Source: Neckera pumila
Taxonomy: Eukaryota; Streptophyta; Bryopsida; Hypnales; Neckeraceae
DNA: 64,000 nt
NCBI GenBank assembly: GCA_963969595.1
Contig: OZ018408.1
Coordinates: 49,973,022-50,037,021, forward strand
Direction of reading: 5' to 3'
Shown here: one piece after another, positions 1-64,000 of the stretch
Position numbering within the stretch: the stretch's first letter is position 1
How the letters are laid out: each line of letters begins with the position of its first letter
Translations under genes and position numbers: made by a program
The notes under the pieces: generated by a model
Told to the model about the DNA's origin: nothing
Database searches by the model: none
Seen by the model: the letters and a program-made list of their open reading frames with translations, nothing else

Positions 1-3000
1 TTGCCATTCCAAAGTGCTCTATGCATTTTTGGCAAATTCTTTTGTGTTCTTCAAAACCAATAGGAGACCAATTCTATTTGCTTGCTTAGTCCTAATTGCA
101 TTATGCTCTTGTCTAATAATTTCATAAACAAAAGTATGCTAAATTTTTTTTATCCATAGCTATTATATGACCTTGTCATTTATTACTATCAACAAACGGA
201 GGACAACAAGTATGCTAGTCTATCTTGCCCATGTGGTATCGATGCCTCATTTGCTACTGTTAATAAAATCTTTGCCACAATAAACCTCGAAATTGGATTC
301 AAATTTCGAGACCAAATCGCTAAACACCATACTTTGATTCCCCAATTTTGCGGCTTCTAAGGCATGTACAGTGTAGCAGGAGAATATGTACCTTTGTATC
401 TAATCATCATCTCGTCAACAGTACCAACCTTCCCAAATTTCCATGCTCGTTGACAAACAGAGTTGTCTTGTCCGACATATTGGCGGGGTTCAGTGTCATG
501 TAGGACGTCTGATGTTGTGTGTCATATAAGAGAAAGTGTCGGACAGGCGTCGCATCCCCTCATGTAATTCCACCTTCAGCAGCTAATTTTTTTTAAATCT
601 CACTAGAACTATAAATCTAAATTTAGAACATAATCTATATTCATGAAATTGAGACACAATATTAAAATGAAACTTTAATATGTCAAAATTGTGTATTTTT
701 GATGATTTATTTTAAAGCCATCTAGACATTTACTCTATTAGACGTCACAAGGGCTCTACGAGATGTTGTGTGACGTCTAGTTGATGCGCCCGTTGCAATG
801 TTCAAGAAGACAACCCTATTGACAAGTACCTCAAGTTTTTTTATCAACCACCACAAATGTCCCATTTTATCATATCCCAGTGGCATATATTTTGCCAGAT
901 TTGTTAAATGCAAACACCTGGTAAGCAAATGAAGTGGTCTCGGGAAAGAAGACTTGAAACAGTAGAACAATGAAATACTAAACCCTTTTTATGCCAATAC
1001 GATTTCAGGTTTGGCTGCCATTTCATTCCTATAAACAAAATGATTGCAATCAAAACTTGCAACTCTTTCACTAAGCATGGTATCCAAGATGGGCCCCCTT
1101 AGTATTTCCATCCGCATCGACAGCGGTGGTATAACAATTCGTCTCTGTTACCATGTCCCAAAGAACATTGAAAGGCCAAAACATATCAAATAATTGTATG
1201 AAAGTAGAAAAATATTGCCAAGAAATAGTGGAAGCTGGTGCACTAAGAAATTGAATGCGCTATGGGTTACTTAATCCTAGTTCCACGACTTCTCCCAATA
1301 AATGTATTTGATATTGCCGTGGTCCTCAATGTTTCCACCATTGTCTTTTTCTTCATCATCACTGAAATGCAATTCCAGAAAATCCACATCACTGCTATTG
1401 TCATTGTTATAAGACATATAGGAACATCCATACATTGCAAGAGGTGATTGGATATAAGGATTTACCCCTGAATCTGAGGACAACCACAAAATGATTTATT
1501 ATTAGAGCCATCAAAAAGGGAATAGTATTCCACTCCTTGTACAACATGCATCCTCACAGGTCTACCGTTGAGTTTGTAATGAAGGTTGTAAGCAAACATT
1601 TTTTCCTTGGCTTTATATTGCCAGATTGCACTAGAACTAAATTTTTTTGCTAAAGAATGGCAACAAGTGATCAGTTTTTTAGTTGAAATTTTAAAAAAAA
1701 TGGATGAATCATCACAGTGTCAATGAATATAGAATGATGGACATATAATATGTAGTAATGTTATATAATTTTCTATCAAAGACGTGGATGATTATTGAAA
1801 TTTGGAGCACCACTTCAATACTTTTTACAAAAATGGAAAAAATAAATTGTTCTAACCATCGTGTTTTATAGTACATCAGATATGTCTAGTGGAATTACAT
1901 CATAGCTATCAAGACTGTGCAAAAGTCTTGTTACAATTGTTGACATGTCTTTTATACTAATAATAGGAATTCCAATAACAGGCACTGAATTTCTAGAATT
2001 TGATGACCAGTACTAGCCTCTGAACGCTCCAACGTCCTATTTCCGCACGACAAATATAATAAAAACTCTTGTTTCTATCTCATTGTAATTGGATGGATGT
2101 CATCTTAATTTGTAAAGATTCTTTATCAGCTCGTTGTCCTATCTAATGGGTGGATTTGATAATACTATAGTACAATTTTTTTTCTTGAATTACAAATGTA
2201 GAAGTCTGTCCCGTGGTTCACCAAGTGAAAAATCCATTGAATGTAGTTGAAAATTGCATTTGCAAAAATGAGGTCATACATGTCAAGCACAAAAAAATTT
2301 ACAAAAATGACCATGTGAAGAGAACCTCATTTCAAGTGCATTCCAACAAATTGCACAAAAAAAATGATAAAATTTTGCTCTTAATTAAATTTTGAAAGAA
2401 TTTTGAAATTTTCCTTTTGAAATTTCTAAGAAAAATGTTAGTGATAGCAGTGGCAAATCTGATTGTATGGATGGAATGTACAATTCAAAATTGAAAACTT
2501 CTATTTGTAGATCAATTTCAAACTATTCTTCCAAATAATACTCCATGACAATTTTTCTCAAATTGTCAATTCTCAAAAGAACTGTGGACGTCTGGAGACT
2601 AGACATGGGAGTTCATTGACAATCTCCTTGTGCGTTTGCTATGATGCCATTTTTATAATTTTTTCTTGAGTGCATTTAAAAAATTTATTTTTTTCTTACT
2701 CATGACTAAAGAAATAATTTCTTTTAGTAATTATTATTTCAACTAAAAATAACAATGTCATTTACCATTATGTAAAATACAATTTTTTAGAATACATATC
2801 TGCACTTTTCAATAGACAAATTTCATTGTCCAGAGAAGCGTAGGCATCATAAAGGAACTGCTTGGCCAATTTGGAAAACAAACAAGAAAAAGGACCAGAG
2901 AAAGAGGGGACGAACAAACCTACCCATTTCCACAGTCCAATTTTGTGGCTTGACGTGGCGAAGGCAAGTGGGTGCTTGTTCGGCCTTTCCTACGCTCTTA

Positions 3001-4177
3001 CTCCCCTGCATAGGCGGTGCTTCCACTGCCAACAGCCTGATCCAAGTATCCCTGCAGCTGGTCACCTGTTCCTCTGCTGCCGTAGTCTCTGTCTTGAAGA
3101 GCTTTTCAATGTCGAACAATACGGGCTTCTAACCTCCGTTCTTGGGTCTAAGGCAATGAGCAACAGTTCAAAAGCATCTCCAACGGCCAGATTAATTCTT
3201 CAAGTGACCTAGTTTCATTATGATTGTATTGGCCTTCATAGAAATTGTCCTCCGACAATTCCTCTGCACTCAAATTAGTACCTGGCTTGCTCAAGTTGTT
3301 CTTGACTGGGTCAAATTTGCCAACTACTTGTTTTATATTGATGTCAAGAAAACTAGTTGGGCATTGCAGTACTAGAGGTACATAAAGTGATGTAGGATAT
3401 ATATTGCTTGAAGATAAGGGTGCAGTTAGTTTGGGACTTGGAATCTTATACTAACGTGGTGGAGTCTTGCTTGCTGACACCTCTGCACCTAGGAGATGGC
3501 AGCTGCAGCAAACAGAAATGCCATTTTAGGCCACCTGCAAACAAATGACAAATTATGTCAGAATCATCACTTCATTTGTACAATGGCAATCAAGTACTGA
3601 CCTTCAAAATGTGCATTTCAAGGATTTCTTTTACGTCATTGTATTTCTACTTTTGTTTTCTAAATCTTGACATGGTATGGGCTATCGAAGTGGACGTTTA
3701 TAAGCTGATTCTTGTCTATACTTGTCATGTATTGTTGTAATGAACAAAAAGTGTGGAATAGAAGCACAAGTAGATAGACAAACATGCAAACTCATGAATT
3801 TGAAGTGGATATCTCAAATCCATGCAACTTTCAGGTAACAGAACTTCATAAATCCAAGACCAAACGTACACAATGTAGCTTGTACTGCCATTATGACGCA
3901 TGTATGTAGTAGTTGTGCAGGTAGAAGAGGTCCCCCTATGAGTGCTGATTTTGTAGACTTAGTCTTCCAAATAGTTTTTATTTTTTAAATATTGTTCAAA
4001 TTCAATGCTTAGAAGTGAAGGTGACGATTATATTAGCAAATGGTATCTGCATTATAGCAATAGACTGCATTTTTCAAATACATCAGTTGTTCAAAGAAAT
4101 CACACATATTTACAGTTGGGAAGAAATATAAATCTCCTAAACTTAGTTGCTCTCTAGATTTTAGTACTAAAATTTTT
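1..4177. other. AT-rich intergenic stretch, no gene recognised
   Basis: Only short open frames occur here, without recognisable motifs. A slightly GC-richer patch at about 2850-3200 has overlapping open frames of 60-116 codons on both strands, none of which I recognise. A perfect 11-bp inverted repeat with an ACGTCA core lies at 739-749 and 769-779. Confidence 0.6.
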
Positions 4178-4179
4178 AA

Positions 4180-4407
4180 CGCATAATTTCGGGCAAGCAC
4201 CTACTTTGCGGGACAAATCTGATTTTGGGCAAGCACTATAACTTCTTGCTCAAAGTTCCAAATGGGGAAAAAATTATATCCCCATATATGTCTATCAATT
4301 CTTGACCTCCTATTAAAGTTTTAAAAAAAATTACAAATTCCCATGCCCGTAGGTGCTTGCCCCAAATTGGATTTGGTCCCAAAGGGACAATAGTCCTTTA
4401 GGGATTA
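4180..4407. repeat. Diverged 3' remnant of the TTAA miniature-element family
   Basis: The stretch ends with a phrase (GGGACAATAGTCCTTTAGGG then ATTAA) close to the right end of the intact copy at 4678-5261. It also shares the 'gcccaaaat...ttggtccc' lead-in. No clear left end is visible, so I read it as an old truncated copy. Confidence 0.5.
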
Positions 4408-4677
4408 ATAATTTACATCTTTGATAATCTTTTTAGTATTTTCAGAAATATTATGTTATTTATAAACATCTCCTTATTTGAATGTTATACTTACCATTTT
4501 ATATTTTTTTTTTTAATTTCTAGTCCAAAATCCAAATTTAGGTCTAAAAATTTAGATCTCAAGTCAACATCTAAGAGTACATATCTATCAAAGAGATTTT
4601 TACAAATAGCAAAGATTGTAGATGTATTCAAAGTATTCATTCTTTCTATGAGTGTATGATTATAGAATTTAACTATA

Positions 4678-5261
4678 TTAACCCCTAAAGTCCCAAGGCC
4701 ATTTTTCTGTCAAAAATCACTCAAAACTGCTACTTTTGTTGCGTTCATCTAAAAGATGAGAAAATTTTTTTTTTTTTAGAAAATAACCGTAGGATCTTAT
4801 ACTACACTTTTTACAGATCATGTAGTAAAAATTTTGTGGTGTTTGACCGTACGGATTGAAAGATATCAGCATTCAAAGTGAAAGAAAAAGTTTTTTTCAA
4901 GAGATGCTCTCATTGCCCGAAAAACAAGATTGTCCATAACTTTCTCATAAAAAGTCCAAATGAAATGAATCAAAGCTTCCCAAATAGGCAAAAATATAAT
5001 CTATAAGGAAAAAAAATTAAAAAAATTAAATTAAATTTTTGGCAAAATTTTTTTGCTGCCCCTTCTCCCCTGTTTTGAGCTTATTTGGGCATAACTTTTG
5101 CTCCCGGGCACCGATTGAAATAAAAATTACATTCCCCAAAAGCTAATAAGTTTTTCTATCTTATGGGAAAGTTTCAGAAAATTTCATTAAAAATTGAGCT
5201 CATAGGAACCTGCCCAAAATCCATTTTGTCCCCGTAGGGACAATGGGACTTTAGGGGTTAA
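4678..5261. mobile_element. TTAA-flanked MITE, copy 1 (piggyBac-like)
   Basis: A 584-bp unit bounded by TTAA on both sides. It begins CCCCTAAAGTCCCA and ends with the exact reverse complement TGGGACTTTAGGGG, giving perfect 14-bp terminal inverted repeats. There is no coding capacity. TTAA targets and CCC-starting ends are typical of piggyBac-type transposition, so that assignment is inference. The internal phrase TTTGACCGTACGGATTG recurs in other copies. The copy at 56742-57326 is nearly identical (about ten differences by eye), which suggests recent movement. Confidence 0.8.
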
Positions 5262-5636
5262 GCTGCTGCTAGTTGATTAGAAGTTCCTTTAAATTAGAAA
5301 CAATTGTTGAATTTATTTTTTTTTTCAATTGTTTTATCATTTTTAGAAAATAAAAACATAAAATTTTTGTTTTTAGATATTTTTATTTACTGATTTTTGT
5401 TCAAAAATTTTTTAGTGTTAAAAAATATAAATATATATTTTACAATGGCATTATGATTTTTATTCTTTATTTTTATTTAAAAAAATAATATTGTAAGTAC
5501 TACCTCCAAATGCAACAAAATCATCACGTGTTTTTAAATTATCCCTTGTTGTTTGGCAATAGGGGCAATAAGATCAATGCAAGTGATTATTGATTATCTA
5601 TATTTTATTCTTATAGGTTTTAAATGGTACAAATCT

Positions 5637-5705
<69 letters not shown>

Positions 5706-8700
5706 TTTTTGTTTTTTTTCCTAAGACCATTTAGAAGTATGGTATATAAAACAACTCTTTTGGATTATAATATAGTTCTATTTTTTGAGGTTGACTTAAT
5801 TTTTGGAATTTATGATGATAAAAATACTCTAACATTTAGTGTCATCCACTATATAGATTGAAATTATATAAAGCCATCAAGTATGTGATCTACGTTTTAA
5901 GTCTTGTAATTAGAAGAGAAATGAAGTCATGGAAAGACTGTTTTTAGGGTTGTTTGGCAAGTTGTGAACCAACGCATTGCTCGTTAAAATATTAAATAAT
6001 AAAATAAAAAAAATTATTCAAAATAGTAAAATTAAAAAAAATAATATTATTTGACATCGCAATCTTCCGACCAAGTCAACTTTATGATATAGCAAAGTTT
6101 CCAATTATTTGTAAGTAAAGTTTTCTTCCATTAAATTTTTTTTATGATGTGAATAAACTGTCCAAGGCAATTCAGGCCTTACAATTCATTGATTTTTTGT
6201 TTCTTTTTACAATTTTTTTTGCCATTATTCCCTATTGTCTGGAAACTCGCAGTCTTGTTCAGGCTTGAAATCTTATCTAATAAGTATAGTTATGTAAACA
6301 TTTGGATGTGCCTTTAAACTATGTAGGTCTATAGTGCAATGCAACATAACAAAACAAAACCAAAAACATCTTACCAGCCCATAAATTCTCTAGATTTCAA
6401 TACATGTGTTCATGTGTATATGAAGTGCAATTTAGTAGTATAAATGAATGATGGCACTTCAATAGAAGTTTTACATTCTTATCCTATAAAAAACATCCAT
6501 CTAGTTAGATTAACCATTTCATTAATCAATCTTTATTAATGAAAAATAACAATGAAAAATGAATTAAAAAATATTAATCATATTCATGAAAAATAAAGCA
6601 ATAGATTTCAATATTTTTTGAGAAATTAGATGGTTGGATAAATTATTCAATATCCAAGGTTTTTGATGAGCTTCTTATTATGAGATCTTGAAATTGTAAT
6701 TATGAGATCTTGAAATAAACTTTTTACAAGTCATATAGGAAAGAAAAATAGCACAATATACATATGGATTGGACTATTATTAAACTTGATTTCAAGTAGA
6801 TTAGAAAATTTATAGTGATTAAAAGTCTTTCAATCTTTGATTGACATGTCAAATCTAAATTCATAACTATAAATTTTGACTTTGATTATAAATTTAGATT
6901 GGAGGGTAAAGGCCAATAAATTATGTTATTATGAACAATTTATTCCATCTCAATATCTACTCTAATTTGTAGTTGTCAAGAAGTGAAATCATATTGAGTT
7001 TTAGAATTAAAAGGTATGAAATTAATCTCCATACAAAGAATCTATACTAAGCAAAGGTGAAAAAAGTATCTTGACCTTACTTAATCCTAAAACGCCTACA
7101 AAGCCAAAAAAAAGACCTTTAGATGACTTTTAGCACCTTCCAAAGATGGGTAAAGACATTTTTCATCTAACTTGGTTATCACTTTTGCAAGAAGCTAATG
7201 TTGAAAACCTTTTCTTTGTGGTGTTGTTGACTTTTCTACATAAGAAGTTGTTTTACCTTAGAAGGATGGGCCAAAGACTACTATCTAATTTCAAGCTTCA
7301 CAATCTATCACTTTGTTTGTTGCCATTTTGCAACTAGATATTAATGAAATATTAAATTTTTGTTTTTCAAAGATGAAACTATATGTCATAAAAATTTAAA
7401 ATTTTTGCAAGAAATTTGATTGTAAACTTTAAAGGAAAAAAGAAGAAAATTGATATCAAATACAAAATACACTCAAAAAATCAAAAAAATTAACTATAAT
7501 TTTTTATTATAGTGAATAACATTATGGTATAATCAAAGTTATTGTGTCACTCAAAAAATTAAAAAATCAACAAACCATGGTTATTGGGCAAAAGTTCATA
7601 TTGCTATAAAACATTGAGATTTGGAATTTTTTCAAAATTTCCAATTGGAGTAGAAACTCCACTTGATAAGCTTCATTTCAATTGTTGAACTCAAATTATA
7701 AAAATATTCTTTTTTGGCTCAAATTCACATCAAGAGTAAATGGCAATAAATGGCCCAAATCCATTACAAGCTAGAGTGATATGTGGATTAAGCATCTTTT
7801 TCTATAGGAAAGTCAACATACCATAATGAGGGTATTTGCAATACTATTTATTGTACTCAAGCAACTTCCCAAAAATATATTGGATAAAATTTTTTTTTTT
7901 CATCCTACAAGAACAATTATTAGAACTGTAAATATGTAATGTGTTATTTTTATTATAATTAGAATGAGGGGCAAAAGAGAAATATGTAGGGCATATTTGG
8001 CTACTATGAATCCTAAATAACAATTTTGTCATCCAATATACAATGTTGTATCCAACAATCATCATCAAGTTCATCATTCTCAAACCTCTGAAATCAAGTT
8101 TGTCAGCTGAAGTTTACTCGAGTAGGCCAAACCTTCATAAAGCAAAGGGCCGAGTGTACATTCCATATGATTTTAAAAACAATGAATGCAAGGCAAGCTT
8201 AGCTGCACTACTTATCTATCTTTCATAGGTTCATGTCTTCCACGTGAGATTCTTTCATTATCTTAAGTAACTAAATCACTCTAGCAAGCAATATGGACTC
8301 GGCAATATCAATACAGGAAACAATACTCACAATTTCAAGAAGAAAAGGAGTGTGTTGGAAAATTGAGAAGGAACTCTACAAACATTGAGACAAAGGTAGC
8401 AAGAGTGCAAGGGTGCCTTCAAATACACATAGTAATTTACTTGAATCAGACTTGATCAATTGAAGAGAAGAAAAAATGGATATTTTAAGAAATGTTACCC
8501 TAGAATGAATGCATGAGATGGTAATTGTAGAATTGTAGAGCCAACAAAATCATCTTCTAAATTTAATTTAGAATACGTTATTATTATTATAATAACTTCT
8601 AAGAGCTAAACCATCTGATGGATGGATGACAAATGCTGTGAAAAGTGCACTTCATCCAATTTTTATTTATGGAAGAAAGCCTCATGAAAAATTATCAAGT

Positions 8701-9677
8701 ATACCAATAGAAAGAAGAAAGAATAGTCTATGCTAATCAATGATTAGCATAAAAAGTTTCAATTATTTGTTACTATGTATAAGTTTTCAAAGAAATCTTA
8801 TTATATTTGGTTCGAGCCCTTGGAAGGAGGGGAAACAATGGTAAAAAGAGATCTTTTGGGTTCATATAAAAATTGGGTCATAATTACTATAAAACAACAA
8901 CAAAAGAATCTATTTTCAAGTGGTGTTAACTATCTTCATTTTAGATGCTTATCCTAAGTAAAGGCTTTCGAGCATATGATATCATTGTCTCTTCTCAATT
9001 CATCTCATTAAAAATCTAACATGTTATGAAATTCAACCTTGTACATTTCTTTTCTTTATAAGAACAAACAATTTACCAACTTGCCTTATGTACTTCTCAC
9101 CCATTACCTATATATTTTATAACAATTTTAGACTTTGTTGAGAGTATATGCTATTGGTATTCTTTAACCTTGTAATGCCATGGAGGACAAAAAATTCTCA
9201 ATCACTTTTTAGATTCCTATGGAAATGAAGAGTGCACCTATTCATCCAACAATTAGATTATTTTTTGGCTCACTATATCTATTATAAGTCTCCTTTCAAG
9301 GTTAAGCTAAGTACACCCAAAACCTAGACACTATCCTACTTGCACTTAAGGACAACAAATGTACAACAACAATTCATAGTGTTGATTTTTGATGCATTGT
9401 TGGTTTTGGTCACACTTATCTTACAATCTACGCCAATATCAAAACTTTAAAAAATAAAATAAAAACCTGAAAGACAAATTTACTAGTTAAATTAGTAAAA
9501 ATTAGTTTTATCAACAGTTAAATCAACAATGACACAGAATGATGGCACATTCAAAATAAAATTCACAATTCTAAAGCAATTGAATGCGCTGTAAGGACAA
9601 TTGAACTATTCGTTGAAGATAAAAAAAATTATCGCTATCTTACTGATCAACAGGTGTAGTCTTTCCGTGTCATGAAA
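5262..9677. other. AT-rich intergenic stretch with an AT microsatellite
   Basis: A pure (AT)n microsatellite runs from 5639 to 5700. The rest is very AT-rich with short open frames and no protein motif that I recognise. It is the downstream flank of the monooxygenase gene, which is transcribed toward it. Confidence 0.6.
5639..5700. repeat. (AT)n microsatellite, 62 bp
   Basis: Uninterrupted alternating AT for about 31 units. Confidence 0.97.
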
Positions 9678-12600
9678 TCAGGCGTGCAAATCCGTGTTGT
9701 ATGAGCTTGATGGAATTTCATTGTACAGCCAGTCATAGAAACTTTGAAGGCGACCAGTGCCTGTTGCTCGAGTTTCTGAGGATACAATCTGTGCTCTTGG
9801 AATACGTCGCTCCTCGTAAGTCCTTAGAGCAGAGCTGTTCAAACATGAGTGACATAAGTATCATTCATTACTATTCAGGAGTTGTAATACTTAATTAACA
9901 TAATAAGGGAAAATTTTCCCGAATGCCAGGCAGCTGAATCTAGCAGCGGTAATGGGCAACACAGGGCCATTTGACACCTACCAACTCAATGGGAATCCAT
10001 CACAACAAGATAGAAAAAGCGATTTCAGAAGATAGAAAACCCAGGGTATGCAAGCTTCTCGATCTTGCATCTTAGAAACCTTCAAGCCAGTCAGGGTGAC
10101 AAAGAAACCTCAAGTCAGAAGCTGATGAAAGTTGGATTGCCAGTTCCAATCCATCCTCAAACGCCAGGTTGGCTCCTTGTCCTAAAGCCGGTGTAACGGC
10201 ATGTGCCGCATCTGCAGACCCCACAAAATTCTTCAATGTTATTCTTCTAGGCATTTGTCAAAACTTTGAACGAAGCTTTAACTCGGTACATAACCGCATT
10301 AAAAGCCAGATAAAGTTTAGAGTACTGCATGGATATTAAAATACGCATCTTGTTGTGCCTCTGGATTAGGGCTTAATCCACAGGACATGCAGTAGAAAGA
10401 ATAACAGCCTGATCAAATCCAATAAGATTAGCAGCCCAGACGTTCGCAGTAATGCTGGTCTCGTAAAATTGAATGGCTTTTAACTCATACTGTTTAGCTT
10501 CGGTTGAACCAAGTGCAGGAACAAAACCCCTGAAAACATCGAAGGTCTCGATTCGAGGTACGAAGTCTAGATTCAACCGTAAGGTGCTGGTGCTTGAGAG
10601 AAACCTCGCCAAGAGAACATTCAGTCGAACGAACGGATACGTTTGGATGATACCTACAGCGCTCACATAAGACCATGCGACCAATTTATCCAATTTCTTA
10701 GTCGTACCTCCAAGGACAGCAACTCGTCCATTCGTCCATTTTGTGAGAACAGGAAGGTCCAATACTCTCCGCTCCAATATTAAAGCAGGATCTGTCGCCT
10801 GAATTGCGCCATAAACATTCCTTCTGAATCTTTGGCAATTTATCTATCTAATGATCTTAATTCAAATTCTTTCAGGAATGGAGAATCAACTCAATTTATG
10901 CCGACGACATTAGTGACGGTCAAACATCACTGCTAGATAGGTGCAACAGAAAAGCAATGGTAATTATTGGATGCAAACAACGCCCTGAGAATAAGTGGCC
11001 GTGAAAAGACCACACAGTGCTGATGAAATAATAACGGAGCACAACAACGGTGAGATGCTGAACCTCAAGTATGTGAAGAGCAAGATCCCATCCCCTGAAT
11101 TCTTGCCTCAATCTTGCTTTTGCCTCTTCTAAGTTTTTTGATCTCACTTGAGCTCGCCCATCCGTAGCCTCATCAGTCAAGCTGTAAGCCCAATACAGCT
11201 TATCACCAACACCGTTAACGACAAACATTGTCTTTCCATTCTGTGCTGCACTGATTGTGCCCACTCGTAAGGCCTGCACACGGAGTAGTAACTTGAACTT
11301 CAGAGAACTTTAGATATCGTGGGAAAGAGATTAACCAGAACAATATAGATATTCAGGGAAAAAATTTAAACAAAACCCCAAGCCGCAACCTATATTCAAT
11401 CAAAAACAGGGAGACGAGCTAAAATCTCGGATTGACGAGACTCAGCTCAATTCCGTGAACTACACAAGATATTCCAACTACATAACTTTAACCTCTAAAG
11501 GCCCAAGGCATTTTCTTGGCTCCAAAATCACTGAAAACTGCCATTTTTGTTGCGATCACTCAAGGAAACGAAAAATACTTTTTTTTTAGAACCTAATCGT
11601 AGGATCTTGTGGTTCACTTGTCTTGGACCATGTGGTAAAAATTTCATGAAGTTTGACTGTACGGATTGGAAGATATTAGCATTTGAAGTTGGAAAAGAAG
11701 TTTTTTTGAACTGTGACTTGCAATTTCAGATGACTTTGACGGCCATTTGTAGATTTTTTTTGCACTACACACCATTGGGTTAAATTTTTCTATGTTGAAC
11801 ATTTGAGTTGAGAATTGATGAAAAATATTTCAGAATGTCACAACTTGATTTTCACATATAAAAAAATTGTTAAGTAGAAGTAGGTTCAAAATTGAATGAA
11901 ACACTAAATCGTTAATAGCTCCTAGGTGGAATTAAAACACCATAATCCCAATGGTGGGATTGTTCTTGCAAACAAACTTAACCTTTTCAAGAAAAAAATT
12001 GAAAAAATTTGAAAATTGCATTCAAAAATGAATTCATAATAAGTTTTTTTTGAAGAAGATGCTAGATTGCCTGAAAAAACAAGATTGCTTGAAAAAACAA
12101 GATTGTCTAGAACTTTCTCATTCTGAGTCCAAATAGAATGAATCAAAGCTTCAAATGTAGGCAAAAACATGATCTTTGAGAAAAAAATTTAAGAAAAAAA
12201 AATACAATTTTTTACACTTTATTTTTTTGCCTGACGAGTTGCTTTTTTGACTTTGGGTGGCATAGCTTTTGCTCTTGGACACCAATTGAAAAAAAAAAAT
12301 TATATTTTTAGAAAGCTAATGTGATTTTGTATCTTCAAAAAAAGTTTCTAAAAATCAGGCCAAAATTTCAGGTCACATGAGCTTGCCCGAAATCCCAAAG
12401 TGTCCCCCGAGGGGACTTTGGGCCTTTAGGGGTTAAGAGAAATTCAGTGTAACGACTACATACACCAAAAATCAGACATTCACCTCACCTAAAGCACCAC
12501 TTTTAAGCAGTAATTCAGACAAAAAAAGATGAGGAGGTAACCGGGTGATGGCACAGCTTTGCGTCAATTACAGCGCGCCACATTGTACGTCCGTTGTCGC

Positions 12601-14649
12601 GAGGAGTCATAAAGCTAAACATCTTGGACCGAACAATCGATCGTATGCCATCAGCACCGATCACCAGAGGAGCCTGGTTCAACATTGCAAATCACGCTCT
12701 TTCATGCACTGCCCAAAACCCACTGGGCAGAGATAGCTTCACAAGTGACAGTGACATCAGCACTTTAAGAAATTCCCATACAAGCATTGACATGCACGTC
12801 GTTGAACAAAATCAAAAAGATAGTTGATCTATAGAATAGCGATACCTAAAACCAATGACGTAACGCATATATAAACAATAATCACCATGTGCAGCATGCT
12901 ACCGTGACTGATACTGTTTCTTCATCTTTCTGGAAGTGAACCGTGGCTCCTTCGTCGTCCTTTGTATTTCATGAAACCAGCGGATAGGAAACAACAAGAT
13001 GAGTTTCAGTGATGCAGAGAAAGGTGATTACAAGCAAATAATTCGAAGAAGGATGTGCTTTCAGCAGTGGGACTGAAGGGATAATAAAGAATGAGACAAA
13101 AGTCTTAAACCTGAGTTACGTCCAGACATTCGTGCCCATAATGCTTGCACTCATCGGGTAAAGCATCTGAGAGAATGCTAAGTAAATGGCTCCAAAGGAT
13201 GGCAATTGCAGGTTGTCCATAGGTCTTCTCCATGCGCTCACTGAGCTCCCATGATCCCAGTAGATCTCCATTGATGGGGTCTATTATCAGCGCTGGTGCA
13301 TCTGTGCGACCTGCTTCACGTATCTGCACTATGGGCAACAGGTAACAAGTCAGAAGAGATGATTACTCAATTGAACTACCACGTCTGGAATGAAGCTCAG
13401 GTTTCCATGTCTGAGCTACAGTATATGCACTCGTTCTCACCAATGTTAGTAGCTCTCTATATACACAGAAGCGTCCATGTTCTAGCACCAGGGAAAACAG
13501 ACTAACATACCTTCTTTATGATGTTTGGATCTGCCTGGCTAAGACTCTTACATCCATTGGGAAACAAGGAGAGCAGCGTTCCCTCACCACCAGTAAGTCT
13601 GTCCCCCCTCTCATACACCTGCTATGCCACGAGGTACTTCAGTATTGTGCTGACATTAGTCCTCTAATCCCTTCCAATCTCCACCTGCTATTCCATAAAT
13701 TCCCACTAGATGCACAAGAGTTGGCCCTAGTCACTGCCTTCGAAATCTGTCTTTCCCGGTGGCAAGTGTTGAAAGAACAGAGTGAAGACTAGGGAGAAAA
13801 TTCCGTCTTGATGCATATTTGGACACTACATTTTCGAACAAATTCATTAATTCACTCTGATTCGATCATCTAATATCAAGAGCGGCTTGAATAGAAGAAT
13901 TATTTTCTACACGGGCACAGTCGTATTACAGTAATGGAAATGTGAAGTAAACAGAGCGCCAGACTAATTGAAAAGGGCCTTGCAAAAGAGTTCAAACTAT
14001 GATTAGCAGCGGGCAAGCTGCATCGAGAAAACAAAACGACTCCAGACGATCATCCCATGCCGTGCTGCGCATAACATATCCGAAATAACATAACGAATGA
14101 TGAAGCCCTGTAACGAGGAATGAAGGAGTCATCAGAATGAAACTTTCTCTCCGCCTCACAAAAGCGTGATTGCCTACTAAGCGATTCGGATCCCACCGTC
14201 CATGCCAGAAACCCTATTCTCTAGATTTGGAGTTGACTGGTGAGCCGAAACGGAATTGTACGGAGGACGCAAGCACCCAGGTGCCCATCCCGCCAGGGGG
14301 GGCTGAGCACTGACTCGAACTAGGTAGCTGGCGATATGCAGTGGAAACCCCAGCTGAACTGAATTGGCAATTCAGCAGCGCCTAGATGCAAGACCAGGAG
14401 GAGGGGGTGCTGCTGCCATAGGCAGTGCAGGCAGGGTGGGCATCCCACCTGGGCATCAATTCCGACCCGCCGAAGCTGAAGGGCAGCGGCGAGACCGCCG
14501 AGGCCTCCGCCGACAATGACAACGCGGTCGACGAGAGGAGAGGCCGTGGAAGGCAAAGGAGAGCCCATGGAGTATGCGGAGAAAGGAGAGAAGCGAGGGG
14601 GCATCCTAAGAAGAGCAGAGGGCATGGTGAGAAGGAAGCATGCAAGCAT
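9678..14649 (-). CDS. FAD-dependent monooxygenase, plant type (nine exons, 423 aa)
   Basis: Flavoprotein hydroxylase of the group that includes zeaxanthin epoxidase and FAD-dependent urate hydroxylase; the substrate is unknown. Exons (minus strand): 14649-14449, 13618-13511, 13323-13111, 12959-12903, 12673-12542, 11273-11064, 10798-10708, 10211-10109, 9834-9678. All introns are GT-AG and the frame is continuous to TGA. Motifs: the FAD-binding Rossmann turn VVIVGGGLGG (residues 43-52), the EGTLLSLFPNG segment in exon 2, the GADGIRS 'DG' motif (199-205), and LGDAAHAVTPALGQGANLA (from about 336) with its codon for Asp338 split by intron 7. The C-terminal ALRTYEERRIPRAQ helix is in exon 9. About 40 residues precede the Rossmann turn and may be an organelle transit peptide, which is inference. 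I chose the first in-frame ATG. Intron 5 (11274-12541) contains a 949-bp miniature transposon. No broken codons are seen, so the gene looks functional. Confidence 0.92.
11488..12436. mobile_element. TTAA-flanked MITE inside intron 5 of the monooxygenase gene
   Basis: A 949-bp member of the same family as 4678-5261. It starts TTAACCTCTAAAGGCCCAAGG and ends GGGCCTTTAGGGGTTAA. It shares the internal phrase TTGACTGTACGGATTGGAAG and the 'aacaagattgtc...actttctca' block. It fills about three quarters of the 1268-bp intron and leaves both splice sites intact. Confidence 0.75.
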
Positions 14650-16223
14650 GCCGAGAGACCGAGGGGGAGAGAAATGCAGGCAGGGAAAGGCAGGTAGGGA
14701 AGGCAGGCAGGGAAGGCAGGCAGTGCAATTGGGGTGAGAGACTTTACTGACTGGGACGATGGGGAATGAGTGAACGCCGCCGAAGCAGTGATAAGTAAGT
14801 TACTGTGATAGTTCTAAGTTAAATTATTTCACGACGCAATGACCGATGGTCAGAAAAAGGAAGTTCTGTTCAGGCACGCTTTTCTACGCTTCTGAGAGGA
14901 GACGAGTCAGACGACTGACGGAGGAGCTGGACGTCAATCAATTGGCGGGGATGGCGTAACTTAACTTACGTCGGGAGCACGAAGTTCATTCAGTTAGCAA
15001 ATGGCTGGCTGGGCGGGCTGGCTTGCTGTGCACAATACTGTAAAGCCAGGCAAGCATCTGGGCCCCGTGCCGTGTGAGTGTAGTTGATGGCCTCGATTAT
15101 AATCACTTATAATGCATTTTAGTCCAATCTCAAGGGTTACAATTTGTTTTAATGTAGAAAGTTATTGTAGCCCTTTCAACAAGGAATCCAAAAATGTAAT
15201 TATCATACATGAAATGAATATTCTTTGAGGACAATAATAGCATTAAAAAAATACTTATATGAGGTTTTTAACACATGTATCATAGGCCTTTTGAACTTTT
15301 TATAAAAAAAATAAGATATTTTGATTATAAATAAAACACTACAAATGAATTTTAATTTTAATTGGAGGGAACTTGAGTTCTTGTATGGATTTTTTATAAT
15401 TAAGCATACGTGTTTTAATTCTTTGTATGTATTGTAAATTTATTTTTCAATAAATGTGCAACCCTTCATTTTCTACATTATTTTTTATTTAATTTAGTCC
15501 ACCTAAATTTTTGGTCCTTTTAATTTGATATAATTTTTACAAAAGCCATCTTTAGATCTTCTAACCCAATTTGTATACCGATGAGGCAATGACCAGTATA
15601 AAACACAAGAGGTGCGTATTTGAGAGAAATTCTCTAACCCATAAAGGACCAGATGAACACAAACATTTCCAAGCACACGTAATCTTCAATTTTTCATCCC
15701 TCTAAATATTTGTAGATTCTTATATTAGGCCTATTATATTCTAGTATTAAATGTAAAACTTTGCCTCGTGTTTTCTAATGATCCATTTTGTATTGCTCAT
15801 CTATTCTAGGCTATCAAGGGGTCTTTGATTCCAAATATGATTTTCCAACTGTCCAGATTTTTTCATAGGTGGTAAATAATGAGTTCCAATGTTTTCCACT
15901 TGGATGAAAAAATGGGCACAGAGGCGTATGAGTGGGTCAGTCAGTCAATTCTCCCTGGCCGCAATTCAGGGTTCCTCAAAGTTTATGAACACAGCAGAGA
16001 ATAACTTGCCCAAAAATTTTGGGTCGCCTCAATTTTCAATGGGGAGGAAATCATGGCAGTGAGGGGGCCGTGTGGGATGATCTCATGGTCTGCCGTGAGT
16101 GCACCTCAGCCACTGCAGACATTCGTCCAGTTGCTATAAATAACCCCACCAAAGGTATTTTGGGGACTTGGTACTCCAAATATAACTTAGATTAAAAAAT
16201 GTCTGGTTTGGGCAATGCAGATG
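14650..16223. other. 5' flank of the monooxygenase gene and intergenic DNA
   Basis: GC-richer than its surroundings up to about 15080. It has an imprecise tandem of GGCAGGCAGGGAA units at 14676-14724 just upstream of the start codon, and GGCTGGCTGGGCGGG-like repeats near 15003-15030. The promoter and 5' untranslated region are expected here, but I see no convincing TATA box at a fixed distance. After about 15080 the DNA is AT-rich without genes. Confidence 0.5.
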
Positions 16224-16491
16224 GCAGGACGTTAAATCGTGCCATCCTTTGTGGGCCCTGCGGGCCAAATTTACCCCGGGGAAAACGCTGAAATTTTTTA
16301 TTTGCCACAAGTTTATTTATTTTCAAAATCTGAATTCATATTTGCAATCAGAGGCCCCAAATTAGCTAGGGGGGCTGGTAAATATCCCTAGACACGGCTC
16401 AAATATAGGGGGGTTTTATTTACTTTTACCCTCGTGAAACCCAAATTTACCCTGCTGGACCCACAAAGGATGGCACAATTTAACGTTTTTC
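16224..16491. mobile_element. Small MULE-type MITE with 9-bp target duplication
   Basis: A 268-bp unit flanked by the direct repeat ATGCAGATG at 16215-16223 and 16492-16500. The inverted termini share ACGTTAAAT(C/T)GTGCCATCC and continue through CCTTTGTGGG(C/T)CC and GGGTAAATTTGGG. A 9-bp target duplication with long inverted ends is typical of Mutator-like elements. No coding capacity. Confidence 0.75.
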
Positions 16492-16500
16492 ATGCAGATG

Positions 16501-18219
16501 TTGCTTAAGAGGGACACCAGTGCAGGGCGCCAAGGAGGGCTCACACGGGGAGTGAGAGGGCCCTTCCACATTTCTCTCCCCACGGCACACTCGTCAAGTC
16601 AAAAAACAAGCCCGGCTACGCCAAGATTTGATGAAGACACTGGCAAATAGTGAAGCTTGGGTGTGCCGTGCTAAGAGTCTCATTACTCACTCTCTCGTCA
16701 TTGAATGGATCTCTACCTACTTTATCTAGAGTTGTTCCAATGTGAAGAAACCACCTGGCTTTGACAAAGTAAGTTGCATTTATGAGGTGTGGGCCATTTC
16801 ATAGAGCCACCACGTGTAGCCCACAAGTGGCACGTCCCAATGACGTGTTCACCGTGGGGACACTTCCAAAATTTTGGAACCTGGCTTGCCAAACAAAGAC
16901 GCTATCTCTGCTTAGTGCCCCTGTCCCGCGAGCCAGGCGTGGGGTTGCCCTAACCCTGGAACACCGGGCTGGGCATTGTGGAAATCATCCTTTGGGATAC
17001 CGTGTGCATCATTTTGCTTCCAAAAAACCCACCAAGAGCACTCATTGGAGGTCTATAACATTATTACCTCCTAAACTCCCAAGGCATTTTTTTCATCAAA
17101 AACCACTCGAAAGTGCCATTTCTATTGCAAAGTGCAAACAAGTGAAATTGTTTTTTTCACATATCTAATTGTACGATCTTGCACTAGATTGAGGTGGAAG
17201 CATCCAAAACTGTCACTTTAAACAATTTAGCATAGTTGGAGGCACTATTTTCTAGAAATTTTATTTTTGTAGTAAGGGATTTGACCCATTCCTGACCACT
17301 ACCAATTCTCACTCTGTAGATGTTTTCTTTCCGCTCAGCAGGAGAAAAAACGAACAATTATTACAGCATGCTTTCCAATGTAGTTGTAGCACATTATGAT
17401 TGGCTACAAGATGATCAATATTGCAACCAAGCCTTGCGTGGATTAGCAACCAACCCTTGGTTGGAAATAGGGTGGTCTATATAACGAATATAGGTCGAAT
17501 AGAATTTTCAGCAAAAAAATTTGTAGTAATTATATTTTGAGAAATAAAAATCTGGAAAATTATGGGAACCTTCTTAATTCAGTTTCTACACATGGAAAAA
17601 TTTCTCCCTTGAAGAACCCCGCCTTGCAGATATGCGTAATTACTTAAATGGTCGACAATGGGTTGCCTCCCTTATTAGCAACTGAAAATCATGAATTTTC
17701 AAAAAAAAAATAGAATTTTTGGATGTGACATGCATTTTCTATGAATTTTCATAGTAGAAGCTCCCTAAACCACTAAAACCGTCATATAGGTGGATCTAAA
17801 ACCGGATTCAAGATAAACCAATAACCAGCCAATAACCATTAAGTATGGGGACGGTTTAAGGTCACTTTGAGGGACGCTTTAATGGAAGTCTACTGTATAG
17901 GAATGGGGACAAGGACGATTTTGGGTGTTTTCACCTTAGTATAAGAATGATTGTGTGGTAGACACTACATGAGCCTTGTGCTCTGCAATCATCCATGACA
18001 AGCATCCCATGCTCAACGTCAAACTCCAGACCTAACTAGCCAAACAGCACATCACATAAACTATAACAATTATTATATGAACCAAAATCTGTTCAAATGT
18101 ATTTCATCCGTGATAGTAAACATATAGCATGTTACATGTGAACAATGCTCAGACATGTCAGTGTTGCTAAATCCGTAAGTTCACTTGAGCAATGACACAC
18201 TCGCACCGAAAATGAACTT
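16501..18219. other. Intergenic stretch with a degenerate TTAA-MITE start
   Basis: Moderately GC-rich to about 17040, with an open frame at 16782-17168 that shows no recognisable motif. A diverged left end of the TTAA family (ACCTCCTAAACTCCCAAGGC, then a match to 'caaaaaccactcgaaagtgcc') starts near 17064; its right end is not found. Confidence 0.45.
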
Positions 18220-18883
18220 CTAGGAGTATCCATCAGTACCATATCGCGAGAACACAGGATGACTTCCCCAATCCAGGTCTAGAGCACCGGCTCGGCTCTC
18301 TTGCGATGCTTGCGATGTATGACGTTGTGGTTTTGCAGTTAGTATCTTCACTGGCACAGTACGAGCTGATGTGCCTTCCCCAACCTCTCCTTCCCATCGC
18401 CAGATCTTCTCACTTTGAACACTCTTCAATAATTTATCATACTGGACTAATTTAGCCTGGATCGCCTGTGTTCGTAGCTCCAACCAATGACACCTCCACT
18501 CAATGCCACGTCTGGAAAGTCTATAGTCTGCATCCAATGCCTTCTTTCTTCTGTATACAGAAACATCATCTTCCCTCAGATTTCAATAACATACGAACAT
18601 CTGCTACACAAGATTGTTGTCATAAACTTCCAACAAATAGACTATCAAAGGTCGCGCTATACCTCTCACTTGTGGGAAGTCCATCACCGTCATCCAGAAG
18701 CCCAACTGCTCCATTGCCATCACGTAAAACTGACTCAGCTTCGAACATTGACGGCATCTTGTCGGAATCAACTTCACCTTCCCTTGCACTTCCAGCCGAG
18801 TCATATAAGCTTGAAGATTCTGTGGCATCACCTTCTGCAGCGAATCGCTGATCCTCTGACTTGAAATCTATGGTAAGCTTCAT
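18220..18883 (-). CDS. 3' portion of a conserved plant protein (ALDADYR / GIEWRCHWLELR family)
   Basis: Two exons fit by splicing: 18883-18663 (or beginning further upstream) and 18550-18220. The donor is GAGAG|GTATAG and the acceptor is ATACAG|AAGAAAG, joining SER to RKKALDADYRLSRRGIEW. The basic RKKALDADYR...WRCHWLELR segment matches my memory of a conserved plant protein family of unknown biochemical function, probably nuclear. The acidic Ser/Gly-rich exon before it (ATESSSLYDSAGSAREGEVD) fits the same family. Only about 183 residues are visible from the first internal ATG (18883). Upstream exons are not evident before the miniature transposon at 18953, so this may be a truncated or captured gene end. 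Confidence 0.5.
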
Positions 18884-18952
18884 TTCATTTGCTGGACTCA
18901 AATTATAAAAAGATCATTTTTATGGTTGAAACTCACTACAAGAAAATAGTAA

Positions 18953-19061
18953 GGGCCTCTTCACACTATGGCCGTCCAAGTCGAGAGTCCATCGTTTCCA
19001 CCAATCATATTGCAAAGTCCCACGGCCTCTCGACTTGGACGGCCATAGTGTGAAGAGGCCC
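18953..19061. mobile_element. PIF/Harbinger (Tourist-like) MITE with TAA duplication
   Basis: A 109-bp foldback. The left end GGGCCTCTTCACACTATGG and the matching inverted right end have arms of about 36 bp. It is flanked by TAA at 18950-18952 and 19062-19064. A 3-bp TAA/TTA target and GGGCC ends are typical of PIF/Harbinger MITEs. Related ends occur near 26944 and 27712-27838. Confidence 0.75.
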
Positions 19062-19064
19062 TAA

Positions 19065-19830
19065 GACATGGTTAAAATACACTACAAGGATGATATTTGG
19101 ATTAAGCATCTTCTTCATTAAAAAAGTCAATATGACCATAATTAAGGATTTTGCAATAATATTCACTAAGAATTTAATCAAGTACCCTCTATATGAATAA
19201 ATTGGATGAAAAATACCTTTTTCCATCCTATAGTGCCAAGTGAAGTCATCCATCGGAATACTTTGGTCTGAAGCCTCTTTACAAGTTTAAAGAATTTAGA
19301 AAAAAACTTACTTCTTTTTTAAAGTTTTTATTTATTTATAAATTTGATTAATTATTAAAAAATTCAAAATTTGTTGTAAAAATTTTGAAATTTTATTTTA
19401 TGCAATAGTATTACTTGTACCGCTTCATGCATAACATTATTAATTGGGTTCTATCCCTCCCCCTCTGACAAGAATAATTCCTTTCTAGATGCCTGAGAGG
19501 GAATTAAAGTTATAATCCAAGGCATCCGGTTGGTCTAATCAGTTTAATTGTGCTTGTGTCAGATTGGCTGTGAGTTATGTAGGTTTGCATTTTGATGAGG
19601 TGGTCGAATCTCTGTAAGAGGAAACTCAAAGTCAAAGAACCCACATTTAAGAAGCTTTGTTTTTTTCTTGATTTGGCATTTGGAGGCTCAAGCTTTAGAG
19701 GGGAGCAAAAGGGACTCCCCCTCCGCAGTGGTATACAATGTTATGTGTCCAATTTTTTTTATAGAAATCTCTAATTCTTCAATTAGCTATGAAAATTATG
19801 TAAGTGTACGATACATTTTGAGAGCCACTG
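19065..19830. other. Intergenic, nothing recognised
   Basis: AT-rich DNA with short open frames only, up to the left arm of the foldback at 19831. Confidence 0.5.
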
Positions 19831-20781
19831 TACAATACCTCAAAGAAAGAGAATGTAACTTCCAGTTTTGTGCCTGAAGGCTTAATTTTGAAATCAAATT
19901 TAGAGGATGATCCGTGGAGATTTTGAAAAAGTTGTTTTAATAAAAATAGCTCAGGATTTATAGGAGAACAACTTTTGTTCTTGGCCAAATAGCATATTGT
20001 GCATTTGTAGTGAGTGATTGATTGACAAAGTGGAATATTGTACATTCAAAGGTAATTTTTTCAAATCACATTTACTACACAAATTACTAAGATTTTGAAA
20101 TTACTTCTTGAAAGGAAACAACTTAGAACTTACAAGAGAATAACTTGCATTTTAAGCTCAAAAGCTTATCATGCCTCAATGATTCACAAATGAAGTCCAA
20201 ACGAGTGGACCAATCTCAAAAGACAACTCATCTCACCAAATAATTTGTTTTCAGTCTTCTATCATCCAATGCTGGTGCTATATTGCGAAGGCTAGCCTTG
20301 CAAGCTTGTGCTTGTTGTTTAGAAACGGATTCTTTGTAACAATGCAAGATTGATAGCCCAAACTATGGTTTACTTTTTGAAGTGTGACAATAATGAGATT
20401 GGTCCACTCGTTTTGAGCTTCATTTGTAAACCATTGAGGCATGATAAGCTTTTGAGCTTAAAATGGAAGTTATTCTCTTGTAAGTTCTAAGTTGTTTCCT
20501 TTCAAGAAGTAATTTCAAAATCTTAGTAATTTGCATAGTAAATGTGATTTGAAAAAATTACCTTTGAATGTACAATATTCCACTTTGTCAATCAATCACT
20601 CACTACAAATGCACAATACGCTATTTGGCCAAGAACAAAAGTTGTTCTCCTATAAATTCTAAGCTATTTTTGTTAAAAAGTTTTTTCATAATCTCCATGG
20701 ATCATCCTCTAAATCTGATTTCAAAATTAAGCCTTCAAGCACAAAACTAGAAGTTATGTACTCTTTCTTTGGGGTACTATA
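19831..20781. repeat. Long foldback repeat, about 385-bp arms
   Basis: The left arm 19831-20217 and right arm 20395-20781 are reverse complements with scattered differences, separated by a 177-bp spacer. The same peptide start (MYNIPLCQSITHYKCTI) can be read out of both arms on opposite strands, which confirms the symmetry; it is not evidence for a protein. It is probably a foldback-type non-autonomous transposon. Confidence 0.85.
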
Positions 20782-20869
20782 CATATGTATATAACAATTA
20801 CTAGTGTGCCTTGTGCCGTTGCCACAATCAAAATCATAGTGTAAATAATTTTCTAAATTTTTTGATTCA

Positions 20870-21165
20870 TAATAAAAATCTTTGAAATTCAATATCTTTC
20901 ACTCCGTCATTGCAGACGCCACAAAACAAAGCCCGTGTACCTCTCCTTGCCAAGAGCTTTCCAATGGTACCAAGCACGCAACCAAAATCAAAGTCAAAGT
21001 AATTTTCTAATTTTTTGATCCATAAATACTTTGAAATTCAATAACTTCCGCACCGTAGCTCCAAACGCCACGAAACCAAGCCCATGCACCCCTCCTCGCT
21101 GAGCCCTTTCTGACGGTATCAAGCACGCCCCCAGGGGACGCACGGTCCAAAGGACCTCAACGTAA
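20870..21165. repeat. Two tandem copies of a repeat also found inverted at 54.7-54.9 kb
   Basis: Two adjacent units of about 150 bp share 'tttgaaattcaata(a)ct', 'ccaaacgccacgaaaccaagccc', 'ctcctcgctgagc' and 'gtaccaagcacgc' phrases. The reverse complement of the same unit appears at about 54723-54905. Confidence 0.7.
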
Positions 21166-21170
21166 CAAAT

Positions 21171-21208
21171 CAAAACAAAACAAAACAAAACAAAACAAAA
21201 CAAAACAA
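21171..21208. repeat. (CAAAA)n microsatellite
   Basis: About eight consecutive CAAAA units. Confidence 0.95.
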
Positions 21209-21212
21209 ACTT

Positions 21213-21384
21213 AAGGTAAGGTATAACCACCCATTCCCGATCAGGGACCTCATTGTGATCAAATGTAAAGACATAACCATAAGCTATCTATGGTGCAAGA
21301 ACATTTAAGTTCTAAAATGAATGCAGTCTTTACATTTGATCGCAATGAGGTCCCTGATCGGGAATGGTTGGTTATACCTTATAG
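21213..21384. repeat. 53-bp inverted repeat upstream of the protease gene
   Basis: The arm at 21213-21267, containing CCCGATCAGGGACCTCATTG, and its reverse complement at 21330-21384 differ at only two or three positions. They are separated by about 60 bp. It may be a small foldback transposon; a regulatory role for the gene starting at 22076 cannot be shown. Confidence 0.85.
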
Positions 21385-22075
21385 ATTGTTATTAATATAT
21401 TTTTTCTATTCATTGCTACAGACCCAGGCACTCACGTCGCGCACGCTCTCCCACTGTAGACTCCTCCGCGCCCCCGCGCCCCCCGAGGGCCGAGGCTCCC
21501 GCGGCACTTGTAGCGCCACTGCCTTTTGCTATTTGTGGTCGGGGAGGCTATATCAAGTCCCGAGATTTGGGCTCCCGACTCTTCTCTAGCTGGGCGCCTG
21601 GGCCAACCCCACCGAGTCATCCCGTTCTCCCTGCAAGCCCAAGCGCGCCATCGCTCAACATCCGTGGAAGTTACCTTCTTCGTATTAGCTTCGTAGCCTC
21701 TGATCCATCACCGATCCATCCTTCAGTCCCGGCGGAGGTCGCTAAGCTGACCACTTCTTTCACCTCCTCGACTTGCCAGCAGCAGATGAGTCCTGTGGTC
21801 GCACGACGTCGCTCGCTTGCTCGCTCGCTAGCATTCCATCAATTCACGCAACTGCGCGCTTGCCTTGATTCCTTCTCAAGGCCGGCCCCTGCTCTCCTTC
21901 CTTCCCTCCCTCCCTCTCTCCCACCCATCCTTCTTCTGGGAGTTAGCCTCGCTAGCTGTGTAAGTGAGGAGGAGCAAGGAAGATCCCACTAACTTAGAGC
22001 AGGAGCAGCACCAGCACCAGGACTTCTCCGCTGAACCCCTTTTCTTCGTTCTCACTCCCGCCCCTCTTCCTCAGC
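21385..22075 (+). promoter_or_regulatory. GC-rich 5' flank / probable 5' UTR of the protease gene
   Basis: Base composition rises sharply from about 21420 up to the start codon at 22076, with pyrimidine-rich tracts (CTCCTTCCTTCCCTCCCTCC near 21894). This is typical of a plant-type promoter and 5' UTR. Open frames on both strands here look like composition artefacts. No TATA box can be placed with confidence. Confidence 0.45.
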
Positions 22076-25000
22076 ATGGGCTTGCCCATGCGCTCACCTG
22101 GGCTCTCCGTCCAAGTGCTCTGTGTGTTGCTTGTGCTGGCCATGGCCTCCGATGCCCACGCTTTGCGTATGGAGACTTTCCACAAGTTCTCTTCCAAAGC
22201 CATTGAGGCAATGCGCACCCGCCACGGCCTGGACTTCGCCGCGGATTGGCCTCGTGAGGGCACCATTGCGTTCCAGACCATGCTCCGCGACCACGACGTC
22301 GCTCGCCACGCGCACACGGCGCGCCGTATGCTAGCTGCCACGGCAGCGGACCAGTACGTGTTTTCGCAGGGGAATGCAACGGAGCAGCTGTTTGGCGGAG
22401 GGTGTGTTTCGCTTGATTTCTTGGAATGTCTCTAAATTCACCTTCAGTAGCGTTCTAGCATTGTCGGTGCACTCGCCATGCCGGGCGGATGGATCACATT
22501 TTTCTCTAGATCTGCTCGTTGAGCTTCTTCTTGTTTCAGGCCCGCATTCTGCAATCTCGGTGTGATTCTGCAATCCATTCATTTGGGTGTCATTGTCCTT
22601 CGATTTGCCATCTGTGGTGTGGTCAAATGTCATTTCTAGTACCCTAACTGGACATTCGATGGATTTCATCTATGGCGCTGTGGCGTTTGTGAAGCTCGAA
22701 TGAAGTGCTGAATGTAGATGAGGCAGTGTTCTCAGGCGACGTGATTATTTGGGAATCCTTGCAGATTACACTACGGCTACATCGAGATTGGAACCCCGAG
22801 CGTGAAATTCTTAGTGGTCCTGGACACCGGAAGCGACCTGCTGTGGATCCCCTGCGACTGTGTGTCGTGTGCCCCAATGTCAGCTCCAAGCAAAGATTCC
22901 CGCACGGTGAGGCCTGGATGAACTCTTACCTTTGCTTCTTAGTAGCCAGGCAGGCGCCTGCATGGCGGATTAAGCTAGGTCAGAATTGGAATTGTGGGGA
23001 CCGTTTGCACTGATACCGTAGTTGGACGCTCTCTTTCGCAGAGTATCCTGAATATGTACATTCCATCGCAATCTTCGACCTCGAAGCCGGTGCCTTGCAG
23101 CGATCCACTGTGCGAGAAGTCGGAGCAGTGTGCGGCAGTGACAGATCAATGCCCCTACGAAATCAATTACGTCTCGGCGAACACCTCGACCTCTGGAACT
23201 TTGTATGAAGACTTCATGTATTTCAAGCGGGAGGCAGGAGGGAGCGCGGTCAAGCTGCCTGTCTATTTGGGGTAAGGTCTCGTTGTCCTGTAGTTACTGA
23301 ATCTGGATGGAAGGCACCTTTCATTTTGCTTGTTCTGGTCCTGTCGCTCAATTCTTCAGCAGTTACTACGTATGATTTGATGCATTAAGAGAATTTGTCG
23401 GCGAACGAATGTCGCTTTTGCTACTCTAGGATATGCCAGAGCATGTCAGGCAGTCTGCAAATCATGTCATGTGATGTGTCTGGGCAATTTATCTCCTGTC
23501 TCGAGTAGACTTCAGATTGTCGTTGATATGAAGGTTTGTGCGCGGTCTTCATCAAGTTGTTGACATCTGTGGCCCTGTGTAACCAAAAACTGAATGGGAG
23601 ATTTTCATTTGTGCTGCAGGTGTGGCAAAATGCAAACCGGTTCACTTCTGAAAGGGGCAGCCCCTGACGGGCTTATGGGACTGGGAACCACCGACATATC
23701 TGTGCCCAACAAGTTAGCCAGCACAGGTCAGGTACCAGATTCATTCAGCATGTGCATAAGCCCTAGTGGAGCAGGCTCACTGACCTTTGGTGATGAAGGG
23801 CCCGCTGCTCAACTTACCACTGCTATTGTGGACAAGGCGACTTCCGGGCTGTAAGTTTCGAGGCTCAGTTCTGGGCGTTTCTTCTTCTCTCTTCCAGGCA
23901 ATGGTTGTGAGGACAGGGCCGCAACCAACCTTCCCGTTTCATTTCGATATTTCATGTTTATTCGTGTGACTGAGTGACTTCATGCGTTTTTACATGACGG
24001 TATCTCTTCTCCTCTGCTGACATTGTCTGTTTCTTGCGTCATGTAGCGACACGTATATTGTGGAGATTGATTCGATTACTGTGGGCAGTTCTTCTGTTCC
24101 AATGGCCTCTATGGCCCTGTTTGATACTGGCACCTCCTTCACGTACCTTTCGAAGACCGTCTACCCCCAGTTTGTTCAGGCTGTGAGTTTCCGGACCTCT
24201 CCTTCTTTCACTTCCCATTAGTCCTAAGGATGGGTGTCCCCGTCATACTGCTTGCCTGAGTCGAGGAGAAATGGCCCTCACAATTTTCTAGCATCCGACT
24301 GCTTTTGTTTTGTTCATACGTGTGCTTTTCTTGTGATGGCAGTATGATTCGCAAATGACGTTACCCAAGTATCCATTCAGCAATTGGGATCTCTGCTATC
24401 AGACCAGGTTCGTGTCACTTTACTTCCTTCACATTTGTGTCTTGCTGAGAAATTGTCATCTATTTCTAGTGTTCAGGTGCTACATTAATATGTGTTGGAA
24501 TATTTGTGAAGTTGTCAGGTTATTCTATCTACCATTAGTCAACTCCAAGCGATCATACTGCTTGTTTAATCTGGAATGTTGAATAGCTTTTCGAGCGCAT
24601 CCTTTGCGGAATCGTGCGTGTCGATTAACGCAGTTCGTCTTTTCTAGGGATGAGATTTTTCTGATAATGTCGAATTTCCTATTAAATAGTATTGATCTAT
24701 CTTTCATGTTTTTGTTGGCTGTCCCATGCAATTGCAGCCATACAAATTTTCAGGTCCCAGTGGTCGCATTGGCTTTAGCTGGCGGGAACTCATTGGAGGT
24801 TGTCAGCGGTCTCAAGAGTATCGTTGACGATGTAATTTCATTATCCCTTGAACCAGAATGTTTCCAGGTTTTGGTTTCCGTTCGAGACTTCTGGCATAGT
24901 TGTTTTCTGCATTCTTCTTGCCTTCATGCAGAAGTTCGTTTTCTCTAGAGGCTACTGGTTGAAGCATTCTTTACGAGGTTTCTGTTGTCACTCATTGTCT

Positions 25001-25776
25001 CGAATGTCAAGATCCTTGTTTTTAATCCCCTGAATATGTCAATGCCTCGGCAGTCAAACAGAATGGTTGCGGTTTGCGTAACAGTAATGGACAGTGGGGC
25101 TGCCTTGTCGATTATCGGTCGTAAGTTCTTCAATCTCATTCCCGACCGTAGTGTGATTACTCCTAACAATGAATTGTTTCATGAGTTCGCGTCCCCATCA
25201 TCAGCAGCAGCAGCTCAGAATATCGATTATGCTCGAGTCAGCTTCACCCGTGTGGTGCTTCTAGCATCGTCGAGGGTAACGATGTGAACTCTGAGCGTGT
25301 TTCTGTTGTGCAGAGAATTTTATGACAAACTATTCCATCTCCTACGATCGTGCGAAAATGCTTATCGGGTGGACTCCCTCCGATTGTAAGAATTCTATGC
25401 TCTTGAGTGAAAGCAAGCAAGCCCATGAATCGTTGCTGACGTATTCTTTGAATCAATGAATCATTCTTGACTTCTCCTAAAGCAGTTGGAAGAAAGCATT
25501 AAAACCTCGTGAGGACCCTTTCTGACCGATTTTCGTTGCACAGGTTCCGTGGACTTGACACCTACGAGTTTGCCGCCCGGGAGTGCACCCGCACCCTCCG
25601 CAGTCCCGCCTGTGACGACGGCATCTCCCCGAGCCACTCCTGCGACCACTAGTCCGCCTCCGCCCGCCAAGTCCTCCCCATTTGGATCTGCTGCGACCGC
25701 CGTGAATCCCAGCATTTCTTTAGTGCTTCTTGTCTTTGTATCCTCAGTGGTCGCGCATCTCATGTCAGTCAACTAG
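22076..25776 (+). CDS. GPI-anchored aspartyl protease, APF1-like (ten exons, 531 aa)
   Basis: Pepsin-family (A1) endoprotease of the plant 'aspartyl protease family protein 1' type, predicted to be secreted and held at the cell surface. Exons: 22076-22401, 22765-22906, 23042-23271, 23620-23850, 24047-24182, 24343-24407, 24738-24831, 25054-25120, 25314-25385, 25544-25776. All nine introns are GT-AG and the frame is continuous. Residues 10-30 form a hydrophobic signal peptide. Both catalytic motifs are present: DTGSDLLWIPC (Asp129) and DTGTSFTYL (Asp336). The family blocks CGKMQTGSLLKGAAPDGLMG and SIIGQNFM...DRAKMLIGW are also present; Gln in SIIGQ arises from a codon split by intron 8. The C-terminus is a Pro/Ser/Thr-rich stalk followed by a hydrophobic tail ending HLMSVN, as expected for a GPI signal. 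Length matches the Arabidopsis family. A possible AATAAA lies at 26364-26369. Confidence 0.95.
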
Positions 25777-26935
25777 CGTATTGTATCCCAACAGTCAGGT
25801 CATGTGAACCCACGCATGCAGTTCGACCAGATCTTGGTGTAGACAGAGGACCTGCACACCGAGTTTCTTGAGTTGATGACAGGGTTCGCATGCAGTGAGT
25901 TTTCTTGTATCTTCTATGCTAATGGAATCATGTAGGATAGTGTTCTCCCTAAGTGAGAGTGACAGTGACGCACCCTCAAGGGTACTCACGGTTGCCATTG
26001 ATTTGATTCCAGCGAGAATTTTACAGGATTTGGCAAGTTCAATCCTTGCAAAATTGAGAATTTTACTTAGAGAGGTCATGCGAGTTGTGGCAGTATGCTG
26101 GTAGGGTTGGAACGTCTGGCCCGATATTCAGCAAGAGCTGGCTGCCTGCATTAGAGACGGACGTCAAACGCTTTCAAATCTTTTGATCGTGCTAGGAAAC
26201 TAGGAAACTAGGAAAGTAGCTGCAGCTCATTGTGACCCCTTTTCTAAAACCGGCCCCTCCTACCTAACGTACAGCCTCTATTTATGAGAGTTGTACCCCT
26301 CTGTTCAGCACTTCAAAATTTTTAGATTATTGCCTCTGGATTGAAGGGGACTATTAGGACAAAAATAAATTTATGATTATTTTTATTGTTGTTGTTTGAC
26401 GGACACTAAAAGGTGCATCCACCTCATTGTAAGTAACTCTATGCAAATCGACCTACCTAGATTCTCGCTTGAAATGTAAACCTTCTTAACAGCAGAGACC
26501 ATGCTCAATTTTGGATACCGACGCCTTTGGTCAACACTTTGTTTTTGGCTCCCCCAAAATACATGTTGTGAGAATCTCAAATAGTTATCAACAACGACTC
26601 AACAAAAACAAAGACAACTGAATCACAGGAGCTTGTTGGATACAGTACCTTACGTTAGGTCAGTTTCGTAAATAACTCGGGAAAATTTTAAAATTTTGTA
26701 CAACTATTTAGAATAGAAAATCTGAAAATTTGTACAACTATTTAGAACTGAAAATCTGAAAATTTTCATTGTTGCTAGTTCTAAATTATTCTTGAGGAAA
26801 CTTAGAAAAAAGAACACATTTATGCATGAATAGGAAATATCTAATTTGTTCATTAGAAGAACTCTAGTGCCTCTAGAGGGCTGCTCCAAAGTGATCATCT
26901 AATTGCAGGTAGGTTTCCTACGAAAATTGTCAAAA
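25777..26935. other. 3' flank of the protease gene, no further gene seen
   Basis: Probable 3' UTR and intergenic DNA. A short direct repeat with 'tttgtacaactatttagaa' occurs twice near 26695-26750. No recognisable coding region. Confidence 0.5.
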
Positions 26936-26939
26936 GTGC

Positions 26940-27190
26940 TTAGGGCCACTTCACACTACGGCCATCGATCGAGAGTCCGTCGGTTTCCACCAATTAGATT
27001 TCAGAAACCCCGAAGTTTGGCCTCTCGAGCCTTCACACTACCCGCCACAATCCAAAGTCCGTCGCTCTCAAAACTGCCTACATGGCAGCAAAATGCTTAC
27101 ACGGTAGAAAATTCCGACGGACTCTCGAGGAGAGTTTGGGTCCTGCAAAATGTAGGACCCAAACTCTCCTTGAGAGTCCGTCGAATTTTT
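26940..27190. repeat. MITE-like ends and a near-perfect hairpin
   Basis: TTA then GGGCCACTTCACACTACGGCC near 26942-26965 resembles the Harbinger-type end at 18953. A separate hairpin has arms at 27110-27147 and 27150-27186, sharing GACGGACTCTCGAGGAGAG and GTTTGGGTCCT, with only a 2-nt loop and about two mismatches. The stem phrase 'actctcgag...gtccgtcg' also recurs near 26970-27065. Confidence 0.65.
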
Positions 27191-27289
27191 CAGAAATTTT
27201 TTTTTCATAAAAATAAGAAACTGACAAGATCTTGGCCGCTAGATCTCTATGGAATGTTTTTTGCAAGACAGAAATGCAAGACAGAAATG

Positions 27290-27353
27290 TTATTTGTTAT
27301 TTGTTATTTGTTATTTGTTATTTGTTATTTGTTATTTGTTATTTGTTATTTGT
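27290..27353. repeat. (TTATTTG)n microsatellite, about nine copies
   Basis: Consecutive heptanucleotide units without interruption. Confidence 0.97.
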
Positions 27354-27841
27354 GTCGCCATTGGGGTTTAAAACCTAATCTCCACCATGACAATGAGGAG
27401 TCTTTGCATTCAATGAACCTACTTCACTTTGCATTCCTTTTGGCATAGGATGCCCCCTTCTTGTTCCAATGCCATCCTCTTATTCCATTTATATCCTTCA
27501 TATTTCTAGTTTGATGATGAGAGCATGTGCTGTGATTTTTTTTCCAAGGCCATTTATGACCTCTTTCTCATGTTTTTTTAGCTTTTGCTTGAAAAATTTG
27601 CCATATGAGTGAGGCTTCAAGGGGAATTTCAGATATTGGATGGACAAATGGAGAGAGAGAAGGATAGAAGTCACACATATGGTATAGGTTTGGACTTTGG
27701 GCTTGGCCTTTGGAGGCTTCACACTATGGCTGGCCAAAGACTCCAAAACCTATCATTTATTGCTCATTTCTTTGGACTCTCACCAAAAGTTTGGACTCTC
27801 AATCCCACGGCCTCTCGACTTGGACGGCCATAGTGTGAAGT

Positions 27842-28431
27842 TCTTTATACAAGTGAGGTTGTAGTAGGGCAAGCAATGCATGTGGGATATGTAAATTAGG
27901 ATGAATAGGAGCTCCACTGCTCATAGTTATGTGAGAAAAAGAAATTGTATTAAAAGCAAAATTTTGGGCCTCATTTAGGCATAGTAAAACAACTTTTCTG
28001 AAAAAGTTTGGACTAATAAAGTCTAGATAAACAAGCTAAGTTTCATAACCAAAAATCCTTTTGTGATTTCAAGTCTCCAATCAAAAGTTATGGACAAAAT
28101 TTAGACCAGATGTTTGAAGGAACATTTTTTGGACATTTTCTTTGACATTTTCAAACATCCGGTCTAAATTTTTTCCATAACTTTTGATTGGAGACTTGAA
28201 TTCACAAAAAGATTTTTTGTTATGAAACTTAGCTTGTTTATCCAGCTTTTATTAGTTCAAAATTTTTTCAAAAAATTTGTTTTATTGTGTCTAAATGAGG
28301 CCCAAAATTTTGCTTTTAATACAATTTCTTTTTTTCACTTAACGTTGAGAGGTGGAGCTCCTACTCAATCCAATTTACATATTCCATATGCATTGTTCTA
28401 TCTATCACTACCCCCACTTCTATAAAGATCT
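27842..28431. mobile_element. Foldback element with about 280-bp arms
   Basis: The left arm 27842-28118 and right arm 28150-28431 are inverted copies around a 31-bp spacer. The core between 'gggcctcatttaggcatagtaaaacaac' (about 27969) and its inverse (about 28304) is related to the foldback at 59685-60025, as shown by the shared phrases TCTCCAATCAAAAGTTAT and GGCATAG(T/C)AAAACAAC. The outer arms beyond that core are specific to this copy. Harbinger-like phrases (CACACTATGG, GGCCATAGTGTGAAG) sit just outside at 27718-27840. Confidence 0.8.
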
Positions 28432-31195
28432 TCTCCTCTCATCTTCAAACACTTCAATTGTACACAAAATAAATCTTTCACAGAGGCATAAAGAAATTTC
28501 TTGATGGTAAGCCACTTGATTATTTTTTGATGTTTGCATTTTTTTCTACAATTTGGATTGAGAGAAAGATGCATCTAAGTAGAAAGTGTTTAATAGTCAA
28601 AGTTATGGTGCTTTAATACATCTTAACCTTGATTATTAAACACTTTTTACTTGGATTTTCAGCCACTCACAAGCATTCGACATCGGGATTGAAGGTGAAC
28701 AGGAATAGCAAAAAAAAAATTTGTTAAGCCAGAAAAAACACTGTTTACGGGGTCCTCGGAGGGCTGTGCAGCAGCCCTCAAGAGGCCTTAGATTTTCTCT
28801 AATGCCTATCAGTAAAGACACAAAAATTTGTGTCATTACCTTTTATTTGGTTTTAAAAGTGATTGCACAAAACACATATATTATTTGTTGTATTTTGCAA
28901 CAATATTCATAATTTTTTCCGGAATACTTTAAAATTAGAAAAATAATTTAAAAATATGGCTAATGTATGCACCCTTGAGATGAAGATAACTACAAAATGA
29001 AAAGCATAAAAAAATCTTCTAAGTAGGAGAACTAGAAAAGTGCCAAAACTCAAGAAAATAGATATTTTGATGTTTAAATAAGTTAAAATAGGCAAAAAAT
29101 TTTAAAAAATAAACTAAAAATTATCTTGTATCTAACAATTCTATGGAGATGGTTATTCACCAAAGGAACCACCAGAAATATGTTTTTTATGTTTCAAAAT
29201 GGAAGCTGAATGAAGCTTATTTTGTGAACCTCTATACCACATAAAATAAAGTATTTTTAGAATTCCTTTAGAACATAGCTATAAGTCTATTAGAAATCCA
29301 TCTCCTCGAAAATTCAGCTCCAAATTTGTTTTCTGGATACTAAATAGTATTAAAAATCCCAAAATTGACAAGTGTGACATAATATTGAGGGCTATTATTA
29401 AATAGAAATCATTTTAAAAATTCCAAAAAAATCAAATAAAGTGTATAATAGTCATGAGTACCTTGCCTACGAATTTGGAGTCATTTAGATTCAAAATACA
29501 AAAGTTATAGCTAAAAAATTAATCAGCACGCAACATGTGACAGAAAATAGTACAAGTGTTTCGTGCAATCACCTTTAGGCCCACCTATAACAATTTCAAT
29601 GGTTTAGGAAGCTGCTACTTCTAAAATTTCATAGAAATTACATGCCATATCCAAAAATTCTAATTTTTTTTTTAACATTGCTAATACAACAAAATATTAT
29701 TTTTAGGAATAGGTGCCTTCAATTATGTTGAATTATTTATATTGATGGTTTTGGATGTTTCCACTGTACATAAATAAATTTGTTGCTATATATGGGAGTC
29801 CTTCTAATTCTTACTAATATAGTTCAACCTCATTGCTATTAAAAGCTCCATATCTTTCTCTGGTACTCCTCCATGGCCAACCTAATTTACACTCAGTCTC
29901 CAATTTTGTTTTGGTCATGTGATTTCACAACTCTGCTTAAAGGTGTTTTGGGCAGATTTCAACAATGTAGACTAGTCCAATTTCATTCAAATTGCAATTC
30001 AGGGTGGTCATAGACTTGTCTACCTTACTATTGATGCTAATATTGGTCGTGATGCTAAATGAGCGTAAGAGAATTGCCAAAAATACATCCACATGGATGA
30101 AAGTATTTTTGGATGACAATATTGTCTCTATCCCAAATTTGAATGATGTCTTGTAAGCATCATCGCCGTCATTCTGGCTGGCATCCAACTCTTATATCTA
30201 GCAATTAAAAACATTGAGTGAGATATACTCTCGATCGAATTCTGGTGATTTGAGGTTGCAGTTGTGATCATATGGATGTTCACACTGTCTGGCTCCTGCA
30301 CATCTGCAAATACTGTATGTCTTGGCCTAGCTAGCGCTTGTCATGGCAAAATATATATATAGCTGTCCTGGCCTTGAGGCGGTCTCCTTCTCGTTGACAT
30401 AATAGTGCATCCAAGCAGTAAGTCAATTTGCCTTTCATTTCGGACCTCTCAAATTCTCTTGGACTGGACTGGACTAGACAAAATAAGATGGAGCCGACGT
30501 GTCCACTGGTCATGGCGACATATAAGCATGGCCGGCCGGTAGCCAAACTAAGTCTTGAACTAAGTCAGCTATTGTGCTTGGCCAGAATTAGCTTCATCCT
30601 TGATGAGCGCAAGATTTCGGTAACACATAATATTGTCAGGTACAATATGTTTGGAGTCTGAATGTTTGGCAATGAATTACGTAAACCCCCATTGGTCTTG
30701 ATCAGTTCCATGCATTGCTGGCCAGCAAGGCCATATTCATTAAAATGAGAGAATGTTGAGTCTCAATTTAATTATGTGACTAAATTTAGTATGCAAAAGG
30801 ATTCATTAATTTGAGATTCTTCAATAAAATGAGACTATACTATGCCGAAAGAACTAAATTTTTTTGTACAAACAAGAAGTTGCACCAATCTATGTCACTT
30901 TGCACACTACACATTTCATTACTCATGTTCGTTTATGTGTCCATTTTAAAGATCACATATTTTTTTGGATCTCTTTGGATAGACTCCGTTGGCACTTTTT
31001 GTAGAAAAAGGTGTTCCAAAGATTTCCATGACATTTGAACAAAGATCATCAATGACAAACAATTAACTATTTAAGATTGTCTATACAACATTTACACACA
31101 TAGGAACCAAAATTCATTATTTTTCATCTCAAATTACCTTTTAAGTGCATCTATATTTAGAAATAAACAAACATGAATGCCATATTTAACTACTT
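28432..31195. other. AT-rich intergenic stretch, no gene recognised
   Basis: Short open frames only. There is a small imperfect inverted repeat around 28585-28660 ('agtagaaagtgtttaata...tattaaacactttttact'). I see no protein motif or RNA gene. Confidence 0.5.
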
Positions 31196-31299
31196 TTGGA
31201 CTATTCAAAGTCCAGAATTTAAAATCTCCCGATGCATGGTATTAGGGAATACACCGGGAGATTTCTGTATACAATTATGTTTATTTTTGTGAAGGCGTT

Positions 31300-31640
31300 G
31301 GAAGGCTCCCGGGTGGTCCATTGACGCACAGCAATATGGATCTCAGGATATACATGAACTGCAAATGTGAAGTATATAGCCTTCGAATGGCTGCGTGGTG
31401 TTTGTCAAAACATCGGGAGATATCCAGATACATTGAAGTTCATTTTGTTGAGGGTGTTCACATGCCCCAAGAGGTCAATGAGAGCCTATGAACATGCATC
31501 TCAGGATATACATAAAATGTGAATACGGATCAATATATAGCCTGTGATGCATAATGGTAGGCATAACTTCGGGAGATATCCAGATACCTTGAAGTTCAAG
31601 CACCTAAGTGTGCTGTGAAACCCCCGAGAGGTCAATTGCA
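31300..31640. repeat. Three diverged tandem units of about 170 bp at the element edge
   Basis: Recurring phrases 'cgggagatatccagatac(a/c)ttgaagttca', 'atctcaggatatacat' and 'gaggtcaatg' mark successive units. They are part of the subterminal repeat zone of the surrounding transposon. Confidence 0.6.
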
Positions 31641-32054
31641 CTCAAACTTGTATGTCACGAACAATATGAACTTTTGAATGATGCTCCAAGTTTGAATGCA
31701 GGTTCCAAAGGTGGCAAGTGAAGATGAATATTGACAACAATAAGTGGCAATGAAAAAAAAGTCTTGCAACATTGTAGTAATCCCACAAGAGATCAAATAC
31801 AAGCCCATCCTAGTCACATCAGCTTCCACTGCCAGCACTAGTAACTTCCGTAAAAGACATAAAGAACCATTTACCAAAGAAATAAACTGTGCCATTTGAA
31901 AGCCGAACAAAATAAACCATCGGGAGAAATCCCGATAGCCCTGCCATGGTCACAGTGAACAAAGAAAAGCATCGGGAAATCTCCCGATAGTCATGGTGGA
32001 CCACGAGACGTTAGTCGATTAGGGGTCCACCTCATTTGCCTTATTCAAATTCGC

Positions 32055-34828
32055 CTAGGCAGCCTCTCTGCTTTTCTTAGGAATAGTACGTGATTTTGGG
32101 TTCACTTTCTTGGACCAATTGGCATACAATGCACAAGTTGCGTCCACCCAAGTGGGAGGCTTGTTCTCCACAACCCATTTCCCGTACCAACAATTCTGGT
32201 ACATCAATTCCAAGTTACTTTCAGAATTATCTGGTCACCAATACTGGAGCATGAACTTCCTATTATTCTCATGCCTTTCCTCTCTGCAGACATCGGACAG
32301 TGCTCTTCCTTACCAGACAGCATATACTGAGGGGTCCTCAGGTCTAAGCAGAACCCATGAACCCGGTTGAATATCAACCCAAGTATTAAAGCTTTCCCTT
32401 GGCGCCTCATTTGCGGGTCCCCAATAAGGTTCAAATTCCTCTTCTTCTGGAACCATGTCGACAGGGTTGATGGTCGGCCGTTGGCAAGCGGATTCCTGCA
32501 ACCTCCAATCGTACTTTGGCCAAAAGCCTTCCACCAATTCCAAAGGGCAGTTGGGAAGGGACTCCTTGAGCTCCTGCAATACACATTTCCAGTAATCAAC
32601 GTACGGCGCAAAGGCGGCCGCAAACCCCTCGTATTTGGACATTCCGTTTCGCCAATACTCAATGTACTTCTCGATTCCTGATAGAATCAAACCCTTGCTT
32701 AAGGTCGCTTTCCTTGCTGCCTCCACTGCCTTCTTTTTATTTCCTGTGGATTCCGCAACTTCGCTATCCCACATAGGCTTCAAAGGAACAAGCTTAGGGC
32801 AATCCCGAGGGAGTGTCACATGACCCATGCGGTCTTTCTTCCACAGGCATCGAGAAGGTGTATCTGATGGTAGCCACTGTGAATCTACTGCAGACTTTTT
32901 GTACTTCATGACGGGGATTCCATCACCATCCACGTAGAACCCGAAAAGGTGCATCTTCCCCAAACCAATTAGTTTAGCCGTGCCACTGCAGAGGTATCCC
33001 TTCACGAAGGACTTGAAATCCGCCACCTCTTGGATGAATTCAGGCATGAATGACAATTCTTGGGACTCCATGAACGACTTCATGAGGTCTGCGACAACAA
33101 ATGTATTCTTGCTCTTTAAAGGCTTCGAGAGGTGGCTAAAATACGCATCAATATCTTCGTGAGTATGTCCGACTAGAAGGAAACCGACCTGAATTTCCTT
33201 GAAGACTCCTCGCGCAGTAAGCAAAGACAAGAACGCCATGAGGTATTGGTTCTTGTTATCCTTGGCGGAGTTGTCAAGCTGAAGATAGAGCTTGCTAGGA
33301 AGGGGACTAGATCCACGCCGAACTTCCTGTGGAATCAATTTCAAGGCGTCCATACATCGAGATTTTCCTTTGAGTAGCGCGTCGAACATTGCATTTGTAG
33401 GTGGATAGGGAAAGAGGTCGCCCGTCTCCCGCATTGGTGGACCTTCAAGTCGCCTGAACAGTCTAGCCAGCGATGAAATGGTGAAGTTTGAGTCGCCCGG
33501 CCAGCAGGCTAGTGCATAATGCGCATACGCACCATCGGCATGACCATGAGCCACCATTCCAGTTATACTCATGGGAAGCTGACCCAAACCTTGTATAGCC
33601 TTCGTCGTCACCCGCATTTTTGGAAGAGCCGTCTTCCTTGTGTCCATCTTGTCATGAATAATGCACAGTATCTCTTGAGGGTTCTTCCTGGATTCCTTAC
33701 GCCACGAAGCATACAGATGACGGCAGGATGCTTGATGATTAAGGTGTTCAGTTCGTTGCATCATGAATTCCACGAAGTCCGAACTTCCTTTTGGTGATTT
33801 CAGAATGAACTGCTGCAGTTCGTCGCATTCCGTACACTTCGCAAAAGAGCTACCAACAGGCTTAATCGAGATGTTGTTGAAGTGCTCTTTCTTTATTCTA
33901 CTAACCGTTGCTTGGCTCACTGGAGGAAGGCCATACTCCACATTCAACTACGATTTCCGAAAAACAGAAGCAGAAGCCACGGAGGCAGTAACACTATGAG
34001 AACTGATAAACGAACAGGAGCAAAGAGAACAGTAACAATGAGGACAATGGATTACAGGGATCAACAACGGGATATATCCCGCTGAAAAGATGACTGCATT
34101 CAAGTCCTATAGCAAAACGTATGAAGAGGTATTCAAATGAGAGAACCATCCAAATGAAGTACCCATGGAGTACTGTATCCTGGAGATGTCCAACAGAGGG
34201 AAAAAACTTAGTGAAGGCCATATACAGAAGTTCAACGGGATATGTCCCGTTGACGTAGCAGTCCGACAAATCCATCAATAATAAAAAACAACAGAAGGAG
34301 AGTTCATGGAACTACCTCATTGGCATCAGCATGAACGCGCTTCCAGTTGTTCCCAGCAGGCAGGAACTTAAGCGTATCCACTCTCCCATTTCCAATGCAC
34401 CACATTTGGTACAGCATCTGGTTAGCAGTGCTGTCGATGATCGCTTTCATTGTACTAGTGACTTACACCGTTCGAAGTGGAGGCCGCTTAACCCCTTTGT
34501 TTCCGTGTGTAGATGAAAGAATGCCTTCCTTCTACTTGTCAATGTAATTGTGATAGGTCGACTTCGGTATTCCGTGAATAATGTACCACGTTGTAGCACA
34601 GACTTCCACTTCTTCCAGCGTAATGTACTTCCGCTTCCGTGTCCACTCCACAGTATGCAATTGTCCACCAACTGCAATTTCATACTCTCGACGCTCTTCA
34701 AATGGTTTTGAGAAGTATCTCTGCCTGACCTTCAGCGATTTCTCACGCGGAAACAGTTGGCAGCAATGACTATCGCAGCAGTTCTGCGAGCTTATCTTCT
34801 AAATTTCAAAGTCCGTCGTCTTCCGCAT
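32055..34828 (-). pseudogene. DUF7869-like transposon protein, broken by five in-frame stops
   Basis: Two exons in one frame: 34828-34316 and 33947-32055, joined GAG|GTAGTT to CGTAG|TTGAAT. The N-terminal part has a Cys-rich segment (QNCCDSHCCQLFP). The main exon has CIIHDKMDTRKTALPKM, then LQLDNSAKDNKNQYLMAF, then VGHTHEDIDAYFS. This pattern (I.DKMD, QLDN..ENKN, GHTHEDID) is that of DUF7869-type proteins common in transposons. The three acidic clusters could be a DDE-type catalytic set, which is inference. The C-terminal region (SWVLLRPED...YW) looks like a small reader-type domain. In-frame stops: TAG 34799-34801, TAG 34532-34534, TAA 34463-34465, TAA 32310-32312, TGA 32235-32237. Family-like sequence continues after each, up to a final TAG at 32055. 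The longest uninterrupted stretch is 545 codons (33947-32313). The first TAG could instead lie at an intron edge. Confidence 0.65.
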
Positions 34829-34844
34829 GAACTGTGTCTCCTTT

Positions 34845-35594
34845 TCACTGAGGAAGGGTTGATGAACTATGAAACAATAGGGCGCCTTCTCTCTTCCACC
34901 CAAATAGGCTAGGATCTGGTACATCAGGGAAGGTGAAGAAGTGGTCGGCTATATCCTTCAAGCACTGACCACTAGGGAACCAGCAATTGGAAAGGGGCCA
35001 CCGAACATGGGTCATAATCGTGTCTGGGTTACCCACGAAAACGTCAAGGACTGTCACACCTATGTAGCCTTCACCGAAGGTAGAACTTTGGAAATAATCA
35101 TCCGCCCTCCAGCAAGTAATTCGACCTGACAATTGAAGAACACCAAAGGAATCTAGTTGATGCACCTCTAGGCCGATCCAATCTTCCTGAGGAATGAATG
35201 GCCTTCCATCCACATGCGGATCCGCAGTGACCTTCACCACGTCGGCTGCCCTTTACAACATGGTTCTGTTTTGAACTTCCCCCAGCGTACTCAGACCTCT
35301 CTGGAAGGGAGAGACCCTAATATGTTGAGCTTCTGGGACGACCAATGAAGGCCTTTTGAGAATGAATATCCACGGCTCGACCGGGATCGGCACACCCAGC
35401 CACTCGTCGTGAGGACGAGCGTCCACAACAGAACCCACTCCAACTTCTCTAAAATCCGGTAGGGAAAGCCTCACTACGTCACCATCGCTTAGCGGAGCAG
35501 TCCTTGCAGTAGATTCTTGAGAATCAGCGTCCCCGGCTAATTCGCCAAAATATGGAGTGATGGCATCATGAAATGAATCAGAGTACGAATCCAT
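34845..35594 (-). pseudogene. Second transposon ORF of unknown function, one in-frame stop
   Basis: It starts with ATG at 35594, hits TAA at 35253-35255, and continues in the same frame to TGA at 34845-34847 (about 250 codons). The segment DGDVVRLSLPDFREVGVG and the following V/P-rich strand pattern weakly resemble a small domain seen in plant transposon proteins ('valid value at position, G.V'). I do not recognise it firmly. It lies just upstream of, and on the same strand as, the DUF7869-like gene. It may be the N-terminal part of that gene's product or a separate ORF. Confidence 0.4.
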
Positions 35595-36200
35595 TGTCTC
35601 TGACTCACTAAATCCAGGAACCTTATAGTGGCAAAAACGTAATGAAGAGTGAACCTGGTGACGGAAATTCCAGAATATCAGTCCACATTGTAATTATGAC
35701 TGGACTTCGAAAGGGAAAGGAGATACGTTGATTTATCCCTTGACCTAGTTATATGTGAAGTTTGCGCCGTTGGCTGAAGTGGAGTGGGGTTGCACTACTA
35801 CGTTACAAAAAGAAGAATGAATTAGAATACAAATGGAATATTGTCTTTCGGAATATGGAACTTGAGAACCCAACGATCGACGAGATCGGAAGGTCACATC
35901 ACGGAACAATATTATCTATCGGTTTGATGCAACGGTACATATTACCATGTACAGTATTCACTGTTGACCAACTGAGATGTTTTCATAAAAACAGCGGGAT
36001 ATCTCCCGCTGAGAACAATGGGATACCTCCCTCTGGGAACAACGAGATATCTCCCGTTGGGAGGAACAGGATAATTCCCGCTGGAAACAACGGGATATCT
36101 CCCGCTGAGATCAATGGATGACTTCTATCAGTAAGTTCTTGACAGTGGGATATTTCCCGATGTTTTGAACGACAGATAGGAGATTATCAATTGTCGTAGC

Positions 36201-36593
36201 TGCACGGATCTGGTATACAGCATTCACTACGTATTATAGTCTGTACTCGTAGTCTACGGTCGTATACGGTACAAGAGGCAGACAACTACACTATTACGAC
36301 TTACGACTTCGTTGCTTTCGCCACTGACGGAATGACCAGGACCGTCCTACACTGAAGAAAACAACATTATAAGCTTCCATTGCTAGCGGTATGCACAGTA
36401 CCGCTTACAGCACTGTGCCCAGCAAACGATTCTATGCACATTCTACACTACTTCGGCATTGCAGGCACTTATCCTCTTTCACCAATTAGCACTCATGTGA
36501 TACGCAACTAATGCTTAAGTATCAAACTCAAAGGACTTGATGTGTGGACAGTCAAATCATTGTAGAAGGTGACCTTCCGGCCATTCCTCACTG
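36201..36593. other. Spacer between the two large transposons
   Basis: No open frame of note. The 10-bp sequence TTCCTCACTG at 36584-36593, just before the next element, recurs at 48742-48751. Confidence 0.5.
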
Positions 36594-36611
36594 GGGAAAC
36601 TTAGTAGTGTG

Positions 36612-36635
36612 AGCAGAGAGCAGAGAGCAAAGTTT
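36612..36635. repeat. Left subterminal GAGCAGAGAGC array
   Basis: Short tandem 'gagcagagagcagagagcaaag', inverted relative to the longer array at 48659-48725. These are candidate transposase-binding repeats of the 12.1-kb element. Confidence 0.6.
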
Positions 36636-39600
36636 GGAAAGCAGAGAATCAAATTTTTGTAATCAATTTTGACAAAAAGAGTGCCTATTACCGTGGAATC
36701 TAGAATTATTTTAAGCCAAATTTGTTTAAAGTGTACCCCAATTTTGTGGAATTTCAAAAAACATTTCACGAGATTTTTTAAAAGATACCCCAATACCGTG
36801 GATCTTCGAAAAATATTTCTCAAGATTTTAGAAAATGCACCCCAATTTTGTGGAATTCTTACATCTAATTAAATCTAGTAGCAAATAAAACCTTAAAGGC
36901 GTGGTACACTGAATTTCTAATGAAAGACTTTGTAAAATTGGTTTTAGGTAGTGTAAATATGCAATTAGGGCTGACGTCATCAAAAGAGGCTTACAATCAA
37001 ACAAAAATCCAAGAAAAAATACAAGGAGACTTGCAAGGATACATGTAAATATAACCCAAACCCAACTCATATAAAATCCAAATGAATATAAAGCATAGGA
37101 ATTTAGGTCACAAAATCCAAAAAGCTCCATCAACGGCTAGAACTACCACTATCCTCGCCTTGCTTCGCCTTTAGATGTATGTAATCCAAGACACGCTTAT
37201 TGAAACTGCGTGCACGAGGAGGGGGTGGTGATAGTGCCTCTGCAAATTGATGCGCAATCCCACTAGCATATGAAGGGAGCTCAAATGCCTTAGGAGGACT
37301 TGCAAACATGTCCGTAGTGAGGACATGAATCGGACTCTCCCTTGGAACTCTGAACAGTCAAGAAAAATAAATAAATAAGTAGAAAAAAGAAACAAAGAAC
37401 GGAGAAGAAGAAATTGCAAACAAACAAAGAAAAATGCAAAAAACAAACTTACACACAGAGCAAATCAAAGTTGCGCTTTGTCATCTTCTGAGGAGGCGGA
37501 GCAAAAACAGACCCTCGCGGTCGGGCAACCTGACAAGAAGTAGTCTCTGGGTCAGGGTCTCGCATGGAGAGGAGGATGGCGTCGAAGATGTCCAAATCCG
37601 CCTCAAGAGCCACAATATGGCGCTGAAGTGCACGGCACGCAATAATGGAACCACCTAAATCATTTAGAATCAAATTGTGAGAAGTTGTAATACAAAGAAA
37701 TAAAGTAGTGGGAAGAGGAAGATTGAAAACCAAAGAGGTTGAAAACAAACCTAGACCACATTGCCAATCCATCACAATGTCATCTTTGTCGGTGAGGGCA
37801 GAAAAAAGGATGGAATAAAACTCGTGACGTTTCTCACGAGCACCTCTCCAGGGCATGCCATCCTCCCTCATAGCCTGATTCTTCTCATCCGTGAAACTGT
37901 TGAGCCAACCATCCCTCTGGAGGTTGTAACCCATCTTATCAAAAGCTGTGTTCCGTATCTTAAGAACAGAATTAACCCGAACTAACACTTTGATGAAGAA
38001 CTTGCGAGTCTGAAAAAATGAATTCAAATGTGTTAGTATCCATAAATCCACAAAACTCAATTGAATTTGAGATAGAGTAGAGGGAGAAAAACTTACTACT
38101 CCGGTAGGAACCATGGGCGACTGAAGGTCCAGGTCATTCATGCCAAACCAATCTTCAGCCACATAGAAGTTCATAGTGTGTGCCCAGTTGTGGATATCCC
38201 TCGATATATCAGGATCAGCAGCATGAGTGAAGACAAGAATGCCGTTGTCATGGAGGTTGGCATCTGCAAAGGCAAATAGAACCTCAAAGTATGAAGTAGA
38301 CCGCCTGTTCCAAGTTGGAACATCATCTAAGGAGGTAGAGATCCGTGGCACACGTAAGTTCTCGGGCACATCTGCAAAAAGAAGATCGATGCCCATGTGA
38401 ACCTTTTCCTTGGCATTGGATCGAATACGACCTGCTCCAACCTACACAGAGAAATTGTTGTGAAAACTTGAAGAAATAAGAGAAATTAAATCTTAGAAAT
38501 AAGAATGAATGCAATGGAAAGAGAAATTGTATATAAACCTTAGTTAGGAACTCTTGAATGCGAGTGTAGGCTGAATGGCGAACCCCGTTGTTCATAAGCT
38601 GTTCAATGACATCCACCATGTCCACATTCTCAATTAGGGTGAGCATAGAGGGCTTCTCTGAGGAAGTGGCTGAAGTATCTGGTGCAATTGCCTTTCGCTT
38701 TCGCGGCTCAGAGGGGATGGTGATGTCGCTTTGAGAAGGAGCGGGGGCTGGGTCGGCAGGAGCAATGGAAGGGGTGAAGGATGGAGCAAAGGAGGGAGCA
38801 ACGGAGTGACTTCCAGCGACTGCAGTGTCGGGAGCAGAAGAAGGAGGTGCTGAACCCTTGGAAGCAGAGCGAAGGGACCTACGGGGTTGAGAAGGCTGGG
38901 TACCTGAGGCTGTGCCAACTAACTTGCCCTTTCTGCCCTTGGACACATTTACTGGCTTAGTCGCCTTCTCCTTCCCTTTCTCCGTCGTCTCCGTTGGTAG
39001 AAGCTCCAAGTCAGAAGGATGATCAAGCACCGGAGTTGTAGCAATCAATGAAGAGTGAAGTGCTACCTCAGAGAGGGGGATAAAACCCCTAGAACAATCA
39101 ATATACCAACCACAAGCCTTGAGGTGGGGATCTAGGTACTTGGCAACCTGTGTCTCCGTATACATGAATTGGGTAGACTCCAAATTCACCCAATCTTCCA
39201 AGTAAGGTGGTAGAAACAATGTAGAAACAGCTTGCTTGGGAACAAGCTCTTGGAAGATGTACCTGAAATATAAGGCAAAGACTAGTAAGTGAAAAGTAGA
39301 AAGAGGATACGAATAGCAAAGAGAAGGTGCAAGATGGATGCAAACCTGTAAATCACACGTTGTACAATCTGGCGACCATCAAACTCATTTAGGTCAGAGG
39401 CTTTGAAGAATCTTGGATCTGCATTATTGTCAAAGAACTGCTCAAAGGCTGTGTCCAATAGAAAGATCCTCCAGCGGTCAACAAACTCTGCAAGCCGTTA
39501 TACACCCACGGAGACATTCCAATAAATGGGTCGAGTAAAGCTTGACTCCATGGAAGCAAATTCCTCTACCACAGCATGCTCTAGCTGCATTACCACAAGT

Positions 39601-41549
39601 AGAAAGTAAGAATTCCAAAGTCAAAATGGTACAAAACAAATTGAAGAAGGGGAGAGTAGTTAGAAAATGGACCTGAGCCCAAAAAGACGCTTTGTTTAGC
39701 CAAATGTCAAGAACCTTCTCCTTAAGAGGCACTATGGAGGGGAACTTGTTACCGCCACGAACAGTAGGGGAGGAATTCCACCACCGGAGCCAGGCCGTCT
39801 TGAAGCGAGGTTGGACGTTAGCTGTGGCAATCTTATGGAGCTTTTCAATTGTCATGTCGGGGACGGTGTTGGTGGAGAAGTGCCGATCAATGTAGAGACA
39901 AGATCCATGGTTAAAAATATGAAAAGGAATGTTGAAGTGGAATGCGACAAAATTGAATAAGAGAAAAGGGAGAGGATAACCTCGTCAAAGAATGCTAGCT
40001 CGTGATGCGAGTTTGCTACGGCAACGTACTTCTCAAAGCTCTTTGTACGAATAAACTTTCTAGCCTTCTCTTTTGCTGAGGTCATGGCCTTCCAAATACC
40101 CACAGCAATCCTCTGATTCACTGGTGTTGCATCCTTGTAAGCTAGAGCGGCAACATCAGCAGCAGCCGAGATTTCCCTCTGGTGAGTAGAAATGTTAGCC
40201 CATGCAAATTGCAAGAGTGACAACCAATAAGAAAAGCAAATAGATGAAGGATTACCTTGTAGAGGAAGGAAACGAAGACGTCCATCGTGAGAGGGTACCA
40301 TGTGGAAACCTTCGACTTGGCGGTAGCACATGCCTGATAATCGTCCTTGGAAATCAAGTCCGCAAATGCCTCCAAAGGCAAGGCACCAAAAGTGCGGATG
40401 CGAAGGAGTTTTGCTGGCACGCTAGACTTGACGTGGTCGTTTTCAGTTGACCTATGCAAAAGATTGGCACGCGTAAAGCAAACAAAATTTGAAGGTGACA
40501 AAATCATGAAGAAACCAAAAAGGGGGCAGAACTTACCAGTTAACATCGTTCATGGCGTTCATGAGAACACCACTGTTCTTTCGCGCATCCAAGGCAATGC
40601 AGTGCGGAGAAATATGCCAGGACTCCTCCGTAGGATGAAACTTATTAATATGGCGGTACCAAGCTGTGAGACGATGGTTGCCCTCCCAAACAAAGAGCAT
40701 CTTGCCAACCATATGAGCAAGGTCATCATCCTGCGCCATGAGTGAGTCGAACCGCTCACTAGTAGTCTTCCAGAGTGGACTCCACCTAGTGACGATATCC
40801 TCGGTGACGTCGACAACCTCGTCCTTGTTGTTGTAGATCGACACGTAAAGGACGCGGTCACCATCACGGTAGCCAGTGACAAATTCATTCTCCAATCGTT
40901 GAACATCAACCTCATTAATTGGACGCACAAGAGGCAAGGCATGCATTCGGCAAAGGGGAATGCAAAGGCGGGACTTATTTGTGGGCCGAATTCGAAGGCG
41001 ATTAATAACTGCAGTTGAGTCGGCCTTCTGCTGCACTTGAAGTTGATTCTCTTCTATGTCGGGATCAGCCTTCTCCTCTGGTTCGGCATAACGTAGTAGC
41101 GGAGTTGGAGACTAAAACCAACACAAGGTTTATTATTGAGCAGATCAAATACCAGAACAATTAAATAATCAAATACGCAATGTTTATAAATGGAGTTTGA
41201 GTACAATGATTCTAGATGCAAGTGCACATAGAAAGAATAGCATGCTATTCAAAATTGGATGTACATTAAGGAGCACTAATAGTAAATAATGTAATGGATA
41301 GAGATCCATCACTGAATCAAGGAGCATATAAGTGCAGAAACTAAATGGGTATAATTCCAAACCAATTACCTCTTGTCCCCCAGTAGCAATGTCATTGGTC
41401 ACTACTACAGATGTTGGCATAGGTGGCTCCTGAGCTAAGACAGCTTGAGACAAAACAATCTCCAAGGGTTGTGAAAGGTCCATCACTCCAGACTCCTGTC
41501 AAAAGGAGGCATGAATTAGAACAGAGATACACACTAGTGGAGAACCCGG

Positions 41550-43077
41550 CGGAACCGCGGGGTTCATTAGGAGTGTCTCAAATGGAATTGAAAAACTAGT
41601 ATTTTCATTGAAATGGCAACAGCAACTTTGAAAAAAGGCAAAATTACAAAAAAAAATTGGAATTTCCTAATACTCTTTGTAGTCCACTTAGAATTGATCT
41701 ACAATAGAACAAATAAGCACAAAACTATTGAAAATGAACAAAAAAAAGCAAGATAGGGCAGCCCAAAGGAACCTTGTGAAAACGCAGGGTTTTTGAAAGA
41801 GTAATCAGAATTCAGAAATTAAAAACAAATGAAGAAAGGGCATGGCCTACCGGAACCCCGCGGTTCCGCCGTATTCCTCCAAATGGTGCCCGAATCCATT
41901 GTGCATACAAATGAAACCCTAAGTGCAAGGAATCCTAAATTCTGTTTGCGGTATATCTGGGAAGTAAGCTTGGTTGTCACTATGCGTAGCCAAATTGGAC
42001 AACCCCGCGGATCCGCAAGGTTCCTCCAATTAATGCCTCAACCAACTACGAACATGATTGAACACATGAAACCCTAATTGCAAAGAATTTAAAAATTGCT
42101 TGCATTCAAAAAACTCTGCACTGTAGCCCCTGAAAAGCTGTAATGCGGCGTTTGTTAGCAACCAATACTGCTCGGCCGATTGTAAGCACGGCCAACAATG
42201 GCACTTGTAAGCACCGCGCGGCCTGAAAATTGTGCGGCCAACAGTATGCACGGCTGAATTGGTTGAACCCCGCGGTTCCGCGGGGTTCCCCTAGGTGGTG
42301 CTGCAACCTTTCCTAAAACCCTAACTGTGAATCATTGCAGAATTGCGCTTCTGTAGAATTACAGCATGAAGGAAGGCGCCTCAAAAAACACCCGCATGCA
42401 AGCTAAACCCGAACTGCACAGCACAAATTTTCAAAGCAAAGAAGTTCGGACTAACCTCTAGAGCCGCGCACAAAGCATTGCCGCTTGATTCCACAGCAAC
42501 GCCATCCGTCTCTCCATCGCTCGCCATTGTTCTCCGTTGATAAAAAATGCCCTTCTTTGCCACTCGTCTCCCTTCTTCTACGTCGTCTTCATTCTCTTCC
42601 TCTCCTTCATGTCCGTCCACTTCATCCATCTTTTCATCCTCTGTCTACAAAAACAACCCAAAATAGCAATTTTTTCTTTAGCAATTTCACCAAAAACTTA
42701 CTATATTTAGTAAATTTTTGGTAGCCCCATAGTCCCCCCGGGGAGACGTCGAGACAGTTGGGGAAAATTTTTCCAAAACTAAAGGAAAACGGGGTTGACG
42801 GGTCATAAGTTTGGCCACTTAGGATAGAGACCGTGACAAAGGGATAAATAAGTTATCCACCGTAGGTATCACAGCCTATTTTTACCTGAAATTGATCCTA
42901 TTGTGTTGTGACAGGGGGCCCGTCACGACACAACATGTCGTGATGTCACGATAGACCACCCTACCTTCACCTCCACTCATGCATGCATAAGATCAAATGG
43001 ATAAGAATTCCACTTCTATAAATAAAATTGAAGAAGGAGGACCGGTGGAGGTAACCCGCCGGAACCGCGGGGTTTCC
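41550..43077. repeat. Five GGAACC/GGTTCC palindromes in introns 1 and 2
   Basis: Copies at 41550-41565, 41851-41868, 42001-42024 (partly decayed), 42265-42288 and 43060-43077. The core is GGAACC-NNNN-GGTTCC with a GC spacer such as CCGC or GCGG. The copy at 42265 is GAACCCCGCGG-TT-CCGCGGGGTTC, with perfect 11-bp arms. Four copies lie in intron 2 (41496-42455) and one in intron 1 (42645-43317). Confidence 0.8.
42888..42953. repeat. Overlapping hairpins in intron 1
   Basis: TTGTGTTGTGAC pairs with GTCACGACACAA across a GC-rich loop, and CACGACA then pairs with the following TGTCGTG. Two mutually exclusive stems are therefore possible. Confidence 0.6.
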
Positions 43078-43677
43078 TCACCTTGCCCTCCACGGCTCTA
43101 GTAACCCTAATGAACTCTATGCGTGACTAGTGCAAAGCTGTGCAAAGACTTACATTACAACCGCGAAGCCACGGATAGCACCCATGGAGTTGCAAATTGC
43201 AATCATGAAGCGCATGAGGAATAGAAGCCCGTATGCAACAAAGGAAACCCGCGCATTCACTAAAATTTAAAAAACCAATAATCCCATTAGCTAATATAAC
43301 AATTGAGTTCAACTTACCATGTTGACAAAGTCCTCCCTTCTTTCTTCATTTGAATCAGTCTGGTTTGAATTGGTACGCTGCTTGCTCTTAGCCATTGCTG
43401 GTGAGGGTGAACTTCTGCTCTTCACTTCTTCCTGGATCGGCACAAGGTTAAGAACCCGAATCATACACCTTGCTCTCCAAGCACCACCTACTTCCTCCTC
43501 AACTGGCTTGCGTAAGTCTGAAGGTGACCCTCGTCCCTCTATGCTCAATAGCTCCTTCTTTTTCAACTCGTTTCGCCTCTTCTGCTTCGAGTTGGTAAAA
43601 GTCGTGCCGCCTCTTCTTTTCTTGCGCTTCCGCGTTGGATCAATCGCAGAGATTGTATTGTGGCCTGATTCCTTCAT

Positions 43678-44401
43678 GTGTGCGTCTTGCCAACCTTACA
43701 ATGCCCGCACATCACCCTTGCACTCTCACGACATCAAACGCCTCTCACAAAAGATGATCCCTCACTAAACTTTTTTTGTCTACATAATGCTACTGCATGC
43801 GGTTTAGGGTTTTCCGATGTCTAATAGCTGTACATTATAACATCACCATTAAGAAGATATTAAACCAATTATAAACTAGGCTATTAAACGGTGTCCTCCA
43901 AAAAACAATTGGCGTCTGCAAGATTTTCTTCTAGATTGACCAAGCTCTTGATTACTCTGTTCCACTATTAATATGGCAACTATTCCAATTGTAGGACAAG
44001 ATTGTCTGTCATTACAGAAAGTTCATGATGTATTTGGTGCCTCCGCTCTAATTCAAGAAATTGGTGTTCATCAATTCTACCTAACTATTAAAGCTACCTG
44101 CTTTAGATGATGCCAACGGCTTTATTAATGACTGCGCCATTTACAATATTTCTAATTCCTTCTAATTCTTTGTCAGAATCATAATTATTATGGGATCTAT
44201 CAATAGTGAATGATCAATTATTCATAGATAATACAAAATGCTTAAACTCCGAGTTGCTCTTCCGTATTGCCTCTCTTTGCAAACCTTTAATTTCTTTCTC
44301 ATTGTTGGTCATCAAACTCTCCTTCTATCTATTTGCTTTCTTGTGATTATTGATGGCATTGCCCTCTGTAGTCTACGCTTAGCTTTTCCTTCTCTTTGTC
44401 A
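43678..44401. promoter_or_regulatory. Divergent intergenic region between the two genes of the 12.1-kb element
   Basis: The minus gene's ATG (43677) and the plus gene's ATG (44402) face away from each other across this 724-bp AT-rich interval, so it should hold both promoters. I cannot place specific sites. Confidence 0.45.
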
Positions 44402-47400
44402 ATGGCTTCATCTTCCATTGTTTCTGCAATGGCTAAGATGGCTGAGCTCCGTGCGCATGGCCTTGGAGTCTCTATTCTCATTCCTATAGGTGAAGATGGA
44501 TTTGCATTAGTCTCCGCCCTTCACCTTAGCATCAGATTCTCTTTTCAGGTGAATACCATTTGGGTTGAACGTGAGATTTTTGATCCTGCTACATCTTTGC
44601 TTTCCGTAACCATGCGTGAGAATTCTAGCCTTGCCAAAAATGGATCAATGGTCTGGGAGTTGGGCGCTGGCAAGTACAGGGTCTATGGGCTCACTGAATC
44701 TCAAATGGGGGTAACGACTGAAATTCTTACCCCATTCCAATCGTCTACTTACACGTTGAACACCCCTCCATTAGTGAGAGTTAAGAGTGAGCCTGGTGTG
44801 CAGCTAATCATTGATCTATCTGATTCCTCCGATGAAGATGCACTCACTCGCCTTACTCCTCTTGTGAATCCTATTTGTTTGTCCAAGACTCCCACATTTG
44901 TCACCCCGTCTCTCTTTTGCCCTGAACCTTCAAATCCTCAAGTACCCTCTTCATCCAAATCTTCTAATTGCATTGTTCAATGTCTACGTAGACTAGGTTC
45001 TATGCCCGGTAGTAAAAACATCCTCAAGAAGTTAGATTACGATAGATTGAAAATTGAAGAAGTCAATTACCTTCCCCCACGTTTTGATGGTACTCAAATG
45101 TTTGTCCTTCCTCCGGTTGGAGCCTCGTCTTCTCATACCAAAGCCAAATCCATGGAGGGCATGGACAAGCGATATGATGGCCATGTCTGGACCAAGACTC
45201 AAACCACCAACATTAGCAACAACCTTGGTCTTGTATTCCGCTCATCAACTTGCGTTGGCCACCTTCAGTGCCAGAATCAAAACTGCGACTACCTTCAACG
45301 TACTCATCGAACCTCCACGGTGAACGATACCGACTTCCAAGGCTTTACCAAGGATCTCTTCGCCATTGGTGGTCCCTCGCCAACCAACTCCACTCTTGTC
45401 TGCAGGATTTGCAAGGAGCCACCCAAGTGCCTTGAACTTTGCGATGCTAAGATCTTCTATGTCCACAGTAAAGACTCTTCTCAGCGAGGTTGCATTCATA
45501 TCGGCACCCATCGGCACCCCGTCAAGGTTGGTGATTGCAGAGATAGCCGCAAGCGCATCGATAGACTTATTGAAGAGCACGTTGAGAGGATGCCCCAAGC
45601 CACGCATAGCAAAATTGTCCTTGAGGCCAGCAAAGAACTTGTAGGTGAGTTCCTCCTTTGCGATGATAATGATGCACATCAACTTCTTTCATTAGAAGAA
45701 CTAGAGCCCGTCTTTGATCGCTGCAAGGAGTTGAATTCTCCTCACCTCCGCAATAAGGTTACGACCTTCAAATACATGCGTAGATTAGGAGTCATGGATG
45801 GCATTGCTAAACTTAGGGGAGTTAGCACTTGGGCCTACGTTCAGCGGAATCAATTTCCAGGCCAAGGTGATGAAGCAGATAAAGTCTTCGTCTTCAAGAT
45901 GTCCGAGGTTGGACCCGGTAGTGGAGTCGATTTGGTTCATCGCATGCAACCAGGTGGAGATCTTGAGCATGCGTGGATCATGTTTGATCATGTCAAGCGC
46001 GTCTCCAAATGGACCACCATGGCCTGCCATGTCTACGATGGGACGTACCAACGCATCATGACCATTGCTTGTTGTGACTTCCAATCTGAAGACAAAGATG
46101 CTCAAGTGCTTTTTTGGCATAACCTCAACCATGTCATGGCTCGGCACGGAATCCCAAAGCCATACTTCAAAGGATTCATGGCGGATAGTGCACAAGCCAA
46201 TTGGAATGCCTTGCACATCATCTACGGCTGCGGAAATCCCAAGGTTCCCATCGAAGGTCGCGAGAGGACGTGCTACTTCCACTGGACCCAATCCTTAGAG
46301 AAGCACACCAAGCTATATATCAAGCACGACTTGCAAGACCAACACAAGCGTCTTTGCCTCCAGTACCGCGACGCCTCGTCTATGCTGGAAGCAGACACAA
46401 GGTACCTTGCTATCAAAGCATGGTGGGCATCATCAAATTGCACCTCTGAGGATGGACTAAGGCATCTTCAGCTTTGGTTGGCCTTTTGGCACTTCCGCTA
46501 TTGACAATGGGGTGGCTTCATGGAACTGGTATGTTTGTTGACTTATCAGTTATCACTTGATGTTTTACTCTTTACTTCTTTCCTAACCTTCTCAGTTTTT
46601 TATGCAACCTTTATTTTGTACAGGAGAAAATCATGATGGCTGAGGAGTTTGCAGAGATGCCTAATTGCAACCTTGCCGAATCCATTCACAACAAATGGCT
46701 TCAAGCGTCCGGCAACAAGGGTGGCGATCTCTATGTGGCAACTGTAGACGATTATGTTCGAGCATTCCTCCAAGTTGTGGCTTACCATCAATTTCTGAAA
46801 GGTGGCGTTGGCGGAGATGGCCCTAGCAAAGAAGAACTCAAGCTTAGATGCGCTCAACGTCGGGCTCAGCGAACTGGCGATCCGATGGTGCTGCAAAAGG
46901 TTCTCCTTGACATGCCTGGCGGTGACAGATTCTGCACACGCAATCCACACCTCGAAGGCGGCGAGGTCTTCGGATCACAGAAGCGCAAACCTGACACTCC
47001 TATTGGAGCCGATGAAGATTCTCACCGCCCCGACACTATCAATTTCTCTCGCCCGCATGTTAGTCAGAGAAATACAAGATCTCATCCTACACCTCTACCT
47101 ACAATTGTCGAGGAGTCCTCCCTGTTTGTGCAAGAGGTGACGCCTCCTTCACCTATTGGATTGGATGTCCGTCGCATCACAGCCATTCAAGAATTTAAAG
47201 TTGACGAGAAGCTGTGGCATATTGCTCGCCTTCCTTGTAATTCTGGAAAGTCTTGTTGGGCTATGCACGCTGTCACTAAGAAGAAATGTACTGCCAAAAT
47301 CGTCTCCAATGGCAAGAGCACCCCTGCTCCAACCTACTCCGGATTTTGGAACCATTACTCATTCACAAGACCAAGACCCGAGAAGTTCTTCTTCTGCTCA

Positions 47401-48081
47401 GACGACATTGAGCGTTGTGTGAAAGGCTCGCGTCGCAAGTGGGTGGACAATTTCTCTGCAGACCAGGAAAGACCTCCAATTCCTTCCGTGTGGCTTGTGA
47501 AGCTTGGCACTAACCTCACTCGCCCGGAGATCTTGAAGCTCGAGAATGCCGGCTTCCAATTACCACAGAAAGAGCGCATAACTCCAACACAACTATTCAA
47601 CAACTCTGCTCCTCCTCTCGACCTCTCCGGTGTGGATGTTCCACCGAATCCTGACTTTTACCCTGTTTCAAGGCAATCTAAGTCTACGCGACGCTCCACC
47701 CACGTACCATCAGCAAAGCAGATGCAGATGGTCGCATCCGCTCATGCAATGCAAGGAACCATCTTGAAGGTAACAATGATTCCTCGCCCTGGATTTGGGT
47801 GTGTTATCAATTTGCAGTCCAAACCTGCTCCAACACAATCAATTTACCAACTTACAGTGAGCTCCCTCCCCGATTGCACTTGCCCGGCCTTCAAAGACAT
47901 GATTACCAAATTTGGCCGCAAACGACATTTGTTTCTACATTGTAAGCATTTATACTTTTTGTTTGTCAAGGTCTCTAATTTAGATCCAGAAGTGAACTTG
48001 TTCATTCATACCCCAACCTTTAGCTTCAATGAGGTTAAACTCATTCTTGAAGGGGGCCTCTTGACACATTCTACCATCTAG
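44402..48081 (+). pseudogene. MULE-type transposase with C-terminal SWIM zinc finger, one in-frame stop
   Basis: Two exons, 44402-46528 and 46624-48081 (intron CTG|GTATG...TACAG|GAG), about 1194 codons. Cys-rich DNA-binding region near residues 285-400: CVGHLQCQNQNCDY, CRICKEPPKCLELCDA, then GCIHIGTHRHPV. Catalytic core: VYDGTY (Asp546), GFMADSAQANW (Asp595), then ERTCYFHWTQSLEKH. Exon 2 resumes with NCNLAESIHNKWLQ. Near the C-terminus DCTCPAF...LHCKH is a SWIM finger (CxC...CxH). TGA at 46502-46504 interrupts HFRY-QWGGFMELE, and homology-like sequence continues without a frame change, so this is a nonsense codon; CGA to TGA would explain it. I start at ATG 44402, because the open frame upstream has no other ATG. 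The family is found in transposons of non-seed plants and streptophyte algae, as I recall it. Confidence 0.8.
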
Positions 48082-48658
48082 ACTCATTGCCAGCCTAGGA
48101 TTACTTTATCTTCATATGAATGTAGTCATTTGTTGACCTCACAAGTTTTTGCTATCTACTCCCTTGAGAAAAAAAATTTCGTATTTTATGATTTTTATTC
48201 ACCGCAAGTCATTGGATTACTATAATTGTTGCCATGTGTTTCTCACATTTTTTCACTCTACATGCTAATCTGTAAACCTTCCAAATACACCAATCTCTTT
48301 AATTCCTTCTCAACTTCATCCTCCGCATAAGTTCAATTTTGCGTTTCCCAAGTCTCCAATTAAATCACAAGTTTACAAATTCAGACCTTCATTGTGTTTT
48401 AGGCCATCAAATTCCACGGTGATAGGTCACAAAAATTAATTATTCTGAGTTTTTTGGGCCTTAAACTAAATCAAAAGTTTGGAAATTTAGAAATTTTAGA
48501 TGCCCATTGATTTTTTTTGCCCTCTAATTCCACGGTAATAGGTCATAAAATTTTTACTAATTTAAGGAAAACCTTGAATATTCTTTAGAATATTCGAATC
48601 TGTCAATAATAAAATCTAAAAATAATAAAAAAATAATTTTTTTTTTTTTTTTGGGCCA

Positions 48659-48725
48659 CTCTTTGCTCTCCGCTCTCTGCTCACCGCTCTCCGCTCACCG
48701 CTCTCCGCTCTTTGCTCACCGCTCA
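48659..48725. repeat. Right subterminal GCTC(T/A)CCGCTC array
   Basis: About nine units of GCTCTCCGCTCACC type, inverted relative to 36612-36635. Confidence 0.75.
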
Positions 48726-48751
48726 CATAGTAGTGTCGTCCTTCCTCACTG

Positions 48752-49960
48752 CTGGTATCACTTGCTCGATCATTATTCCTTCACAACTTCTATATTGCCC
48801 TGAAAACACTGAACTGCTCGTGAAAGTCGGAATCGCGGGTAATAAGATTTGAAGAATTCATACCTAGAGAGGAAATGCAAGACTATGACAGATCCGCAAG
48901 CTCCATACAATCCACGAGCGCTGCCAATTAACAAAAGATAGGTGTCCAGACTCCTTGACCGCCACTGCTCGTTCACGTGCGCTTGGGAAAAACAAGGAAA
49001 GTCGATTGGGGATTCACGATATTGCTGGAGGTCCTGTTTCCTGCTTTCACTTGGATAGGGTCCACCTGCATGTTCATTAACAAGTGCACTCTTCAAAGCT
49101 GTGCACCAATGTGTCCAGGTAGAATCTTAAGATGCGGTCGTGTTTGCGGAATGTTGACTGCGTTCTCGTTCGTCTCGAGTCCTTCAATGCAGAACTGTCG
49201 CGCCTAAGTTAATGTGCACGTTAATTTGGGTCCTGGAAGATTTTCAAGGGGAAATGTGTGGCATTTGAATTCAAATCTAATCGGGATTCCAGAACCCTGC
49301 AGCATTCACTGCGGTTGTCAAAGACCCGTTGAAGCTCCAAGCTTGGCATTTCTCGGGAACCGGACTCAACATTTACCACTCTGACTGGCATTCTTGCATT
49401 TGTAATTGCATGCAGACTACTCCTTTTTTTCCATTCATTTGACACAGTTCAATGGGATTTTTCATGCAAAGTAAATAATACTCAGGCTGGCAGGCTGAAG
49501 TGATTTTTCCGGTGCTATCTTGAATAAACCGACTGCCTTTCTAACTTTGAAGATGCCGCACCCTGACATTTTCATTCCGGCAATACATCTGTCTTTTACA
49601 TTTGTGGAGGTCGTTGGATTCAGTGTTCGATGCATTTCAACTTCAAATATTTGTAATAAATTCCACCAAGGTCAAAGACATATTAACGAACTTGGCTTAC
49701 AGTCATGGCAATCCAATTTGGAAAGTAAAAAATTTAATTGAAAATTGTTTCAAGGAATTACCCTTCCTCGACATCATTATAGACAAAAAACTCTTACGTG
49801 GTCGCTACAAGAGCAGACTAACTTACTCAACCTCTTCAATTATACTAAACAAACAGATTATTGACTTCACAAAGCACATCCACCAGTCTTCATAGACATT
49901 CATAGAACAACATAGAGTTACCATACACTTAATTATTCCATGCCATGTGCCTTGCCCGCA
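48752..49960. other. Flank of the 12.1-kb element, no recognised gene
   Basis: An open frame of 107 codons (49096-48773, minus) shows no motif I know and may be chance or a gene relic. The rest has short frames only. Confidence 0.45.
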
Positions 49961-49969
49961 TTCAATGCT

Positions 49970-50135
49970 AGGGTTTCAAGGTTTAGGATTTAGGGCTTAG
50001 GGTTAGGGTTCAGGGTTTCAAGACTTCCAGTTTAAGGTTCAGGTTTCTACATTCAGGTTCATTGAGTTCAAAATTAAGGTTTTCTTACATATTTGGAACA
50101 ACTGTAAACGTACTTCAGTTTAGGGTTAGTGGGTT
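49970..50135. repeat. Degenerate telomere-type (TTTAGGG) tract
   Basis: Irregular units of TTAGGG/TTTAGGG/TTCAGGG type, such as GGGCTTAGGGTTAGGGTTCAGG. It is interstitial, since ordinary sequence continues on both sides. Confidence 0.7.
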
Positions 50136-50219
50136 TAGGGCACTTAATAATGTGAACTTCACTAATTTTTGGTTGCTACATGGTTTGGTGTGATTTCTAT
50201 TAAACTAAAATCTTTAGTA

Positions 50220-50885
50220 TCCCCTTCTAACATACTTAGTATTGGCTTAGTGGGTGGGTGGGTCAGTGGGTGGTACAAAAAATATAAGGAAGTTGAACAT
50301 CTTTTCTTTGTCCATACATTTTACAATACGTAAAATCATACTTGTATTATAATTTATCTTTTTCAATATGTATAAAGACAAATACATATATATATTCTAA
50401 TATACTTAGCATAGGCTTGGTGGGTGGGTGGGCCAAAAAATAAAAGGAAGTTCAAAATCTTTTCTTTGTCCACATATTTTACAGTACCTAAAACCATGGT
50501 ATTGTAATTTATCTTTTATAATACCTATGAAGACAAATATATTTATATATTCTAACATACTTAGCATAGGCTTAGTAGGTGGGTGGGTGGGTGGGACAAA
50601 AAATAAAAGGAAGTTGAAAATCTTTTTTTAGTTTGTCCATACATTTTACAGTACCTAAAACCATGGTATTATAATTTATCTTTTATAATATCTATGAAGA
50701 CAAATATATATATTTATATATTCTAACATACTTAGCATAGGCTTAGTAGGTGGGTGGGTGGGACAAAAAATAAAAGGAAGTTGAAAATCTTTTCTTTGTC
50801 CATACATTTTACAGTATCTAAAACCATAGTATTAGAATTTATCTTTTTCAATATCTATAAAGACAAATATTTATATTTTTTTATA
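50220..50885. repeat. Tandem satellite, about four units of 160-175 bp
   Basis: Each unit has TCTAACATACTTAGCATAGG, a GGTGGGTGGG run, 'aaaaaataaaaggaagttgaaaatcttttctttgtcc' and 'tatgaagacaaatat'. Units start near 50225, 50395, 50551 and 50725. Confidence 0.85.
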
Positions 50886-50949
50886 GAAATGACTGGCATG
50901 TAATTCCATTTTATTATTCTTTTCCTTCTTCATAAGTTTTAAACTTTTG

Positions 50950-51498
50950 TTAACCCCTAAAAGCCCAAGGGATTTGGACAAAATACAAATGTGTTATAAA
51001 ATATAAGTTTTAAAACTTTTTTGAAGCTTGCACTAAAGAAGATAATATAAAGCACAAAAAGTAGAAAGCATCCGTACGGTCAAATTTATAAAATTATTTT
51101 TAGATTTATCTAAAATGAATTTTGAAGATATAACTTCAAAAATTCATCAAAAATACAATATTTGTTTTTAGCATTTGAATTTTTTTTTGATTGGTCAAAT
51201 TGTGGTTTCTATTGATTTCTGAAAAAATGCATGAGATCTAGTAATGAGAACACCAATACTTTCCCCAAATAGTACATTTTTCAACACTAGACAAATCTAG
51301 ACACTTTGTGCTATTTCCCTTTTAATTTTTGTTTGACCGTAGCGATCTGAGTTTTGAATATGAATATTGCTAAACAACCCAATCTTTTGAAGAAAAAAAG
51401 AAAAAGAATTTGAAAAAAAAAAAAAATTTGCCCAGAAATTTGGGCTAAAGTTAGGCTGCGACCATAAAATGGTCACTCGAGCGCTTACTAGGGGTTAA
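50950..51498. mobile_element. TTAA-flanked MITE, diverged copy
   Basis: Begins TTAACCCCTAAAAGCCCAAGG and ends GCGCTTACTAGGGGTTAA (549 bp). It contains the shared core in reverse orientation (ATCCGTACGGTCAAAT) and a second, forward, diverged copy (GTTTGACCGTAGCGATC). Confidence 0.7.
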
Positions 51499-51544
51499 GA
51501 AAATTGTCTCCACATTTTTGTTAATTATCCAAACCAAAAAAAGG

Positions 51545-51660
51545 GTTTACGGTCAGTGCTTACGGTTTAGGGTTTAGGGTTAGGGATCAGGTTTAGGATT
51601 TAGGGTTGAGGGTTTAGGATTAGGGTTGAGGGTTGAGGTTTAAGGTGGTTTAGGGTTTCC
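51545..51660. repeat. Second degenerate telomere-type tract
   Basis: GGTTTAGGGTTTAGGGTTAG followed by variants with GAGGG and GATTTAGGG units. Confidence 0.75.
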
Positions 51661-53760
51661 AAAATCTGGTTCCAAGAATTGAAGATTAAAATTGCTGAGC
51701 ATTTCTGCAACTACTATACACATACTCGGGTCTTTTGTTCAGTTTAATGTATCAAAAACAGCTTTTAGTCGAAAGCATTTGAGGAGCGACGTTTCTTTCC
51801 AAGATTTTTATTTCAGGTTTTCTGATGGTGACTGCACATATTTTTTTTATTAAGTATTTTCTTTATTTCATTTATGAACTTCAAAAAACATGTTATAGTT
51901 TTCCAGTGTTCAAAGATGCATTTCAATCATTCTTCTACCTCCTTAATGATCAAAGTAAGGATTCTGTTAAACCTGAGATCATTTTGTTGTTGTATACATT
52001 GAGAAGGGCGATTATTAGATAATGTGAGCACTTCTATGATTTATTATAGTATTTAATTTTTATAAGTGTTTGAATCTCCTATGTAACTTTTTTTTATGTA
52101 GTAAGTTATTGGATTGTATTTCTCCAATCTGTTTTGGAAAGAGTGCAAGAATGCAAAAGGATTCATTGGTACTACCTTTTCAAAAATGAAATTAGTTTTC
52201 TCATATTTGTTGAATATCCTTCATATATAATCGAGGACATTCACATTGATTAAATGATTTTATTTAAATGTGAACATTATGCTTCATATGTAGCTAGATT
52301 GAATATAATAAGATTTTACTCCATTGTACGTAATTATTCGGGAACCCTCATGTTCATGAAACTCAATAATGTATTTAGCAATGATGAATTCAAGTTAATA
52401 GGACCATCTCCATCATTTTGGGCCTACATTTAAATAATTAGATGATGTACAATTCACATCAAGAACTAATAGCCAAAAAGTAGCCAATGTTGTACATCTT
52501 CAATTTTCCATTTCAAAATACAATCATAAAATTTCATACATAATATGATTATGTCATTCTTACATGCCCATATCATAGCATATGATGCCCTATGAAAATA
52601 TTAGTGTATCGATACTGGAGGCCCATATCATAGCATATGATGCTCTATTACTATATACTATGTCATGGAGGCTCATAGCCTATGATGCAAAAGAATTGAG
52701 TATACAAATAAAGTTCTTCTGAATTGATTTACGATCCCACAGAAAAAGAGTTATGGTGAAGTGCACCCTAAACCACAAAGTAGAAGGAAGTCCATTGTAT
52801 AGTTATGCCTTCGTAGCTAAGTTTCTAGAATTGAAGGTGCCTTGCGTCAATAATGGGAAAAAAATTGAAGGTCCTAAATGATTCTAATTTGCTTCCCAAT
52901 GGCCAGTGAATCTACCACTTGTCCCGTAATAATGTATTTTACTTTCAAATTACTGAAGTCATTTTGACAATATTTTAGTTTAGTGGTGCCCCATATTTTG
53001 AACCAAACCCGAAACCAAATCCTTGATAATTGAGGAAATGAAAATTGAATATGGAATTTCTAAGGGAATGATGGAATTACTAAATGAATGATAAACCCCT
53101 CTATGCCCTTTTTTTTTTTCAACTTCGCCAAATGTGTTGTAAGTTGAACCCTAAACTAATATTTGGATAAGTTGTAAAAAAGGTATGGCACAATAAGCCA
53201 AAATCCAGTTCGGGCGGGCAACATAAGAAATTTGTTTAAAGTGAATTTAAATTTTTTTGAATTAGCCTTCTAGAAGATAACGTTTTTGTGTACAAGAAAG
53301 TTAGCCTTGATGCATTGCATTTTCATTAAATATGACAGAGGAAGTTATGGGTTTTTTTTTTTGGCCATCTAAACATGTTTTAGAAAAAAATAACTTGTAC
53401 AGTTCATTTTTGAATGCAATCCATATTACAGTTTTTCAACAAATAATTCATGATTTTGTCCAATTTGCTTGGTAGAACAATCTCACCATTGCAATTACGT
53501 TGATTCAATTCCATCTTAGAGTTATTAATGATTTATTTTTTAATTTGCTGAATCTTGGACATACCTTTAATAAATCCTTTCTTGGAAGATGGAAACGATG
53601 TGATTTTTCCCTACATTTTTGGTTCTACATTCAGAACTCAATTCCAAAGCATATGAGAAGTTGTCAATGCAGAAGTTAGTTGAAGTGCAAGAATTTGAAG
53701 TTAAGAACATTTAAAGTGAAGAACAGTAGTGAGTCATTGAGGTGCTAGGAAACTTATTTT
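51661..53760. other. AT-rich intergenic stretch, nothing coding
   Basis: A short tandem duplication with CCCATATCATAGCATATGAT occurs at about 52567-52690. No gene motif seen. Confidence 0.5.
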
Positions 53761-53764
53761 CTTC

Positions 53765-54488
53765 ACCTAAACCCTCCAGAAGACCAAGTGCGATTTCTGT
53801 CAAAACCATTCCGATAAACCTGCCATGTCTATAGCAAAGAAAGAAAAACTTAAAAAATTATTTTTTGGGCAATCTAACCATAGGATCTAATACTAGACTT
53901 GTAACTATAAGAATGTGTCAATGAATTCTTAGAAACTTGACCCCATACATTGCAAGACCTTATTTTTCATTAAATGTGCAAAAATCAAGTTCTTTTGCAA
54001 CTCACTTGTAATGATTAAATTTTTTGGCTTTCAATGTCTTTAACTAAACATTTTTGCACTATTGATTTTGATTTTCTAATTGTTTTAGTTGAATTGTTGG
54101 TGGGAACTAATTGGAAAAAAAATTTGAAGTGAAAAACACTTAATTTTCATTCTAAATGCGCAATGTTCACCCTTACACAAAATCTCCAGTCGGAAAATTA
54201 AAAAAATGCATTAATTTTCTACCCAGCAGTTGGAAAAATAATTTGAAGTGAAAAACACTTGATTTTCAGTTATTATTTGCAGTGTTCACCTTTGCACAAA
54301 ATCTGAAGTCAAAAAATTAAAAATATGCTTTTTGTACCCAGCGCTTGTTGATGCTAAAAGTAGACTTCCAAAATGAGTATCCCAAAAATACGAAGTAATA
54401 AGTTAGAGCAGCGGGGTTGCTAGATTTTAATTGAACTCTTTAAAATTTTGGACACCCACATTGGGTGCCTTGGGCATTTAGGGGTTAA
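53765..54488. mobile_element. TTAA-family MITE with intact right end
   Basis: The right end is TGCCTTGGGCATTTAGGGGTTAA. Internal 'caatctaaccataggatctaatactagac' matches the family core. The left end near 53765 is decayed. The right end matches best the element starting at 63894 (TTAACCCCTAAATGCCCGAGG). Confidence 0.55.
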
Positions 54489-54641
54489 GGGGTGTGGAAA
54501 AATTGATGAATCGCCCCCCTAACTTATTAGAAGGTAACTGATGAAATACGTTCCTACAGTCTGATTCTTTTATCTTAGACTTGAAGAGAGACTGATGAAA
54601 CACGTTCCTACAATCTGACTATCAATACCTTAAATGAGGCT

Positions 54642-54642
<1 letters not shown>

Positions 54643-54701
<59 letters not shown>

Positions 54702-54715
54702 GTTTGTTTGTTTGT
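54643..54715. repeat. (TTAG)n then (TTTG)n microsatellite
   Basis: About 14 TTAG units followed by four TTTG units. Confidence 0.95.
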
Positions 54716-54722
54716 TTTTAGC

Positions 54723-54905
54723 GTGGACAACTTCCTGACCGTGCGTCCCCCGGCCGTGTGCTTGGTACCGTCGGAAAGCAGTCGCCAAGGAGGGGGGCAC
54801 TAACTTGGTTTCGTGGCGTTTGGAGCGGTGGTGCAAAAGTTATTGAATTTCAAAGTATTTATTGATTAAAAAATTAGAAAATTACTTTTACTTTGATTTT
54901 GGTAG
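54723..54905. repeat. Inverted copy of the 20.9-21.2 kb repeat
   Basis: Phrases GACCGTGCGTCCCC, GTGCTTGGTACCGTC and TTTCGTGGCGTTTGGAGC are reverse complements of parts of 20870-21165. The copy ends with 'aaaagttattgaatttcaaagta'. Confidence 0.75.
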
Positions 54906-55639
54906 CGTTCTTGGTATTGGGAGTGGAACCGGGAGTAGAACTGGAGTAGAATCGGAAGTAGAACCAGGAGTGGAACCGGGAATAGATGAAAATTGGGCCA
55001 ACGGCACAGGGTCACACTAGTCTTATCTTAAACTCGAAGATAAACTGATGAAATAAGTTCCTACATTCTGACTATTTTATCTTAGAGTCGAAGATAAACC
55101 AGTGGGATACATTCATAAGGTCTGACTATTTTATCTTAGACTCAAAGATAAACTGATGGAATACGTTCCTACAATCTCAATATTTTATCTTAGACACGAA
55201 GATAAGTTACAGAAAGAAATTATATCCCTGGCTTGGGCTTATATAAAGATATTATCATTACTGGGAGAGTATTTGAGATTTGATAAGAGGTGTAATCTCA
55301 GGCCCATGTATGATGTATGCTGTATAGTTTATCCTTGACTCAAAGATAATTTAGCCTCTCTATCGACGGGATACTAGGAAATGCTATAAGTACTGTCTGA
55401 AGAATTCTCATTTTGTTTATATAGATACATTTATCTTTGAGTTGAAGATAATCTACACTTCGCCTCTGGGTCTTCATTGTTCTTATGGTCACGATCCTAT
55501 ATTCTGAAACATAGGTGAACGACAGTTATTCTTCTTGTTATTATATTAGTCATTATTTAGAGAGTCAGGTTTATCTTCAAGTCGAAGATAAGTGCAATGT
55601 CAACTCTAGTGTATCAATATCCTCGATTCAAGGATAATC

Positions 55640-56605
55640 TGTACTGCGTATCTCCGAATGAGAAGACATTGATTCCGCTATTTGTGGCGTACATTTTAGT
55701 GACTACTATCTACGTAAAAATCAACGTAGAAGTGGACAATTACACCCTCTCCAAAAACAACACTGAAGACAATCTCATCAAAGCCAAGGACATTGAACGC
55801 AGCATAGAATGCAAGTGCATCTCTGCAGAGTCAGAGCATTGGCACTCGGGAATACTCAACATGAACAGAGATAATTGAATAACATGCAAAACAATGTGCT
55901 TACAAGAATGAGTGCGGAACTGACGCCCACAAAGGGTACTGGTTCCGCAAATACTAACAGAAATAGCAAAGCTTAAATTCCTAGTCCCTGCCGGAGCGAT
56001 GTTTGCCAGGGCAATGCAAGAGAAAAATGAAGAAGAACTGGATTGAGGAAAGATGGGGCTTGCGGGGAGAGAGACGATGCTAGATGGTGGGAAAATATCG
56101 AGGGGAAGTTCTGGAATTCAAACCCTTGAAAACTTTCTGAGCTTAGGGGGGAAGTACCTCCTCGGTTCAAGGTGCGTTGACATTGAAAACTTCCATGAAA
56201 AGGTAAGCGGTGGGACTAACAATGTACTTTTTTATATTTAAAAGGCAATCTTCCAAGTTGCCGACCTTTTGTAGATAGGGGGGATTCTACTTTACACAAA
56301 TATTGGAAATAAATAGGGAGAATAAATAGGGGAATTTCACTTTAAAACTCTTTTGGCGGCCACATTCTCTTCGAGAATGTCGGCATTAAATATTGAGAAT
56401 GTCGGCTACTCCCTGACTTTTTCACTTGTCCAACTCCAGAGTTGGTCGTGGCTTCCTGCCTTGGACCCTTTGCATTAATTGTTTTCTTTTTTAAGATTGG
56501 TCTAAAGTCTTTGTTTGCGACAGGTGGCAGCACAAATTACTCTCATCATGCGGTTAATGTGCAGCGGTCAACAAGAATGGAATAATTTTATTTAATCCAT
56601 TTATA
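55640..56605. other. Unrecognised stretch
   Basis: An open frame at 55597-55878 overlaps the palindrome array and has no known motif. Several other frames of 60-65 codons look like chance. Confidence 0.45.
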
Positions 56606-56609
56606 GGGT

Positions 56610-56741
56610 TGGGTGTTTTAGAATTTAGGGTTTAGGAGTTAGGATTTAGGATTTCTAGGGTTCAGGATTCAAGGTTCACGGTTCACGGTTCAAGGTTCAA
56701 GGTTTAGAGGGTTTAGGGCTTTAGGGTTTAAGGAATCAGAC
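56610..56741. repeat. Third degenerate telomere-type tract
   Basis: Units of GGGTTTAGG, GGATTTAGG and GGTTCACGGTTCAAGG. It directly abuts the TTAA element at 56742. Confidence 0.7.
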
Positions 56742-57326
56742 TTAACCCCTAAAGTCCCAAGGCCATTTTTTTGTCAAAAATCACTCAAAACTGCTACTTT
56801 TGTTGCATTCATCTAAAAGATGAGAAAAATTATTTTTTTTTAGAAAATAACCGTAGGATCTTATACTACACTTTTTACAGATCATGTAGTAAAAATTTTG
56901 TGATGTTTGACCGTACGGATTGAAAGATATCAGCATTCAAAGTGAAAGAAAAAGTTTTTTTCAAGAGATGCTCTCATTGCCCGAAAAACAAGATTGTCCA
57001 TAACTTTCTCATAAAAAGTCCAAATGAAATGAATCAAAGCTTCCCAAATAGGCAAAAATATAATCTATAAGGAAAAAAAATTAAAAAAATTAAATTAAAT
57101 TTTTGGCAAAATTTTTTTGCTGCCCCTTCTCCCCTGTTTTGAGCTTATTTGGGCATAACTTTTGCTCCCGGGCACTGATTGAAATAAAAATTACATTCCC
57201 CAAAAGCTACTAAGTTTTTCTATCTTATGGGAAAGTTTCAGAAAGTTTCATTAAAAATTGAGCTCATAGGAACCTGCCCAAAATCCATTTTGTCCCCCGT
57301 AGGGACAATGGGACTTTAGGGGTTAA
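56742..57326. mobile_element. TTAA-flanked MITE, near-identical second copy
   Basis: 585 bp with the same ends as 4678-5261 (TTAACCCCTAAAGTCCCA and its inverse). It differs from that copy by about ten small changes by eye, mostly in homopolymer runs. It is in the same orientation, 52 kb away. Confidence 0.85.
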
Positions 57327-58558
57327 AGGTATTAGGCATGTTATTAAAAATCCATATTGTATTTAAACAAAATGCAATTTATGATTTATTTGAAGTTGTG
57401 TATATAAAATGAATGATTACGGTTTTCTAATTCAAGATTTTATGCAAAGGTACCCACTGCAATCTCGACTTCTTGTACTATTAAGGGCTATTGGACATGT
57501 GCCTCAAATACACTAGATCTTGGAGAAAAATTCACATTAGAAATTCATTTAATGAAATTGTATAGTAGATTTAGATAAGTCAAAAATTGTTTGATGTCAT
57601 ACTTGTTAGGCACGTGAACGTCAAATTTTTGTGGTCTTCAATTCTTTAGATGTGACATACAAAAAGATAGCTTAAAGATTTTTTTAGTTTTCAACTCCTT
57701 TATGTATTGTAATTATCCAATCCTAAACTGATATTGTTGTGTTTTCTTTTTGTATGCGTTTTTTTACATTTCTAGTTTGAATTTGTATGATTCCTTTTTT
57801 TTTTTTAAAATGAACTTACCAAAATGTTGGCTTCTTGTTTATTTAGAGAGAAAAATGAATTGAACTTATCAAAATGTAAGCCCTTGAATGGGAGTTTAGG
57901 AGTTCAAATTAGTTTACTTTGACCTTTAAAATACATAATTAAGAAAGTAAGAATAGTGATCAATTATGTCTTTTTGTTATACCTCACAGTTACAACAACA
58001 TGCATTACTAATAGTTTTTTGTTTTGTTTTTAATATGGCTACATCATTTGTAGATATAGGTTCATTTACAATATGAATATGAAAGATTGAATGTAAATGG
58101 AATATAGATTTGAAGTCCATTAAATTTTTTCATTTTCTTTTTAAATAGATCAATTTATTTTCAATATATTTCTTTTTTAAATTTGGTGATAATGTATAAT
58201 AATTTATGAGAGACATTGAAATTTTTAAATTTTGGTTGAAAGGAAGAATTACAAAATAGTACTATCTTCACTTCACTCTTAACATTATTTACAAATCAAA
58301 ATTATTTAATGCACCATAATGAATTTATTGAAGTTATTGTATGATCATGTATTTCTGTTTGCATCGATGTGGAGCCCATTAGTCATTGTTGCTTAGAGTG
58401 ATTATGATTGCCATTAAAAAGGATTTCATAAATCAAATGATGTTTGCCCTCATTCCTTTAGATGCTATGAAGTTGTCATCATGACTTTTTCAAAGTGCTT
58501 GCTTGGTACTCAAAGATCCAATATATAATTATGAAGAAAAACAATCCTACAAATGAAT
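57327..58558. other. AT-rich intergenic stretch
   Basis: No gene or structured repeat recognised. Confidence 0.5.
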
Positions 58559-58736
58559 ATACACTACTAGAAAATTGTGTCCAGAACAACAGAAAATCAA
58601 TTGATTTCTGTTGTTTTGTACACTGGAATGTCCATTTTCACTGATTTTTGAATTTTTTGTTAATGCGAACAAAATAGCTCCCAATTTTCTGTTGATTTGA
58701 ATAGTGCAATGACCAAATCAACAACTTTTTGTCGAA

Positions 58737-58911
58737 TTTGAATCTTTTTGGAATCATTTTGGAATCTTTAAGAATCTTTTTGGAATCTTTTTGGAATCTT
58801 TCTAGAATCTTTCTAGAATCTTTCTGGAATCTTTTAGAATCTTTTAGAATCTTTTAGAATCTTTCTAGAATCTTTCTAGAATCTCCTAGAATCTTTAAAA
58901 ATCTTTAGATT
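58737..58911. repeat. Minisatellite of GGAATCTTT / AGAATCTTT units
   Basis: About 15 units of 9-12 bp of the type (G/A)GAATCTTT(T/C)T, inside the CACTA-like element. Confidence 0.9.
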
Positions 58912-59684
58912 CAACTGAGGATAGAATACATTTTATAAGATTTTGAAAAATTGTGGATTATTCTTATACCTTTAGCATTATATAGGACAAGCTTCGCACA
59001 TTGATGTCAAATAATTAATTGATCAATAAGGCCTCAAGGCATTAATTCATTCTATTTTCTATTTTAGGATGAATATTTTACAATGCAATATATATTGAAT
59101 ATGATTCTTGTAAAATATTTATTGAAGATGTATTTTATTGCTAGCTCAATGCCTAAAAAATCTTAGACCAATCCAAGTGGCAACTAAAAGTTATATATGA
59201 AAAGGTCTTTTTTTTTTAAATGGGTGGTTTTGGGCAGCCATGATAAATAACTACAATTGGTTTGAAATTCTTTTTACATACTTTCGACAAGATTGTTAAT
59301 AAAATCTCCAAAGTTGGAAGACATTCAATCACACAGTTTTTTCCAAGTTTCGATGTATTTGACACTCATTGCCAAGAGTGCTCAACATTAGAAAATGAAG
59401 ATAAGCAATACACACCCTAGCACAAAACTAGAAAATTCATAATCATTCATTTTCAAAGTTGAATTTGTGATGCTAAAACAAGATTTCAAAACAAACTTTA
59501 AAAAAATATGAACTATGTAAAATAGTAGCTTGATAACTTTTAATTTATTATCAAAATGTTTTTGACACCAAAATTTTGTGCCTTGGGCAATTCAAAGTTC
59601 AACACCAAAATTAGAATTTTAAGTATAATGAATTTTATATTTCTGACTTAATCATTCAAAAATTCAATGTTTTTTCAATTCAGT

Positions 59685-60025
59685 AGACTTTGGCGGCCAT
59701 TTTGGCATAGCAAAACAACTTTTTCAAAAAACCTTTCAACTAAGAAAATTTGGGAAATCAAACTAACTTTCACCTCCAAAAATCCGTTTGCAATTCGAAG
59801 TCTCCAATCAAAAGTTATAGACAAAAATCAGAGAAGGGTAGCAAGAAACATGTTTTTGGATAGTTTCGAACATCCTCTCTGATTTTTGTCCATAACATTT
59901 GATTGGAGACTTCGAATTGCAAACGGATTTTTGGAGGTGAAAGTTACTTTGATTTCCCAAATTTTCTTAGTTGAAAGTTTTTTGAAAAAAGTTGATTTAC
60001 TATGTCCAAATGGCCTCCAAAGTCT
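59685..60025. mobile_element. Foldback MITE nested in the CACTA-like element
   Basis: Inverted arms of about 155 bp begin AGACTTTGGCGGCCATTT and end with the inverse of AGACTTTGGAGGCCATTTGG. They share internal phrases with the core of the 27.8-28.4 kb foldback, so both belong to one family. Confidence 0.8.
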
Positions 60026-60109
60026 GCTGATCTTACAAAGAAAATAAAAACTAATGCAAAAACTCTATATATAAATTTCTACTCATGCTTTATGCACTTG
60101 GTATTGGTA

Positions 60110-60275
60110 ATGGCCATGGTTCAATGGCTAAGAACCTTGGACCTCAACCATGAGGTCCAAGGTTGAAAGGCCCATGGCTTCACCCGCTCGCATGGCGGGC
60201 TGCCCGGATTTTCCGGGCAGCCTAAATTTTTTTATTTTTTAATTAAAATTTTTTTAAAAAAAAAAAAAAAAAAAA
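60110..60275 (+). mobile_element. Possible tRNA-derived SINE-like unit
   Basis: TGGTTCAATGGCTAAGA resembles a tRNA A-box, and GGTTGAAAGGCCC about 35 nt later resembles a weak B-box. The stem AACCTTGGACCTCA-aacc-type loop and the hairpin GCTGCCCGGATTTTCCGGGC suggest a structured RNA. The unit ends in a run of about 20 A. No flanking duplication was confirmed. Confidence 0.35.
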
Positions 60276-60423
60276 CACTTTGAAAAAATGTCCAAAACAA
60301 CAGAATTTGGACAACAGATTTCAGTGAAATTTTGTCCAGTACAACGCGTCCGAAACAACTGAATGGACAACGCTTTTCAGTTGAAAATCTATTGTTCTGG
60401 ACATAGTTTTTCTAGTAGTGATA

Positions 60424-62750
60424 AAAATATAAAAATTCAATATATGCTGAAAACACTTGAAGCTATGAGGACTAAAGGCCTTCAATGGTATGTTGTACAA
60501 CCTCTCTTCTAAATTCAATAATGAAACAAGTTCCTATTTTACCTATTCAAAAAATGTTATTGATTCAAATTAAAAAATTAAAAAGTAACAAGAGAAAAAG
60601 GAACTAAAAACAAGTCATGCCATGTAGTTTGTGGAACTCAATCCCAAATGTCATACATTTAATTAATGACAATTGAAGAAGGAAAAAAATGTGTAAGTTC
60701 TACAAATTAATGACCACCCTCAAGTAGAATTTGAAATTTGAAATTGTTTCCCAAATTTATATACAAGAGGAAAGCTTTTTTTATCATTCCATTCTGATTG
60801 TAGATACAAAAGTTAATATGACAATTTTAAGTTTTGGATAGTTTGCAGGTAGTTATGGAATCTGTATTCTAAAATAAACTTTGAAGTTGTTTATTTAATT
60901 CAATTTTCAATACTTTTGGAAAAAAATAAATACATAAAGTGTACATTGATTACCAGAACGTTACAACCATTGGAAATCTTGGAATTTTCCCATTGCATGA
61001 ATACATTGTTAACAATTTAGTATTTCTAATCATTCTCAGCTTCTTTCTACTTACTATTATTTTCTTGTATGTTGTACAATTTCCAAAATTTGTTACTTAT
61101 ATTAAAAATGGTAAATTTTGGAGCGTTCATGGTGAAAACATAGTCAAATTAAACCTTTAGAGGTTAAGGTCGACAATGGCGTTTATTAGAACCATTATCC
61201 TTCAACTCAACAATGACACGATTTTGTATTTAACCTATTTAGTATTCTTGATCTACATTAACCTAACTGAAGATGATGTAATTTCACTTTATAACCTACG
61301 TTTATAAATAATGACTTATATTGAACTTCTGTTACTTCAGATATTCTTGTAAAAAATGTAGTTTTTAGAGTTACAAATAATTAAGAGAATAAATGCTTCC
61401 CCGGAATAATATATTAATATTCAATCTTTACAAATGAGCTGAAACAAACGTGTTATTATTACTTGTAACACAAAAAGGCAAGATTTGAATAATTGATGAA
61501 AATGCTTAGAAGAAATTGTGAAATAATTGTTCAAAGAAAACAATTCTTCATACAAAAGAACCCCAAATCATTATTAGTGGAATTTTATCTTCTTAGTTTT
61601 TACAACTTACCTTCATTCCTAAAAAGTTGGTTAATTGGATAAATAGATTCAAACAACTAAAAGTAACAGATGATTTTCATTTTGTGATAAAAAAATAAAA
61701 AAATACACTTCTGTGAAGAGGCCTATTATTCTAAGTTCTAGATAAGATTTTTCAATTAAAGAGAAAGAGCAACTTTAATAGTAGACCATTTAATCCCTAG
61801 GAAATATACAGAGTTTCACCCAATTAGAGTTTCAGGTACCTACTACATCTTTTATTGAAAGAATTATTGTTTATAAAATAATGTCCACAGTTAGTAAAAT
61901 AATGACTATTCTATACATTCATTTGGTATGATTAGTTACCTTTTCTTCCATATTCAATTTTGTGTAAGAGCAAGGGTTCTAATTTTATTTTAAAACATTT
62001 AAATAAATAAAAAGTGAATTTACTTTAGTATTCATAAAGTAAATCAAGCTCCTCATTATTCACACCAAAAAAAGCTCCTCATTATTCATACCAAATGAAG
62101 CTCCTCATTCAATGAATTCAAAATGAAAAATGATTAGATATTAACTTCATGTGAATATTGTTCTACATTTTTCATAATTCACTAAATTACTAGTACTATA
62201 CAGAATAAAAGAAAATTCATTTTTTTAAACAATACAAAATTTCCAGATTTTTATAAAGCTCCAACACAATTTTATAGGAAATAAAGCATTCTATGAAGTA
62301 TTCAAATATCAACAGTTCAGAAGTGAATTAAAACAGAATCCAAAGAAATAACGTACCCTAATAGTCCAAAAAATGAAATGAAAATAGGAAATAGAATTTA
62401 TATATGTATATATGAAAGTGGGATTTTTTGAATCATTCATTCTTTTTTAATATTGAAAAGGAACTCATTAGAAGATCTATTAGAGGTTATTTCTGGAAAA
62501 TCCTTGACTGACCTTCATTTTTAATATTTTTGATATAAAAAAAAAAATAAGGTACATATATTTTTTTACAACATTACAATCCTTGGGATTGGGCATTTTC
62601 TAATTCAATAACTACATTCTTGACAATTTTATAATATTGGACCATTCTCCAATCTCTACTATCCAAAACCACCCATCCATCCACCCCCAAAACTACTAAT
62701 CGTTGTAAACCCTAATTTCCGCAAAATTCACATTTAAAATACAATTGCAT
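60424..62750. other. AT-rich intergenic stretch
   Basis: Short frames only. A short direct repeat 'agctcctcattattcacaccaaa' occurs two to three times at 62045-62108. Confidence 0.5.
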
Positions 62751-62756
62751 CAAAAA

Positions 62757-63060
62757 TTCACTCACTCACTCCCGGTTCCAAACTTTAAACCCATTTTTTC
62801 ATCATTTAGGTAGCTACATTTCCAATTATATAAATCTCACTCACTCACTCCCGGTTCCACTTCCTCCCCATTTTTTTCATCATTAAAGTTAGCCACATTT
62901 TCAATGATATAAATCTCACTCACTCACTCCCAGTTCCACTCACTTCCCATTTTTTTTATCATTGAAGTTAGCCACATTCCCAATGATATAAACCTCACTC
63001 ACTCACGGTTCCACTCCCTCCCTGTTTTTTTCATCATTAAAGTTAGCCACTCCCAATGAA
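62757..63060. repeat. Tandem repeat, four units of about 80 bp
   Basis: Units start near 62757, 62836, 62916 and 62995, each with CTCACTCACTCCCGGTTCCA then 'cattttttcatcattaaagttagccacat...aatgatataaa'. Confidence 0.85.
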
Positions 63061-63893
63061 AGAAATGATTTCTTCCAAAATAAAAATTTTAAAATCATAT
63101 AATTCTATATTTATATATATCTGATAAGCTTTGATTTCATTCTAATCACTGAGTGAACTCCAAAAATTCTGAGGACTTCTAATTTGCAAAAAGCTATGAG
63201 GACTTCAAATTATGCCATAAGTGTACATAACTTTCCACAAGTCAAAGGAGCTCAAAAGTTCCACAAATTTCTGCAAAGCGCATTACATTACATACAAAGT
63301 ATGCAAACCTATATCCTCTAAATTTGATTCTTAAAAGGAAAGGTCTTCTACGGTATTAGTGAACTTGATTTATTCAACTGTACAAATCTTAGAAACATTT
63401 CCATTTTCATTAATGAGATGATATTCATGAGGGGTTTTCATTTGAGGACAGTTCTAGAACCTCTATTCTAAAATAGACTGAGACCTCATCTGTTTAACTC
63501 AATTCTTCATATTTTTCATACAGATGTAATCTAATTAAACAAGAAACTGATAAAAGAAAATTTAGGCGTTTCTAGAACTTTGTTTCCCAAATTTGTATTA
63601 ACCAAGATGTTTGGGCCTTGGAGGTTCTACAATATACAAAACAATGAAATCAGTTTGCCTTTACAATTAGATTGCTATGTGCAAAGAAAGTTGTTGTAGA
63701 AGCTATCAATACAAAAAAACATTTCTACAAATATTTCCATTTGTACACATATAATTTCATGAGTCTCAAATACAACAACATCTAAATAATTCAAAAGTAC
63801 AACATTCTTGTACTGTAACAAACAATATTCATGTATAATTGTCTAATATTCAGGAAATAGTATCAAGTAACCTAAGTTTACTATTACAAGTAC
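63061..63893. other. AT-rich intergenic stretch
   Basis: Nothing recognised. Confidence 0.5.
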
Positions 63894-64000
63894 TTAACCC
63901 CTAAATGCCCGAGGCACCAAAATCTGGTGTTTGCAAAACTTGGAAGTTAAATAAAACCTAACCAAGTTGCTATTTTTAGTAGTTTACATTTTTAGAAAGT
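63894..64000. mobile_element. TTAA-family MITE, left end, cut by the window edge
   Basis: Begins TTAACCCCTAAATGCCCGAGG; the rest lies outside the window. Its end sequence pairs with that of the copy ending at 54488. Confidence 0.6.

What the first reader, a model, noticed from the sequence alone, without database searches (positions are those of the whole stretch)
36594..48741. A 12.1-kb MULE-like transposon that carries its own ParB/DNA-methyltransferase-like gene
A 10-bp direct repeat (TTCCTCACTG) flanks a unit with inverted subterminal repeats and an exact inverted CCTATTACCGTGGAAT. The unit holds a SWIM-type MULE transposase and, divergently, a multi-exon gene with ParB-like and methyltransferase-like segments. 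Mutator-like elements with a second gene are known (MuDR mudrB), but a DNA-modification-type partner would be unusual. Such a gene could protect, mark or silence-proof the transposon; that is inference.
Basis: partly seen in the sequence, partly recalled or inferred. Interest (0 to 1): 0.9.

Follow-up and report, generated by a model that had tools for sequence, protein, structure and literature searches.

The report
Two-gene transposon with methyltransferase-like partner
This is one of about thirty near-identical copies of a 12-kb jumping gene that carries, beside its transposase, a conserved second gene built from parts like those of bacterial DNA-marking enzymes, which the element may use to protect or mark its own DNA.

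Summary
A 12,148-bp DNA transposon (36594-48741) lies between two copies of TTCCTCACTG. Ten further copies fetched from the same 339.5-Mb genome align over its full length at 97.8-98.7% and share its ends; 7 of 10 have their own exact 10-bp target-site duplication. Close copies of the second gene sit beside a divergent transposase in 29 of 29 cases, and two sister families, 31-62% identical by domain, show the same gene pair. The second gene (13 exons, about 1,283 aa) ends in a domain homologous to beta-class N6/N4 DNA methyltransferases (three-family profile: DpnA, 1.3e-6), but catalytic motif IV is degenerate ([DN]-[VI]-P-x). 'ParB-like' rests on motifs; no profile supported it. The transposase is MULE-like by motifs and 10-bp duplication, but no Pfam model matched. 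This copy is dead: private nonsense codons in both genes. ParB-methyltransferase genes opposite a transposase are already in print for a brown-algal Sola1 element, with similar proteins cited for green and red algal transposons (PMC12477816). New here: the MULE-like carrier, the scale and the eroded active site. Whether all related elements carry the partner is open.

The parts
36584..36593 (.). left target-site duplication TTCCTCACTG
48742..48751 (.). right target-site duplication TTCCTCACTG
36594..48741 (.). whole transposon, 12,148 bp
   Evidence: same ends, up to 2 substitutions, in 10 of 10 further copies
36594..36637 (+). left terminal inverted repeat GGGAAACTTAGTAGTGTGAGC followed by GAGAGC-type hexamers
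48656..48741 (-). right terminal inverted repeat (read on the minus strand GGACGACACTACTATGTGAGC) with GAGAGC-type hexamers
36684..36877 (+). left subterminal motif cluster: CCTATTACCGTGGAAT plus three 52-bp tandem units with [CT]GTGGA cores
   Evidence: exact cores counted in 11 copies (3 or 4 per copy)
48411..48542 (-). right subterminal motif cluster, two inverted copies of CCTAT[TC]ACCGTGGAAT
   Evidence: two exact cores in 10 of 11 copies, none in the eleventh
37130..43677 (-). second gene, 13 exons: 43677-43318, 42644-42456, 41495-41370, 41111-40537, 40451-40256, 40178-39981, 39891-39673, 39584-39346, 39262-38539, 38441-38097, 38009-37751, 37654-37453, 37349-37130; about 1,283 aa
   Evidence: assembled by eye and script; GT-AG across 11 copies with five single-copy exceptions; tblastn segments of two sister families break at most of the same places. 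Start codon not proven
40537..41111 (-). ParB-like segment (exon 4), motif order IPLCRM ... VRP ... DVxRLExEFVxGY ... RVLYVS ... VWxGNHRLxAW
   Evidence: conserved across families; no profile hit
37453..38441 (-). methyltransferase-like domain (exons 10-12): motif IV position FADVPE, SAM-site position IVMDWQCGLGGS, motif II position ALEAD
39498..39500 (-). in-frame TAA in exon 8, private to this copy among 11
39892..39893 (-). acceptor of exon 7 reads AC, not AG, in this copy alone of 11
44402..46528 (+). transposase exon 1 (DDE core part; D of MFDHVKR, D of FMADSAQ, C(2)H of RTCYFHW)
46502..46504 (+). in-frame TGA in the transposase, private to this copy among 11
46624..48081 (+). transposase exon 2 (candidate E of NLAESIHN; SWIM-type CTC...HCKH)
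   Evidence: the E stretch is missing from the third sister sequence

Best explanation
The feature is a copy of a two-gene (MULE-like) DNA transposon family. Gene 1, on the plus strand, is a DDE-type transposase with a SWIM-type motif. Gene 2, divergent, encodes a large protein with a ParB-like segment and a methyltransferase-fold domain. Gene 2 is a long-standing working part of the element, not a captured fragment, because its sequence looks constrained across families and it stays next to the transposase. Most likely mechanism (inferred): gene 2's product binds the element's own DNA, probably near the repeats at the ends, and marks or shields it, thereby opposing host silencing or aiding transposase access. 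Because motif IV is eroded, I favour a SAM- or DNA-binding factor, or an altered methyltransferase, over an ordinary adenine methylase. Likelihoods: two-gene element with a conserved partner 0.9; acts on the element's own DNA against silencing or as a mark 0.45; catalytically methylates DNA 0.35. The copy in the window is inactive.
For: Shown: shared ends and own duplications in further copies; 29 of 29 close copies and 4 of 4 copies at 76-81% have a divergent transposase within 20 kb (one of the four at 15.7 kb); two sister families with the same divergent pair; third codon positions low (0.32-0.42 identity) while second positions keep 0.57-0.79 in both genes, the pattern of purifying selection; methyltransferase homology from a three-family profile: DpnA 1.3e-6, CcrM 0.0057, MboIIA 0.015, Pfam N6_N4_Mtase hit by 3 of 3 members, best 1.2e-7, the window's own only 0.026 and below the curated cut-off, PHROG methyltransferases to 1.1e-9, the window's own best 0.0045, and 124 phage records matched by one sister sequence, most of the annotated rows among the 40 listed naming a methylase or methyltransferase. 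Inferred: self-directed action, from analogy with the published Sola1 partner, bacterial ParB-methylase fusions and VANC proteins that bind tandem repeats in non-coding parts of their own elements (abstracts).
Against: No binding, methylation or expression data. Motif IV is not canonical in any of the three families. The ParB-like segment has no profile support. The codon-position test uses protein-guided alignments, which favour first- and second-position identity. Within the family the variants are mostly private and close to neutral (N/S relative to neutral 0.81 for gene 2 and 0.98 for the transposase; shared variants 0.71, not significant, and 0.47, p 0.036), so recent selection on gene 2 is not shown. 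107 of 150 listed transposases had no listed partner (capped lists). 11 of 22 distant methyltransferase hits had no listed transposase. Right-end repeat cores are missing from one of 11 copies.
Confidence: 0.65

Rival explanations
1. Gene 2 is needed for the transposition chemistry itself (an mudrB-like helper: end binding, synapsis or reintegration), not for silencing escape; the methyltransferase fold is a structural relic.
For: A two-gene layout recalls MuDR (recalled); motif IV eroded; conserved partner.
Against: The SAM-site region stays recognisable in three families, which a pure relic need not do.
Confidence: 0.25
2. Gene 2 is an active N6-adenine or N4-cytosine methyltransferase that marks the element, as proposed in print for the algal ParB-methyltransferase partners.
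For: Homology to DpnA, CcrM, MboIIA and phage methylases; published proposal; [DN]-[IV]-P recalls NIPY/NLPY of KsgA/Dim1 N6-adenosine methyltransferases (recalled).
Against: The aromatic residue and first proline of motif IV are missing in all three families examined.
Confidence: 0.3
3. Gene 2 is a captured host gene or fragment (Pack-MULE type) with no role.
For: MULEs capture genes (recalled; gene capture by plant transposons is the topic of PMC13317346, seen only in the listing).
Against: Gene 2 is spliced, looks constrained and is shared by sister families; same side and orientation in 29 of 29 close copies.
Confidence: 0.04
4. The unit is a chance pairing: transposase element beside an unrelated host gene, with fortuitous short repeats.
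For: In the window alone the repeats are short.
Against: 10 of 10 fetched copies have the same ends, 7 of 10 exact own duplications.
Confidence: 0.01

Closest known systems
ParB-methyltransferase accessory gene of the Sola1-1_Ec32 transposon of Ectocarpus (PMC12477816, passages seen); similar proteins cited there for green and red algal transposons
   Same: Opposite strand to the transposase; ParB-like plus N4/N6 DNA methyltransferase domain; 1,104 aa against about 1,283 here; large DNA transposon (21.5 kb)
Bacterial ParB-methylase fusion (Bacillus cereus Bce_0392; PMC5512222, passages seen)
   Same: ParB-type domain fused to an adenine methylase
   Different: Prokaryotic; the ParB part there is reported to nick DNA, untested here
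VANDAL elements and VANC anti-silencing proteins of Arabidopsis (PMC5735166, PMC10398659; abstracts and section lists seen)
   Same: Mutator-type element (recalled) with an extra gene; repeats in non-coding DNA
   Different: The abstracts do not describe VANC as ParB- or methyltransferase-like; VANDALs lack terminal inverted repeats (recalled)
DIRS retrotransposons with Dam-like adenine methyltransferases, and DNMT-bearing retrotransposons (PMC5890265, passages seen)
   Same: Transposon-borne DNA methyltransferase
   Different: Retrotransposons; Dam-like or cytosine methyltransferases; no ParB part mentioned in the passages
MuDR of maize (mudrA/mudrB; recalled)
   Same: Transposase plus second gene
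   Different: mudrB not known to resemble gene 2 (recalled, not compared)

Membership tests
Mutator-like elements (MULE) | 8-11-bp target-site duplication | tested here: met
   10 bp exact in the window and in 7 of 10 further copies; 3 of 10 had none
Mutator-like elements (MULE) | DDE transposase with C(2)H between second D and E | tested here: inconclusive
   D92, D158 and C187xxH190 of the first row are kept in 3 of 3 rows; the E of NLxE (291) in 2 of 2 rows that have that stretch, absent from the third; signature itself recalled; no fold test
Mutator-like elements (MULE) | match to a Pfam MULE (PF10551) or SWIM profile | tested here: not met
   no Pfam hit up to E 10 for the three-family set or the window pieces; by eye none of the 23 PF10551 places coincides with the 150 places
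Mutator-like elements (MULE) | terminal inverted repeats | tested here: met
   short and imperfect; beyond 500 of 500 shuffles, nearly the same in 11 copies
beta-class N6/N4 DNA methyltransferases (PF01555) | homology over motif X/I/II SAM region | tested here: met
   by the three-family profile and the sister members; the window sequence alone stays below the cut-off
beta-class N6/N4 DNA methyltransferases (PF01555) | catalytic motif IV [DNS]PP[YFW] | tested here: not met
   DVPE, DIPK, NIPD in three families aligned with SPPY/DPPY of two phage enzymes
ParB/sulfiredoxin superfamily | profile match | tested here: not met
   no ParB hit; the hhalign test used a narrow Bacillus set and is weak
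ParB/sulfiredoxin superfamily | fold match | tested here: inconclusive
   AlphaFold2 mean pLDDT 39.5; no fold search was run
ParB/sulfiredoxin superfamily | GxxR-type motif in strand-helix context | tested here: inconclusive
   GNHR in 10 of 11 rows, VNHR in one; motif recalled; strand-helix context only from the low-confidence model
Transposon ParB-methyltransferase accessory proteins | gene opposite to the transposase within the element, ParB-like plus methyltransferase | tested here: inconclusive
VANC-type anti-silencing system | binding to own repeats and loss of methylation | not testable with these tools
   only the repeats are seen

The most novel reading that the evidence does not exclude
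A very large MULE-like transposase clade in one eukaryotic genome has kept, over deep divergence, a ParB-methyltransferase-fold partner whose active site has eroded: the protein has turned from a DNA-modifying enzyme into a sequence-specific self-recognition or anti-silencing factor reading its own family's end repeats, a VANC-like solution reached from a prokaryotic-type modification protein.
Probability: 0.2. Interest if true: 0.85.

Novelty: new variant of a known kind. Interest (0 to 1): 0.6.

Why it matters
Accessory genes with prokaryotic-type DNA-modification parts seem to have been recruited by unlike eukaryotic transposons: a Sola1 element and other algal transposons in print, and now a MULE-like clade. 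A genome with 29 close 12-kb copies and many sister places makes the question 'does the element mark or protect its own DNA?' directly testable by long-read methylation calling on young copies.

Tried and rejected
Rejected: chance repeats, or a host gene beside a transposon. Rejected: reading the D of 'YDGTY' as the first catalytic residue; the distant family has N there, while the D of MFD is kept in 3 of 3. Rejected: position 280 of alignment A4 as the third acidic residue; it is an alignment artefact of a gap.

Led nowhere: searches for the ParB-like segment; hhalign against a Bacillus-only ParB set, too narrow to be a fair test; AlphaFold2 on the ParB-like exon, pLDDT 39.5, so no fold search was run; protein database search for gene 2, none at E up to 1 among 7,990 scored candidates; the same kind of search was not run for the transposase; Rfam on the window, nothing. 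The within-family selection test was inconclusive. An empty site was not looked for: no such search was sent. The host was not identified.

Literature: searches cover only the open-access library; I saw titles and abstract beginnings of the listed part (for example 20 of 38 papers, 10 of 25) and recognised no paper on a ParB-methyltransferase gene in a MULE. PMC12477816 stood already in the list and was recognised only later. PMC6446971 was only searched for six terms, with no occurrence. Iyer et al. 2011 and Petroll et al. 2025, cited by PMC12477816, were not seen.
Full report
What is there. The 10-bp repeat TTCCTCACTG occurs exactly twice in the window, at 36584-36593 and 48742-48751, and encloses a 12,148-bp unit. 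Its ends read GGGAAACTTAGTAGTGTGAGC on the left and, inverted, GGACGACACTACTATGTGAGC on the right, followed inward by GAGAGC-type hexamers; the alignment of the 67-bp ends beats 500 of 500 shuffles. Farther in lie inverted CCTATTACCGTGGAAT copies and a left array of three 52-bp units with related cores.

Proof that it is a transposon. A search of the window's own genome (339.5 Mb, 18 contigs, unnamed) with the first half of gene 2 listed 28 places at 94-99% identity over exon 4, including the window, 4 at 77-84% and 6 at 40-54% (68 of 1,042 candidates scored, so lower bounds). I fetched 10 of the other close copies completely. All 10 align along the whole element at 97.8-98.7%. The terminal sequences were found in all 10 (2 substitutions allowed), and 7 of 10 have an exact 10-bp flanking duplication, each of different sequence; 3 of 10 have none. 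I did not look for an empty site.

The genes. On the minus strand 13 exons (43677 down to 37130) join in frame into about 1,283 codons; the start codon is a guess. In 11 aligned copies, the window included, splice sites are GT-AG with five single-copy exceptions, one being the window's AC acceptor of exon 7. On the plus strand a two-exon transposase runs 44402-48081. The window copy has one private nonsense codon in each gene. Of the 11 copies, 3 have an open gene 2 and 3 an open transposase, none both (splice mutations were not assigned to copies).

Gene 2: methyltransferase part. Alone, the window sequence gives only weak hits (Pfam N6_N4_Mtase 0.071; PHROG methyltransferases from 0.0088; DpnA 0.21). 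Aligned with two sister families, the profile finds DpnA at 1.3e-6, CcrM at 0.0057 and MboIIA at 0.015. All 3 members hit N6_N4_Mtase, best 1.2e-7; the window's own member reaches 0.026, 14.9 bits against a cut-off of 26.7. Phage methyltransferase families reach 1.1e-9 in the best member and 0.0045 in the window's. One sister sequence matches 124 phage records, best E 9e-8 in an unannotated record. The strongest aligned region is the SAM-binding block around 'GD-VLD'. At motif IV, where two phage enzymes have DPPY and SPPY, the three families have DVPE, DIPK and NIPD. So homology is established for the family group; ordinary catalysis is not.

Gene 2: ParB-like part. Exon 4 keeps IPLCRM, VRP, DVxRLExEFVxGY, RVLYVS and GNHRLxAW-type stretches across families, in the order expected of ParB/Srx domains (recalled). 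No library supported it, the Bacillus-only hhalign test gave nothing and the fold model is unusable. I therefore call it ParB-like by motif.

Transposase. The D of MFD, the D of MAD, C-x-x-H and CxC...CxH are kept in 3 of 3 families; the candidate E (NLxE) in 2 of 2 that have the stretch, the third sequence lacking it. These and the 10-bp duplication fit the Mutator superfamily (signature recalled), but no Pfam model matched, and the Pfam MULE places of the genome are others. I call it MULE-like, not a proven MULE.

Co-occurrence. I paired 55 methyltransferase places (one per copy, from a list that was cut off) with the 150 transposase places (150 of 623 candidates scored). 29 of 29 close copies and 4 of 4 at 76-81% have a divergent transposase within 20 kb. 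Of these 11, C8:5266358 may borrow the transposase of a neighbouring element and C2:7268638 lies 17 kb off; of the 11 without, one (C1:19468679) does have a transposase, seen directly. In reverse, 43 of 150 listed transposases had a listed partner and 107 did not; because both lists were capped, the share of partnerless elements is unknown. Two sister elements fetched in 13.5-kb stretches have both genes divergently; both carry stops.

Selection. Between families, codon third positions keep only 0.32-0.42 identity while second positions keep 0.57-0.79 in both genes, as expected under purifying selection; the alignments were protein-guided, which exaggerates the contrast. Within the family, variants are mostly private and near neutral, as expected of dead copies.

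How it may work. The conserved partner, its place inside the element and the end repeats suggest a protein that acts on the element's own DNA. The end-repeat core CCGTGGAA was found once in one sister stretch and not in the other, about what chance gives; their ends may be incomplete, so whether the repeats are family-specific is open. The published proposal for the algal partner is binding and epigenetic modification of the own sequence (PMC12477816 passage). VANC proteins of Arabidopsis VANDALs bind repeats in their own elements and cause loss of methylation (abstracts). The eroded motif IV makes me favour a binding or shielding role over plain methylation, with low certainty.

Novelty. Transposon-borne adenine methyltransferases are known in DIRS elements (PMC5890265 passage), a bacterial ParB-methylase fusion is known (PMC5512222 passage) and a ParB-methyltransferase accessory gene opposite the transposase is known in a Sola1 element. 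In nine literature searches (listings, partly capped) I recognised none in a MULE. I rate it a new variant of a known kind.

Noticed in passing
window 32310-33947 (-): 545-aa open frame with Pfam DUF7869 (PF25273, E 4.6e-44), next to the element; possibly another transposon-type gene.
   Followed up: no
window 41543-43074: Six dispersed 22-bp repeats related to AACCCCGCGGTTCCGCGGGGTT within the first introns of gene 2.
   Followed up: no
window 49980-50900: Repeated AT-rich units with GGTGGGTGGG tracts, and telomere-like GGTTTAGGG stretches just right of the element (seen by eye).
   Followed up: no
G000 C1:22776674 and C1:22809255: Two copies 33 kb apart have identical scores and stop patterns, suggesting a recent segmental duplication that carried the element.
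   Followed up: no
G000, 150 rows: The transposase clade is very large: 150 scored matches from 100% down to about 52% identity, with 54 rows in the sixties.
   Followed up: partly
transposase alignment A4, profile positions 319-364: Weak match to eIF1 chains (E 0.019), unexplained and possibly chance.
   Followed up: no
L002 3101-3337: Stretch 34% identical over 80 residues to the transposase N-terminus lies 1.3 kb from a Pfam MULE hit (E 8e-8 in a search of 8 loci); a possible link to recognised MULEs.
   Followed up: no
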